From Opitutus sp. GAS368 (GTDB lineage Bacteria > Verrucomicrobiota > Verrucomicrobiia > Opitutales > UBA953), in assembly GCA_943330755.2 (NCBI GenBank), contig CALQIY020000002.1, forward strand, positions 1 through 54,217: a stretch of 54,217 bases of DNA, in the 5' to 3' direction. The notes under the pieces were generated by a model. The model was not told the origin of the DNA and did not search any database. It worked only from the letters and a program-made list of their open reading frames with translations. This document shows, in pieces, positions 1 to 54,217 of the stretch (its first letter is position 1; the number at the start of each line of letters is the position of its first letter). The position numbers were made by a program, and so were the translations under genes.

Positions 1-549
1 ATCCTGCAGGTCCCGGGCGCGAAGGATGTCGCCGTCGAGCTGCACTCGCTGTCCAAGAGCCACAACATGACCGGTTGGCGCATCGGTTTCGTCGCCGGCA
101 ACGCCCTCACCGTGCGCGCTTACGGCGACGTGAAGGACAATTCCGACTCGGGCCAGTTCCTCGGCATCCAGAAGGCGGGCGTCGCCGGTCTCGATGACGC
201 TTCCATCCCGAAGGCCATCGCCGCGAAGTATTCACGTCGCATGGACAAGCTCGTCGGCGTCCTCGCCAAGCTCGGCTTCCAGGTGCGCAAGCCCGGCGCC
301 GGTTTCTTCCTCTACATGCCGGCGCCGAAGTCGGCCACGGGTGCGACGGGGACGGTGAACTTCGATTCCGGCGAGGCCTTCTCGCAGTGGATGATCACCG
401 AGCACCTCATCTCGACCGTGCCGTGGGACGACTGCGGTGCCTTCGTCCGTTTCTCCGTGACCTTCGTCTCGGACAAGGGCGAGGCCGGTGAAGCCGAGGT
501 TATCGCCGAGGTGGAACGCCGCCTTTCGGCTTGGAAATTCGCCTTCTAA
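1..549 (+). CDS. PLP-dependent aminotransferase, LL-diaminopimelate/aspartate aminotransferase-like (5' truncated by window edge)
   Basis: Frame open from base 1; SLSKSHNMTGWRIGFVAGN is the PLP-lysine region of class I/II aminotransferases. Confidence 0.85.
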   Translation: MLQVPGAKDVAVELHSLSKSHNMTGWRIGFVAGNALTVRAYGDVKDNSDSGQFLGIQKAGVAGLDDASIPKAIAAKYSRRMDKLVGVLAKLGFQVRKPGAGFFLYMPAPKSATGATGTVNFDSGEAFSQWMITEHLISTVPWDDCGAFVRFSVTFVSDKGEAGEAEVIAEVERRLSAWKFAF

Positions 550-559
550 GCCCGTTTTT

Positions 560-600
560 GACCCCTTCCTTGTCGGATTGACAGGGGAGGGGGTCTTTGG
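560..600 (+). terminator. Putative intrinsic terminator after aminotransferase
   Basis: GACCCC...GGGGTC inverted repeat followed by short T-rich stretch (ctttgg). Confidence 0.45.
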
Positions 601-624
601 TCACCTTCGACCTCTAGTTAATTT

Positions 625-700
625 GGCCTGATAGCTCAGTTGGTAGAGCAGACGCCTGAAGAGCGTCGTGTCGTTGGTTCGATTCCGACTCAGGCCACCA
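625..700 (+). tRNA. tRNA-Phe (GAA), CCA encoded
   Basis: GGCCTGA/TCAGGCC acceptor, anticodon stem-loop GACGC-CTGAAGA-GCGTC, TTCGATT T-loop, 3' ACCA. Confidence 0.96.
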
Positions 701-708
701 CTTCCAAC

Positions 709-745
709 CGGCCCGCTTGATGCCCTCAAGCGGGCCGAACCTTTT
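709..745 (+). terminator. Intrinsic terminator downstream of tRNA-Phe (possibly bidirectional)
   Basis: Perfect 12-bp stem CGGCCCGCTTGA/TCAAGCGGGCCG with 5-nt loop then CCTTTT. Confidence 0.75.
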
Positions 746-1497
746 CAGCGGTTGAACAGCAGGCGCATCATCGAGAAGCGCTCCCCGTGGTCGAGGGGTG
801 GGGGCGGCGTCTCGTCTTTGCCGAACTCGACCAAGGTGATGACCTTCTCGTCTTCGCGGGTCTTTTCGGCCTTGATCGTTTTTTCCGTCCACTTCGCTTG
901 GACGACGCCGAAGGGCGTTGCGTCGTCGCGCCAGACCGTGCCGCGGAGGATGATGGTCTGCTTCTTCACGAACGGAGGGTCGATGATGGTGTAGGACTCC
1001 ATCTTGAGCCGGCGGCATTGGAAGGTTTTCGTGCCGAGCGTCAGAGGTTCGGCGGCGGCGGTCTCGGGTTCAAGGGTGTTGGTGGTTTTGTAGCCGGCCT
1101 TCTCGGCGATGGAGGCGACGTCTTCGGGCAGCATGTGCCAGGGGCCCTTGATGGGCTCGGAGAACAGGATCTCCACGGAGGATTCCAGGAGCTTGTTCGC
1201 GCCTTCGCGGCTCAGGTCTTTCGGCACCAAGAAGCGTAAAGCCGCTTTATGGCTGGAACCTAACCACGCCACCGGTTCGACGCTGAGCCAAACGTGCGGC
1301 TTGTCTTTGACCATGCCTCCGTCGCGGATGGAGAGTTTGATGGTCGATGGTTCCCCGGCCGGTTCCGGGGAGACTTTCTTGATTTGATAGGTGGCCCAGG
1401 ACCCCGGGGCGGGGAGTTTTTCCGCGAAAATATTCCATTGGGCATGGGCACAAGCCGTGCTCCCAAGGAGGGCGAGGAGGGCGAGCAAGTTTCGCAT
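745..1497 (-). CDS. Hypothetical secreted protein
   Basis: 250-aa ORF, signal peptide MRNLLALLALLGSTACAHAQ; no family recognised. Confidence 0.8.
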   Translation of the reverse strand: MRNLLALLALLGSTACAHAQWNIFAEKLPAPGSWATYQIKKVSPEPAGEPSTIKLSIRDGGMVKDKPHVWLSVEPVAWLGSSHKAALRFLVPKDLSREGANKLLESSVEILFSEPIKGPWHMLPEDVASIAEKAGYKTTNTLEPETAAAEPLTLGTKTFQCRRLKMESYTIIDPPFVKKQTIILRGTVWRDDATPFGVVQAKWTEKTIKAEKTREDEKVITLVEFGKDETPPPPLDHGERFSMMRLLFNR

Positions 1498-1603
1498 ATC
1501 GGCATTTTTTGGCTAAAATCATGGTTTTGGCGAGCCGAGTCTGTGCCGCCCTGCCTTTGCCTTTGACTCAACGGGGGGATTTCCTTGGACTCAGGTTTCT
1601 CCC

Positions 1604-1687
1604 ATGGAATACCCGGCACAGTCTCAGACCCTTCCCCTCGTGGGCGGTCGTGCCATTATCCCTGCGATTATCATCATCGGGCTCTAA
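1604..1687 (+). CDS. Ile-rich leader peptide MEYPAQSQTLPLVGGRAIIPAIIIIGL (27 aa), candidate attenuation leader of citramalate synthase
   Basis: Short ORF ending 88 nt before the cimA ATG; 6 Ile among its last 10 residues (ATT ATC..ATT ATC ATC ATC); followed by mutually exclusive hairpins. Confidence 0.75.
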   Translation: MEYPAQSQTLPLVGGRAIIPAIIIIGL

Positions 1688-1745
1688 GCCCGCTGAACGG
1701 CTCGCCTCTGGCGACTTCCCGTTCCGCGGCTGCCGGAACGGCGAC
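1679..1745 (+). promoter_or_regulatory. Candidate attenuator: antiterminator (1690-1700 with 1719-1729) versus terminator-like hairpin (1719-1726 with 1734-1741)
   Basis: CCGCTGAACGG pairs with CCGTTCCGCGG at 10/11 positions; CCGTTCCG pairs perfectly with CGGAACGG (8 bp, 7-nt loop); both share 1719-1726. No T-tract follows. Confidence 0.65.
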
Positions 1746-1775
1746 CTCCCCTACATTTCTCCTCCCCCCACCACT

Positions 1776-3332
1776 ATGGCACGAAAAATCGAAATCTACG
1801 ACACCACCCTCCGCGACGGCTCGCAGGGTCTGGGGATTCATTTCTCGGTCGCCGACAAGCTGCGCGTCGCCCAGGAACTCGAGCGCTTCGGGGTGACCTA
1901 CATCGAAGGCGGCTGGCCGGGTTCCAACCCGCGCGACATCGAATTCTTCCACGAAGCCCGCAAGCTGAAGTTCAAGCATGCCAAACTCGCGGCTTTCGGC
2001 TCCACCCGCAAGAAGGGGATCCGCGCCGCCGAAGACGCCCAGGTCAAAGGCCTCCTCGAGGTGGAGACCCCGGTCGTCACCATCTACGGCAAGACCTCGG
2101 CCCTGCATGTCCGGGAAGTCCTCCGCTGTACGCCCGAGGAAAACCTGGCGATGATCGCCGATACGGTGGCCTTCCTGAAGTCCCATGGCCGCGAGGTCGT
2201 CTATGATTGCGAACACGCGATCGATGGCTGGAAGGAAGACCCCGCCTACGCCGCGGCCTGTTTCCGCGCCGCCGCGGAAGCCGGTGCCTCGCGCATCGTC
2301 CTCTGCGACACCAATGGCGGTTCGCTGCCCGATGAAGTGGCCGAAGCCACCCGCCATGCCCGGGCCGCCGTCAAGGCCGCCATCGGCATCCACACCCACG
2401 ACGACTCCGGCTTGGCCCTCGCCAATGCCTTGGCTTCGTTGGACGCGGGCGCGGTCCATGTGCAGGGCACGATGAACGGCATCGGCGAGCGCACGGGCAA
2501 TTGCGACCTCACGGCCGTCATCCCGGTCGCCCAGATCAAGCGCGGCTGGAGCTGCGTCCCGGCGGCTTCGCTCAAGCGCCTCACCGCGCTTTCGCGTTTC
2601 GTCGATGGCGTCACCAACCAGGCCCCCGATCCGCGTCGTCCCTGGGTCGGCGCCGCCGCGTTCGCCCACAAGGGCGGCACGCACGTCGACGCCATCCGCA
2701 AGTTTTCCGCCGCCTACGAGCACGTCGACCCGTCCGCCGTCGGCAACGCCCGCGACGTCCTCGTCAGCGACCAGTCAGGGCGCAGCAACCTCCTCCTCAA
2801 GGCCGCCGAGCTCGGGATCCAACTCGACAAGGATGCGCCGTCGACGCGCGTCGCGTTGGATGAACTCAAGAAACTCGAGCACAAGGGCTGGAGCTTCGAG
2901 GATGCCGATGCCTCGCTCGCCTTGCTGCTCCGCAGCCACATGGGCAAGTCGGCGGTCGTGCCTTTCGAGGTCGTGAAGTACCATATCTCCGTGCAGGGCG
3001 GACTCAAGGATGCCAGTTGCGAAGCCACGGTGCGGGTGCGCATCGATGGCAAGGAGTCCCTCACCGTCGCCGAAGGCGAAGGCCCGGTGCATGCCTTGGA
3101 CCAAGCGTTGCGCGAAGCCCTCGTGAAGGCTTTCCCGAAACTGAAGAAGGTGCACCTCGCCGACTACAAGGTCCGGGTGCTCGCTGGCCAGGATGGCACC
3201 TCGGCGCAGACCCGCGTCGTCGTCCGTTCCACCGACGGCACTCGCTCCTGGGGTACGGTCGGCGTCAGCGCCAACCTCGTCGAGGCGTCCTTGCGGGCCA
3301 TCGTCGACGGTTACGCTTACGCTTTGTCCTGA
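1776..3332 (+). CDS. cimA: Citramalate synthase (HMGL-like domain plus LeuA allosteric C-terminal domain)
   Basis: ARKIEIYDTTLRDGSQGLGIHFSVADKLRVAQELERFGVTYIEGGWPGSNPRD and C-terminal LeuA-dimer-like domain; start moved from 1509 to ATG 1776 because upstream codons are leader region. Confidence 0.93.
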   Translation: MARKIEIYDTTLRDGSQGLGIHFSVADKLRVAQELERFGVTYIEGGWPGSNPRDIEFFHEARKLKFKHAKLAAFGSTRKKGIRAAEDAQVKGLLEVETPVVTIYGKTSALHVREVLRCTPEENLAMIADTVAFLKSHGREVVYDCEHAIDGWKEDPAYAAACFRAAAEAGASRIVLCDTNGGSLPDEVAEATRHARAAVKAAIGIHTHDDSGLALANALASLDAGAVHVQGTMNGIGERTGNCDLTAVIPVAQIKRGWSCVPAASLKRLTALSRFVDGVTNQAPDPRRPWVGAAAFAHKGGTHVDAIRKFSAAYEHVDPSAVGNARDVLVSDQSGRSNLLLKAAELGIQLDKDAPSTRVALDELKKLEHKGWSFEDADASLALLLRSHMGKSAVVPFEVVKYHISVQGGLKDASCEATVRVRIDGKESLTVAEGEGPVHALDQALREALVKAFPKLKKVHLADYKVRVLAGQDGTSAQTRVVVRSTDGTRSWGTVGVSANLVEASLRAIVDGYAYALS

Positions 3333-3394
3333 GCATCCGTTGGCGGATTGACTGCCCGTGGGGGCGGGATTGGATGTCCTCCAGCCCCGCCCCC

Positions 3395-4408
3395 ATGCGT
3401 TTCCTTCTCCTGTTGGCCGCCGCGACCCTCTTTGCCGCTCCCGATCAAGCCAAGCTGCGCATCTATGAGCTCGCCGAAGCCGGCAAGCCAGCGGCGTTGG
3501 CCGATCTCCCGCGCCTACGTGAGGCGCAGAAGGGCAAGCTGTTCACGCAGGAGATGCCGAACCCGGTCTTCCGGCTCAGCGACCTGACCTTCCTTGCGCC
3601 GGAGCGAAAGGAGAAGCTCGACCTCTATCTGCCGAACGGGCCGGCCCGGTCGGATCGCCCGGCGGTCGTCTTCATCCATGGTGGCGGTTTCACGGGCGGG
3701 GATAAGGCCGAGTACCGTTCCGCGAGCGTCAGCGCCGACTTGGCGCGGGCCGGCTATGTGGTCGTCAGCTGCAACTACATCCTCGGCGCCAAGACCAAGG
3801 AAGGCGTATGGCCGCAAAACATCGCCGACTGCCGGGACGCCGTCCGCTGGGTGCGCGCGCATGCGAAGGAACTCGGCGTGAATCCAGCGAAGATCGCCGT
3901 CGCGGGTGGTTCGGCGGGTGGCTACCTCGCGCTCATGGTCGGCCTCTCGGATGATAGAACCGGCCCGGGTGGCGACGCCCAGGCGACCGTCTCCGCTCAG
4001 GTGGCCGCGGTCATCGACATGTACGGCGTGGTGAATTTCTCCAAGCACGGCAAGGGCGACGTCCCGGGCGTCGGTGCGGCCCAGCAGGCCGCCTACCTTC
4101 CCGAGCAGCAGGCCGACGCGAAGGATCCCCCCGTGTTGATCCTGCATGGCACCGCCGACACCACGGTGGATATCCAGCAGTCCAGGGACATGGCGGCGGC
4201 CTTAGCCAAGGCCAAGGTCGCGCATGAGCTGATCGTCGTTGATGGAGCACCGCATACCTTCGACCTGCATCCGAAGGGGAAGGGTTGGACGCGCCTCACG
4301 CTGCGTTGGGCCGCGAATGGCAACGAGACGAGGAACGAAACCAAGAGCACCCAGCCTGACCTCGCGGAGCCGACCTTGGATTTCCTCGCTCGGACGATCG
4401 GGAAGTGA
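3395..4408 (+). CDS. Alpha/beta hydrolase (BD-FAE / esterase-lipase family), secreted
   Basis: VVFIHGGGFTGGDKAEYRS, GGSAGGYLALM, HGTADTTVDIQQS motifs; signal peptide MRFLLLLAAATLFAAP; start could also be 3374. Confidence 0.85.
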   Translation: MRFLLLLAAATLFAAPDQAKLRIYELAEAGKPAALADLPRLREAQKGKLFTQEMPNPVFRLSDLTFLAPERKEKLDLYLPNGPARSDRPAVVFIHGGGFTGGDKAEYRSASVSADLARAGYVVVSCNYILGAKTKEGVWPQNIADCRDAVRWVRAHAKELGVNPAKIAVAGGSAGGYLALMVGLSDDRTGPGGDAQATVSAQVAAVIDMYGVVNFSKHGKGDVPGVGAAQQAAYLPEQQADAKDPPVLILHGTADTTVDIQQSRDMAAALAKAKVAHELIVVDGAPHTFDLHPKGKGWTRLTLRWAANGNETRNETKSTQPDLAEPTLDFLARTIGK

Positions 4409-5620
4409 TCAGGCGCCGCGCGGTTCTTCGCCGGGCTGAGGCTTGAGCTTGGCCATGACCGTCGAGCCTTGCAGCTGGACTTCAAAGCAGCCGGTATCCT
4501 CGAGCATGCGGTAGAACTTGGCGTAGCGCGGGGCGTCGCGTTCGAGGCCAGGGTATTCCTGGATCAGGAACTTCTTGATCACCTCGACCTTGATCCATTC
4601 GCCCTCCGGGGCGAGCCCGGTGGCCACGTCGATGAGCGCTTCGATGATGTCCTTGCGGGCCAATAGTTGCTGGCGGCGCTGGTCGGCTTCGGCTTTGCCT
4701 TGGGCCTGTTGCGCGGCGGAAAGGTTGGGCGTGTCGCGGTAATCCTGGCCGTTGCCGCCGTTGTTGTCTGGGCGTGGTTCGCGAGGCTGACGTTGACCGC
4801 GCGGCTCACGGGCCGGGCGGGGTTCACGGGCGGGACGCGGTTCGCGCGCGGGCGCGGCGGGGCGCGGGGGACGGACGTCGCCGAAGCGGAGCTCGGGCAA
4901 CATCTTCTCGAATTGCTCGAGCAACTCCAACGCCTTCGGCTTGGTCTTCGGCGTCAGTTCGCGGATGGCTTGGGCCAGCAAGGCGAGCGCGGCCCGCGGG
5001 TCGGACTTCGCGCGTTCTTCGGAGTCCATGCGTTCGCGCAGTTCCGAGAGGTTGAGGTAGTGATGGGCCGTCGAGCGGAGCGCCTTGTGCGTGCGTTCGC
5101 CCATGACGACGATCCGGACGCCGAGGCGCTTGGCGTCTTCGACCACGGGCGTGAAGTCGCTGTCGTTGGTGACGAAGATGAGGGTCGTCGGTGGCTCGGC
5201 CGCGGCCATCAACTTGACGGCGTCGATCGTCAGGCGCATGTCGGCGGCGTTCTTGCCGGGCGTGTAGCTACGTTGGTCGACGAGTTCGAGTTCCGGCCAG
5301 TCCTGCGCGAAGGCCCGCCAGCCGCTGAGGCGCCCCTGGAAGTCGCCATACGCGCGGGCGGCGGCGATGGGGGTTTCGCCGATGAAGCGGCGCAGGGTGG
5401 GGAGGTGTTGGTGCGAAACGTTATCCGCGTCGATCAGGACGCCGATGCGCTGGCCCTTTTGGCCCTTGGCGGCTTCGGGCGTGGAGGTCGAGGCGGCGTC
5501 GGCTTGGCGGCGTGGCGCGCGGCCTTTGGCAGGGCGTTTGGAGGGCTTGGCGGTGCGGCCGCGGGGGGCGGGCGCTTTTTTGGACGGAGGACGGGCCACG
5601 GGAAGGAGGAAAAGGTTCAC
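4409..5620 (-). CDS. NYN-domain (LabA/DUF88-like) protein with Arg/Pro/Glu-repeat linker and C-terminal LOTUS/OST-HTH-like region
   Basis: RIGVLIDADNVSHQHLP... FVTNDSDFTPVVEDAKRLGVRIVVMG; linker (AREPRP)n; C-term KFYRMLEDTGCFEVQ; GTG start. Confidence 0.85.
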   Translation of the reverse strand: MNLFLLPVARPPSKKAPAPRGRTAKPSKRPAKGRAPRRQADAASTSTPEAAKGQKGQRIGVLIDADNVSHQHLPTLRRFIGETPIAAARAYGDFQGRLSGWRAFAQDWPELELVDQRSYTPGKNAADMRLTIDAVKLMAAAEPPTTLIFVTNDSDFTPVVEDAKRLGVRIVVMGERTHKALRSTAHHYLNLSELRERMDSEERAKSDPRAALALLAQAIRELTPKTKPKALELLEQFEKMLPELRFGDVRPPRPAAPAREPRPAREPRPAREPRGQRQPREPRPDNNGGNGQDYRDTPNLSAAQQAQGKAEADQRRQQLLARKDIIEALIDVATGLAPEGEWIKVEVIKKFLIQEYPGLERDAPRYAKFYRMLEDTGCFEVQLQGSTVMAKLKPQPGEEPRGA

Positions 5621-5700
5621 CTATCCCTGTCGAGAAGCCTTCCTTACTACAATGCGAAACACCCCGCGGGAGGTTGTCGGCCCTTTGCCCCGGCGTTTTC

Positions 5701-5797
5701 GCCGAGCCGGGGGGGCCTTGGGCAACCGGCCGCGCGGCTACGCTGATGGGAGCACCCGTGCGTGCCGCCGCCGGCGGAGGGTGGCCTAGGCTCGGGC
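5701..5797. other. Candidate structured RNA domain in intergenic region
   Basis: GCCGAGCC (5701-5708) can pair with GGCTCGGGC (5789-5797), enclosing several GC-rich hairpins; no known class matched. Confidence 0.25.
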
Positions 5798-5885
5798 GAA
5801 GGGTTGCTTGGCACCGAAGGGTCATGGCCTGGGGCTGACTTATAATATTGTCGGAACCTTGGCTCAGATGCGGTGTTAAAAAGAT

Positions 5886-7034
5886 GTGAAAAAAATCGCC
5901 GTCTTCATCGCCTGCTTAGCCGCGTCGCTGGGCCTTTGTGTGGCCCGCACCGAGCCGGTGTGGAAGGCGCAGCCCGGTCCGTGGGGCGAGTTGGAGGTGC
6001 GTACGGTCTATCTGGAGGTCCCCGAGACGCTCTTGGCGGCCGTGGCCAAGCCCAACGCCACCACCCGCTGGGTCTTCGAGCAGACCACGGAGACGGCGGT
6101 TCGTGAGTTGTTGGTGCGTCAAGGGGTCTCGGCGGCGATGGTCACCCGGCTCCTTGATCCAGCCAGCCGCACCATCCAGGCCAACGTCATCAGCCTTTAC
6201 CCGACCGTGGCCGAGATCGGTTCGCTGGATGTCGCGGTGCGTTCGGCGTTGTATCGTGAATTGGCGAAGTACCCGGCCAATGAATACCAGCGCGACCCGG
6301 TCTATGTCCTGGGCGGTGACCTGGATGATTGGTTGGCGGGGTCCGGGCTGAACGAAGCCCAGGAGAAACTCTTCCGCCAGCTGGTCTGGAAGCATGGTGA
6401 AGCCATTGCCTTCAGCGACATCCAGGCCCTCTTGACCTTGGCGAAGGACGCGGCGGAGGTCCGCAGTACTTTCCGGGCCGTGACGCGCGTGCGGAGCTTG
6501 CTCGTGGAACTGAAATTGCCGTTGAAGGGCGATCGCCAGGCCTTTTTGGATTACTGGACCGCCGGGCAGGTGGACGCCACGCAGGCGAGTTTCCTGCGGG
6601 CCATCACGCAGCGCCAAGCCATCCAGTCGGTGGATGTCACCCACTTTTTCCCCGCGGTGATCCGTCAGCGGGCCTATACCTTCCCTGAAATCGAGCACGG
6701 TGCCCGCGGCCGCCTGCCGGATTGCCATTGGACATCCTTGAATTTCTTCAACTCGACCCCGAAGGACGAGTATTTGGATATGCGCCAAGCGGCCACTCGT
6801 CTGGTCCAGGGCTATGCCACGGTCGAACCCCCTTACCGTTATGGGGATATCCTGTGCTTCCTCGAAGGCGGCGAGGGGCTGCATACCTGCGTCTACCTGG
6901 CCGATGACATTGTTTTCACGAAGAACGGCGACAGCATCTTGGCGCCATGGGTTTTGATGCAGGTCAAGGATGTCGAGGCCGTCTATCGACGTTCGCCCGA
7001 CACCCGCGTCCAGGGCTTCCGCCTGAAGCGCTGA
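5886..7034 (+). CDS. Secreted hypothetical protein with NlpC/P60-like C-terminal region
   Basis: Signal peptide; C-terminal PDCHWTSLNFFN ... YRYGDILCFLEGGEGLHTCVYLADDIVFTKNG resembles Cys/His of NlpC/P60 fold. Confidence 0.75.
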   Translation: MKKIAVFIACLAASLGLCVARTEPVWKAQPGPWGELEVRTVYLEVPETLLAAVAKPNATTRWVFEQTTETAVRELLVRQGVSAAMVTRLLDPASRTIQANVISLYPTVAEIGSLDVAVRSALYRELAKYPANEYQRDPVYVLGGDLDDWLAGSGLNEAQEKLFRQLVWKHGEAIAFSDIQALLTLAKDAAEVRSTFRAVTRVRSLLVELKLPLKGDRQAFLDYWTAGQVDATQASFLRAITQRQAIQSVDVTHFFPAVIRQRAYTFPEIEHGARGRLPDCHWTSLNFFNSTPKDEYLDMRQAATRLVQGYATVEPPYRYGDILCFLEGGEGLHTCVYLADDIVFTKNGDSILAPWVLMQVKDVEAVYRRSPDTRVQGFRLKR

Positions 7035-7043
7035 AGCCCTCGC

Positions 7044-7115
7044 TGTCCCCGGCGGGAATCGAACCCACATCCTCGGTTTAGGAAACCAATGTTCTATCCG
7101 TTGAACTACGGGAAC
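7044..7115 (-). tRNA. tRNA-Arg (CCT), CCA not encoded
   Basis: Reverse complement GTTCCCG...CGGGGAC acceptor, anticodon loop TTCCTAA, TTCGATT T-loop. Confidence 0.94.
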
Positions 7116-7209
7116 GCGGACTCCATCTAGTTCGGGGGCGGGTCGTCGGGCAAGCCTCCATCGGTGGGGTCGACTTGACTCCTTGTAGATTAAGGTAAGT
7201 TCTTGGCCT

Positions 7210-8253
7210 GTGAATACCTTGTTTCTGGCCTCCGATCTGCCGCTTGTCATCCCAGGATGGGCGTGGGTGGCCTTCCTTGCCTTCGTCGGCGTCATGCTCG
7301 CCTTGGACCTCGGCGTCTTCAGCAAGAAGGAGGAGGCCCCGAGCTTCCGCAAGGCCGTCGCTTGGTGCGTCGTCTGGGTGAGCTTGGCGGGGGCCTTCGC
7401 CTTCCTGCTCAGCGCTTGGCGCGGCTCCGAAGACGCCGAACTGTTCGCCGCGGCTTACATCCTGGAGTTGGCGCTCTCGGTCGACAACCTCTTCATCTTC
7501 ATCCTCGTCTTCGCGCACTTCAGCATCCCCGAACGCCTGCAGCATCGCGTCCTTTTCTGGGGCATTCTCGGGGCCGTGGCGATGCGCGCGCTCTTCATCG
7601 TCGTCGGGGTCGCCGCGGTCGACCGCTTCACCTGGTTGCTCCCGGTGTTCGGCGCGTTCCTGCTCTTCACGGGCTTCAAGCTGGCGTTCGCCAAAGATGA
7701 GAACGAGGGCAAGAGCATGGAGGAGAACTTCATCGTCAAGGTTGCCCGCAAGTGCATCCCGCTGACCACGCACCTGCATGGGAATTCCTTCTGGGCGATC
7801 GAGAACGGCCGGCGCGTGTTCACCCCCCTGTTCCTCGTCCTGTTGGTCGTCGAAGGGACGGACCTGATCTTCGCCTTGGATTCGATTCCGGCGGTCCTGG
7901 GCATCTTGCCGCCCGGCATGGCGATCGAGGAGCGCCGTTTCATCGCCTTCACCTCGAACATCTTCGCGATCATGGGCCTGCGCTCGATGTATTTCGCGCT
8001 GAGCGGCTTTGTTCAGTATGTCCGCTTCCTGAAGCCGGCCTTGGCGTTCATCTTGGTCTTCATCGGCATCAAGATGATCCTGCCGTGGGCCGCCAAGTTG
8101 GGCCAGCCTGACGGGAAGGTCGCCGCTTGGGTGCCCGAGTTGTTCGTGAATGGCGGCGTGGTCCACCTGCCGACCCAAGTTTCCTTGGGCGTCATCGGGG
8201 TGATCTTGGCGACAGCCATCGCGCTTTCGGTGGCCTTCCCGAAGAAGGCTTAA
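7210..8253 (+). CDS. TerC/Alx family integral membrane protein
   Basis: ALDLGVFSKKEEAPSFRKAVAW, LALSVDNLFIFILVFAHFSIP, EGTDLIFALDSIPA; GTG start. Confidence 0.93.
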   Translation: MNTLFLASDLPLVIPGWAWVAFLAFVGVMLALDLGVFSKKEEAPSFRKAVAWCVVWVSLAGAFAFLLSAWRGSEDAELFAAAYILELALSVDNLFIFILVFAHFSIPERLQHRVLFWGILGAVAMRALFIVVGVAAVDRFTWLLPVFGAFLLFTGFKLAFAKDENEGKSMEENFIVKVARKCIPLTTHLHGNSFWAIENGRRVFTPLFLVLLVVEGTDLIFALDSIPAVLGILPPGMAIEERRFIAFTSNIFAIMGLRSMYFALSGFVQYVRFLKPALAFILVFIGIKMILPWAAKLGQPDGKVAAWVPELFVNGGVVHLPTQVSLGVIGVILATAIALSVAFPKKA

Positions 8254-8302
8254 GCGGGTTTTTGGTGTTTCCACCGTCCGGGCTTCCCGCCACGCTGGGG
8301 CT

Positions 8303-10105
8303 GTGTTCAACCGCCGCTACCGAGCCTACTTGGTCCACCTTAAGGGGAGCCGCCGGCTTTTGGTGTTGGCGCTCTTGGCGGGCGTCTGTTTCGCGGCCAG
8401 CAGCGCGCTGGGCATCCCTTTCCTGATCGGAAAGGTCCTGCCGGCCGTCTTTGGATCGGAGGCCCAGCGGGCGGCGCCGCTGGTGGCTTTCCCCCCTTGG
8501 TTGGGGTGGAGCCCCCTTTACTTGCCGAAGGGGAACGAGGTGGCTTTTGCCGTGGCTTTTCTGCCCGCCGTCTTCTGCGTCCGGGGCCTCTCGGAATTTT
8601 CCGCCAACTACCTCCTGAACCTCGCCGGTCTGCGCGTGGTCGAGTCCGTCCGCCGCGCGGTGTTCGCCCGGCTCCAGCGGCTTCACCTGGGTTTCTTCGC
8701 CAAGTTGCCGACCGGCGATCTCCTGCAGCGGGTGATCAACGACGCCAACTCGGTCCGCACCGTCCTGGTGGACGTGTCGAACGACCTGCTGATACAGCCG
8801 CTGACGTTGTTCTTCGCCCTCGGCTACGTGACGTGGATCTGCCTGTCCAAGCCCGACGGCTACTGGTTCCTGGGTTGCCTCCTGGTCGTGCCCGCCGCGG
8901 TTTTTCTCGTGCGGTCGATCGGCACCGCCATCCAGCGCCGCGCCCGCGCCGGCCTCGCTTCGGCTTCGGACCTGAACGGCATCGCCGTGGAGAACCTGCA
9001 GTCCGCCCGCGAAGTGCGCGCGTATGGTTTGCAGGACCGCGAGTGCGCCCGGTTCGATGCCGCTAGCCGCGAGGGTCTCCGGATTCAGGCCAAGCTGGTC
9101 CGTTACGAGAAGGCCTTGTCGCCGCTCCTGGAAATCTCAGCGGCCATCGGGATTGCCTTGGCCATCGGCGTCGGGGCGGGCATCGGTTTCCGTTTCGAAG
9201 AGCTCCTCGCGCTCATCGCCGCTTTCTATTTGGCCTACGGCCCGCTGAAGCGGATCGGGTATGTGAGCAACCGCCTCAGCATGGCCGAGCCGGGCTTGGA
9301 CCGCTTGACGGAAATCCTCGAGGCGCCCATCGAGGTGGATGATGCCCCGGGGGCCCGTGCCTTGGGCCGTGTGCGCGGGGAGATCGCCTTGGACCAACTC
9401 ACTTTCGCCTATGGCGCCGAGCCGATCTTGAGCGAAGTCACGTTGCGTATTCCGGCCGGCCAGTCGGTCGCGTTGGTCGGTCCGAGCGGGGCCGGCAAGA
9501 GCACGTTCGTCAACCTCGTGCCCCGCTTCTTCGATCCGCGGTCCGGCTCGATCCGGGTGGATGGCCATGATTTGCGTTCGGTCCAGCAGGCCGATTTGCG
9601 CGCCAATATCGCTCTGGTTTCACAGGAGCCGGTGCTGTTCGACGAGACGATCGCCGAAAATATCCGGCTCGGTCGCCCCGGGGCCACGGAGGCGGAGGTC
9701 CGCGCGGCCGCCCAGTTGGCCGGTGCCTTGGAGTTCATCGAGGCCCAGCCGCAGGGCTTCGCCACGCGGGTGGGGGAGCGGGGCTCGCGCCTTTCGGGCG
9801 GCCAGCGGCAACGCATCTCCATCGCCCGCGCGTTCCTCAAGGATGCCCCGATCCTCATCCTCGATGAGGCCACCTCGGCCTTGGATACCGACACCGAGCG
9901 GAGCATCCAGCACTCCCTCGCCCAGCTCATGAAGGGGCGCACGACGCTCATCGTGGCCCACCGTTTCTCGACCATCCGTGATGTGGATCGGGTGTTGGTC
10001 TTCGAGGGTGGCCGCATCGTCGCCGACGGCCCGCGCGAAGAGGTTTACCGCACGAACGAGCTCTTTCGGCGTCTGTGGGATAATCAAGCCCAAGGCATTT
10101 CCTGA
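8303..10105 (+). CDS. ABC transporter, fused TM-ATPase, MsbA-like lipid exporter
   Basis: Walker A GPSGAGKST, LSGGQRQR signature, LDEATSALD Walker B; six-TM N-domain. Confidence 0.92.
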   Translation: MFNRRYRAYLVHLKGSRRLLVLALLAGVCFAASSALGIPFLIGKVLPAVFGSEAQRAAPLVAFPPWLGWSPLYLPKGNEVAFAVAFLPAVFCVRGLSEFSANYLLNLAGLRVVESVRRAVFARLQRLHLGFFAKLPTGDLLQRVINDANSVRTVLVDVSNDLLIQPLTLFFALGYVTWICLSKPDGYWFLGCLLVVPAAVFLVRSIGTAIQRRARAGLASASDLNGIAVENLQSAREVRAYGLQDRECARFDAASREGLRIQAKLVRYEKALSPLLEISAAIGIALAIGVGAGIGFRFEELLALIAAFYLAYGPLKRIGYVSNRLSMAEPGLDRLTEILEAPIEVDDAPGARALGRVRGEIALDQLTFAYGAEPILSEVTLRIPAGQSVALVGPSGAGKSTFVNLVPRFFDPRSGSIRVDGHDLRSVQQADLRANIALVSQEPVLFDETIAENIRLGRPGATEAEVRAAAQLAGALEFIEAQPQGFATRVGERGSRLSGGQRQRISIARAFLKDAPILILDEATSALDTDTERSIQHSLAQLMKGRTTLIVAHRFSTIRDVDRVLVFEGGRIVADGPREEVYRTNELFRRLWDNQAQGIS

Positions 10106-11112
10106 TGCGCCTCTTGGTGGTCAAGTTCTCCGGCCTGCGCGGAGCCCTCGCCACCACGGCGGCCTTCCGTTCGCTCAAGGAACGCCATCCCGGAGCGGCC
10201 GTCACCGTGGTGACGACCCCGGGGAGCGAGCCCGGCTTGGAGGGCTGTCCCATCGTGGGCGAAATCGTCGCCTTCGATCCGCAGTCCAGCGCTTGGGAAG
10301 TCTGGGCCTTGCTCAGCCATCTGCGTCGGCAGCGTTTCGACGTGGCCATCGCCTTGGGCGTGGACGCCTTGTCCCGCCGCCTCGTCGCTTGGAGCGGCGC
10401 CGCCAAACGCGCCTGCGCCGGTCGCCCCTCTTGGGGTCTGTACCCTTGGTTCCATCAGGTCGTCACGGGGACGGTGGCCGATCCGCATGAAGCGTCGCGC
10501 GACCATGCGGTCTTGGCCGCGGTCATGGGGTTGGGACATGAAGTGCCCGGGCTATGGTATGCCGCCTCGCGCATGGAGGAACACGGGTTGCTTGTGGAGC
10601 CGCGTCGCTATGCGGTGATCCACCCCGGCGCCTCGCGTGAAGACCAGGTCTTCGAAATCGACAAGTGGGCCAAGGTCGGGCGCGAGCTCGTCGCCAGCCG
10701 CCGCGTCGACCGCATCATCGTCTCCGCCGGCACCACGTCTTCCGAGCGTATCCTCGCCGAAGCCCTGTGTGGCCTCATTGGCCCCGCCGCGCAGCCGACG
10801 CGGGGTGGGTTGGGCCTTCCGCAACTCGCCAAACTCATCAGCGGTGCCCGGCTGTTCATGGGGGCGGACTCGCCCATCCTGCAACTCGCGGCGGCGGTGA
10901 ACACGCCCGTGGTGGGCGTCTTTGGGCCTTCCGACTACGTCCGTTCCCGTCCCTGGGCGGTCTTGCACCGGATCGTGCGCGTGGACACCACGCCCTTCGA
11001 GGGCGAGGACCCGGCGGATTACCGGCGGCGGATGGACCGGGCCTTGGCCCGCATCACCCCCGATCAAGTGATCCGCGCGGCCGAAGAGGTCCTGCAGTTG
11101 AGCGCGCCTTGA
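10105..11112 (+). CDS. Glycosyltransferase family 9 (heptosyltransferase-like)
   Basis: MRLLVVKFSGLRGALATTAAFRSLKERHPGAAVTVVTT; GADSPILQLAAAVNTPVVGVFGPSD. Confidence 0.88.
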   Translation: MRLLVVKFSGLRGALATTAAFRSLKERHPGAAVTVVTTPGSEPGLEGCPIVGEIVAFDPQSSAWEVWALLSHLRRQRFDVAIALGVDALSRRLVAWSGAAKRACAGRPSWGLYPWFHQVVTGTVADPHEASRDHAVLAAVMGLGHEVPGLWYAASRMEEHGLLVEPRRYAVIHPGASREDQVFEIDKWAKVGRELVASRRVDRIIVSAGTTSSERILAEALCGLIGPAAQPTRGGLGLPQLAKLISGARLFMGADSPILQLAAAVNTPVVGVFGPSDYVRSRPWAVLHRIVRVDTTPFEGEDPADYRRRMDRALARITPDQVIRAAEEVLQLSAP

Positions 11113-11155
11113 TGCGTTCGCTTGACCCCGGTCGGCGGTCTTGGACTGTAGGCCT

Positions 11156-12577
11156 GTGAGCGTCGCGAGTTCCCATTACGATGCGGTCATCATCGGCGCC
11201 GGCATGTCCGGCCTCGCCGCGGCGGTGCGTCTCGGGATGTTCGGGCAGAAGGTCCTCGTCCTCGAGCGGCACAACGCCGCGGGTGGCCTGAATTCCTTTT
11301 ACGCCCGCGGGCAGCGCAAGTACGACGTGGGCCTGCACGCGCTCACCAATTGGGTGCCCGAGGGAGCCAAGGGGGCCCCTTTGGTCAAGCTCATGCGCCA
11401 GCTCCGCATTCGCCGGGAAGAGCTCGACCTTTGCCCGCAGGTGGGCTCGCGCGTCACCATGGCGGGCCGGAACCTGCGCGTGAACAATTGCTTCGCGGAT
11501 TTCGAGGCGGACGTCGCCCGCGAATTCCCCCGTTCCATCGATCGCTTCCGCGCGTTGGACGCGTACCTGTCGGGCTTGGATGAGGCGGCCTTGGAGGCGC
11601 CGGGGGGCTCGGCCCGCGCGCTGCTGGATGAACGCCTCGGTGACCCGCTCCTGCGCGACATGCTGCTGCTCCCGACTTGTTTCTACGGTAGCGCGGTCGA
11701 GGACGACATCGAGGTCTCGCAGTTCGCGGTCATGTGGCGTTCCTTGTTCAAGGAAGGCTTTGCGCGTCCGTTCATCGGCGTCCGCCAGGTCATTCGTTTG
11801 CTCGTCGACCGTTGCCGTGAGCATGGCGTCGAACGGCGCATGAAGTGCGGCGTCCGGCGCCTGGAGGTCCGCGGCGAGCGCGTGGCGGCGCTCATCTTGG
11901 ATGACGGCACCGAGGTCACCGCCGAGCGCGTGTACTCCTCGGCGGGCGCCGTCGAGACCTTGCGCCTACGCTCCGACCAAGCGCCCCTTGTCGGCGCGAG
12001 CGAGGTCGGTCGGCTGGGTTACGCGGAGACGATCGCCACCTACGAGCCTCAGGCCTTTGCCGGGTTTGGCTGGCAGGATACGATCGTCTTCTTCTGTGAT
12101 GACGAACGCTTTTCTTACCGGGCCCCGGCGGACTTGGTCGACCCGCGTTCCGGCGTCATCTGCATCCCCAATAATTACCAGTACGGCCCCGGCCGCGCGC
12201 TGGATGAAGGCTGGTTGCGCGTCACCGCCCTGGCCAACCATGACGCCTGGTGCCGTTTGCCTGAAGACGAATACCTCGCACACAAGCAGGCTTGGTGCAC
12301 GCGCCTCAACCGCGTCGCGCGGGCGCACCTCCCGGCGGTCACGGACGCCGTGCATGACGCGGCGCAGACCTCGACGGACGTCTTCACCCCCCGGACCGTC
12401 CGGAAGTTCACGGGTCACCTGAACGGCGCCATCTATGGGGCTCCCGCCAAGCACCGGGATGGCCGGACGGATGTCGCCAACCTCTTTCTCATCGGCACGG
12501 ACCAAGGCTTCTTGGGCGTGACCGGCGCAATGCTTTCTGGTATTTCGATGGCCAACCTGCATGGTTTGAAGGCCTGA
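11156..12577 (+). CDS. CrtI/phytoene desaturase-like FAD-dependent oxidoreductase
   Basis: DAVIIGAGMSGLAAAVRLGMFGQKVLVLERHNAAGGLNSF dinucleotide-binding motif; LFLIGTDQGFLGVTGAMLSG C-terminus; GTG start preferred over ATG 11141 because of promoter position. Confidence 0.85.
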   Translation: MSVASSHYDAVIIGAGMSGLAAAVRLGMFGQKVLVLERHNAAGGLNSFYARGQRKYDVGLHALTNWVPEGAKGAPLVKLMRQLRIRREELDLCPQVGSRVTMAGRNLRVNNCFADFEADVAREFPRSIDRFRALDAYLSGLDEAALEAPGGSARALLDERLGDPLLRDMLLLPTCFYGSAVEDDIEVSQFAVMWRSLFKEGFARPFIGVRQVIRLLVDRCREHGVERRMKCGVRRLEVRGERVAALILDDGTEVTAERVYSSAGAVETLRLRSDQAPLVGASEVGRLGYAETIATYEPQAFAGFGWQDTIVFFCDDERFSYRAPADLVDPRSGVICIPNNYQYGPGRALDEGWLRVTALANHDAWCRLPEDEYLAHKQAWCTRLNRVARAHLPAVTDAVHDAAQTSTDVFTPRTVRKFTGHLNGAIYGAPAKHRDGRTDVANLFLIGTDQGFLGVTGAMLSGISMANLHGLKA

Positions 12578-12587
12578 CCCTTTCCCC

Positions 12588-13922
12588 ATGAGCCAGCCTG
12601 ATTTCTCGACTGCCCCCCGTCCCTTATGGCGTGACCTCCTGCAGCCGGCCGTGATCGTCGGCGCCCTCGGCTACTTCGTCGATATCTACGACCTCACGCT
12701 CTTCATGACCGTGCGCGAGAAGAGCCTCGGGCCAATCAGTGAAGGCGGGCTTGGGTTGGAGCACCTCATTTCCGGTGCGCCCTGGTATATGGACCTGCTT
12801 TCCTGGCAGATGGCGGGCATGCTCCTCGGTGGCATCTTCTTCGGCATCCTCGGCGACCGCATGGGTCGCCTGACGACCCTCTTCGGTTCCATCCTGCTCT
12901 ATTCGGTCGCGAACATCGCCAACGGCATGGTCGATACCTTCGGTGCCTACGCCGCTTGGCGGTTCATCGCCGGCATCGGCTTGGCCGGCGAGCTCGGCGG
13001 ATGCATCGCGCTCGTCTCCGAGACGTTGTCCAAGGAGCGCCGCGGCTACGGCACCGCCTTGGTGGCGACGGTGGGGGTCTTCGGCGCCGTCGTGGCCGGT
13101 TACATGGCCGATCATGTCGATGCCATCGGCGCGGTCTTCGGTACGGCCGGTTGGCGCATGAGCTACTACATCGGCGGCGGCTTGGGTCTGGCCTTGTTGC
13201 TCCTGCGCGTCGGCGTGCATGAGTCCGGCATGTTCCGGCATGCCAAGGAGTCGGCCGGTGAAGGCTCGATTGCCCGCGGCAATTTCTTCGCCCTGTTCAC
13301 GGATCGCGAACGCTTCGCGCGTTACGCCCGTTGCGTGCTCATCGGCCTGCCCACCTGGTTCATGATCGGCATCCTCGTCCAACGCGCGGCCACCGTTTTC
13401 GCCCCGGCGGCCGGCATCCAGGGTGAGAAGGTGCAGACGAATTGGGCCGTGGCGGCGTTCTACCTTGGTTTGACCTTCGGGGACCTCGCGAGCGGCGTCG
13501 CCAGCCAGCTGCTGAAGTCGCGCAAGAAGGTCGTCGCCGCGTTCCTCCTCTTCAGCCTCCTGTGCGTCGGCGTTTACCTCTACGGCACCGATGGTTGGAC
13601 GACCACGGCTTACTACCGCCTCATCTTCCTCATGGGCTTCGGCATGGGCTACTGGGCCCTGTTCGTCACCATCGCGGCGGAACAGTTCGGCACGAACCTG
13701 CGCGCCACCGTGGCGACGACCGTCCCCAATTTCGCGCGCGGCTCCCTGGTGCTGCTGACCTTCTTCTTCACCATGCTCATCGGGACGAAGGCTGCCCCGA
13801 ACTACGCCCCGTCGACGGCGGGGGTCATCCTGGGCGCCGTCTGTTTCGGAGCGGCCTTCTTGGCGCTTTGGAAGATGGAAGAGACCTACGGCAAGGACCT
13901 CGACTATCAGGAGCAGAAGTGA
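12588..13922 (+). CDS. MFS transporter
   Basis: 12-TM protein; GGIFFGILGDRMGRLTTLFGSILLYS motif A. Confidence 0.9.
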   Translation: MSQPDFSTAPRPLWRDLLQPAVIVGALGYFVDIYDLTLFMTVREKSLGPISEGGLGLEHLISGAPWYMDLLSWQMAGMLLGGIFFGILGDRMGRLTTLFGSILLYSVANIANGMVDTFGAYAAWRFIAGIGLAGELGGCIALVSETLSKERRGYGTALVATVGVFGAVVAGYMADHVDAIGAVFGTAGWRMSYYIGGGLGLALLLLRVGVHESGMFRHAKESAGEGSIARGNFFALFTDRERFARYARCVLIGLPTWFMIGILVQRAATVFAPAAGIQGEKVQTNWAVAAFYLGLTFGDLASGVASQLLKSRKKVVAAFLLFSLLCVGVYLYGTDGWTTTAYYRLIFLMGFGMGYWALFVTIAAEQFGTNLRATVATTVPNFARGSLVLLTFFFTMLIGTKAAPNYAPSTAGVILGAVCFGAAFLALWKMEETYGKDLDYQEQK

Positions 13923-13925
13923 CGC

Positions 13926-14999
13926 TTACTTCTGCGCGCTCGGCGCGGGGCGGTCGGCCACGCAGCGGAAGCCCGCGTGGTTCGTCGACGTCAACGTGTC
14001 GAGCCCTTGGCGCGACCCCACGCGGAAGCGGAAGCAGTAGCCGACGTCGCAGAGCCAGGAGCCGCCGCGGATGACGTGTTGGCCGAAGCCCGTTTGCTCG
14101 GGGTCGTAACCGATGGCGGGGCCGAGCGGATTCACGGCCGGCGAGATCTTGTAGAAGTCAGGGTGATACCAGTCCTCGCACATTTCCCAGACGTTACCCG
14201 CCACGTCGTAGAGGCCGTAGCCGTTCGGCGGGAAGCTGGCGACCGGTGCGACGCTCTGGAACCCATCCTCCCCCGTGTCATTGGCCGGGAACGTGCCTTG
14301 CCAGTGGTTGCAGAGGATCTTGCCGTTGGGGCGTTCTTCGGCGCCCCAGACGTAGGGCATGTCCTTGAGGCCGCCCCGCGCGGCGAATTCCCATTCGGCT
14401 TCCGTCGGGAGGCGCTTGCCGGCCCAAGTCGCGAAGGCATGCACATCTTTCCAGGTCAGGCAAATGACCGGGTGGTTCATGCGTCGCTCAATGGATGAAC
14501 CCGGACCCTCGGGCGTCCGCCAGGTCGCCCCCGCCGTGAATTTCCACCACGGCAGGTTGCCGCTCGCGCCGCATTGGAAAGGGTCGACGCCTTGGACGCG
14601 CTTGAAGATGAGCGAGCCCCCCTTGAGGTATTCCGCCGGGGCGTTGGGGAACTCCGCGGCGCTGAGGTCCTTCTCGGCGTCGGTGACATAGCCCGTGGCT
14701 TGGACGAAGGCCGCGAATTGCTGGTTGGTCACCTCGGTTTCATCCATCCAGAAGCCCTTGACCTGGACATCGTGCGCGGGTCCTTCTTCCTTATGTTTGT
14801 CGTCGACGTTGCCGGTGCCCATCCGGAATTCCCCGCCGGGAATCCAGACCATCTTGCAGACGTTCGTAGGGTCCACCGCGGGGGTGCGGTTCATCCAGTA
14901 GAAGAGTCCGACCGGCAGCAGCATGAAGCAGGCGGTGGCCACGATGAGCGTGGTGCGGGCCCGCGCGGCCGGGCTGTCGGCTTCTTCGGTGGTTTCCAT
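13926..14999 (-). CDS. Formylglycine-generating enzyme family protein with N-terminal TM anchor
   Basis: VWIPGGEFRMGTG..., AGNVWEMCEDWY, HVIRGGSWLCDVGYCFRFRVGSRQGLDTLTSTNHAGFRC. Confidence 0.92.
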   Translation of the reverse strand: METTEEADSPAARARTTLIVATACFMLLPVGLFYWMNRTPAVDPTNVCKMVWIPGGEFRMGTGNVDDKHKEEGPAHDVQVKGFWMDETEVTNQQFAAFVQATGYVTDAEKDLSAAEFPNAPAEYLKGGSLIFKRVQGVDPFQCGASGNLPWWKFTAGATWRTPEGPGSSIERRMNHPVICLTWKDVHAFATWAGKRLPTEAEWEFAARGGLKDMPYVWGAEERPNGKILCNHWQGTFPANDTGEDGFQSVAPVASFPPNGYGLYDVAGNVWEMCEDWYHPDFYKISPAVNPLGPAIGYDPEQTGFGQHVIRGGSWLCDVGYCFRFRVGSRQGLDTLTSTNHAGFRCVADRPAPSAQK

Positions 15000-15121
15000 G
15001 GGGATGGGTGGGGTAGGGATAACCCCTGTTCTCGACGCGGTCGACCCTTTCTTATTTTTCCTCCGTCCGGACGGATATCGCCTCGCCCTTGGCCGCGTGG
15101 GGGTATTAGACCAAAGTCACC

Positions 15122-15691
15122 ATGAGTTCGTCCCAAGAAGAGGTCCTCCAAATCTTCCGTGACTCCCGCGCCCTCCTGACGGGGCATTTCGTCCTGCGTT
15201 CCGGCCTGCATAGCGGCCACTTCTTCCAGTGCGCCCAGGTTTGCCAGTACATGGATAAGGTCACGCGCCTCATCGAACTGCTCCGTCCCAAGTTGGCGGC
15301 GCACCCCTGTGACGTCGTCCTGGCTCCCGCCATGGGCGGCTTGGTCGTCGGTCAGGAACTCGCTCGCCAGCTCGGCGTCCGCTTTATCTTCGTGGAGAAG
15401 GAGAACGACCGCTTGGTCTTGCGCCGCAACTTCACCTTCCGCCCGGGCGAACGCGTCCTGATCGCCGAGGATGTCGTCACCCGCGGGGGGCGCGTGCAGG
15501 AGTGCCTCGACATCGTCGCCCAGCAAGGGGCGACCACGGTCGCCGTGACGAGCTTGGTCGACCGGTCCGGCGGACAGACCAAGTTCACGGTGCCTTTCAT
15601 CGCTTTACTGGAACTGACTTTCCCGACTTACGCCGCCGACCAGGTGCCGGCTGAATTGGCGAAGATTCCGGCCACCAAGCCGGGGTCGTAA
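15122..15691 (+). CDS. pyrE: Orotate phosphoribosyltransferase
   Basis: LTGHFVLRSGLHSGHFFQCAQV; PRPP loop RVLIAEDVVTRGGRVQE. Confidence 0.9.
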   Translation: MSSSQEEVLQIFRDSRALLTGHFVLRSGLHSGHFFQCAQVCQYMDKVTRLIELLRPKLAAHPCDVVLAPAMGGLVVGQELARQLGVRFIFVEKENDRLVLRRNFTFRPGERVLIAEDVVTRGGRVQECLDIVAQQGATTVAVTSLVDRSGGQTKFTVPFIALLELTFPTYAADQVPAELAKIPATKPGS

Positions 15692-15799
15692 GAGGCGGGC
15701 GAGGCCGGTCTGGCGGGCTAAATTGCCCGTAAAACGGGACCTTATGCCTTGTGCCTTGCACCCGGCGGGCCTCTTCCCTACGCCCACTGCTTACTTTCC

Positions 15800-17557
15800 A
15801 TGGATCGCAAGAATCTCTTTCTAGGTCTCGGCTGCGTCTCGCTGGCCCTGTTCCTCTACGTCTTAAACGCCCCGAAGCCGGCTCCGGTCGTCCCGGGTGC
15901 CCCTAAGGTCGTCGAAACCGCCGCCGCCGGTAAGGTCGCTCCGGTGGTCGCTCCGGTTGCCCCAGCCCCTGGCGCCGTCGGCGCCATCAATCCTGCCGAC
16001 GCTAAACGCGTCACGCTCGAAAACGGCTACGTCAAGGTCACCTTCACTTCCCGTGGGGGCGCCATCGAGAAGGTCGAGCTCCTCAAGCAGTTCGCCGATA
16101 CCGAGCGCAAGGCCAAGGTCGTCTTCAACGACAACAACCAGGACTCCGCCCTGGCTCTGGGGGTGCGCAATGCGCTGACGAATAAGGTCGAGCCGGTCTA
16201 CTCCGAGTTTGTCGCGAACGTCGATGAGAAGGCCCGCGCGGTCACCTTCACGGGCAAGCTGCCGGACGGCACCCGCGTGGTCCGCCGGTTCGCCCTTAAC
16301 CTTGGCGAAAAGGAGGGCGAAGAGCCCTACGCGGTTCGCTTCAGCACCCAGGTCGTCCCCTCCGCGGCCGGCGTCGCGGCTACGCGCGTCTGGCTGTCCA
16401 CGGGTTGCTGGAACTTGACCGCCGGTGACACCATCAACCAGTACATCTCGGTCTTGGCCCATGATGGCGATGACCTGACCCGCGTCGGCACCGAGGTCTT
16501 CAAGGACTCGAGCGGCTTCTTCGGTCTGGGGTCGCATAAGGCCGTCGCCGAGCAACCGGCCGCGGCGGTCGGCAAGCCCTACCAGTGGGTCTCGTCGGGC
16601 AATCAATTCTTTGCTTCCATCGTCCATGTCGACGCCGCCAGCCGTGGCACCCGTTCCGAGCTCCTCGCCCGGCCGGTCGATTTCACCAAGGATGCCCATG
16701 GGATCCAAGCCTTTGCCTATTGGGAAAGCCCCGTGGCCGGCGATGCCTCCATCACGACGGAGGGCAACTTCTTCGTTGGGCCGAAGGAGTACGCCCGCGT
16801 CTCGGCCTTGGCGGACGGTCAGGTCGCCGTGCTGCAGTTCTCGAAGATCCTCGGGTTCATTTCCTTCGGCGCCATCTGCAAGCTCCTCTTGGCCTGCCTC
16901 GGCGGGGTGCACGCCTTGCTGACCTGGACGGGCGGTTGGTCGTGGGGTTGGGCCATCGTCATCCTGACGGTCCTCATCAAAATCATCACCTGGCCGCTCA
17001 CCGCCGCGCAGCAGCGCAGCGCCCTGAAGATGCAGCAGTTCGCCGGCCCGATGAAGGAGCTGCGCGAGAAGTACAAGGACAACTCCGAGAAGCTGAACAA
17101 GGAGATGATGAAGCTCTACCAGGAGCATAAGATCAATCCCTTCGCCGGTTGCTTGCCGATCCTGATCCAGATCCCCGTCTTCTTCGGTCTCTACACCGCA
17201 TTCCAGACCACGGTGGAGCTCCGCCTGGAATCCTTCCTTTGGATCCATGATTTGGCCGCGCCGGACACGGTCTTCCACATCGGCAGCTTCGGCGTGAACA
17301 TCCTCCCGATCCTCATGGGCATCACCATGTGGATCTCGATGAAGATGACCCCGAATCCCTCGGCGGACGACACCCAGAAGATCATCATGTACACGATGGC
17401 CTTGGTCTTCCCGGTCATCTGTTACTCGCTCCCGGCCGCCTTACCGCTGTATATGACGGTGCAGAACCTGTTGACCATCCTGCAGGCCAAGATGACCCCG
17501 AATCCCACGGCGGAAGTGGTCGTCGTCGAGCCCCGCACGAAGAAGGCTAAAGGCTGA
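15800..17557 (+). CDS. yidC: Membrane protein insertase YidC
   Basis: MDRKNLFLGLGCVSLALFLYVLN; GWSWGWAIVILTVLIKIITWPLTAAQQRSALKMQQFAGPMKELREKYKDNSEKLNKEMMKLYQEHKINPFAGCLPILIQIPVFFGLY. Confidence 0.96.
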   Translation: MDRKNLFLGLGCVSLALFLYVLNAPKPAPVVPGAPKVVETAAAGKVAPVVAPVAPAPGAVGAINPADAKRVTLENGYVKVTFTSRGGAIEKVELLKQFADTERKAKVVFNDNNQDSALALGVRNALTNKVEPVYSEFVANVDEKARAVTFTGKLPDGTRVVRRFALNLGEKEGEEPYAVRFSTQVVPSAAGVAATRVWLSTGCWNLTAGDTINQYISVLAHDGDDLTRVGTEVFKDSSGFFGLGSHKAVAEQPAAAVGKPYQWVSSGNQFFASIVHVDAASRGTRSELLARPVDFTKDAHGIQAFAYWESPVAGDASITTEGNFFVGPKEYARVSALADGQVAVLQFSKILGFISFGAICKLLLACLGGVHALLTWTGGWSWGWAIVILTVLIKIITWPLTAAQQRSALKMQQFAGPMKELREKYKDNSEKLNKEMMKLYQEHKINPFAGCLPILIQIPVFFGLYTAFQTTVELRLESFLWIHDLAAPDTVFHIGSFGVNILPILMGITMWISMKMTPNPSADDTQKIIMYTMALVFPVICYSLPAALPLYMTVQNLLTILQAKMTPNPTAEVVVVEPRTKKAKG

Positions 17558-17578
17558 TTTTTCCACCCCCATACTCCC

Positions 17579-18319
17579 ATGTCAGGTCATAGCAAATGGC
17601 ACACGACCAAGCGGCATAAGGCCGTCATCGACGCTAAGCGCGGCAAGATCTTCTCCGTGCTGGCGAAGGAAATCACCCTCGCCGCGCGCGCCGGCGGCGG
17701 CAGCCCGGAGAGCAATGCCCGTCTCCGCACCTTGATGGATAAGGCCCGCGCGGCGAACATGCCGTCGGATAACATCAAGCGGGCGGTCCAGAAGGGCACC
17801 GGCGAAATCCCCGGCGTCACCTACGAAGAGATCACCTATGAAGGCTACGCCCCCGGGGGCGTCGGCATCATCGTGGAAGTCACGACCGACAACAAGAACC
17901 GCGCCGCGGCCGAAGTCCGCCAAGCGTTCAACGACAACGGTGGCAACATGGCCCAGACCGGCGCCGTCTCCCATAGCTTCCAGCGCAAGGGCCAGATCCT
18001 GATCGGGGCCTCGCAAATCTCCGAAGACCAGCTGATGGAGCTCGCCCTCGAAGCCGGGGCCGACGACATCATCAACAACGGCGATCACTTCGAAGTCCTC
18101 TGCGCCATCGCTTCATACGATTCCGTCGCCAAGGCCTTGCAGGAGAAAGCGCTGAAGCCGGAATCCAGCGAAATTGCCTACGTCACGAGCATCCCCGTGC
18201 CCGTGAGCGATGCCGCGATCGCCAAGCAGGTCCTGGAACTCATCGATGCCTTGGAGGCCTTGGACGACGTCAAGGCCGTCCACGGCAATCAGGAGATCGA
18301 CGAGAAGTTGCTCGGGTAG
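17579..18319 (+). CDS. YebC/PmpR family regulator
   Basis: MSGHSKWHTTKRHKAVIDAKRGKIFSVLAKEITLAARAGGGSPESNARLRTLMDKARAANMPSDNI. Confidence 0.96.
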   Translation: MSGHSKWHTTKRHKAVIDAKRGKIFSVLAKEITLAARAGGGSPESNARLRTLMDKARAANMPSDNIKRAVQKGTGEIPGVTYEEITYEGYAPGGVGIIVEVTTDNKNRAAAEVRQAFNDNGGNMAQTGAVSHSFQRKGQILIGASQISEDQLMELALEAGADDIINNGDHFEVLCAIASYDSVAKALQEKALKPESSEIAYVTSIPVPVSDAAIAKQVLELIDALEALDDVKAVHGNQEIDEKLLG

Positions 18320-18350
18320 GCCGATTTCCGGCTTCCCAGAGCGATGCCTT

Positions 18351-18382
18351 GAGGCCACCCTGTCGGGGTGGCCTCTTCTTCT
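18351..18382 (+). terminator. Intrinsic terminator after yebC
   Basis: GAGGCCACCC-TGTC-GGGGTGGCCTC then TTCTTCTT; overlaps nominal GTG start of the NUDIX ORF. Confidence 0.7.
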
Positions 18383-18859
18383 TCGTCCCGTTCTGGTCCA
18401 CCGACTGTCCGGACTGCGGCCCGTGCGGTGATCATCCGCGCCGAAGCGTTGCTGGTCGTGCGGGTGCGGACGGATGAAGGTGAGTTCCTGGTGCTGCCGG
18501 GGGGCGGTCAGGAACATGGCGAAACCTTGACCGGGACCGTCCGGCGGGAGGTCTTCGAGGAACTGGGTCTGAAGGTGGAGCCACGCGGCTTGGTTTACCT
18601 TCGGGAGTATGTCGGCAAGAATCACGGGATGCACCGGATTCACGGCCGTTTTCACCAGGTCGAGGCGGTCTTCCATTGCACCTGCGACGATTTTTCGCCG
18701 ATTGGCGGCGGGCGCACCACCGATCGCCGGCAAATTGGCTTCGAGTGGATTCCCTTGGAAAAACTGGCCGATTACCCCCTTTCCCCGCAGGGATTGGGGG
18801 CGATTATCAAGCAGTCCCTCCAGGACGGCTCCGCCCGCTATCTGGGGGATGTGCACTGA
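18368..18859 (+). CDS. NUDIX hydrolase (true start may be downstream, e.g. near 18428)
   Basis: LPGGGQEHGETLTGTVRREVFEELGL = NUDIX box. Confidence 0.85.
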   Translation: MASSSSSRSGPPTVRTAARAVIIRAEALLVVRVRTDEGEFLVLPGGGQEHGETLTGTVRREVFEELGLKVEPRGLVYLREYVGKNHGMHRIHGRFHQVEAVFHCTCDDFSPIGGGRTTDRRQIGFEWIPLEKLADYPLSPQGLGAIIKQSLQDGSARYLGDVH

Positions 18860-18908
18860 AGGCTTGCCAGCCGCCATTCCGTTCCCTTTGTTCAACTTCC
18901 GCTTTTTT

Positions 18909-18985
18909 GGGGGTATAGCTCAGTTGGTTAGAGCGCCTGCATGACACGCAGGAGGTCGAAGATTCGAGTTCTTCTACTCCCACCA
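18909..18985 (+). tRNA. tRNA-Val (GAC), CCA encoded
   Basis: GGGGGTA/TACTCCC acceptor, CCTGC-ATGACAC-GCAGG anticodon arm. Confidence 0.96.
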
Positions 18986-18992
18986 CTTTAAA

Positions 18993-20442
<1,450 letters not shown>

Positions 20443-20462
20443 CCCTTCGCGCCTGCGTTCAC

Positions 20463-20497
20463 TTCAAGGGCCGCCCGGATGGGCGGCCCTTTTTGTT
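20463..20497 (+). terminator. Intrinsic terminator after eno
   Basis: GGGCCGCCC-GGAT-GGGCGGCCC then TTTTTG. Confidence 0.9.
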
Positions 20498-20551
20498 GGC
20501 TTGGTTCGTGGAACCCCGCGCGCCCGTGGCGCGGGGCTGGCAGGCAAGGGC

Positions 20552-20588
20552 TTGCCGTTCGTCGGCTGGGCGCTAGCGTGGCGGGGTG
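20552..20588 (+). promoter_or_regulatory. Candidate promoter TTGCCG-N16-TAGCGT positioned for a leaderless GTG
   Basis: -35-like element 34 nt upstream of GTG 20586; -10-like element ends 6 nt before GTG. Confidence 0.4.
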
Positions 20589-21509
20589 CTTCGCCCCTTT
20601 GCACTTTGTTTCTTCGCCCTCGTGGCCGTGGCCGCCGAGCCAGCGGCCGAACGGCTGTTCGTCTTGGGCGATTGGGGTTGGGCCGATCCGGAGCTGGAGC
20701 GGCAGTACCCGCTCGTCCGTCAAAACGCCGACCTGCAGCGGGCGGTCGCCAAGGCGATGGCCGCCCAGGCGGCGCAGGAGCCGATTTCGGCGGTCCTGAC
20801 CACGGGCGACAACTTCTATCCCAGCGGGGTGAAGTCGGCCACCGACCCGCGCTGGTCCACCTCCTTCGAACAGGTCTACGCCGCCCCCGCGCTGCAGGTG
20901 CCCTGGATCGCTTCGCTCGGCAACCACGACCACGACCATGAGAACTCGGCGCAGGCCGAAATCGATTACGCGGCAAAATCCAAAGGTCGCTGGATCATGC
21001 CGGCCCGCTACTACGCGCACCATCTCCCCGCCCAGGATATCCGCGTGATCGTGCTCGACGCTTGCTCCCTGAGCCCGCTCTGGAATCGACGGTATTTCAG
21101 CGCCGAGGCCGAGCGCGCCACCGCGGCCCAATGGGCGTGGGCGGAAGCCGAACTGGCTAAGCCCGCCCGTTGGAAGGTCGTCGTGGGCCATCTGCCGATC
21201 CGCAGCCAAGGCGTCCATTCCACCGAGCCCGAATACATCCGCCGGCTGACCCCCTTGCTCGAGCAGCACCGCGTCCAGCTTTACCTGAACGGGCATAACC
21301 ACCACGCCGAACTCGTGAAGGCGAAGGGCGTGGCTTACGTCACCTGCGGCAATGGCTCCGACCTCTATCCGACCGGGTCCGGCCAAGGGTCCGAGTTCAT
21401 CGGCGCCTATCCCGGCTTCACGGCCTTGGACTTCGGGCGCGAGGAGTTGGTCATCCGCTTCTTTGACGCCGAGGGGAAGGTGCGGCACCGGTCGGTCCAG
21501 CCCCGCTGA
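20586..21509 (+). CDS. Metallophosphoesterase (purple-acid-phosphatase-like), secreted
   Basis: FVLGDWGWADPE, TTGDNFYPSG, SLGNHDHDHEN, VVGHLPIRS, NGHNHHAEL. Confidence 0.9.
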   Translation: MLRPFALCFFALVAVAAEPAAERLFVLGDWGWADPELERQYPLVRQNADLQRAVAKAMAAQAAQEPISAVLTTGDNFYPSGVKSATDPRWSTSFEQVYAAPALQVPWIASLGNHDHDHENSAQAEIDYAAKSKGRWIMPARYYAHHLPAQDIRVIVLDACSLSPLWNRRYFSAEAERATAAQWAWAEAELAKPARWKVVVGHLPIRSQGVHSTEPEYIRRLTPLLEQHRVQLYLNGHNHHAELVKAKGVAYVTCGNGSDLYPTGSGQGSEFIGAYPGFTALDFGREELVIRFFDAEGKVRHRSVQPR

Positions 21510-21519
21510 GGGCCCTGCG

Positions 21520-21556
21520 TTGACCTGCCCGCAATTGCGGCTAAACCCAACGCGTG
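21520..21556 (+). promoter_or_regulatory. Candidate promoter TTGACC-N16-TAAACC with CCGCAATTGCGG palindrome in spacer
   Basis: -35-like element 34 nt upstream of GTG 21554; perfect 12-bp palindrome at 21529-21540. Confidence 0.45.
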
Positions 21557-22750
21557 ACTCCTTACCTGCAGCAGCGTCGCCCGGAACTCCTGAAGGCCTA
21601 TCGCGATGGGCTCCTGCAGGATGTCATCCCTTTCTGGCTGAAGCACGGCTTGGACCGCGTCAACGGCGGCATCTACACCGCGCTTGGTCGTCATGGCGAA
21701 CTGCTCGATTCGGATAAGTCCGTTTGGTTCCAGGGGCGCGCGGCTTGGACGTTTGCGAACCTCTACAACACCGTGGAGCCCCGGCCCGAATGGCTGGAGG
21801 CCGCCTTATCCTGCGGCAATTTCCTGCACGAGCGCTGCCCTGACCTGACCGGCAAGCTGCATTTCACCGTGACCGCCGAGGGCGACCCCCTGCGCATGCG
21901 CCGCTACGTCTTCAGCGAATGCTTCGCGGCCATCGCCTACGCGGCGCTTTTCCATGCCACCGGCCAAGCCCAGTGGAAGGAGCGGTCCATCGCGGCCTTT
22001 GACCTCTTCCTTAAGTTCAACCGCGAGCCGGGCCATATCGCCCCCAAGACCTCGCCGGAAACGCGTCCGATGAAGGGCCTCTCGCCGCTGATGATGACGT
22101 TGGTGACGGCCCAGGACATGCGCGCCGACCTCGGCGATGTTTGCGTGCGCGGCAAGACACTGACGCAGTGGGCGGCTGAGGCGATCGCCGAGATCCGCGC
22201 GGATTTCGTGAAGCCGGAGCTGAAGGCGGTCATGGAAGTCGTGGGACCCAATGGTGAAATCTATGATCACTTCGACGGTCGGCTCCTCAATCCCGGCCAT
22301 TCGATCGAAGCGGCTTGGTTTATCCTTCGCGAGGCCCGCCACCTCGGCGATGCGTCCATGCAGCGGCTCGGCCTCGACATGCTCGACTGGATGTGGGCCC
22401 GCGGCTGGGATCGCGAGCACGGCGGCATTCTTTACTTCGTGGACCTCTACGGGAAGCCGATCCAGGAATATTGGCACTTCATGAAGTTCTGGTGGCCACA
22501 CAACGAAGCGATCATCGCGACGCTCATGGCCCACGTGATGACCGGCGACCCCAAGTATGCCGAGATGCACCGCCAGGTGCATGATTGGTCCTATGCGCAT
22601 TTCCCCGACCCCGTGGGCGGTGAATGGTACGGCTACCTCGACCGCTCCGGCCGTCCGACGACCGAGCTTAAGGGGAACATGTGGAAGGGCCCTTTCCATA
22701 TGCCGCGCCAGAAGCTGGTGTGCTGGCAGCTCCTGGAGGGCTTGAGCTGA
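21554..22750 (+). CDS. N-acylglucosamine 2-epimerase (AGE/RenBP family)
   Basis: NGGIYTALGRHGELLDSDKSVWFQGRAAWTFANLYN; NPGHSIEAAWFILREA; KFWWPHNEAIIATLMA; KGNMWKGPFHMPR. Confidence 0.92.
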   Translation: MTPYLQQRRPELLKAYRDGLLQDVIPFWLKHGLDRVNGGIYTALGRHGELLDSDKSVWFQGRAAWTFANLYNTVEPRPEWLEAALSCGNFLHERCPDLTGKLHFTVTAEGDPLRMRRYVFSECFAAIAYAALFHATGQAQWKERSIAAFDLFLKFNREPGHIAPKTSPETRPMKGLSPLMMTLVTAQDMRADLGDVCVRGKTLTQWAAEAIAEIRADFVKPELKAVMEVVGPNGEIYDHFDGRLLNPGHSIEAAWFILREARHLGDASMQRLGLDMLDWMWARGWDREHGGILYFVDLYGKPIQEYWHFMKFWWPHNEAIIATLMAHVMTGDPKYAEMHRQVHDWSYAHFPDPVGGEWYGYLDRSGRPTTELKGNMWKGPFHMPRQKLVCWQLLEGLS

Positions 22751-22754
22751 ACCC

Positions 22755-23471
22755 ATGCTCGGCCGATCGCTATCGACGCCCGACGACGGGCACCTCCCCT
22801 GCGTCGAGTGCGACCGGGGGATTCCGCGCACGCGCTTCGTGGACGGTAAGGTCACTTGTCCTTGGTGCCAGACGTTGCAGGACGACGCCGGTGGGCAGGT
22901 GGTCGTGAGTCCTTTGCCGGTCGGGGCCACGCACCCGAAGGTCACCCAGCGCATGGAAGGGGCCGAACAGGTCTACGTCACGCGACAGGGTTCGTGGTTC
23001 GGTTGGTTCTGGCTGGCCTTCACGACGCTGCATTGCGGGTTCATGTTCTACGGCCTCGCCCAAGGTACGGTCCGGGTGAACGGTCAGGTCGTCACCCACC
23101 CGAGTGTCTGGCACTTCCTCGGGCTCGCGGCGTTCTACTCGATTTTCTTCGCCGTCGGCTTCGCCTTCACCCTTAGCCGCTACACCGTTCGGTTGTCCGA
23201 CAACCTGGCGATCGTGCGCTACCGCCTCTTCCCGTTCGTCGGTTGGACTTGGCGCCTGGCGGTCGGCGAGACCATCCGCGTCGCGTTGGCCTACCGCGGC
23301 GCCCGCGAGAACAACAACGCGGTGAATGCCGTCGTGCTGGTGTCCGACGGTCAGGAGATCAGTTTCGGCTCCTTCTTGGCCAAGGACGTGAAGGCGTACC
23401 TCGCGTCGGCGATCGACGCTTTCTATAACGGCGCCGCAGGTGAGTCGGCGGACTTCATTCCGAGACCCTGA
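22755..23471 (+). CDS. Hypothetical membrane protein with N-terminal CxxC...CxxC zinc-ribbon-like motif
   Basis: CVECDRGIPRTRFVDGKVTCPWCQ plus two hydrophobic segments. Confidence 0.75.
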   Translation: MLGRSLSTPDDGHLPCVECDRGIPRTRFVDGKVTCPWCQTLQDDAGGQVVVSPLPVGATHPKVTQRMEGAEQVYVTRQGSWFGWFWLAFTTLHCGFMFYGLAQGTVRVNGQVVTHPSVWHFLGLAAFYSIFFAVGFAFTLSRYTVRLSDNLAIVRYRLFPFVGWTWRLAVGETIRVALAYRGARENNNAVNAVVLVSDGQEISFGSFLAKDVKAYLASAIDAFYNGAAGESADFIPRP

Positions 23472-24972
23472 GCACGAACGGTCCGGCGGGAAGGCCGGCG
23501 GCATTGCGGAGGGCCGCGGCCGCGTTCATGTGCCAAGCGTAGCGGACCTCCGCGACCGGCCCTTCGGCCGCGATGATCAGCGCGTCGCCTTCCACCCGCA
23601 CCCCGCGGGAGGGTGCGAACTCGGTCCGGCCCGTCAGGCGGGCTTCGACCAGCGGTGGCGTCGGGCCCGCCAGCGTCAGACCTTCGGCTGAGCGGAAACG
23701 GACGCGAACGGTTTTCCCCGCTTGCCGGGCGTCGAGCGCCACGGGACCTTCGGCGGTGAGGTCCTTGCGGCCATAGAGGTCGCGAAGCGCCAGCGCGGCC
23801 AAGCGTTCACCCACGGCGCGTTTATTGCGTGGGTGGACATCCTTGGGCGTGCCGACGTCGAGCGCGACGGCCATGCCGCTATTGGTAATCTCTGTCGTCA
23901 GTTGACGTTGGACCTCGCGGAACTCCGGCCAGAATTGGCGAGCGGGTTCATGGATGGCGGGTAACTGGACCCAATAGAAGGGGAGGTTGGGTTGCTGCCA
24001 ACGCTTGCGCCAGTCGGCCACGAGGAGTTGCATCAAGGCGCCGTATTCGCCGATGTCCGCCTGACGGATCGCGTTGCTTTCACCCTGATACCAGAGAACG
24101 CCTTTGATCGCGAAGTCGGTGGCTTGGGCGGGTCCCGCGGCCCAGGCGAAGCCGGGTTTGAAGCCGTGGTTGGGACCGCCATCGTCGCCGGGCGCTTCCT
24201 GGGCGGCGCCGATCTGCTGCCGCCCGCGGAGGCGGACGAAACTGCCTTCGAGGCTTTCGTTCTCCAGCCAGTTGCCGGCGATTTTCTTTCGGAAGGCCGC
24301 ATCGCCCGCCAAGGCTTCGCGGCTGATGAAGGCTTCGATGGGGGCGCCCCCCACTGCATAATTGACGATCCCCACGGGCACGCCCGCTTCCGCTGCGACG
24401 CGCTTGGCGAAGTAGTAACCGACCGCGCTCAGCGGGGCGGCGCTCTTCGGGGTACAGGTTTCCCAGCGGCCGGAGTAGAAGTGGGCGACCGTCATTTGAG
24501 CGACGGTCGCCGCATCCAGCGGTGCCGCGTAGCGGTACTGTCCGGCGAAGCTATGGTTGCGTAACCTGACCAAGGCCAGGTTGGCCTGGGGGAGTTCCGC
24601 TTTGGCGTCAGCATCACGACTCAACGGGAACTCCATGTTGGATTGTCCCGCGCAAACCCAGATATCCCCGACGAGCACGTTGCCGATGGTCACGGTCTGT
24701 CCGCGCTCCTCGACGGCGAGGGTGGTGGGTTGGACGTTGGCGCCACGCGGCGGGAGGACCACGGACCACCGCCCGGACGGCGTCACCGCCACGGTGGAGG
24801 TTTCCGCGCCGAGATGGACCGCGATCTTACCGCCGGGTGTGGCCGTGCCCGTGATGCGGATGGGCTGGTCGCGCTGCAGGACCATGCCATCGCCGAACCA
24901 AGGGTGCAGTTCAGCCGCGGCCGCGAGGCTGGCCCAAAGGCATAGCCCTAGGCTCAGCGTCGAATGGTTCAC
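23455..24972 (-). CDS. Sialate O-acetylesterase (SASA family)
   Basis: VCAGQSNMEFPLSRD; GVLWYQGESNAIRQADIGEYGALMQLLVADWRKRW; GTG start overlapping upstream stop (GTGA). Confidence 0.92.
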   Translation of the reverse strand: MNHSTLSLGLCLWASLAAAAELHPWFGDGMVLQRDQPIRITGTATPGGKIAVHLGAETSTVAVTPSGRWSVVLPPRGANVQPTTLAVEERGQTVTIGNVLVGDIWVCAGQSNMEFPLSRDADAKAELPQANLALVRLRNHSFAGQYRYAAPLDAATVAQMTVAHFYSGRWETCTPKSAAPLSAVGYYFAKRVAAEAGVPVGIVNYAVGGAPIEAFISREALAGDAAFRKKIAGNWLENESLEGSFVRLRGRQQIGAAQEAPGDDGGPNHGFKPGFAWAAGPAQATDFAIKGVLWYQGESNAIRQADIGEYGALMQLLVADWRKRWQQPNLPFYWVQLPAIHEPARQFWPEFREVQRQLTTEITNSGMAVALDVGTPKDVHPRNKRAVGERLAALALRDLYGRKDLTAEGPVALDARQAGKTVRVRFRSAEGLTLAGPTPPLVEARLTGRTEFAPSRGVRVEGDALIIAAEGPVAEVRYAWHMNAAAALRNAAGLPAGPFVLRVSE

Positions 24973-26084
24973 TTGCCCTCCAGGTTGGTGCCCGAGATGG
25001 CGCGATAGAGGACGATCGTATTGCTGGCGGGCTCGTAGAGCACGCCGATGTCCTTGCCGACCTGCGCCATGGAACTGTACGCGAAGGGCCCGGGGAAGAG
25101 CAGGGTCGATTCAGCCCAAGACTTGCCGCCATCCATGGAGCGACGGAGCGTGCCGTTCGCGCGGCCTTTGCCGACTGGGTTCAGGAAGAAGATGGCCGTC
25201 TGGCCGCTGGTCGGGGCGGAGAGCAGGGAGCCTTGGCACACCGGCTCGGGTAGGGTGGCGTCTTCCGTGGCCTTGGCCCACGTCGCACCGCCATCCTGGG
25301 ACCAGGATACCTTGCGCAAGGGTGCGCCCGAGCGCCAGCGACGCGAATTCAGGTAGAGCGAACCATCCGCGGTCTCGGCGACCTGCACCTCGTTGAGTTG
25401 CATGCCTTCCTGCGGCACTTCAGCGCTGCGTTGCCAGGTCTTGCCCGCGTCATCGCTGAAGGCGACCCAGTTCACGAAATTCCGCTGCGCGTCTTGGGAG
25501 TTGAACGGCATCACCAAGCGACCGGCGAATTTGCCTTTATGCAATTGGATGCCGATGCCGGGGCCGGAAGCACACGTGGCGGCGTTGGCGGGTTTCAATT
25601 CATTGCTCACGTCGACGGGCCGGGACCACGTCGCGCCGTCGTCGTCCGACGTCACGAACTTCAGGCGGTTGCCCTTAGGGTCTTTCGGGCCGACCGGGAG
25701 GCCGCCGAACTCCTTGCCGCCGGCCGGGAAGGTTTGGAAGAAGAGGAAGACGCGGCCGCTCTTGGCGTCCTGGACGAGGCAGGGGTTGTTGCAGCTGTCA
25801 TCGCCCTGTTCATAGGCGATGGTCGGCTTGGACCAGGTCTTGCCTTGGTCCTTGGAGAGCGCGACGAGCAGGTCGTTGCCCGCTTGATCGGTGGCCTTAT
25901 CGCGGCCTTCGGCGATGGCGATGAGCGTCCCTTTGCCCGTCATCAGCAGCGCGGGGATCCGGACGGAGGCGTGCGGGATGTTCTTCTTCGCCTCAAAAAC
26001 CGCCACCGCGGGGGTTTCGGAGGGCTTGGGCGCTGCGGTGAGGCAGGCCGGGAGGAGGAGGCAGAGCGCGATTAGTCTTTCCAT
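24969..26084 (-). CDS. Sialidase (BNR-repeat exo-alpha-sialidase)
   Basis: SVRIPALLMTGKGTLIAIAEGR (FRIP-like); SKDQGKTW, SDDDGATW, SDDAGKTW, SQDGGATW, SMDGGKSW Asp boxes; start set at ATG 26084. Confidence 0.92.
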   Translation of the reverse strand: MERLIALCLLLPACLTAAPKPSETPAVAVFEAKKNIPHASVRIPALLMTGKGTLIAIAEGRDKATDQAGNDLLVALSKDQGKTWSKPTIAYEQGDDSCNNPCLVQDAKSGRVFLFFQTFPAGGKEFGGLPVGPKDPKGNRLKFVTSDDDGATWSRPVDVSNELKPANAATCASGPGIGIQLHKGKFAGRLVMPFNSQDAQRNFVNWVAFSDDAGKTWQRSAEVPQEGMQLNEVQVAETADGSLYLNSRRWRSGAPLRKVSWSQDGGATWAKATEDATLPEPVCQGSLLSAPTSGQTAIFFLNPVGKGRANGTLRRSMDGGKSWAESTLLFPGPFAYSSMAQVGKDIGVLYEPASNTIVLYRAISGTNLEGK

Positions 26085-26986
26085 GAGAAATAGCCGATGG
26101 CTTCGAGTTCGCCGAGCATCGCTTGGATGCCGGCGGCGTCGGGGTTGGCGTTCGGTAGCCGAGCTGGGCCGACCGGGACGCCGAGGTGCGTCATCAGGGC
26201 CTTGGCGCAGCCCATGTAGCCGCGTTTGGCGACGATGCGGATGACCTGCATCATGCGGTCCTGCTCCAGCTGGCAGGTGGCGAGGTCGCCCTTGGGGAAG
26301 GCCAGCATCATCCGCTGGAGTGGGCCGGGGACGAAATTGTAGGTGCTGCCGACGCCGCCTTGGGCGCCCATCGCCAGGGATGCGAGGAAGTACTCGTCGA
26401 TGCCCCACGGCAGGTCGTATTTGCCGCCGGCGAGGCGCTTGCCGAGCAGGTAGGTGCCGAGGTCGGGGTTGGAGTATTTGACGCCCGCGAGGTTGGGGAT
26501 GCGCTGGGCGGCGAGCTTCAGGAAGTCGTCGACCGGGAAGTTGATCCCCGTGAGGGGAGGGATGTCGTAGTAGTAGAAGGGCAGTTCCGGGGCGGCCGCG
26601 GCCACCTGGGCGCAACAAGCCACCAGGTCTTCGAGGTTGCGCGGCTTGAAGTAGGAAGGCGCGATCATCGAGATGGCGCTGGCTTGATTGCGTTGGGCCT
26701 GCGCCGCGAGGGTCGCGGCGTCGGCGAGGCAGTTGGCGCCCACGTGGACGACCACCTTGATGCCGCTGGATTTCGCCACGGCGGCCCAGCGGTCACCGAG
26801 GGCGAGGCGTTCGGTGAGTTGCAGGGAAACGCTTTCGCCGGTCGTGCCGCCGATGAAGACGCGGTCGATTTTCCGGGCGAGCAGGTGCTCGGCTTGGCGT
26901 TCGACCACCGCGAGGTTCAGTGAGCCATCGGCGTGGAAGGGCGTGTGGGTGGCGGGACAGAGCCCATGGAACTTGAAGGCGGACAT
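26072..26986 (-). CDS. nanA: N-acetylneuraminate lyase / DapA superfamily aldolase
   Basis: PATHTPFHADGSLNL, GGTTGESVSLQLTERLAL, PFYYYDIPPLTGINFPV, GVKYSNPDL (Schiff-base Lys). Confidence 0.9.
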   Translation of the reverse strand: MSAFKFHGLCPATHTPFHADGSLNLAVVERQAEHLLARKIDRVFIGGTTGESVSLQLTERLALGDRWAAVAKSSGIKVVVHVGANCLADAATLAAQAQRNQASAISMIAPSYFKPRNLEDLVACCAQVAAAAPELPFYYYDIPPLTGINFPVDDFLKLAAQRIPNLAGVKYSNPDLGTYLLGKRLAGGKYDLPWGIDEYFLASLAMGAQGGVGSTYNFVPGPLQRMMLAFPKGDLATCQLEQDRMMQVIRIVAKRGYMGCAKALMTHLGVPVGPARLPNANPDAAGIQAMLGELEAIGYFSWKD

Positions 26987-26997
26987 GAGGAAAGGGT

Positions 26998-28236
26998 TTA
27001 ACGGCGCAAGGCGGCGTTAGGACGGATGCATAAGACGACGCCGACGGACAGTAAAGCAATCGCCGCGAAGGAACCGAAGATCACGTTCAACGGGATGTGG
27101 GCATCGCGCATCACGCCAAAGCCCCAATCCGCCAAGCCGCCGCAACTGATGCTGATCAGGTTCATGAATCCGTAACCGGTGGCCCGGAGCTCCGGCCGGA
27201 CCAGTTGGCAGAGGATGGGCATGTTGTTGCAGTCGAAGAAGCCCCAGCCGAGTCCGAAGAGGATGAGGAAGCAGATCGCCACGAACAACGTGCCTGCGTT
27301 GCCCACGCCGAAGAGGGCGGGCAGGAACAGCAACATGCCCAGCGCGCTGACGAAGATGCGTCCACGTTCCGTCCGGCGCATCCAGCGATCGGCCAGCCAG
27401 CCGCCGATACCGACGCCGACGAGGGAGGCGATCTGGACGTAGAGCACGGCCGATACGCCCGCCTTGCCTTGGCCGAGGCCGAACTGTTCGCGGAGGATGT
27501 CGGGCATCCAGTCCTTCACGACCCAACCCGCGAGGGCCGGCAGGGTGAAGTAGAGGACCAGGAGCAGGAAGCCGCGATTCGTGAGCAGTTCCTGGAAGGC
27601 GCTGAAGAAGCGTGGGGCGGGCTCGGCCGCCTCGGCGCGCGCGGGCGGATTGCGGAGCAGGAAGAACAGCGGAATCGCGTAGAAAATACCGACCGCCCCG
27701 CACCAGGTGAAGGCCGAGCGCCAGCCGATGGCTGGACTGTCCGCCGCGTAGCCCGCGAAGCCACCGAGGATGATGCCGACGTAGATGCCCATTTGGTGGA
27801 ACCCGACGGCGCGTGACCGGGTGGGCCCCAGGTGGAAGTCGGTGATCAGCGCCAGGGCTGCCGGGATGTAGAACGCTTCGCTGATGCCCATGAGGGCGCG
27901 CGCGGCGAGCAATTCGTGGAAGCTGTTGACGTGCCCCATGTACCAAGTCACCGCCGACCAGACGAGGAGGCTGATGCAGATGACGTTGCGACGGTTGAGT
28001 CGATCGGACAGGTATCCGCCCAGCGGGCTGAGGATGGCGTAGACCCACTTGAAGGAACCCAAGACGAGGCCCCAGTTGGCCTTGCTCCCGATGTCCGGGA
28101 TGTCGCCCATCATCGACGACTTCATCGCCGCCAGCATCTGGCGGTCGAGGTAGTTGAGCAGGGCGACCGGCACGAGCAGCGCGACGACCAGCCAAGCGGT
28201 ACGCATCGCGGTGGCGTTGGGGGCTTCGTCCTTCAT
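26998..28236 (-). CDS. MFS transporter, probable sialic acid / hexuronate-type permease
   Basis: NYLDRQMLAAMKSSMM...GGYLSDRLNRRNVICISLLVWS; sits within the nan-like operon. Confidence 0.85.
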   Translation of the reverse strand: MKDEAPNATAMRTAWLVVALLVPVALLNYLDRQMLAAMKSSMMGDIPDIGSKANWGLVLGSFKWVYAILSPLGGYLSDRLNRRNVICISLLVWSAVTWYMGHVNSFHELLAARALMGISEAFYIPAALALITDFHLGPTRSRAVGFHQMGIYVGIILGGFAGYAADSPAIGWRSAFTWCGAVGIFYAIPLFFLLRNPPARAEAAEPAPRFFSAFQELLTNRGFLLLVLYFTLPALAGWVVKDWMPDILREQFGLGQGKAGVSAVLYVQIASLVGVGIGGWLADRWMRRTERGRIFVSALGMLLFLPALFGVGNAGTLFVAICFLILFGLGWGFFDCNNMPILCQLVRPELRATGYGFMNLISISCGGLADWGFGVMRDAHIPLNVIFGSFAAIALLSVGVVLCIRPNAALRR

Positions 28237-29288
28237 CGGAGTTTCGCGGGGATGGGCCAGCGCGTGCAGGCGGGCGTGCGTACGCCCGGGCGCGTTTCGC
28301 CGCTGATGGTCACGAGGTCATCGCCCAGCCGCAGCAACGGCGCGGTCGCCACGGGGTGTGGCCATTGGTCGACGACTTGGACTTCCAGGGTTTCCGTGTC
28401 GATGGCCAAGACCTGCGTGCTCTGGCCGGGATGCGTGGCGGGTGGCTTGCCGTAGTGTTTGCCATCATCGCCGCCGACGAAGAAGAGGTGGTGCCCTGCG
28501 GCGACGCCGGGACCTGCACACGCGGCGAGCGGGGTCGGCAACGCATGGAATTTGGTGCCCTGACCGCTTGGCTTGTTGTAGACGAGCGTATCGCGGTAGT
28601 CGCGGAGCGGCTTCCCCTGGTCGGCGCTGAGCGCGCAGCCCCCGGCCCAGAGGGCGGCCCCATTTTCATCGGCGCCGACCAGCGGTAAGATGCGGGCGAA
28701 ATCCTCCTTGTCATCGGTCGACTTCCAACCGTCGGCGGGTCGGGCCAAATCCAGCACGGTCATCGTCGCGAGCGCGGCGGTGGCGGTTGGTTGCGCCGTG
28801 CCGCCGCTGACGATCAAGCGCGACCCGACGGTGAAGCAGCCGGCGTAGGCGCGGGGCTCGGCGAGTTTTGCTTCCAGCGGGATGCATTTTCCGTCGGCCG
28901 TCACCACGAGCACCGCCGAGAGATGGCCCTCGGCGTTGCAGCCGCCGGCGATGACGAGGCCGTCGCGCGCAGGCGTCGCGGCAAATGCCGCGTAGGCCGT
29001 GGGCGTGGGGAGTTGTCCGACCAGCCGCCAGGCCCACTTGCCCGCCGTTTTCTTCAGCAGGAAGACCTCCGTGTAGAAAACTTTCGTGCCACCATCCCAA
29101 GGCATCTTGCCCGGGAAGTTGCTGCCGCCGGCGGCGAGGATGACCTCTTGACCATCGGTATCCTTCAGCACGGCGGCCATCATGCCCGCGCGTCCCAGCG
29201 GATCGGGAATATCCGGCAACGGCTCGGCCGCCACGCAGCGGAGGGCCAGGCAGAGCAGGGTGAAGATGCGGAGGGCGGACAGGGGCAT
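28233..29288 (-). CDS. Kelch-type beta-propeller, NanM-like cyclically permuted mutarotase (copy 1)
   Basis: AGMMAAVLKDTDGQEVILAAGGSNFPGKMPWDGGTKVFYTEVFLLKK; GLVIAGGCNAEGHLS. Confidence 0.85.
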   Translation of the reverse strand: MPLSALRIFTLLCLALRCVAAEPLPDIPDPLGRAGMMAAVLKDTDGQEVILAAGGSNFPGKMPWDGGTKVFYTEVFLLKKTAGKWAWRLVGQLPTPTAYAAFAATPARDGLVIAGGCNAEGHLSAVLVVTADGKCIPLEAKLAEPRAYAGCFTVGSRLIVSGGTAQPTATAALATMTVLDLARPADGWKSTDDKEDFARILPLVGADENGAALWAGGCALSADQGKPLRDYRDTLVYNKPSGQGTKFHALPTPLAACAGPGVAAGHHLFFVGGDDGKHYGKPPATHPGQSTQVLAIDTETLEVQVVDQWPHPVATAPLLRLGDDLVTISGETRPGVRTPACTRWPIPAKLR

Positions 29289-29292
29289 GTCG

Positions 29293-29312
29293 GGGTATCT
29301 ACTTAGATACCC
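29293..29312. promoter_or_regulatory. Perfect 20-nt palindrome GGGTATCTA-CT-TAGATACCC
   Basis: 9-bp arms, 2-nt spacer; begins 4 nt upstream of NanM-like copy 1 ATG. Confidence 0.6.
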
Positions 29313-29340
29313 TCCGGCCGGACGCCTGCCAGCCTAAGCG

Positions 29341-30309
29341 TTATTCTTCGCGGCCTAACCAACCTTCGGAGGAACGCATGCAGGGACGGATCTCGCCGTT
29401 TACGACCGCAATCCCTCCATTCCACTTCGCGCAGCCTGTCGTGAGCAACGCCGCGGGGGCTTCGCCGGCTTCTTGCCAAGCATCGAGCGTCTTGTCGTAC
29501 GACAGGATCTTCTTCGAGAAACCCGGGTGCTTCGCGGCTTCAACCTTGCCGGCCAAGCTGCCGTCGTCTCCGCCGATGAGCAGCGCTTGGTCGCCGATAA
29601 ATGGGCAAGGCGTCGGCGCGGCGGCGATGGGGCGCGGTAGCGGCGCGAGGCGGCGCCATTCCTTGCCCAGCGTGAAGGCATGGCAATCGGACAAATACTC
29701 GCGCTCGGCGCCCTTGGCCCCAGCGGTCAAGGCGACGCCACCGAACAGGAAGAAGGTATCCTTCGTGCCGGCGGCTTGCGCGAGCATGCGACCCGAGCCC
29801 GCCCAGAGCGGTAGCTCTTTCCAGCCGCCGGTGAGGTTGGCGAGGTCGATGGCATAGGCCGTCGAGGACGCGGCGGTTGCATCGGGCCGCTCGGTGCCGC
29901 CGGCGACGATGACTTTGCTGCCGACGAGCGCACCGGCCGCATAAGCGAGCGGGCGCGGGAGGAAGGGGAATGGCCGCACCTTGAGTTCGCCTTCCTCGAT
30001 GCTGAGGACGTAGCAATCTTGATAGTGGCGCTCGGCGTTGGCGCCGCCGATCGTCAGCAAACCTTGGCGAATGGAAATGCCGACGCCATAGCCGATCGGG
30101 CGAGGCAGCTTGCCCGCCGCGGTCCACTTGCGGTTGCGCGGGCCAATCGTGTAGACGGTGTCGTGCCAAACCTTGGCGCCGCCTTCCCAGGCGGGCTTGG
30201 CCGGAAAGTTGGAACCGCCGGCCATGAGCAGGAGGTCGCCCGACGTGCCGAGGAAGGCGCCGCCGACGCCAGGGGCGTTGGGAGATTCAGGAATTCGGGA
30301 CCAGCGCAT
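29341..30309 (-). CDS. Kelch-type NanM-like protein (copy 2)
   Basis: GDLLLMAGGSNFPAKPAWEGGAKVWHDTVYTI; GLLTIGGANAERHYQDCYVLS; start at MRWSRIP (30309) or MSMRW (30315). Confidence 0.83.
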   Translation of the reverse strand: MRWSRIPESPNAPGVGGAFLGTSGDLLLMAGGSNFPAKPAWEGGAKVWHDTVYTIGPRNRKWTAAGKLPRPIGYGVGISIRQGLLTIGGANAERHYQDCYVLSIEEGELKVRPFPFLPRPLAYAAGALVGSKVIVAGGTERPDATAASSTAYAIDLANLTGGWKELPLWAGSGRMLAQAAGTKDTFFLFGGVALTAGAKGAEREYLSDCHAFTLGKEWRRLAPLPRPIAAAPTPCPFIGDQALLIGGDDGSLAGKVEAAKHPGFSKKILSYDKTLDAWQEAGEAPAALLTTGCAKWNGGIAVVNGEIRPCMRSSEGWLGREE

Positions 30310-30501
30310 CGACATCACGACATAAGCAAGACAGCCCCTCGCCCCCTGTCCAGAGATTAGCCAACGGACACCCGCCATATACATGGATAATCCTAGGGTT
30401 TTCGGTCGCTAGGAGCCTTTGGCTTGGTGTGCCGAATCCTCCGATGGGTTTTGTTTGACAGCCTTGCCCGATTATTGCCTTCATTCAGGTCCTTTCGCAC
30501 T

Positions 30502-30576
<75 letters not shown>

Positions 30577-30674
30577 AAAGGGCCTTTTGCGCAAACCGAC
30601 CCTCCCGCGGTCGGTTTGACTGCTTTCACCTTCTCCTTGACCACGGGGGCGGTTGCGGGAGGATGCAAGCCACC

Positions 30675-30794
30675 ATGGGCCAGCAAACCAACAAAGTTAT
30701 CAAGCGTCGTCGTCTCCGTGCTTACCTCGAGCGCAAGAAGGAGCGGATCAAGGCCGCCCGCGCCGCCGCCAGCAAGAAGAAGTCGAAGAAGTGA
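30675..30794 (+). CDS. Small highly basic protein MGQQTNKVIKRRRLRAYLERKKERIKAARAAASKKKSKK (39 aa)
   Basis: Not in the supplied ORF track (too short); GGGAGG upstream; stop overlaps next gene start (GTGA); alternative ATG at 30663. Confidence 0.7.
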   Translation: MGQQTNKVIKRRRLRAYLERKKERIKAARAAASKKKSKK

Positions 30795-31306
30795 AGCGAC
30801 CGGGTGGCATGGCCTGTTGGCAGGCCGCGCTCATCGCGCTGGCCTTGACCGCCTGCGACTCCCCGCCTCCTTCCGCCGTCGAGCTTCCCGGTGTGGCGTA
30901 TGTCCACCCGAAGCGGCGCTCGGAAGCCGATGTGGCCCGTGCCTCCGAGGCGTTCTACGCCAAGGAGACGCATGGTCAGGACGTGGTTTTTCGGTCGGTG
31001 GAACACGAGCAGGCCGGCTATTACTTTTACACGAAGTTCGCTTTCGAGCCGCCGGTCGATGCCCGCGTCGTCCTCGAGGTGGTCCGGACGGAAGCCACCG
31101 CGCCTGAACGGTACGTTTTCTCGACGAAGGTGCGACCGCAGTTTCCGGTTGGTGAATACGTCATCGGCCTGACGGGTAAGGACGCGGGTGATGCCAAGTG
31201 GGTGCCGATTGCTTGGCGCCTTTCCGTCGTCGACGCCCAAGGCAAGGTCTTGGCCTCGACGCATAGTTTCCTCTGGGGTTCGCCCACGGATCTCGGCCAG
31301 AAGTAA
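30791..31306 (+). CDS. Hypothetical lipoprotein
   Basis: Lipobox-like ALIALALTACDS; start GTG 30791 or ATG 30809. Confidence 0.75.
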   Translation: MKRPGGMACWQAALIALALTACDSPPPSAVELPGVAYVHPKRRSEADVARASEAFYAKETHGQDVVFRSVEHEQAGYYFYTKFAFEPPVDARVVLEVVRTEATAPERYVFSTKVRPQFPVGEYVIGLTGKDAGDAKWVPIAWRLSVVDAQGKVLASTHSFLWGSPTDLGQK

Positions 31307-31309
31307 GGC

Positions 31310-32251
31310 ATGAAGGCTATCGCTTGGACCGCTTGGCGCCCGTTGGAGCTCGCGGACCCGGTCCCGGCACGGTCTTTGCGCGAGCAGCTCGATGGAGGTC
31401 AGTCCTTTCGCTGGAATGTCGATGAAGCCGGCGAGTGGACGGGGGTCTTTGGTCGCACCATCGCGGGAGTGCGTCATGGTTTGGACGGCCTCGAGTGGCG
31501 CGGCGTCGTCGGCGTGCCGACCACGGAGGCAGCCGTGCGGTCTTACCTGGACGCCCCGGGCGAGCAGGCCAGCCTCGTGGCGGCGTTGCCGTGGCGCTCC
31601 GATGCGGTGCTGCGCGCGGCCATCGCCGCCAATCCAGGGTTGCGCATTTTGCGCCAAGATCCCCATGAGGCCCTCATCGGATTTCTCTGCAGTTCCAACA
31701 AGCGCATCCTGCAGATCCGCCAGATGGTCGCGCAGTTGGCGACGACCCTCGGCGACCCGTTGGGCGGCGGTTTCCATGCTTTGCCGACGTGGCCGCAGCT
31801 GGCCGCCGCGACGGATGGCCAGCTGAAGGCCTGCGCGCTCGGTTATCGGGCGGCCTTCTTGCGCGGCACGGCCCAGCGGTTGCAGGCTCGCCCGCGTTGG
31901 GCCGAGGAATTCCAGGCCCTATCGACGGGCGACCTGTTGCTCGAACTGCAGCGCTTACCCGGCGTTGGCCCAAAGGTCGCCGCGTGCGTGGCGCTCTTCG
32001 GGTTTGGACGGTTGGAAAGTTTTCCGGTCGATACTTGGGTCGTCCAGGCGCTGGCCGGGGCTTATGGGTTCCGCGGTTGGGCCCCGGCGCGGTTGGAGGA
32101 GTTTGGCCGCGCGCATTTTGGTCCGGCGGCGGGCCTCGCCCAGCAATACCTTTTCGCCGCGGCCCGCGCCGGCGTCTTGCTCCAGCCGTACGCCTTGCCG
32201 GCGATCGCGGTCAAGCCCCGCCCCAAGTCGCGCGGACGAGCTCGGCGGTAA
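31310..32251 (+). CDS. 8-oxoguanine DNA glycosylase (OGG1-type HhH-GPD)
   Basis: LDGGQSFRWN; EALIGFLCSSNKRILQIRQM; LQRLPGVGPKVAACVALFGFGRLESFPVDTWV. Confidence 0.9.
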   Translation: MKAIAWTAWRPLELADPVPARSLREQLDGGQSFRWNVDEAGEWTGVFGRTIAGVRHGLDGLEWRGVVGVPTTEAAVRSYLDAPGEQASLVAALPWRSDAVLRAAIAANPGLRILRQDPHEALIGFLCSSNKRILQIRQMVAQLATTLGDPLGGGFHALPTWPQLAAATDGQLKACALGYRAAFLRGTAQRLQARPRWAEEFQALSTGDLLLELQRLPGVGPKVAACVALFGFGRLESFPVDTWVVQALAGAYGFRGWAPARLEEFGRAHFGPAAGLAQQYLFAAARAGVLLQPYALPAIAVKPRPKSRGRARR

Positions 32252-32921
32252 GCGCCGTGTCGGGCGGGCCCGCCGCGACGAGGCGGCCTTCGCTCAGCAC
32301 GAGGACGCGATCGCAGGTGCGGGCCCAAGCGAGGTCATGGGTGGCGACGAGCACCGCGGCACCGGCTTGGGCGTTGGCGCGGACCGCGCGCGCGACGAGT
32401 TCCGCGCGGCAGAGATCCAACGCGGTCGTCGGTTCATCCAGGAGCAAGACTTTGCCGTAGGCATCGCCGAGCGCGCTGAAGGTCAGGCACAGGTGGGCGA
32501 GCTTGCGTTCCCCGCCGGAAAGTTCCGAAAGCCGCCGCGCCTCCAACGCGCCCAGTCCGAACCGCGCGCGCCAGTGATGGAAGGCTTCGGGGGAAGCGGC
32601 GAGCGACCCGAGCTCCGCCAGGGTGTAGTCCCAGGCGGACGTTGGGTGTTGCGGGGCGTAGGCGCGCAGGGTCGCCAGTGTGGCGGGGGCGGTCTGCCGT
32701 GGGTCGATGCCGCCGAGGGCGAGGTCCCCGGTCGCTTCCGGTAAGAGGCCCGCACAGGCACGAAGCAACGTCGTCTTACCGGCTCCATTGGCGCCGACGA
32801 CGGCGACGACTTCACCCGCGGAGGCCGCGAGCGCGATCCCATCGAGCACCGTGCGGTCGGCTAAATCCACCGACAGGCGGAGCGCTGTGAGCAGGACTTC
32901 ACGCATGGCGACGGGCGGCAA
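32211..32921 (-). CDS. ABC transporter ATP-binding protein (iron-siderophore/cobalamin type)
   Basis: GANGAGKTTLL Walker A, LSGGERKLAHL signature, LLLDEPTTALD Walker B. Confidence 0.88.
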   Translation of the reverse strand: MPPVAMREVLLTALRLSVDLADRTVLDGIALAASAGEVVAVVGANGAGKTTLLRACAGLLPEATGDLALGGIDPRQTAPATLATLRAYAPQHPTSAWDYTLAELGSLAASPEAFHHWRARFGLGALEARRLSELSGGERKLAHLCLTFSALGDAYGKVLLLDEPTTALDLCRAELVARAVRANAQAGAAVLVATHDLAWARTCDRVLVLSEGRLVAAGPPDTALTAELVRATWGGA

Positions 32922-33849
32922 TCCAGACGAAGGCGGGAGCGCCGAGTAGTGCGGTCATTGCCGCAGCGGAGACGGGCGTCTGCGTCCACAGGGAGCGGCC
33001 TAAGGTGTCCGCCAACAGGAGTAGCCCTGCCCCGAGCACGCCGGCGAGCGGAAGCATGGCCCGATGCCGCGGTCCCACGAGCGCCCGCGCGAGGTGTGGC
33101 GCGAGCAAGCCGATGAAGGCCACTTGTCCGACGAGGCAAACCGCCGCGGCCGCCGCCAGGGCGGTGAGCAAGACGCCCGTGCGGCGCGTTTGCGCGACGT
33201 CGGTGCCGAGGCAAAAGGCCATATCTTCGCCGAGGGCCATTCGGTCGAGCGCCGAAGCTTGGGTCAGCAAGCAGAGCGCGGCCACCACGCACCCGAGGAT
33301 GGGCAACCCCGCCAGTTCGAGCGTGGCGGCCCCGAGCCAATCTCCGGCGGCGCCGTTGACCAAGATGTCGCGCGCTTCCGGAAAGCGGGCCGCGATGAGC
33401 AAAGTCCCCGCCGCCGTGAAAGCATTCAGTCCCAGTCCCGTGAGCAGGAGTTTCGAGGTCGACCGACCGCGCCCAAGCCAAACCAAGGCGGCCGACGTCG
33501 CCAAGGCTCCCGCGAAGGCCGCGGTGGGCAGGGCCCAGCGATGTTGCCAGGTGAATTCGGTGGCCCCGGCCAAGAGCAGCGCGATGCCGAGGAGCGCCCC
33601 GCCGAAGACGCCCGTCAGCCCCGGGTCCGCCAAGGGATTGCGGAAGACGCCTTGCTGGTTGGCCCCACCGAGTCCGAGGGCGAGCCCTGCGGCGAGCGCC
33701 GCCAGCACGCGAGGTAGGCGGAGCATGAGCAGCTCGCCGTTGGTGCCCCAGCCCAAGCCCGCGCCGCCGCAGGCCAGCGCGGCCAAAGCCAATAAGGCCA
33801 AGAGCAACGCCGCGAGGACGAGGGTGCCGACGGGACGCTTCATCGTCAC
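32899..33849 (-). CDS. FecCD family ABC transporter permease
   Basis: LRLPRVLAALAAGLALGLGGANQQGVFRNPLADPGLTGVFGGALLGIAL; VAFIGLLAPHLARALVGPRHRAMLPLAGVLGAGLLLLADTLGR. Confidence 0.9.
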   Translation of the reverse strand: MTMKRPVGTLVLAALLLALLALAALACGGAGLGWGTNGELLMLRLPRVLAALAAGLALGLGGANQQGVFRNPLADPGLTGVFGGALLGIALLLAGATEFTWQHRWALPTAAFAGALATSAALVWLGRGRSTSKLLLTGLGLNAFTAAGTLLIAARFPEARDILVNGAAGDWLGAATLELAGLPILGCVVAALCLLTQASALDRMALGEDMAFCLGTDVAQTRRTGVLLTALAAAAAVCLVGQVAFIGLLAPHLARALVGPRHRAMLPLAGVLGAGLLLLADTLGRSLWTQTPVSAAAMTALLGAPAFVWIAARRHA

Positions 33850-36800
33850 TTGCCGAACAAGGACTCGAGCGGGTTGCGCGGTTTCGGCGGCGTCGTCCGG
33901 TCAGGCTGGACCGTGTTCTGGTCTTGGTAGCTCGCGCCGGAACGGATGTTGCTCACGGCGGTCTGGAGACGCTCGACGAGGTCGTTCTGCAGGTTGTTCA
34001 GGGAACCGCTGAATTTCACGCCCGGTCCTTTGGTCGAACCATCCGGCACCGCGATGCCGTCCGCAAAGCCGAGCAGGGCGAAGTACTGGGCGTAATCGCC
34101 TTTGCCGCGGATATCCGCCTGAAGGCTCAAGGGCCAATCCGCGAAGCCCAGTTGCGTCCGGGCACCGATTTCTCCCAGCGCGTTGAGCGTCAGCTCCGCA
34201 TTGGCCACTTCGGCCTTGGTGATCTTGATCGTGCCGTCGGGCATGCGCTGAGCGAGGAACTCGGCGTTGTCATATTGGAAATTGGCGAGGGATTTCTGCA
34301 GTTTCCCGACGGCGGAGATGGCCGCGCCGATCTTGGCGACCTTCTCGCCTTGCTGCTGGTTTTTGGTGAGTACCCCGGCGAGGATGGCGAGTCCGCCGAC
34401 GACCTCCGCCGTGTCGCCCGCCTTGTTGGCGGTGAGGGCGATGGCGCTATCCTTGCCGCCGAAGGCTTGGATGCGGCCCCCCTTCGAGGTCAGCCCCGCG
34501 TGGATGTTCATCTTCGCCGTCAAGGCGTCGAGGTTGCCGGAGACGCCTTCGGCGGTGGCCCAGCCATCCGCTTTGCCGTCGACGAATTCGCGCAAGGCGG
34601 GGAAGGCGGCCGCCACGGAGCCGAAGTCAAACTGGGTCAAGGTGACCTTGGAGGTCAGCGCATAAGGGCCACCGGTGGTCGTGGTTTGGAAGGTGAGCTT
34701 GCCGCCCCCGCCCAAGGTGCCTTCGGCGACCTTGCCCTGGATTTTCGAGAGGGTCACCTGTTCCTCGACGACGTCCAACTGGAGCGAAACATTCTGGGCG
34801 ACGATGCCTTTGGCGTAGGCCTTGCCGATGCGCACTTGCGCCTGCCCGAACTGGTTATGCCACAGCGGCGCCGCATCTTTCGCGGTGTTCGGCTTGACCG
34901 GTTTATCCGTGGGCTCGGTTTCGGCCTTGGATAAGACCGCCAGGAGGTCGTCGCCCGCCACGTTGGGGAATTCCGCCAAGACCTTCCACTCGGTGCGTTC
35001 GCCATGCTTGGTCTGCTTGACGAGGATCTGGCCTTCGGAGACGCCGTCGGCTTCGACGCGGATACGGCCGGAAGCTTCGAGCCCTTGCGCTTGCGGCGTG
35101 TAGCCGCCGCTCAGGGCGACGGCCTTGAGCTTGCCTTCGCGGTCCTTGAACGCGAGTTCCTTGAGGGTGAGGGAGGCCTTGATCTCGCCGGTGGGCGCGA
35201 TGGTCGCCGCCGCCACGTAGCTGCCGGTCGTGATGAGGTTGAGGGCTTCGGCGAAAGGCTGCTCGGCCATCGCGCCCAAATTTCCCTGCAGGCGCATCGT
35301 GGTGGGCGCTTCCCCCATGCCCCAGGAAAGGTCGCCGGCGGCCAAGATGCGTCCCTGGTTCACCAGCTTCGCTTGGGTGAACGCCAAGACGCTCGTCTTG
35401 TCGCCGAAGCTCAGGTCCAAGCCGGCCGCGAGGTCGCAATGACTGACCCAGAGTTTGTCGCGCCAGCTCACGCTCGTGTCGATGAAGGCGACGGGCGCTC
35501 CCTCGGTGCGGATGAAAAGACCGCCTGACTTGAAGCCCACGACGATGTCGGCGCGCTCCAGATTGCCGGCGAGTTTCAGGCCCGGGACCAGCGCGGCGAG
35601 CGATTCCAGCGGGAGCTTGGAGGCGCTGGCCTCGATGAGGACGCCCGCGGGCTTTTCGCCGGAGAACGGGAAGGGCTGGCGCAACTTGACGTTGAGGAGG
35701 TTCTCGCCGGCGCGCGTGATGCGCGCTTCGAGGGTTTGCAAGGCCGGGGCTTTGCCGGCCTCCGCCCCGAGGGCGGTCTTGGCGAAGACCCGGATCCCCG
35801 CGAGCTTGTCCTTCGGGAGGTCTTCCCAGCCCGGTTGCTCCGCGAGTTCGGCGATGCCGACCTGGGCATTGGCGGTGACCGACCATGCACCATCTTTGCC
35901 GGGCCGTACGACCGCATCGCCGACCGCGATTTGCCCGGCGGCGGAGCTCAGCGAAAACGGGGCGATGAAGATGGCGCCACCTTCCGAGCGCAAGGGGAGT
36001 TGTGCATCCACTTCTTTCAGGAGGACTTTGCCGGCGCGCTCGAGCGTCAGGCCCGCGAACGCGTGCGTCTTGACCGTCGTGATGGTTGGTTCGCCTTTGA
36101 CGAGTGCTAGTTCGGCTTCCCCGGTCCAGCGGCCAGCGGTGGCCGTCAGGTTGGCCATCGCCAAGAAGGGCGTCAGCGAGACGAGGTTGGCGTCGCGGGC
36201 CGTCAAGGTCAGCGCCGCCTCCGTCGGGAGCTGGCCGTTGGTGAGGCGCAAGGGCTTGGCGAGGACCAACGCGATGCCGTTGCCCGAGACATCGAGCTGC
36301 TCCACGTCGAGGCCGTCGGGCGCATTCCGGGCCTGGGCCTTGATCGTCCAAGACGAAGCGGTGTTGCGCGGGATGGTGGACGAGAATTTCGCGAGGTCGG
36401 TCCACGTCGCTTTTACATCCGTTTGCACGGCCCAGGTGCCGGCCAGCGGCGTCGCTTGGGCCTTGATGAGGCCGGAGACTTGGCAGTCGGGCAGGCTGGA
36501 ACTGAGGATGCCGAAGCGCGTCGGATCCAGGTCGAGGGTCGCCTCGAGGTTGAGCGCACCTTGGTCGGCGGTGCCCGTGAACTTGAGCGCGGGCCGGCGG
36601 GCGGCATCGAGCACTTGGCCCGCGAAGGCCAACGGTTTTTGCGCATCATGTTGCCCGCGTAATTCCAGGCCCATGGCGCCGGCGGCCAGGGGGCTGTCGT
36701 CTTTGGCGACGACGTTGAGCTCGAACGATTTCACGTCGTCGGTGAGGTTGGGGACGTCGAGGCCAGCGGCGCCCAGCGGACGTTGGAGCTGCGCCTTCAG

Positions 36801-37394
36801 GATGATTTCGGCGCGTGGGCGCGTCGTGGTCGTCCCGACCTTAAACCCGGGCCACATGACGCCCGCGCGGAGGCTGACGGCGCCCGCGGAGTCGATGCCT
36901 TCACCCACGGCGCTAAAGCGCAACTCTTGGCCGTCGGCCAAAGTCACCCGCCCGTTGGCAGCGTAAGGCCCGACCTTGAAGCCCGGGAGCTTGGGCGTCG
37001 TGGTGGCGGCAGGGACGGGTGGGTTCGGGGTGGCTTCAGGCTTCGTCGGGAGGCGGTTGGACAGGTCGAGGTCGAAGCCGCGCACCGTGATTTTTTCCAG
37101 CGTGTAGGTGCCGAAGGCCGAAGCCCAGACATCCGCCTTGCCGGTCGCGCTCGCGAGTTTGACCTTGGTCCCGTCGGGGAGCGTCAAGTCGACCCCCAGG
37201 ACTTCGAAGGAACCGTCCAATGAGGCCGAGACTTTGCCGATGCCTCCGGTGATCTTCGCATCGGCCAAGGCGGCGGCGACGCGCTTGCCGAGTGGGTCGG
37301 GTTTAAGTTCGGAATCAATCCAGAGGACGGCGCAACCGGCCAGGACGATGAGGGCACCGAGGGTCCAGAGACTAATACGAAGGGCACGGGGCAT
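33846..37394 (-). CDS. Very large AsmA/TamB-like envelope protein
   Basis: One N-terminal TM (MPRALRISLWTLGALIVLAGCAVLWI) followed by long repetitive beta-rich AsmA-type sequence; start set at 37394. Confidence 0.7.
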   Translation of the reverse strand: MPRALRISLWTLGALIVLAGCAVLWIDSELKPDPLGKRVAAALADAKITGGIGKVSASLDGSFEVLGVDLTLPDGTKVKLASATGKADVWASAFGTYTLEKITVRGFDLDLSNRLPTKPEATPNPPVPAATTTPKLPGFKVGPYAANGRVTLADGQELRFSAVGEGIDSAGAVSLRAGVMWPGFKVGTTTTRPRAEIILKAQLQRPLGAAGLDVPNLTDDVKSFELNVVAKDDSPLAAGAMGLELRGQHDAQKPLAFAGQVLDAARRPALKFTGTADQGALNLEATLDLDPTRFGILSSSLPDCQVSGLIKAQATPLAGTWAVQTDVKATWTDLAKFSSTIPRNTASSWTIKAQARNAPDGLDVEQLDVSGNGIALVLAKPLRLTNGQLPTEAALTLTARDANLVSLTPFLAMANLTATAGRWTGEAELALVKGEPTITTVKTHAFAGLTLERAGKVLLKEVDAQLPLRSEGGAIFIAPFSLSSAAGQIAVGDAVVRPGKDGAWSVTANAQVGIAELAEQPGWEDLPKDKLAGIRVFAKTALGAEAGKAPALQTLEARITRAGENLLNVKLRQPFPFSGEKPAGVLIEASASKLPLESLAALVPGLKLAGNLERADIVVGFKSGGLFIRTEGAPVAFIDTSVSWRDKLWVSHCDLAAGLDLSFGDKTSVLAFTQAKLVNQGRILAAGDLSWGMGEAPTTMRLQGNLGAMAEQPFAEALNLITTGSYVAAATIAPTGEIKASLTLKELAFKDREGKLKAVALSGGYTPQAQGLEASGRIRVEADGVSEGQILVKQTKHGERTEWKVLAEFPNVAGDDLLAVLSKAETEPTDKPVKPNTAKDAAPLWHNQFGQAQVRIGKAYAKGIVAQNVSLQLDVVEEQVTLSKIQGKVAEGTLGGGGKLTFQTTTTGGPYALTSKVTLTQFDFGSVAAAFPALREFVDGKADGWATAEGVSGNLDALTAKMNIHAGLTSKGGRIQAFGGKDSAIALTANKAGDTAEVVGGLAILAGVLTKNQQQGEKVAKIGAAISAVGKLQKSLANFQYDNAEFLAQRMPDGTIKITKAEVANAELTLNALGEIGARTQLGFADWPLSLQADIRGKGDYAQYFALLGFADGIAVPDGSTKGPGVKFSGSLNNLQNDLVERLQTAVSNIRSGASYQDQNTVQPDRTTPPKPRNPLESLFGK

Positions 37395-37437
37395 GGGACG
37401 ATGCCTGCAGATTGGCCGGCTTCGGCAGGCGGGCAAC

Positions 37438-37471
37438 AAAAAGCCCGGTGGAATTACTCCCACCGGGCTAG
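37438..37471 (-). terminator. Intrinsic terminator after VWA gene
   Basis: Minus strand TAGCCCGGTGG-GAGTAATTC-CACCGGGCTTTTTG. Confidence 0.88.
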
Positions 37472-37493
37472 GTGATTGCGTTCGGCGGGCCGT

Positions 37494-38849
37494 TTAGGCC
37501 TGCGGAGGCTGTTGCGGTGGCTGGGGGGCCGAGCTGCGACCGGCCGCGCGCTTCTTGCGCAGGAAGAGCGCCTTCGCCCGCTCGACGTCCTCATTGAAGC
37601 ACTCCGAGTTTTCGGCGACGTTGCTGCCCTTGATGCTGCGGGTGAAGTTGCGGCTGGCGTAGCGCAGCTCCTTCATCGCCATGACGCGGTCTTCGTCCAG
37701 GAGGCGCGTGAGGTAGATCACCTTTTCGCGCGCCCACTCGGAGAGGTTGGCCTGTTCGGTGAGTTCGGCCAGCTTCTGCTTGGCTTCGGCCACTTCGCCG
37801 TCGCGCACGAGGGCTTCGATCACCTCGAGCTTCTCCGCGGTCACCGCCTCACCCACGGCGGCCGCCACGTTCACGTCGGACTGCAGGGTGCTGAAGGTCG
37901 CAAGGTCGACTTCCGCGAGCGCGAGGATCTGCGGCCCGAAGGTGACGGGCGTGCCGTCCTTGGTGATGGCGGCGAAATTCACCGCGAGCAACGAATCCGC
38001 CTTCGCGTTGGCGCCGATCTTCAGCTCGACCACGGCGGTCAGCGCCGAATCCCAAGGCAACGTCCCGAGCTTGCGGCTACGCGTCACGCCGTCTTCCAGC
38101 AATTCGCCCAGCAGGCGGGCTTGGACATCGCTGCCCCCTTGGACCGTGACCTTGACCTGACGGAGGAAGCCATTGGACAGGATGGCGAACTGTTCTTCAA
38201 AGGCTTCGCTCAGGTCATCGGCCGTCTGGCCGAAGTTGGCGGCACCTTCGCCGGCTTTAGCCATGCCCGTGAGGAGGGATTCGTTGAAGCCGTGGCCCAG
38301 GCCGACCGTGGAAGTCGTGATCCCGGCGCCGGCGGCCTTGGATACGTGTTCGCAGATCTTCGCCTCATCGACGAGTCCGTGGTTGGCTTGTCCATCGGTC
38401 AGGAGGATGACCCGGGCGATGCGCTCCTTCTTCACGAATGGGGCGAGCTGCTTGACGCCTTCCTGCCAGCCGTCGAACAGGGCCGTGGAACCACCCGACT
38501 CGATCAGGCGGACGCGGTTGGCCAAGTCGTGGGCATCGCCGACGGCGATCAACGGCTGGACGACTTGGATGGCGTCGTCGAAGGCGATGACCGCGATACG
38601 GTCATCCGGGCGCAGGCCCTGGATGATGCGCACCGAACTTTCGAGGGCGGCCTTGAGCGGGTCGCCGCTCATGGACCCGGAGCGGTCGATGACCAAGGCA
38701 AGGTCGAGCGGGGCGCGTTGGGCGGCCGCGGCGTTCTCGGTGACGGGCTGGGCCGGAGCGACGAGACGGACGAGGACGTGCGTCGCTTCAGCGGCGGCAC
38801 GGAGGAAGCCCTTTTTCAAAGGCAGGATTTCGATGGTGGGGGAGTGCAT
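37494..38849 (-). CDS. VWA domain-containing protein
   Basis: LDLALVIDRSGSMSGDPLKAALESSVRIIQGL (MIDAS DxSxS), VILLTDGQANHG; start 38849 or 38861. Confidence 0.88.
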   Translation of the reverse strand: MHSPTIEILPLKKGFLRAAAEATHVLVRLVAPAQPVTENAAAAQRAPLDLALVIDRSGSMSGDPLKAALESSVRIIQGLRPDDRIAVIAFDDAIQVVQPLIAVGDAHDLANRVRLIESGGSTALFDGWQEGVKQLAPFVKKERIARVILLTDGQANHGLVDEAKICEHVSKAAGAGITTSTVGLGHGFNESLLTGMAKAGEGAANFGQTADDLSEAFEEQFAILSNGFLRQVKVTVQGGSDVQARLLGELLEDGVTRSRKLGTLPWDSALTAVVELKIGANAKADSLLAVNFAAITKDGTPVTFGPQILALAEVDLATFSTLQSDVNVAAAVGEAVTAEKLEVIEALVRDGEVAEAKQKLAELTEQANLSEWAREKVIYLTRLLDEDRVMAMKELRYASRNFTRSIKGSNVAENSECFNEDVERAKALFLRKKRAAGRSSAPQPPQQPPQA

Positions 38850-38907
38850 AGGAGCGATCATTCATCGACTACCATGCACACACCCATTAAACTGTCAACA
38901 CCGCCAG

Positions 38908-38942
38908 AGTATCTTTTTTGTTATTAACACCCGAAAGATACT
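38908..38942. promoter_or_regulatory. Perfect 9-bp inverted repeat AGTATCTTT-N17-AAAGATACT in VWA promoter region
   Basis: Read directly; upstream of TTGACA-N17-ATGGTA on minus strand. Confidence 0.6.
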
Positions 38943-38956
38943 GTCATAAATATGGT

Positions 38957-39787
38957 TTAAACTCTTAAATAACTATCTTTCAATGCTTTGCGGAACTTTT
39001 CGACGATTTCGTCGAGTTCCTCTTCGCTGGGACGACCCCGGTTGTCGATGTGGAAGGAGGCTTCGCACCAGTGGGCTAGGCGCAGGCGCGTCCACCTTTC
39101 GCGCTTCGGTTCTTCGCCCCGCGAGGTGGGGTGGAAGGCCAGCAGTTGTTGGAATAACTCGCGGACTTCGGGCTCCAGGTCCGGGCGCATGGATTCTTTG
39201 ATGACCAGCTTGCGGAACTGGATCGCGGGCATCGGCGATTCGGAAAGATCGCGGAGCTGCTGGAAAGCCTCGTTGGCGAAACGGCTTTTCCGGGCGGCGG
39301 GAGCGCCGGCGTCGGGTTCGCTGACCATATCGGACTCAAAGGCGGCGACGCTATAATGGCGGTTCTGCCGCATCGAGGCCACGCGTGCGTGGCTTTCGGG
39401 GGCCTGGGGCGAGGCCGTCCGGAAGAACAGGCGTTCGGCCTCGTTGGGCTGGGCTAATTCATCGATCAGCTTGTTCAGCTTATCGACGTGGGCGTTGTCC
39501 TTCAGGAGATTGCGGATGCGGTCGAGTTCCCAGCCGCGTTCGGCCAACAGGCGCGCGAGCAGCAATTGGCGCACCTGGAGGCTGCCGTAGTTGGCTTTGC
39601 GGCGGTCGTCGTTGGCCCGTTCGGGCTTGGAAATGAGGTTTTCGTACGTGTAGAAGCGGACGAGGCGTTCGGTCGCCCGGTGGCGATCGCCAAACCCCAG
39701 TTTCTGCAGTTTCTCCGAGACATGCAGGGCGAGTTCTTCGGCGGTGCCGAGGAACTCGTCTCCTATTTGGGCTGAGATTTTTAACAT
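38957..39787 (-). CDS. MerR-like DNA-binding regulator
   Basis: ERLVRFYTYENLISKPERANDDRRKANYGSLQVRQLLLARLLAERGWELDRIRNLL resembles MerR winged HTH. Confidence 0.7.
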   Translation of the reverse strand: MLKISAQIGDEFLGTAEELALHVSEKLQKLGFGDRHRATERLVRFYTYENLISKPERANDDRRKANYGSLQVRQLLLARLLAERGWELDRIRNLLKDNAHVDKLNKLIDELAQPNEAERLFFRTASPQAPESHARVASMRQNRHYSVAAFESDMVSEPDAGAPAARKSRFANEAFQQLRDLSESPMPAIQFRKLVIKESMRPDLEPEVRELFQQLLAFHPTSRGEEPKRERWTRLRLAHWCEASFHIDNRGRPSEEELDEIVEKFRKALKDSYLRV

Positions 39788-39886
39788 AGATTTCTTTTAT
39801 AGACAGCAAGGTGTCAGCATCGGCCGGCCTGGCAATCTTTTAACATGGTTTGTTAACACCCGGTGGGGGCATTGGTTCCGTGGGAG

Positions 39887-39920
39887 CAAAAAAACAGGCC
39901 GCCCGTTGCTGGGCGGCCTG
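39887..39920 (-). terminator. Intrinsic terminator after amt copy 1
   Basis: Minus strand CAGGCCGCCCA-GCAA-CGGGCGGCCTGTTTTTTTGC. Confidence 0.9.
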
Positions 39921-39945
39921 GAGGCCTGACTCCCTCGCGGGGAGC

Positions 39946-41478
39946 TCAGGAGTTGTGGTTGTAGCCTTCTTCGCCGTGGTCCGAGATGTCCAGACCGCGG
40001 GATTCGTCTTCTTCGGTCGGGCGCAGGCCGATGGTGGCCTTCAGCGCGTAGGCGATGATGGCCGTGGCGACGAGGGAGAGCACGAGGGTGACGCCGATCG
40101 CCTTGAACTGCTCGGTGAGGAGCGTCTGGCCCACGACGTCCTTGAGGTTGGTGGCCAAGTTGGCGTTGGCATCGACCGTCGCGAGGATGCCGGTCAGGAT
40201 GGCACCCAAGGTACCGCCGACCGCGTGGACGCCGAAGGTGTCCAGGGCGTCGTCGTAGCCGAGCTTGGACTTCAGGTAAACCACCGCGAGGAAGGGCACC
40301 ACGCCGGCGAGGACGCCGATGATGACCGCACCCGTGGTCGAGACGAAGCCCGTGGCGGGAGTGATGACGACGAGACCGGCGACGGCACCGGAGCAGATGC
40401 CCAGGACGCTGGCGTGCTTGCGGAGGATCCACTCGAGGGCACCCCAGGTGAAGGCGGCCACGGCGGCGGCGAGGGTCGTCGTGGTGAAGGCCTGCGCGGC
40501 GACGCCATCGGCGGCGAGGGCCGAGCCGGCGTTGAAGCCGTACCAACCTACCCAGAGCATGCCCGTACCGATGGCGCAGAGGACCATGCTGTGCGGGCTC
40601 ATGGACTTCTTGCCGAAGCCGAGGCGCGGTCCGAGGATGATGCAGAGGAGGAGCGCCGACCAACCCGAGGTCATGTGGACGACGGTGCCGCCCGCGAAGT
40701 CGATGGCCTTGATCGTGGCCTTGGCGTTCCAGACGCCGTTCATGTCACCGGTGATGCCCCAGATGGCGTGGGCCATCGGGAAGTAGACGAGGAACATCCA
40801 GGCCGTCATGAAGGCCATCAGCGCGGAGAACTTCATGCGTTCGGCGACCGCTCCGACGATGAGGGCCGGGGTGATGATCGCGAACATGAGCTGGTACATG
40901 GAGAAGACGTTCTGGGAGATCCAGTAGGCGTAATCCGTGTTCGGCGCCGAGGTGACGCCATTCATGAAGAAGAACTCGCTGCCGCCGAAGATGTGGCCGA
41001 GCAGCGTGCCGTCGAAGCTCTTACCGAAGACGAGCGAGTAGCCGACGGCCCACCAGAGGATGGTGACGAGACCCGCCAAGCCGAAGCACTGCGCGACGAC
41101 GGAGAGGACGTTCTTCGAACGGACCAAGCCGCCGTAGAAGAGGAAGAGACCCGGGAGCGTCATGAAGAGCACCAAGGCGGCGCAGATCATCATGAAGCCG
41201 TTGTGGCCTGGGCCCGTGGAGCTGGCGGCCGGAGTGGTGAGGCCCGCCGGGATCGTGCCCTTGGCATCTTTCAGGACGGCCGAGGGGTCGCCATTGCCGA
41301 GATAGGCCTCGAGACCCGCGATGCGCTGTTCCAGGGTCGGGGCCGGCGGGGGCGGGGGAGTCTTGGCCGCTTCAGCGGCGGGGGCGGCTGGCGTGGCGGG
41401 AGCGCTGTCCGCAGCCGTCGCCCAGTAGGGCGCCGCCGCGAGAGCGAGGATGGTGAGTGTGCGAAGCAGGGAGTTCAT
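39946..41478 (-). CDS. Ammonium transporter (Amt), copy 1, with signal peptide and Pro/Ala-rich N-terminal extension
   Basis: ALVLFMTLPGLFLFYGGLVRSKNVLSV; DFAGGTVVHMTSGWSALLLCIILGPRLGFG; DDALDTFGVHAVGGTLGAILTG; start set at 41478. Confidence 0.93.
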   Translation of the reverse strand: MNSLLRTLTILALAAAPYWATAADSAPATPAAPAAEAAKTPPPPPAPTLEQRIAGLEAYLGNGDPSAVLKDAKGTIPAGLTTPAASSTGPGHNGFMMICAALVLFMTLPGLFLFYGGLVRSKNVLSVVAQCFGLAGLVTILWWAVGYSLVFGKSFDGTLLGHIFGGSEFFFMNGVTSAPNTDYAYWISQNVFSMYQLMFAIITPALIVGAVAERMKFSALMAFMTAWMFLVYFPMAHAIWGITGDMNGVWNAKATIKAIDFAGGTVVHMTSGWSALLLCIILGPRLGFGKKSMSPHSMVLCAIGTGMLWVGWYGFNAGSALAADGVAAQAFTTTTLAAAVAAFTWGALEWILRKHASVLGICSGAVAGLVVITPATGFVSTTGAVIIGVLAGVVPFLAVVYLKSKLGYDDALDTFGVHAVGGTLGAILTGILATVDANANLATNLKDVVGQTLLTEQFKAIGVTLVLSLVATAIIAYALKATIGLRPTEEDESRGLDISDHGEEGYNHNS

Positions 41479-41493
41479 GGCATTCCCCCTATC

Positions 41494-41509
41494 GCAACGG
41501 TCGTGCCAA
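41494..41509 (-). promoter_or_regulatory. Sigma-54 -24/-12 promoter, TTGGCACGACCGTTGC, upstream of amt copy 1
   Basis: Matches TGGCAC-N5-TTGC; 10 nt between invariant GG and GC. Confidence 0.85.
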
Positions 41510-41629
41510 CCGTGCGGGGAAACGCCCCCCTCGCATTTTTGATTAAAATCCGACGCAGCCCCCACCCGTGCTTGCCTCTTTTCAAGCAATCAGGGGGCGG
41601 TCGAGCGGGCCGCCGCCGCGCGGCCGGGC

Positions 41630-42910
41630 TTAATTGTGCTGATATCCCTCTTCGCCGTGGTCCGCGATGTCCAACCCTTGGGCTTCTTCTTCTTCGGTGG
41701 GGCGCAGGCCGATGGTCTTCGCCACGAATTTCGCGATCAGCCATGTGACCGCCAAGGAAAGAAGCACGCACAGGAGCATCGCCAGGAGTTGGCCTTGCAG
41801 CAGGCCTTGGGTGGTGAGCGCCCCGCCGGCCGCATGGACGGACGAGCTCATCAAGAGGCCGGTGGCGAGTGCCCCCAAGGTGCCACCGATGCCGTGCACG
41901 CCAAAGGTATCCAAGGCATCGTCGTAGCCGAGCTTACCTTTCAGGACGGAGCAGGCCCAGTAGGAGATGGCCCCCGCCAGCGCCCCGATGAGAACCGCGG
42001 AACTGCCCGAAACGAAGCCCGCTGCATTCGTGATGGTGGCGAGGCCGGCGATCGCGCCGGAGCAGAGCCCGAGCACGGAAGGTTTCCCGCGATGGAGTTT
42101 TTCGACGATGGCCCAGACGAGCGTCGCGGTGGCGGCGCCGAGCGTCGTGGTCAGGAAGGCTTGGATGGCGACGCCGTCAGCGGCAAGGGCGGAGCCGGCA
42201 TTGAAGCCATACCAGCCAGCCCACAGCAGGCCCGTACCCAGCACGCAAAGCACCATGCTGTGCGGCGTCATGGCGCGCTTACCAAAGCCCGCGCGGGGCC
42301 CGACCATGATGCAAAGCAGGAGGGCCGACCAACCGGAAGTCATGTGCACGACGATGCCGCCGGCGAAGTCCGCGGCCTTGAAGGCGGCATTCGGATTGGC
42401 CAAGCCCGCGAAGTCGCCTGTCTGCCCCCAGACGGCGTGGGCCACCGGATAATACACGCCGATGGTCCAGAGGAGGGAGAAGAGCATCACGGCCGAGAAC
42501 TTCATGCGTTCGGCGACGGCCCCAATGATCAAGGCCGGCGTGATGGCGGCGAACATGGCCTGGAAGAGCGCGAAGCTGCCCGCCGAGATGCGCCCTTCGT
42601 AGGCGCTCGCCTCCACGCCGATGCCCGCAAAGCCGAGGTGCTCGGTGCCGCCGAAGAGATGGCCGAGGAAGGAGCCCTGCAGGTTCTTGCCGAAGACCAA
42701 GGAGTATCCGCAGGCCCACCAGAGCAGGAGGCCCATGGCGGTGAGGGCCAAGCACTGGGCGGCGACGGAGAGGACGTTCTTGGTCCGAACGAGGCCGCCG
42801 TAGAAGAGGAAGAGCCCGGGGATGCACATCAGCAAAACCAAGGCGGCGCTGATGAGGACCCAGGCGTTGTCACCCGCGGTGACGGTGGTGGCAGCGATAG
42901 AAACGAGCAT
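41630..42910 (-). CDS. Ammonium transporter (Amt), copy 2
   Basis: ALVLLMCIPGLFLFYGGLVRTKNVLSV; DFAGGIVVHMTSGWSALLLCIMVGPRAGFG; DDALDTFGVHGIGGTLGALATG. Confidence 0.93.
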   Translation of the reverse strand: MLVSIAATTVTAGDNAWVLISAALVLLMCIPGLFLFYGGLVRTKNVLSVAAQCLALTAMGLLLWWACGYSLVFGKNLQGSFLGHLFGGTEHLGFAGIGVEASAYEGRISAGSFALFQAMFAAITPALIIGAVAERMKFSAVMLFSLLWTIGVYYPVAHAVWGQTGDFAGLANPNAAFKAADFAGGIVVHMTSGWSALLLCIMVGPRAGFGKRAMTPHSMVLCVLGTGLLWAGWYGFNAGSALAADGVAIQAFLTTTLGAATATLVWAIVEKLHRGKPSVLGLCSGAIAGLATITNAAGFVSGSSAVLIGALAGAISYWACSVLKGKLGYDDALDTFGVHGIGGTLGALATGLLMSSSVHAAGGALTTQGLLQGQLLAMLLCVLLSLAVTWLIAKFVAKTIGLRPTEEEEAQGLDIADHGEEGYQHN

Positions 42911-42924
42911 AGTGCGATTTTATG

Positions 42925-42941
42925 AGCAAGATATGTGCCAA
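42925..42941 (-). promoter_or_regulatory. Sigma-54 -24/-12 promoter, TTGGCACATATCTTGCT, upstream of amt copy 2
   Basis: Matches TGGCAC-N5-TTGCW; 10 nt between invariant GG and GC. Confidence 0.88.
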
Positions 42942-43013
42942 TTTTTATACAGCGTTTGCTAGTCGCTTGCTTTCGAAGGTTTCCCCACCACCATATTTTT
43001 TTCTGCATAAATA

Positions 43014-43904
43014 ATGTCTAAACTTACGCATCTTGCCTTACTTTCGGCAGTCGGTTTTACGGCTTTAGCGGCGGCGGAGGCCCCCGTGAAGCCCTGGATG
43101 GTCATGGTCGATGGGCAGACCCGCAGCGCGGAGATGGTCAACCACGCCGGCCCCGTGAGCGGAACCTTCGGACGCTCGCGTTCCGGCGCCGAAGTCATTT
43201 GGGCCACCCCGACCGCCGCGGTCGACTTCGAGTACTATCGCTACCAAAACGATTTCACCGGAAGCATCAAAGGTTCGGACCAAGCCTACGGCGCCACGAC
43301 CGACTTGATGCTCACCGGCTTCAAGCAGTGGGATTGGAACGCCAAGTACGCCGTTCAGACGATCTACGCTTTGGAGTCGGCCCATGAAGAAGGGGTCGGC
43401 CTGTCGCGCGGCTTTCGCTGGGGGTTCGGCGGCGCCGCCCGTTGGCGACCCGATGCCGAGACCGACATCGCCTTAGGCGTGATGCTCCAGGATCGCTTCG
43501 AGGCGGGGGTGCTGCCGATACCTTATCTCAAGGCGGTCTGGCGGCCCTGCCGGGCGGCGGAGGTCGAGCTGCGGGCCACGGGCCTCCAGAATGGCCTCAT
43601 CATCCGCGGTTACCTCACCGAGGATAAGGCCACGCGCATCGATCTCTCGGTCATGTATGAGACGCTGACCTTCCGCTTGGTCGACAGCTCGGTCTATGGC
43701 AGTCGGGCCGTTTCCATCGGGGAAGTGCCGCTGCGCATCGGGGTCACCCAATTCCTCGAGCCGAGCGGCACCTGGTTCGTCCAAGGTTCTTTCGAGTGGG
43801 TCGCGTTCTCGCGGCATTCCTTCGTGCACGCCGGCGAGACGCAAGGTGTCTTCCAGACCGCCGCGACGTGGGGTTTCGCCGCGCGCGCCGGAGCGCGTTT
43901 CTAA
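43014..43904 (+). CDS. Outer-membrane beta-barrel-like hypothetical protein, divergent from amt
   Basis: Signal peptide; alternating aromatic/polar strands ending ...FAARAGARF. Confidence 0.75.
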   Translation: MSKLTHLALLSAVGFTALAAAEAPVKPWMVMVDGQTRSAEMVNHAGPVSGTFGRSRSGAEVIWATPTAAVDFEYYRYQNDFTGSIKGSDQAYGATTDLMLTGFKQWDWNAKYAVQTIYALESAHEEGVGLSRGFRWGFGGAARWRPDAETDIALGVMLQDRFEAGVLPIPYLKAVWRPCRAAEVELRATGLQNGLIIRGYLTEDKATRIDLSVMYETLTFRLVDSSVYGSRAVSIGEVPLRIGVTQFLEPSGTWFVQGSFEWVAFSRHSFVHAGETQGVFQTAATWGFAARAGARF

Positions 43905-43925
43905 GCCCGCGGTCAGCTGCGTCCC

Positions 43926-44918
43926 ATGCGTTGCCTCCTGCTGCTCGGTTGTTTCGCCGCCACGCTCGGCGCCGCGGTCTCGCCGGATGCGACCGCCAAG
44001 CGGACGCGGGCGGAGATCGAGGCCGGCCTCAAGGCTCTGGAGACGAAAGCCCGGACCGCCCCCGACGCGCCCAAGGCGCCGGTGGGCACCGACAGGTCCA
44101 AGGATGGCAAGGGCCCGAAGGCCGTCGTGAACGACCTGGTCATCAAGCCCGATGAGCTCAAGCGCGCGCGGGCCGAACTGCTCCGTCTGAACGGCTACCG
44201 CTACCTGTGCGGGCTCGAGGCGGACGTCGTGCTCACGGAGGAGTACAACCTGACCTGCAAATTTGGCGCCTATCTCTGCAGCGTGATCGGCCGCATCGAG
44301 CACACGCCCGCGAAGCCCGCGGGCATGGATGAATTGGTCTACAAGAAAGGCTACGAAGGCACCTCGCACTCGAACCTCTTCTGGTCTTCCGGTCCCGACG
44401 GCCTCACGGGTTCCGTCAACGGCTACATGGATGACAGCGATGCATCCAATGTCGCGCGGGTGGGGCACCGTCGCTGGTGCCTGAATCCCGCCTTGGGGGC
44501 CACCGGGTTTGGTCAGGTCCGTGGCTACTCCGCCATGTGGTCGATGGATGCGAGCAACGCGGCGGGGAAGGGCGAGCACATCGTCTGTTTTCCGGCGGCG
44601 GGTTTTTGGCCGCTCGCCTATTGGCCCAGTCGGGCCGCGTGGAGCATCTCGCTCGATCCCGGACGCTATCGCGTGGAGGATAATCCGGAAGTGAAGGTTT
44701 ACCTGCTGGGCGGCACCGACCGTTTCCCGCAGGACACCAAGGGCCTCAAGGAACTCAAGTTGACGGATGTGCGGGTAAGTCGCGAGGGCATGGGCATCGC
44801 GCAGTGCGTGATCTTCCGGCCCGAGGTCGTGCCGAAGCGCGGCCAGCGTTTGGGCGTTTCCTTGCCCGTCAAAGGCTGGCGGAGCCCGAAACTCGAATAC
44901 ATCGTCGAGTTCTACTGA
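43926..44918 (+). CDS. CAP (CRISP/Ag5/PR-1)-like secreted protein
   Basis: RAELLRLNGYRYLCGL ... SHSNLFWSS ... VNGYMDDSDASNVARVGHRRWCLNPAL. Confidence 0.75.
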   Translation: MRCLLLLGCFAATLGAAVSPDATAKRTRAEIEAGLKALETKARTAPDAPKAPVGTDRSKDGKGPKAVVNDLVIKPDELKRARAELLRLNGYRYLCGLEADVVLTEEYNLTCKFGAYLCSVIGRIEHTPAKPAGMDELVYKKGYEGTSHSNLFWSSGPDGLTGSVNGYMDDSDASNVARVGHRRWCLNPALGATGFGQVRGYSAMWSMDASNAAGKGEHIVCFPAAGFWPLAYWPSRAAWSISLDPGRYRVEDNPEVKVYLLGGTDRFPQDTKGLKELKLTDVRVSREGMGIAQCVIFRPEVVPKRGQRLGVSLPVKGWRSPKLEYIVEFY

Positions 44919-45166
44919 GCCGTGCCGGCCGGCCGCGGCGCGTGCGGCAAGCCGCCGAGGATGGCGTCGCGTCGTTGGATCGCCGTGGCGAGGTCAGGGG
45001 TCCGCAACGAACGGCGGACGCGGGCCTTCGTGCAGGCATCGGGGTGGATAGTGTAATGGATCCACCAGGTGCCGTTGTTGTTCCAGAGATGGTGCAACGG
45101 GTTTTCGCCCTGCACGCGAATCGAGAGGCGCGGGGCGGTGGGAGCGGTGTCGGTGGTGTTGATCAT
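44912..45166 (-). CDS. Small protein resembling the N-terminal arm/core-binding part of tyrosine integrases
   Basis: NNNGTWWIHYTIHPDACTKARVRRSLRTPDLATAIQRRDAIL; only 84 aa, no catalytic domain. Confidence 0.5.
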   Translation of the reverse strand: MINTTDTAPTAPRLSIRVQGENPLHHLWNNNGTWWIHYTIHPDACTKARVRRSLRTPDLATAIQRRDAILGGLPHAPRPAGTAQ

Positions 45167-45411
45167 GGCGTGTGGTGGAAGGCGGCACGCAGCACGATCG
45201 ACTCCGGGGGGAGGATGAATTGTGACCTTTCGGTCCTCATCTCAGGATGGTTATCCTGAAAACCACCGTGGCCGGGAAGGCTCGGTTGGTGCAAGGCAGG
45301 GGGCTGCTTTGCTCGTGATGCGTCTGTTAAGGAACGGGGCTTACCTTGGCCGGTGGCCGCGAAAAGGCAAGTCCCAGGGAGGCGGGACCTGTGTCATAGG
45401 CCGGGCCGGCC

Positions 45412-46068
45412 TTATTTGGGCTCCGGCACGCCGGCCGCGGCGCGGAGTTTGCGCAGGGCGGGCTCGGAGGTCGCGGCGGCCTTGGCGTAATCGGCGGCGG
45501 CCGCCTGATAGCTCTTCTGCACCAAGGACTCGGCTTGGGCGGCTTCTTTGGCGCGGCCTTCCGCCAGCTGCAGCAGTTCCTTGGCGCGGGCCAACTGGCG
45601 CCTTTCGGTGCTCAGGCGATTGTTGCTGGCGGTCAGGGTGGCGCGATACCCATCGATGGTCTTGGCGTCTTCCCGGCGGCGTTGCGCGGTCTCGACCCTT
45701 TGCTTGGCGGTCTCCACCTGTTTTTCCGCGCGGTCCACTTCGCCCGCTTGTTTCTGGTGACGCTCTTTTTCCCGGGCAGCAGCCTGGGCGGCTTCGGCCT
45801 GGTCGCCGTCGGCTTTCTTGGCCGCCGCGAGGGCCGTGCGCAGCCGCAGGTGCGCGGCGAGCAGGTCGTCGAGTTGCGCGGCTTCCAGGGCCGCCGCGAG
45901 TTCCCGTTGCTTGGCGAGCGGAAGATCGACCCGCTTCACGTCGTAGGCCAGCGCGCAGACCTCGCGCCCGGGGATGGTCATCAAGGTGACGCGCGGGGGC
46001 GCCGGCGGCAGGTCGCCGCTGGCGGCGGCCAAACTGAGGGCGGCGAACACGAGGAGCATGGGTGCCAA
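45412..46068 (-). CDS. Coiled-coil secreted hypothetical protein
   Basis: Signal peptide; Ala/Glu/Lys/Gln-rich heptads. Confidence 0.7.
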   Translation of the reverse strand: MAPMLLVFAALSLAAASGDLPPAPPRVTLMTIPGREVCALAYDVKRVDLPLAKQRELAAALEAAQLDDLLAAHLRLRTALAAAKKADGDQAEAAQAAAREKERHQKQAGEVDRAEKQVETAKQRVETAQRRREDAKTIDGYRATLTASNNRLSTERRQLARAKELLQLAEGRAKEAAQAESLVQKSYQAAAADYAKAAATSEPALRKLRAAAGVPEPK

Positions 46069-46157
46069 GCTAGCGGCCCGCGCGCGCCGCGCAATCCCGC
46101 AGTGTCCCGGCGAAAAGCGCTCGCGGTCGGCCGCTTCTTATATTCTCTAAAGCAGGT

Positions 46158-46421
46158 ATGGGTTCCTTTCGTTTCCGCAGGGTCGTCGCGTTGGGACGCT
46201 TCCTGAAGATCAACGTCTCGAAGACGGGTGTCTCCGCTTCCGTCGGTCGGCCGGGAGCGACGCTCAACGTGCGCAAGGATCGTGTCGATGGGACGGTGGG
46301 CGTGCCGGGCACAGGTCTCTCGTACCGCGAACGCTTGGCGAACCGTGGGTGCGCCGCGTTGCTGATGGGCGGCCTCGGCTTGCTCGCGGGGGCGGGCGCA
46401 TGGTGGTTCGCCGCGGCGTGA
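46158..46421 (+). CDS. DUF4236-like protein
   Basis: GSFRFRRVVALGRFLKINVSKTGVSASVGRPGATLNV...GVPGTGLSYRER. Confidence 0.8.
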   Translation: MGSFRFRRVVALGRFLKINVSKTGVSASVGRPGATLNVRKDRVDGTVGVPGTGLSYRERLANRGCAALLMGGLGLLAGAGAWWFAAA

Positions 46422-46445
46422 GCCGCGGCGAAACCTTCACGCAAG

Positions 46446-46529
46446 TGCCCGGGAAAGGACTCGAACCTTCACGCCTTTAGAGGGCGGCGGATTTTGAGTC
46501 CGCTGCGGCTGCCATTTCGCCACCCGGGC
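46446..46529 (-). tRNA. tRNA-Leu (CAA), CCA not encoded
   Basis: GCCCGGG/CCCGGGC acceptor, GCGGA-CTCAAAA-TCCGC anticodon arm, long variable arm. Confidence 0.95.
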
Positions 46530-46609
46530 GGCTTGCGTGTCAGCATTCATTCCGCTCCCTCGGTCGCTCGCAAGAAAAACCGTCACGGGTTATGCCCCGC
46601 ACCAAACAA

Positions 46610-46638
46610 AAGAGGCGCCTCTTGCGAGGCGCCTCTGG
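46610..46638 (-). terminator. Intrinsic terminator after HU gene
   Basis: Minus strand AGAGGCGCCTC...GAGGCGCCTCTTTTGTT. Confidence 0.85.
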
Positions 46639-46657
46639 TGGCAGCTGTAATCGAAGA

Positions 46658-46945
46658 TTACTTGGCGCCGAGGATCGCGTCCTTCGCGGCCTTGGCCACG
46701 CGGAACTTCACGACCTTCTTGGCCTTGATCTGGATGACTTCGCCGGTGGCAGGGTTGCGACCCTGGCGAGCCTTGCGGTGCACGAGGACGAGCTTGCCGA
46801 GGCCGGGGAGCGTGAAGGAGTTCTTCGCGTTCTTGTAGGCGAGGGCGGCGATGATCTCGAGGATCGCGACGGCCTGCTTCTTGCTGATCTCGGCCTTCTC
46901 GGCGATAGCAGCGGCGATTTGGGACTTGGTGAGGGCTTTGGACAT
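46658..46945 (-). CDS. HU family DNA-binding protein
   Basis: SKALTKSQIAAAIAEKAEISKKQAVAILEIIAALAYKNAKNSFTLPGLGKLVLVHRKARQGRNPATGEVIQIKAKKVVKFRVAK. Confidence 0.95.
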   Translation of the reverse strand: MSKALTKSQIAAAIAEKAEISKKQAVAILEIIAALAYKNAKNSFTLPGLGKLVLVHRKARQGRNPATGEVIQIKAKKVVKFRVAKAAKDAILGAK

Positions 46946-47125
46946 GGTGTTTATGGGTTGGTGTGCAGTGATGCGGTTCTATTTAGTATCGAAGTGTGTG
47001 CTGAAAACCAGCGAAAAATAAAGGTATTTGCAAGGTTGCTGGCCGCCCCCGGGTCCGCCGCGCATTTCGAAAAAACTTTTCGTCGGTCGTGGTGTCTGTC
47101 ATAAGACCACCTACCCCTGACTCCC

Positions 47126-48430
47126 ATGCAGCCTTCCACCCTCTCCACGATTCTGTTGGCGGCCGTCCTCGCCACGGCTCCGCTTCGCGCCGCTGACTTG
47201 GTCGCGGTCGAACAGGCTTATCCCGGAATCAGCTTCAGCCTCCCGGTGGCGATCACCCCTTTCCCCGGTCGCACCGACGCCTTTTTCGTCGTCGAAAAGG
47301 GCGACCCCGATCCCGCGGGCAAGGGGAGCTTCCTCGGCGGGAAGATTCAATTGGTTGAAGGGCTCAAGTCAGGCCAGCCGACCAAGCGCGCGGTCTTTCA
47401 ACTGCAAGTGAAGGAGGGGAAGTTCGAGGCCGGCGGGGAGTGCGGCCTCCTGGGTCTCGCGGTTCATCCGAACGTGGAAAAGAACGGACAAGTCTTTGTC
47501 TATTATAGTCTTAAGATTAACGGCAAGCTCCATCAGCGCGTCTCGCGCTTCCTGGTTTCCAAGGAAAAGCCCTTCAAGATCGATGCCGATTCCGAGCAGC
47601 CTTTGCTGACCCAAGCCGACCCCGCCTCCAATCATAACGGCGGGGATCTCCACTTCGGGCCCGATGGCTACCTTTACTTCAGTTGCGGCGATGGTGGCGC
47701 AGGGGGCGACGCCTTCAACACGGCTGGCTTCATCAACAAGGGCTTCCATGCCGCCGTCTACCGCATCGATGTCGACAAGCGCCCCGGCAACCTGGCTCCG
47801 AATCCCCATGCTTCGGTACCGGTGGACGCCAAGGGTGAAGCCTTCTATGCCGTCCCGGCCGACAACCCCTTCGTGAAGGCCACGACCCACCGCGGCCAGC
47901 CCCTCGACCCGAAGTCCGTCCGGACCGAGACCTGGGCGACGGGGCTCCGGAATGCGTGGCGCTTCTCCTTCGACCCCAAGACCGGGGCCTGCTTCACCGG
48001 CGACGTCGGCCAGAACCTCTACGAGGAAATCGACATCCTTACCGCCGGGGGCGACTACGGTTGGAGCGAGATCGAAGGGAACCACGTTTATAATAAAAAG
48101 GATGCGAGCGCCAAGCAGGCCCCGGCGAAGTTGGCCCCGGCTTCCGCCTATGTCGCTCCCATCTACGAGTACGACCGTAAGGTCGGCAGCTCCGTGACCG
48201 GCGGCGTCTTTTGCCGGAGCGAGCGCATCCCCGCCATCCGTGACGCTTACGTCTTCGGCGACTATGCCTCGGGCCGTTTGCTCGCCATCAAGGAGCAGGA
48301 CGGAAAATGGACGGGCGAAGTCATCGCCAAGGACATGACGATCGCAGGCTTCGGTCACGACCCCGTCAATGGCGACGTCCTCTTCGTCACGCTGTCCGGT
48401 CAACTGAAGCGCCTCGCCCCGAAGAAGTAA
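47126..48430 (+). CDS. PQQ-dependent soluble sugar dehydrogenase-like (GSDH family) secreted protein
   Basis: LGLAVHPNVEKNGQVFVYYS, SNHNGGDLHFGPDGYLYFSCGDGG, TGLRNAWRFSFDPKTG, DVGQNLYEEIDI. Confidence 0.9.
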   Translation: MQPSTLSTILLAAVLATAPLRAADLVAVEQAYPGISFSLPVAITPFPGRTDAFFVVEKGDPDPAGKGSFLGGKIQLVEGLKSGQPTKRAVFQLQVKEGKFEAGGECGLLGLAVHPNVEKNGQVFVYYSLKINGKLHQRVSRFLVSKEKPFKIDADSEQPLLTQADPASNHNGGDLHFGPDGYLYFSCGDGGAGGDAFNTAGFINKGFHAAVYRIDVDKRPGNLAPNPHASVPVDAKGEAFYAVPADNPFVKATTHRGQPLDPKSVRTETWATGLRNAWRFSFDPKTGACFTGDVGQNLYEEIDILTAGGDYGWSEIEGNHVYNKKDASAKQAPAKLAPASAYVAPIYEYDRKVGSSVTGGVFCRSERIPAIRDAYVFGDYASGRLLAIKEQDGKWTGEVIAKDMTIAGFGHDPVNGDVLFVTLSGQLKRLAPKK

Positions 48431-48436
48431 GGGGCG

Positions 48437-49342
48437 ATGACGACGCGCCGCGATTTCCTGCGCACGACGAGCGCCGCGTTGGCGGGCTTGTGGGCCGGGC
48501 CCGCGGTGGCGGCGTCGGCGGGCATTGGCGGCGGCCCGGAAATCAGTCTTTTCACGAAGCATCTGGTCGGCCTGTCGCATCGCGAGTTGGCCGCCGCCGT
48601 CGCGCGCATCGGGGTCACGAGCATCGAGGCTCCGGTCCGTCCCGGTGGGCATGTGCTCCCGGCGCAAGTCGAGGGTGAGTTGCCTAAACTCGTCGAAGCG
48701 CTGGCCGCCCATGGCATCGCGATTTCGATGCTGACCACCGGCATCAATGCCGTCAGCGACGCCACGCGCACCGAGGCCGTCCTGCGGACGGCCAAGGCTT
48801 TGGGCATCCAGCGCTACCGCCTGAACTGGTATACCTATTCCGCCGACAAGCCTTTGCGGGTGCAACTGGACGAGATCAAGCCACGCTTGCGCGACCTCGT
48901 CGCGCTCAGCAAAGAAATCGGCATCCAGCCTTGTTACCAGAACCACTCGGGGGCCAAGCATGTCGGGGCGGCGGTCTGGGACATGGACGCACTCATGCGC
49001 GAGTACCCCCCGGCCGACTTGGCTTGGAGTTTCGACATCTTGCATGCGACCGTCGAGGGCGGCCTGTCTTGGCCGAACCAAGTGGCCTTGGCCCGCGAGC
49101 GTCTGGCCATGGCTTACTTCAAGAACTTCCGCTGGAAGGGGCGGGTGGTGGAATCCTGCCCGCTCGCCGACGGTCTCATCGATGCCGGCTACGTCCGGAT
49201 GCTGAAGGCCGCGCGCTACCAAGGACCGGTCTGCCTGCATGTGGAGTACCTCAAGGGGGCCATCGGCGAAGCCGGCTATCTGGAACGCGCCATCGAGGCT
49301 TCGCGGGCGGACTTGGCGACGCTCCGGTCCTGGTGGGCCTGA
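48437..49342 (+). CDS. TIM-barrel sugar phosphate isomerase/epimerase with Tat signal
   Basis: TTRRDFLRTTSAALAGLWAGPA twin-Arg; YRLNWYTYSADKPLRV...CYQNHSGAKHVGAAVWDMDALM. Confidence 0.85.
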   Translation: MTTRRDFLRTTSAALAGLWAGPAVAASAGIGGGPEISLFTKHLVGLSHRELAAAVARIGVTSIEAPVRPGGHVLPAQVEGELPKLVEALAAHGIAISMLTTGINAVSDATRTEAVLRTAKALGIQRYRLNWYTYSADKPLRVQLDEIKPRLRDLVALSKEIGIQPCYQNHSGAKHVGAAVWDMDALMREYPPADLAWSFDILHATVEGGLSWPNQVALARERLAMAYFKNFRWKGRVVESCPLADGLIDAGYVRMLKAARYQGPVCLHVEYLKGAIGEAGYLERAIEASRADLATLRSWWA

Positions 49343-49401
49343 TTTGCTCCCGATTGATAAGTTAGGCTGGAACTTTCCGCAGAGGGTCTTGTTATCGAGG
49401 T

Positions 49402-52086
49402 ATGCCCCGCCTCGCCTTCTTCCTGATGGCCGCCGTTTCCCTTTCGGCCGCCCCCCAACCATACGCGCCCTCCGAAGGGGGTTCCGTTTCGCTCAACCTC
49501 TTCCAGGTTCCGGAGGGCTTGGAAGTCACGCTCTGGGCGCGCTCGCCCATGCTGGCCAATCCCACGAACCTCGACATCGATGCTCAAGGCCGGGTGTGGG
49601 TGACCGAAGGCGTCAACTACCGCGTCTACAACAAGGGCGGCAAGCGTCGCCCCGAAGGCGACCGCGTCGTGGTGCTCAGCGACAGCAAGGGCGCCGGCAA
49701 GGCCGACACCGTCCATACGTTCGTGCAGGACGCCGGTTGGACCTCTCCGCTGGGCATCGCGGTCTTCGATAACGTCGTGATTGTCTCGCACGCCCCCGAC
49801 CTCATCAAGTTCACCGATGTGAATCGCGACGGCAAATTCGACCCCGCGGTCGACAAGCGCGAAGTGATCCTGGGCGGTTTCGGTGGCCAGGACCATGACC
49901 ACTCGCTGCACGCGATCGTCGCTGGTCCGGACGGCAAGCTCTACCTGAATTCCGGCAATTGCGGCGGCTCGTTCACCGACAAGTCGGGCAAGACCTACCG
50001 CGTCGGTTCCGGTTATGTCGACCAACGCGGGGGCGCTTGGCCCTTCGACCCCAAGGCCACCGCCGGCGCGAAAAGCGATGACGGCTTCGTCTGGTCCTCC
50101 GGCTTTTCCGCGCGCATGAACCCCGACGCCACGGGCGTCGAAATCATCGGGAACGGCTACCGCAACAGCTTCGAGCACTTCCCGTCTTCCTTCGGCGACC
50201 TCTTCCAGGGCGACAACGACGACTCCAGCAGCTGCCGCACGTCGTACGTCCTCGAGTACGGCACCGCCGGCTACACCACGCCGAAGGCCACGAGCTACAA
50301 CTCCGTGCGCCGCCCCGGCCAGCCGACGCCGCGCGCCCACTGGCGCCAGGACGACCCCGACACCATGGACGTCGGCGACGTCTACGGCTCGGGTTCGCCG
50401 ACGGGGGTTGCCATCTACGAAAACGGCGCACTCGGGGCCGCGTGGAACGGCACGCTGTTGAATTGCGAACCATCCCGCAACACGATCTTCGGCTACAAGC
50501 TGCAGCCCCAGAAGGGCGCCTTCGCGCTCAGTGAGGCCACGCGTAAGGACTTTATCACTTCGAATCCGACGCGCGAATTCGAAGGCACCGACTTCCATCG
50601 CATCAAGACCCCGGGCAAGAGCGGTGAGCACATCTGGTTCCGTCCGTCCGATGTCGCCGTCGGCCCCGATGGGGCGATCTACGTCGCCGATTGGTTCGAC
50701 ACGCGCGTGGGTGGGCACCAGACGCTCGATGACACCTGCACGGGCGCGATCTACCGCATCGCTCCGAAGGGCTTCAAGTCCGTCATCCCCAAGCTCGACC
50801 TCGCCAGTCCGGCTGGCGCGGTCGAGGCTTTGCGCAGCCCCGCGGTGAATGTTCGTCACCTCGGCTTTAACGCCGCCAAGGGCTTCGGCGCCAAGGCCCT
50901 GCCTGCGGTGCTCGAACTCGCCAAGGACCCGAATCCCTTCGTCGCCGCGCGCGCCGTGTGGCTCTTGCCTTACCTGGGTGACGAAGGCGTCGCCCGCACC
51001 AAGGAACTCCTGAAGGACGCCAATCCCGCCAACCGCCGCCTCGCGTTCCAGTCCCTGCGCCGCGCCAACCACGACGTCCTCGCCGCCTCGGCGGCGCTGG
51101 CCGCCGACGCCGATGTCGCCGTCCGTCGCGACGTGGCCACTTCGCTCCACGCCGTCGCCGCCGATAAGGCCGTGCCGATCCTCGTCGAACTCGCCAAGCA
51201 CCTCGACGTGACCGACAAGAATTCCGTCGCCGCCTTTGGCATCGGTTCCGCCGGCAAGGAGTCGGCGGTCTGGGCGGCGGTGAAGGCGGCTTACGTCAAG
51301 AACGGCGAAACCTGGCCGACCCACGTGGCCCGCATCGCTTGGGTGCTGCACACGCCGGAGATGGTGAACGAGCTCGCCGCGCAGGCCAGCGGCCAGAAGG
51401 TCCCCGCTGCCCAGCGGACGTTGGCGACCGAGACCCTCTCGTTCGTCGAGTCGAAGGAGGCCGCCCTCGCCATGATCAAACTCGCCGCGGAAGGTTCGCC
51501 GGTGAAGGGGGAAGCCGCCACCTGGGCCCTGATGCGCATGACCGGCACTTGGTCGGCCTTCGATATTCGCTCCGAACTGAAGAAGGCCGGCGTCTACGAC
51601 GAAGCCAAGGTCACGGTAGTCCCGGCCCCGGTCCCCGAGGCCCCCAAGGCCACCTATACGGTCCAGGACGTGCTCTCTAAGAAGGGCGACGCCACCAAGG
51701 GTGGGGAACTCGTCCAGCGTTGCACGATGTGCCACCAAGTCGGGGCCAACGGCCCGAGCTATGGCCCCGAGCTCCGTGGTTTCGCGGCCCGCCAAGGCAT
51801 CGAATCGGTGGTCACGGCCATCGTGGAGCCCTCGGCGAGCATCGCGCTCGGCTATGAAGGCTCGACCTTGAAGCTCAAGGCGGGCGGTCAGATCGACGGC
51901 CTCATCCAGTCCAATAACGACCCGGTCGTCGTCAAGTCGGCGGGCGGCGTCTCCCAGCTCGTCCCCAAGAACCGTATCGCGGGACAGTCCAAGCTGAACC
52001 GTTCCCTGATGCTTTCGTCCGATCAACTTGGGCTGACGGCTCAGGATGTGGCCGATATCGCTGCTTGGCTGGCCACCTATAACTAA
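49402..52086 (+). CDS. PVC-type haem-binding CxxCH protein (membrane-bound dehydrogenase domain, HEAT-like repeats, C-terminal cytochrome c)
   Basis: GLEVTLWARSPMLANPTNLDIDAQGRVWVTEGVNYR; VGPDGAIYVADWFDTRVGGHQ; CTMCHQVG. Confidence 0.92.
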   Translation: MPRLAFFLMAAVSLSAAPQPYAPSEGGSVSLNLFQVPEGLEVTLWARSPMLANPTNLDIDAQGRVWVTEGVNYRVYNKGGKRRPEGDRVVVLSDSKGAGKADTVHTFVQDAGWTSPLGIAVFDNVVIVSHAPDLIKFTDVNRDGKFDPAVDKREVILGGFGGQDHDHSLHAIVAGPDGKLYLNSGNCGGSFTDKSGKTYRVGSGYVDQRGGAWPFDPKATAGAKSDDGFVWSSGFSARMNPDATGVEIIGNGYRNSFEHFPSSFGDLFQGDNDDSSSCRTSYVLEYGTAGYTTPKATSYNSVRRPGQPTPRAHWRQDDPDTMDVGDVYGSGSPTGVAIYENGALGAAWNGTLLNCEPSRNTIFGYKLQPQKGAFALSEATRKDFITSNPTREFEGTDFHRIKTPGKSGEHIWFRPSDVAVGPDGAIYVADWFDTRVGGHQTLDDTCTGAIYRIAPKGFKSVIPKLDLASPAGAVEALRSPAVNVRHLGFNAAKGFGAKALPAVLELAKDPNPFVAARAVWLLPYLGDEGVARTKELLKDANPANRRLAFQSLRRANHDVLAASAALAADADVAVRRDVATSLHAVAADKAVPILVELAKHLDVTDKNSVAAFGIGSAGKESAVWAAVKAAYVKNGETWPTHVARIAWVLHTPEMVNELAAQASGQKVPAAQRTLATETLSFVESKEAALAMIKLAAEGSPVKGEAATWALMRMTGTWSAFDIRSELKKAGVYDEAKVTVVPAPVPEAPKATYTVQDVLSKKGDATKGGELVQRCTMCHQVGANGPSYGPELRGFAARQGIESVVTAIVEPSASIALGYEGSTLKLKAGGQIDGLIQSNNDPVVVKSAGGVSQLVPKNRIAGQSKLNRSLMLSSDQLGLTAQDVADIAAWLATYN

Positions 52087-52111
52087 GCCCGGGGCTTAAT
52101 TCAGGCTTTTC

Positions 52112-52143
52112 AGGGGGTTTTCCGCGAGGGAAGCCCCCTTTTA
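52112..52143 (+). terminator. Intrinsic terminator
   Basis: GGGGGTTTTCC-GCGA-GGGAAGCCCCC then TTTTAA. Confidence 0.8.
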
Positions 52144-52261
52144 ATTTCCCGCTTGCTTCCGTGGCCGGGCTTCTCAAGTTCGACCCTCCTTTCCCTAGGC
52201 AAGGCACGGCCGCACAACGCGGGCCCGCGACTTACTAGGATCCCAAAGACCTTTACACACC

Positions 52262-52948
52262 ATGAAGCAGCTCAGTCTCACCGTCTCCAATCGTCAGAAC
52301 CTTGGCCGTGGCCACTCCCGTCGTATGCGCAACGCGGGTTCCATTCCGGCCATCATCTATGGTCCTGCCGGCAATCACAGCGTTTCCGTCGAACAGGAGA
52401 AGTTCCGTGACCTCATGCGTGCCAAGGGCACCGCTGCCGCCCTCATCGAGCTCACCCTCGAAGGGAAGAAGATGCTCTCCATCATCAAGGAGTTCCAGCG
52501 TCACCCCATCACCCAGAAGTTCCTCCACATCGACATCCAGCAGATCGACCCGAACGCTCCGATGAGCGCCGCGATCCCGATCCGCGTGGTCGGCGAGGCT
52601 TATGGCGTGAAGACCGATGGCGGCACCCTCGCGATCGTCTCCCAGACCGTCAATGTCCGCTGTTTGCCGAAGGATCTCCCCGAGTTCATCGAAGTCGACG
52701 TGACTGAGCTGAAGGTCAACGAGTCCATCCACGTCGGTGCCCTCAAGGCCCCGGCCGGCATCACTTTCCCTGGCGACCCTGCCCGTGTCGTCGTGGTCTG
52801 CTCCGAAATGGCCGAAGAAGAAGCCGCTCCCGAAGCCGCCGCTGCCGCTCCGGCCGCGGGCGCCGAAGGTGCTGCCGCTCCGGCTGCGGGTGCCGCGGCT
52901 CCGGCCGCTGGCGCTGCCCCGGCTGCTGCTCCGGCCGCCAAGAAGTAA
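52262..52948 (+). CDS. rplY: 50S ribosomal protein L25/Ctc with Ala/Pro-rich tail
   Basis: RQNLGRGHSRRMRNAGSIPAIIYGPAGNHSVSVEQEKF; HIDIQQID; tail (APAAGA)n. Confidence 0.93.
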   Translation: MKQLSLTVSNRQNLGRGHSRRMRNAGSIPAIIYGPAGNHSVSVEQEKFRDLMRAKGTAAALIELTLEGKKMLSIIKEFQRHPITQKFLHIDIQQIDPNAPMSAAIPIRVVGEAYGVKTDGGTLAIVSQTVNVRCLPKDLPEFIEVDVTELKVNESIHVGALKAPAGITFPGDPARVVVVCSEMAEEEAAPEAAAAAPAAGAEGAAAPAAGAAAPAAGAAPAAAPAAKK

Positions 52949-52990
52949 TTTCCGCGCCGGGCGTCCCCGGCACCTGTTCTTTGAAGTCAG

Positions 52991-53575
52991 ATGGTATTCT
53001 CGGTCATCGCCGCCCTCGGCAATCCCGGCAAGGAATACGTCGCCACCCGCCACAATGCGGGCTGGATCATCCTGGATGCGCTGGCCACCAAGGCTGGCGC
53101 GGAGTGGAAGCACGAAAGCCGTTTTCCGGCCGCCGTGGCCAAGACCACCTTCGGTGGTCGGCAGGTCTTCCTCGTCAAGCCACAGTCGTTCATGAACTTG
53201 AGCGGCGAACCCTTGGCCGCCTTCCTCCACTTCCATCGCCTCCCCGCCGCCGAAATGGTCGTCCTTCACGACGATATCGCCTTCGAGCCCGGCCAAATGC
53301 GACTTTCCCTGGGTGGCTCCGCCGCTGGTCACAACGGCATCGCCAGTTGCATCCAGCATTTCGGCGAAGCGTTCGTTCGTGCCCGTCTCGGCATCGGTCC
53401 CAAGCGGCACCCCGCCCAAGACCTCGCCGACCATGTGCTCGGCAAATTCCCGGCCGAAGACCTGCAGCGCCTCCACCAAGCTACCCCTGACTTCCTCTTA
53501 GGACTAGAAACCCTGATTTCCCGCGGCCTCCCGGCCGCCCAAAACTTCACCAACAGAAAACCACCATTACCATGA
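52991..53575 (+). CDS. pth: Peptidyl-tRNA hydrolase
   Basis: VIAALGNPGKEYVATRHNAGWIILDAL; KPQSFMNLSGEPLAAF; HDDIAFEPGQMRLSLGGSAAGHNGIASC. Confidence 0.95.
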   Translation: MVFSVIAALGNPGKEYVATRHNAGWIILDALATKAGAEWKHESRFPAAVAKTTFGGRQVFLVKPQSFMNLSGEPLAAFLHFHRLPAAEMVVLHDDIAFEPGQMRLSLGGSAAGHNGIASCIQHFGEAFVRARLGIGPKRHPAQDLADHVLGKFPAEDLQRLHQATPDFLLGLETLISRGLPAAQNFTNRKPPLP

Positions 53576-53880
53576 CCACCGCCACGATTCGCCGCGCCTA
53601 CCGCGTCAGCCTGATCCTCGACCTCCGCGGTTCCGCCGAGGCTCCCGAGGCCGCTATCGAACGCCTGAAGGAAATCCTTAAGTCCGTCGACTGCAAGGTC
53701 ACCGAGGTCGAAAACCTCGGCCAGCGCGAGTTCAGCCGCGCCGTCGACCGCAAGTTCCTCTCCGGGCTCTACGTCCAGTTCCACTTCGAAGGTCCGGTCA
53801 CCGCCCCGACCGCCTTCGCCGACAAGCTTCGCCTCGACCGCACCGTGGATCGCATCCTCGTGCAGTCGGTCCGCGCCTAA
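53572..53880 (+). CDS. rpsF: 30S ribosomal protein S6
   Basis: 102 aa; AYRVSLILDLRG..., CKVTEVENLGQREFSRAVDRKFLSGLYVQFHFEG; position between pth and ssb. Confidence 0.88.
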   Translation: MTTATIRRAYRVSLILDLRGSAEAPEAAIERLKEILKSVDCKVTEVENLGQREFSRAVDRKFLSGLYVQFHFEGPVTAPTAFADKLRLDRTVDRILVQSVRA

Positions 53881-53903
53881 GCCCTTCCCGTCTCCGAACG
53901 ACC

Positions 53904-54217
53904 ATGGCCTCGTCCTTCAATCGCGTGATCCTCGCCGGCAATATGACCCGCGATCCGGAAGCGCGGGCGTTGCCCTCTGGCCAGGCCCTCACCAAGTTCT
54001 CCCTCGCCGTCAACCGCGCCTACACCACCAAGGAAGGCGAAAAGCGCGAGGAAGTCACCTACGTCGACATCGAGAGCTACGGCAAGCAGGCTGAAATCAT
54101 CGCCAAGTATTGCGGCAAAGGTTCCGGTATCCTCGTCGAAGGCCGCCTCAAGCTCGACCAGTGGGAAGACAAGAAGACCGGCGAGAAGCGTTCGCGCCTC
54201 GGCGTCGTCCTCGAGAA
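53904..54217 (+). CDS. ssb: Single-stranded DNA-binding protein (3' truncated by window edge)
   Basis: MASSFNRVILAGNMTRDPEARALPSGQALTKFSLAVNRAYTTKEGEKREEVTYVDIESYGKQAEIIAKYCGKGSGILVEGRLKLDQWEDKKTGEKRSRLGVVLE. Confidence 0.95.
   Translation, partial: MASSFNRVILAGNMTRDPEARALPSGQALTKFSLAVNRAYTTKEGEKREEVTYVDIESYGKQAEIIAKYCGKGSGILVEGRLKLDQWEDKKTGEKRSRLGVVLE

Follow-up and report, generated by a model that had tools for sequence, protein, structure and literature searches.

The question raised by this locus is whether a short, isoleucine-rich open reading frame (ORF) upstream of a citramalate synthase gene (cimA) senses isoleucine for a ribosome-mediated attenuator, and by which step it would control cimA. 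The window (the whole 54,217-nt stretch of DNA that was analyzed) lies on a contig from an Opitutales (Verrucomicrobiota) metagenome assembly of 2.32 Mb, which is 81% complete; the close relatives are freshwater Opitutae MAGs. A first-pass annotation of the window had described a leader ORF with six Ile codons and two mutually exclusive RNA helices, and had proposed attenuation of cimA. The ORF is present exactly as described, base for base, and the sequences, coordinates and complementarity of the helices (10/11 and 8/8) are all correct. The downstream gene is indeed citramalate synthase, with a TIGR00977 score above the cutoff (Table 1). All conservation counts refer to 42 genus members with enough sequence upstream of cimA. 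It was concluded that the region is, with good probability, an isoleucine attenuator that acts in cis on cimA by way of the ribosome, in which the leader very probably serves as sensor and switch.

CimA is the Ile-specific entry enzyme of the pyruvate route, and the ilv enzymes are common to valine and leucine. Control on cimA is sensible for that reason. Threonine deaminase was searched for with a single model (TIGR01127), and none of the 55 genus genomes gave a hit above the cutoff. Only three PALP-fold proteins are found in the 81% complete source assembly. cimA is the first gene of the only visible isoleucine pathway in these freshwater Opitutales. The gene behind the leader belongs to the pathway of the amino acid that would be sensed, and no ilvA scores over the cutoff. 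Ile/Leu/Val leaders were seen neither before the leuA-type paralogue nor before ilvB in the plus-strand loci (those other than the minus-strand L157, L158, L160 and L164). This places the control on the Ile-specific gene.

The leader starts with ATG in all 42 genus members and stops at the homologous place in all of them, and the identity of the stop codon varies (TAA in 25, TGA in 13 and TAG in 4). Leader lengths are 27, 29 or 30 codons, with indels in threes only. Each distinct leader carries three to six Ile codons; counted from the leader end, codons -6, -4 and -3 specify Ile in 39/42, with ATT and ATC interchanged. Retention of the ORF and its Ile codons in relatives, proposed as a check in the first-pass annotation, is borne out in 42/42. 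When the 330-nt stretch before cimA was dinucleotide-shuffled 3000 times, no short ORF with at least five Ile in eight codons was produced, and two shuffles reached four; the real leader has six. The run of four Ile codons (ATHATHATHATH) occurs at three sites in the 2.32-Mb assembly, both strands counted. cimA is preceded by a short ORF with clustered codons for the product amino acid, and from these sequence features we infer that it is translated. A codon-position test of the leader gave no significant third-position bias (P = 0.48). The case for coding is therefore made by the start, the stop, the frame and the Ile codons, with no contribution from synonymous substitutions. In a sister genus (g5), cimA is found at 82% identity, but neither the leader nor a similar region lies upstream of it, which makes the leader dispensable there. 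A 250-aa ORF without NCBIfam match (745-1497, minus strand) is divergent from cimA in the window, and in the sister genus its start is apparently close to cimA.

Table 1. Features of the cimA leader region (window coordinates; conservation values for 42 genus members)
Feature	Position	Strand	Evidence
Putative -35 hexamer TTGACT	1563..1568	+	TTGACTC (1563-1569) invariant in 42/42 members
Putative leader peptide ORF, 27 codons, MEYPAQSQTLPLVGGRAIIPAIIIIGL, Ile at codons 18, 19, 22-25	1604..1687	+	Conserved 42/42
Helix 1:2, CGGGC-TCTAA-GCCCG, stop codon in loop	1678..1692	+	99.4% of cells paired
Segment 2 of antiterminator-type helix 2:3, CCGCTGAACGG	1690..1700	+	10/11 pairing with 1719-1729; 98.8% of cells paired
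Apical hairpin TCGCC-TCT-GGCGA within helix 2:3	1702..1714	+	Compensatory changes at 5 pairs
Segment 3, CCGTTCCGCGG, common to helices 2:3 and 3:4	1719..1729	+	Identity 0.987
Segment 4, CGGAACGG; helix 3:4 with 1719-1726, terminator-type, no U-tract	1734..1741	+	95.6% of cells paired
C-rich, G-poor unstructured tail before cimA	1742..1775	+	Genus mean C 53%, G 3%; 21-49 nt
cimA, (R)-citramalate synthase, putative regulated gene	1776..3332	+	TIGR00977 649 bits, cutoff 450

The distance from TTGACTC to the leader ATG is 37 to 42 nt in the 42 members. The -10 element is weak, and a consensus scan did not select the putative TTGACT promoter. With the -35 element at this position, the transcript would start near 1598, the 5' leader would be very short, and the leader ATG probably lies only a few nucleotides from the transcript start.

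Helix 1:2, which was absent from the first-pass annotation, completes a classical four-segment attenuator (1:2, 2:3 and 3:4). It carries a C-G to G-C double change in two relatives (L075 and L077). Segment 2 has an identity of 0.935 against 0.46 to 0.58 in the spacer and tail, and segment 3 is the most conserved transcribed segment. In the 42-sequence alignment, 96.4% of cells are paired for the structure made of 1:2, the apical hairpin and 3:4, and 97.5% for the alternative made of 2:3 and the apical hairpin. Covariation was judged against a null of 500 AliSim alignments simulated on the inferred tree, after a manual one-column shift of rows L038, L040 and L080 within the apical loop. The covariation check suggested in the first-pass annotation was passed by the apical hairpin, which covaries beyond the phylogenetic null (five pairs with double changes; 2/500 simulations reach that). 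The signal for the added helix 1:2 is weak (32/500), and helices 2:3 and 3:4 show no covariation against the 500 simulations. These two helices are near-invariant and thus uninformative for covariation, which leaves complementarity and conservation as their support. The changes in helix 3:4 are solely U-A to U-G and C-G to U-G. Segment 3 pairs with two partners and would be held constant for this reason.

The effect of ribosome position was modeled by constrained folding, in which the ribosome covers up to 11 nt past the first base of the A-site codon (the rule is that of E. coli). With the A site on the Ile codons, the mean probability of 2:3 over the 42 species is 0.78 to 0.92 and that of 3:4 is 0.04 to 0.16. 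With the A site on the stop codon, the mean probability of 3:4 is 0.76 and that of 2:3 is 0.00, and 38/42 species favor 3:4. The change-over occurs after the last Ile codon and before the stop is reached. Folding thus predicts that helices 2:3 and 3:4 are placed so that the position of the ribosome selects between them, and the choice between mutually exclusive helices that had been claimed is reproduced by the model in most species. Unconstrained leader folds are split between states. The minimum free energy of the whole leader is unremarkable (z = -1.3), so the case rests on conservation and not on folding energy.

The following sequence of events is proposed. RNA polymerase would transcribe a leader whose ORF carries three to six Ile codons near its stop. 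Under a shortage of charged tRNA-Ile, the ribosome would stall on the Ile codons and cover segment 1, leaving segment 2 free; helix 2:3 would then form with its apical hairpin and cimA would be expressed. When isoleucine is plentiful, the ribosome would reach the stop and cover segment 2, helix 3:4 would form and cimA expression would be lowered. Helix 3:4 most likely acts by ending or blocking transcription ahead of cimA, and with no U-tract present Rho or a NusG-type factor may have to assist the release, or 3:4 may be a weak U-less terminator. Besides leader translation, we infer the response to isoleucine, the direction of regulation and the output step. The attenuation mechanism put forward in the first-pass annotation is largely supported by the conservation and the constrained folding, with two corrections: helix 1:2 is added and masking of the ribosome binding site is disfavored.

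Other readings of the region were weighed against this one. That it is no attenuator at all, the ORF being a chance ORF or part of a CimA N-terminal extension, is hardly credible. The cimA frame is open back to a TTG at 1509 in the source genome, as such an extension would need; in relatives the frame often ends a few to about 30 codons from the ATG (open frames of 521 to 549 aa), and a conserved extension from this TTG was rejected. A chance ORF is opposed by the shuffles, which do not give the Ile run, and both forms are opposed by conservation of the leader in 42 species. It is also quite improbable that the region is a riboswitch or an RNA bound by a protein, with a short ORF that plays no part. 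Such an RNA would agree with the strong nucleotide-level conservation of the structured part and with the missing third-position bias, but codons, stop identity and length (in threes) vary around a retained start, stop position and Ile codons, the predicted switch occurs after the last Ile codon and ahead of the stop, and no Rfam family, T-box riboswitch included, matches at the leader.

A third reading keeps the same sensor and changes the output: the 3:4 state would hide the cimA start and act on translation. The first-pass annotation had noted that no T-tract follows the second hairpin, and this is borne out: only zero to three T are found in the next 8 nt in all 42 members, so the 3:4 hairpin is not directly followed by the U-rich tract of an attenuator with an intrinsic terminator. 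The missing U-tract speaks for a translational output, as does the lack of an obvious Shine-Dalgarno sequence before cimA in the window. Against it, the gap between the hairpin and the cimA ATG varies from 21 to 49 nt across the genus, and the predicted accessibility of positions -15 to +5 is alike in the two states (0.766 vs. 0.757). Both points disfavor masking of the ribosome binding site by 3:4, and we regard the translational output as unlikely. The earlier suggestion that the switch acts through translation or Rho is thus weakened in its masking form, and for the attenuator of transcription that we prefer, an output by Rho, by U-less termination or by pausing is possible. The tRNA terminators in the same genome mostly have four to seven T, i.e., U-tract terminators exist there. 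In the window (625-740), a perfect GGCCCGCTTGA..TCAAGCGGGCC hairpin lies behind a tRNA-Phe gene, and GAACC displaces its T run; this genome may thus contain terminators with an offset U tract. The composition of the tail before cimA is unusual: among 20 other genes of the window, called roughly, none has at least 50% C or at most 6% G in the 37 nt before its start. The tail (1742-1775) and its homologues may be rut-like, although at 21-49 nt they are short for Rho, or may be kept unstructured for initiation without a Shine-Dalgarno sequence.

A covariance model of the element, run on 388 genomes of the phylum, found genus members only and one chance match (G444/L123), which reads as a gene-end terminator and was rejected. 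Plasmids and viral contigs gave no match to the element. Short ORFs with at least five Ile in eight codons precede cimA at 6 of 119 other loci vs. 0.07 expected from shuffles. The six loci span about five clades, namely the f14 family (same class), an Opitutales relative (L181), f11 (two close genomes, L145 and L150), Sumerlaeota (MAG L082) and Acidobacteria (MAG L110). U-tract terminators are found after the leader in L110, L181 and L192. In the Acidobacteria MAG (L110:1838-1980), the region before cimA contains a 23-aa Ile-rich leader (MAQRTITHIGIAIIIITGVSPGG) and, after it, a strong hairpin with T7. The fold test of this locus gave the terminator only (P34 of 0.92 at every ribosome position), so a switch is unsupported there at equilibrium. 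In L181 (genome G347), the end of an Ile-rich ORF (LPIIAAIITIARSPGQ) and a CCCCG...CGGGG hairpin with T6 lie upstream of cimA; judged from its sequence the element is possibly an attenuator, with an ambiguous start codon.

In the f14 family (L275-L304), every one of the 29 loci whose upstream sequence is complete carries an invariant CGAATTA ahead of cimA, in most of them inside a short Ile-containing ORF (...IRI..GL.CA, also written ...IRI..GLLCA). The stop codon lies in the loop of two nested stems, CGGRCTCC/GGAGTCCG and CTGCG/CGCAG, and compensatory CGGGTTCC/GGAACCCG changes are found in L296, L301 and L302. No Rfam match was found for this leader, and it looks like a separate design.

We put forward only tentatively, as a possibility somewhat short of even chances, the joint proposal that the 3:4 hairpin and the C-rich, G-poor tail, with Rho or another factor, stop transcription without an intrinsic terminator, and that control of cimA by Ile codons, with unrelated folds, originated or was retained independently in several phyla. 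A U-tract-free output, if true, would depart from the standard model in a way that can be tested, and the recurrence in other clades makes cimA leaders a place for comparing independently built attenuators.

Leader-peptide attenuation is textbook knowledge for the ilv, leu, trp and his operons, mostly of proteobacteria and actinobacteria, and the leader of E. coli ilvGMEDA (ilvL) is the classical ribosome-mediated transcription attenuator. The cimA leader resembles ilvL in its ORF with branched-chain codons, in its segments 1 to 4 with 1:2, 2:3 and 3:4 pairing, and in the predicted masking of segment 2 by a ribosome at the stop. It differs from ilvL in that it precedes cimA and not ilv genes, its regulatory codons are mainly Ile, its 3:4 hairpin has no U-tract, and its ATG probably lies a few nucleotides from the transcript start. 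No report of leader-peptide or attenuator control of cimA was found among open-licence PMC papers, which is weak evidence of novelty, and cimA, Opitut- and Verrucomicrob- terms are absent from PMC8632094 and PMC11109978; attenuator logic on cimA in Verrucomicrobiota is apparently unreported in those open-licence papers. The Corynebacterium ilvB-II motif / ilvBNC attenuator has a short upstream ORF (uORF) rich in branched-chain codons with a proposed antiterminator and terminator (PMC10272879, PMC11857589), and the terminator stem is described as intrinsic-type (PMC11109978). The cimA leader shares with it the uORF with branched-chain codons before a biosynthetic gene and the proposed antiterminator and terminator; gene, phylum and RNA sequence differ, as does the intrinsic-type stem. 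Breaker and colleagues described uORF candidates such as uORFC-8-2 before cysS (PMC8632094), and the cimA leader resembles these in that its uORF is restricted to a lineage and its codons match the pathway of the gene behind it. What the cimA leader would add to these systems is a known attenuator logic placed, in Verrucomicrobiota, on the gene for the Ile-specific entry enzyme of the pyruvate route.
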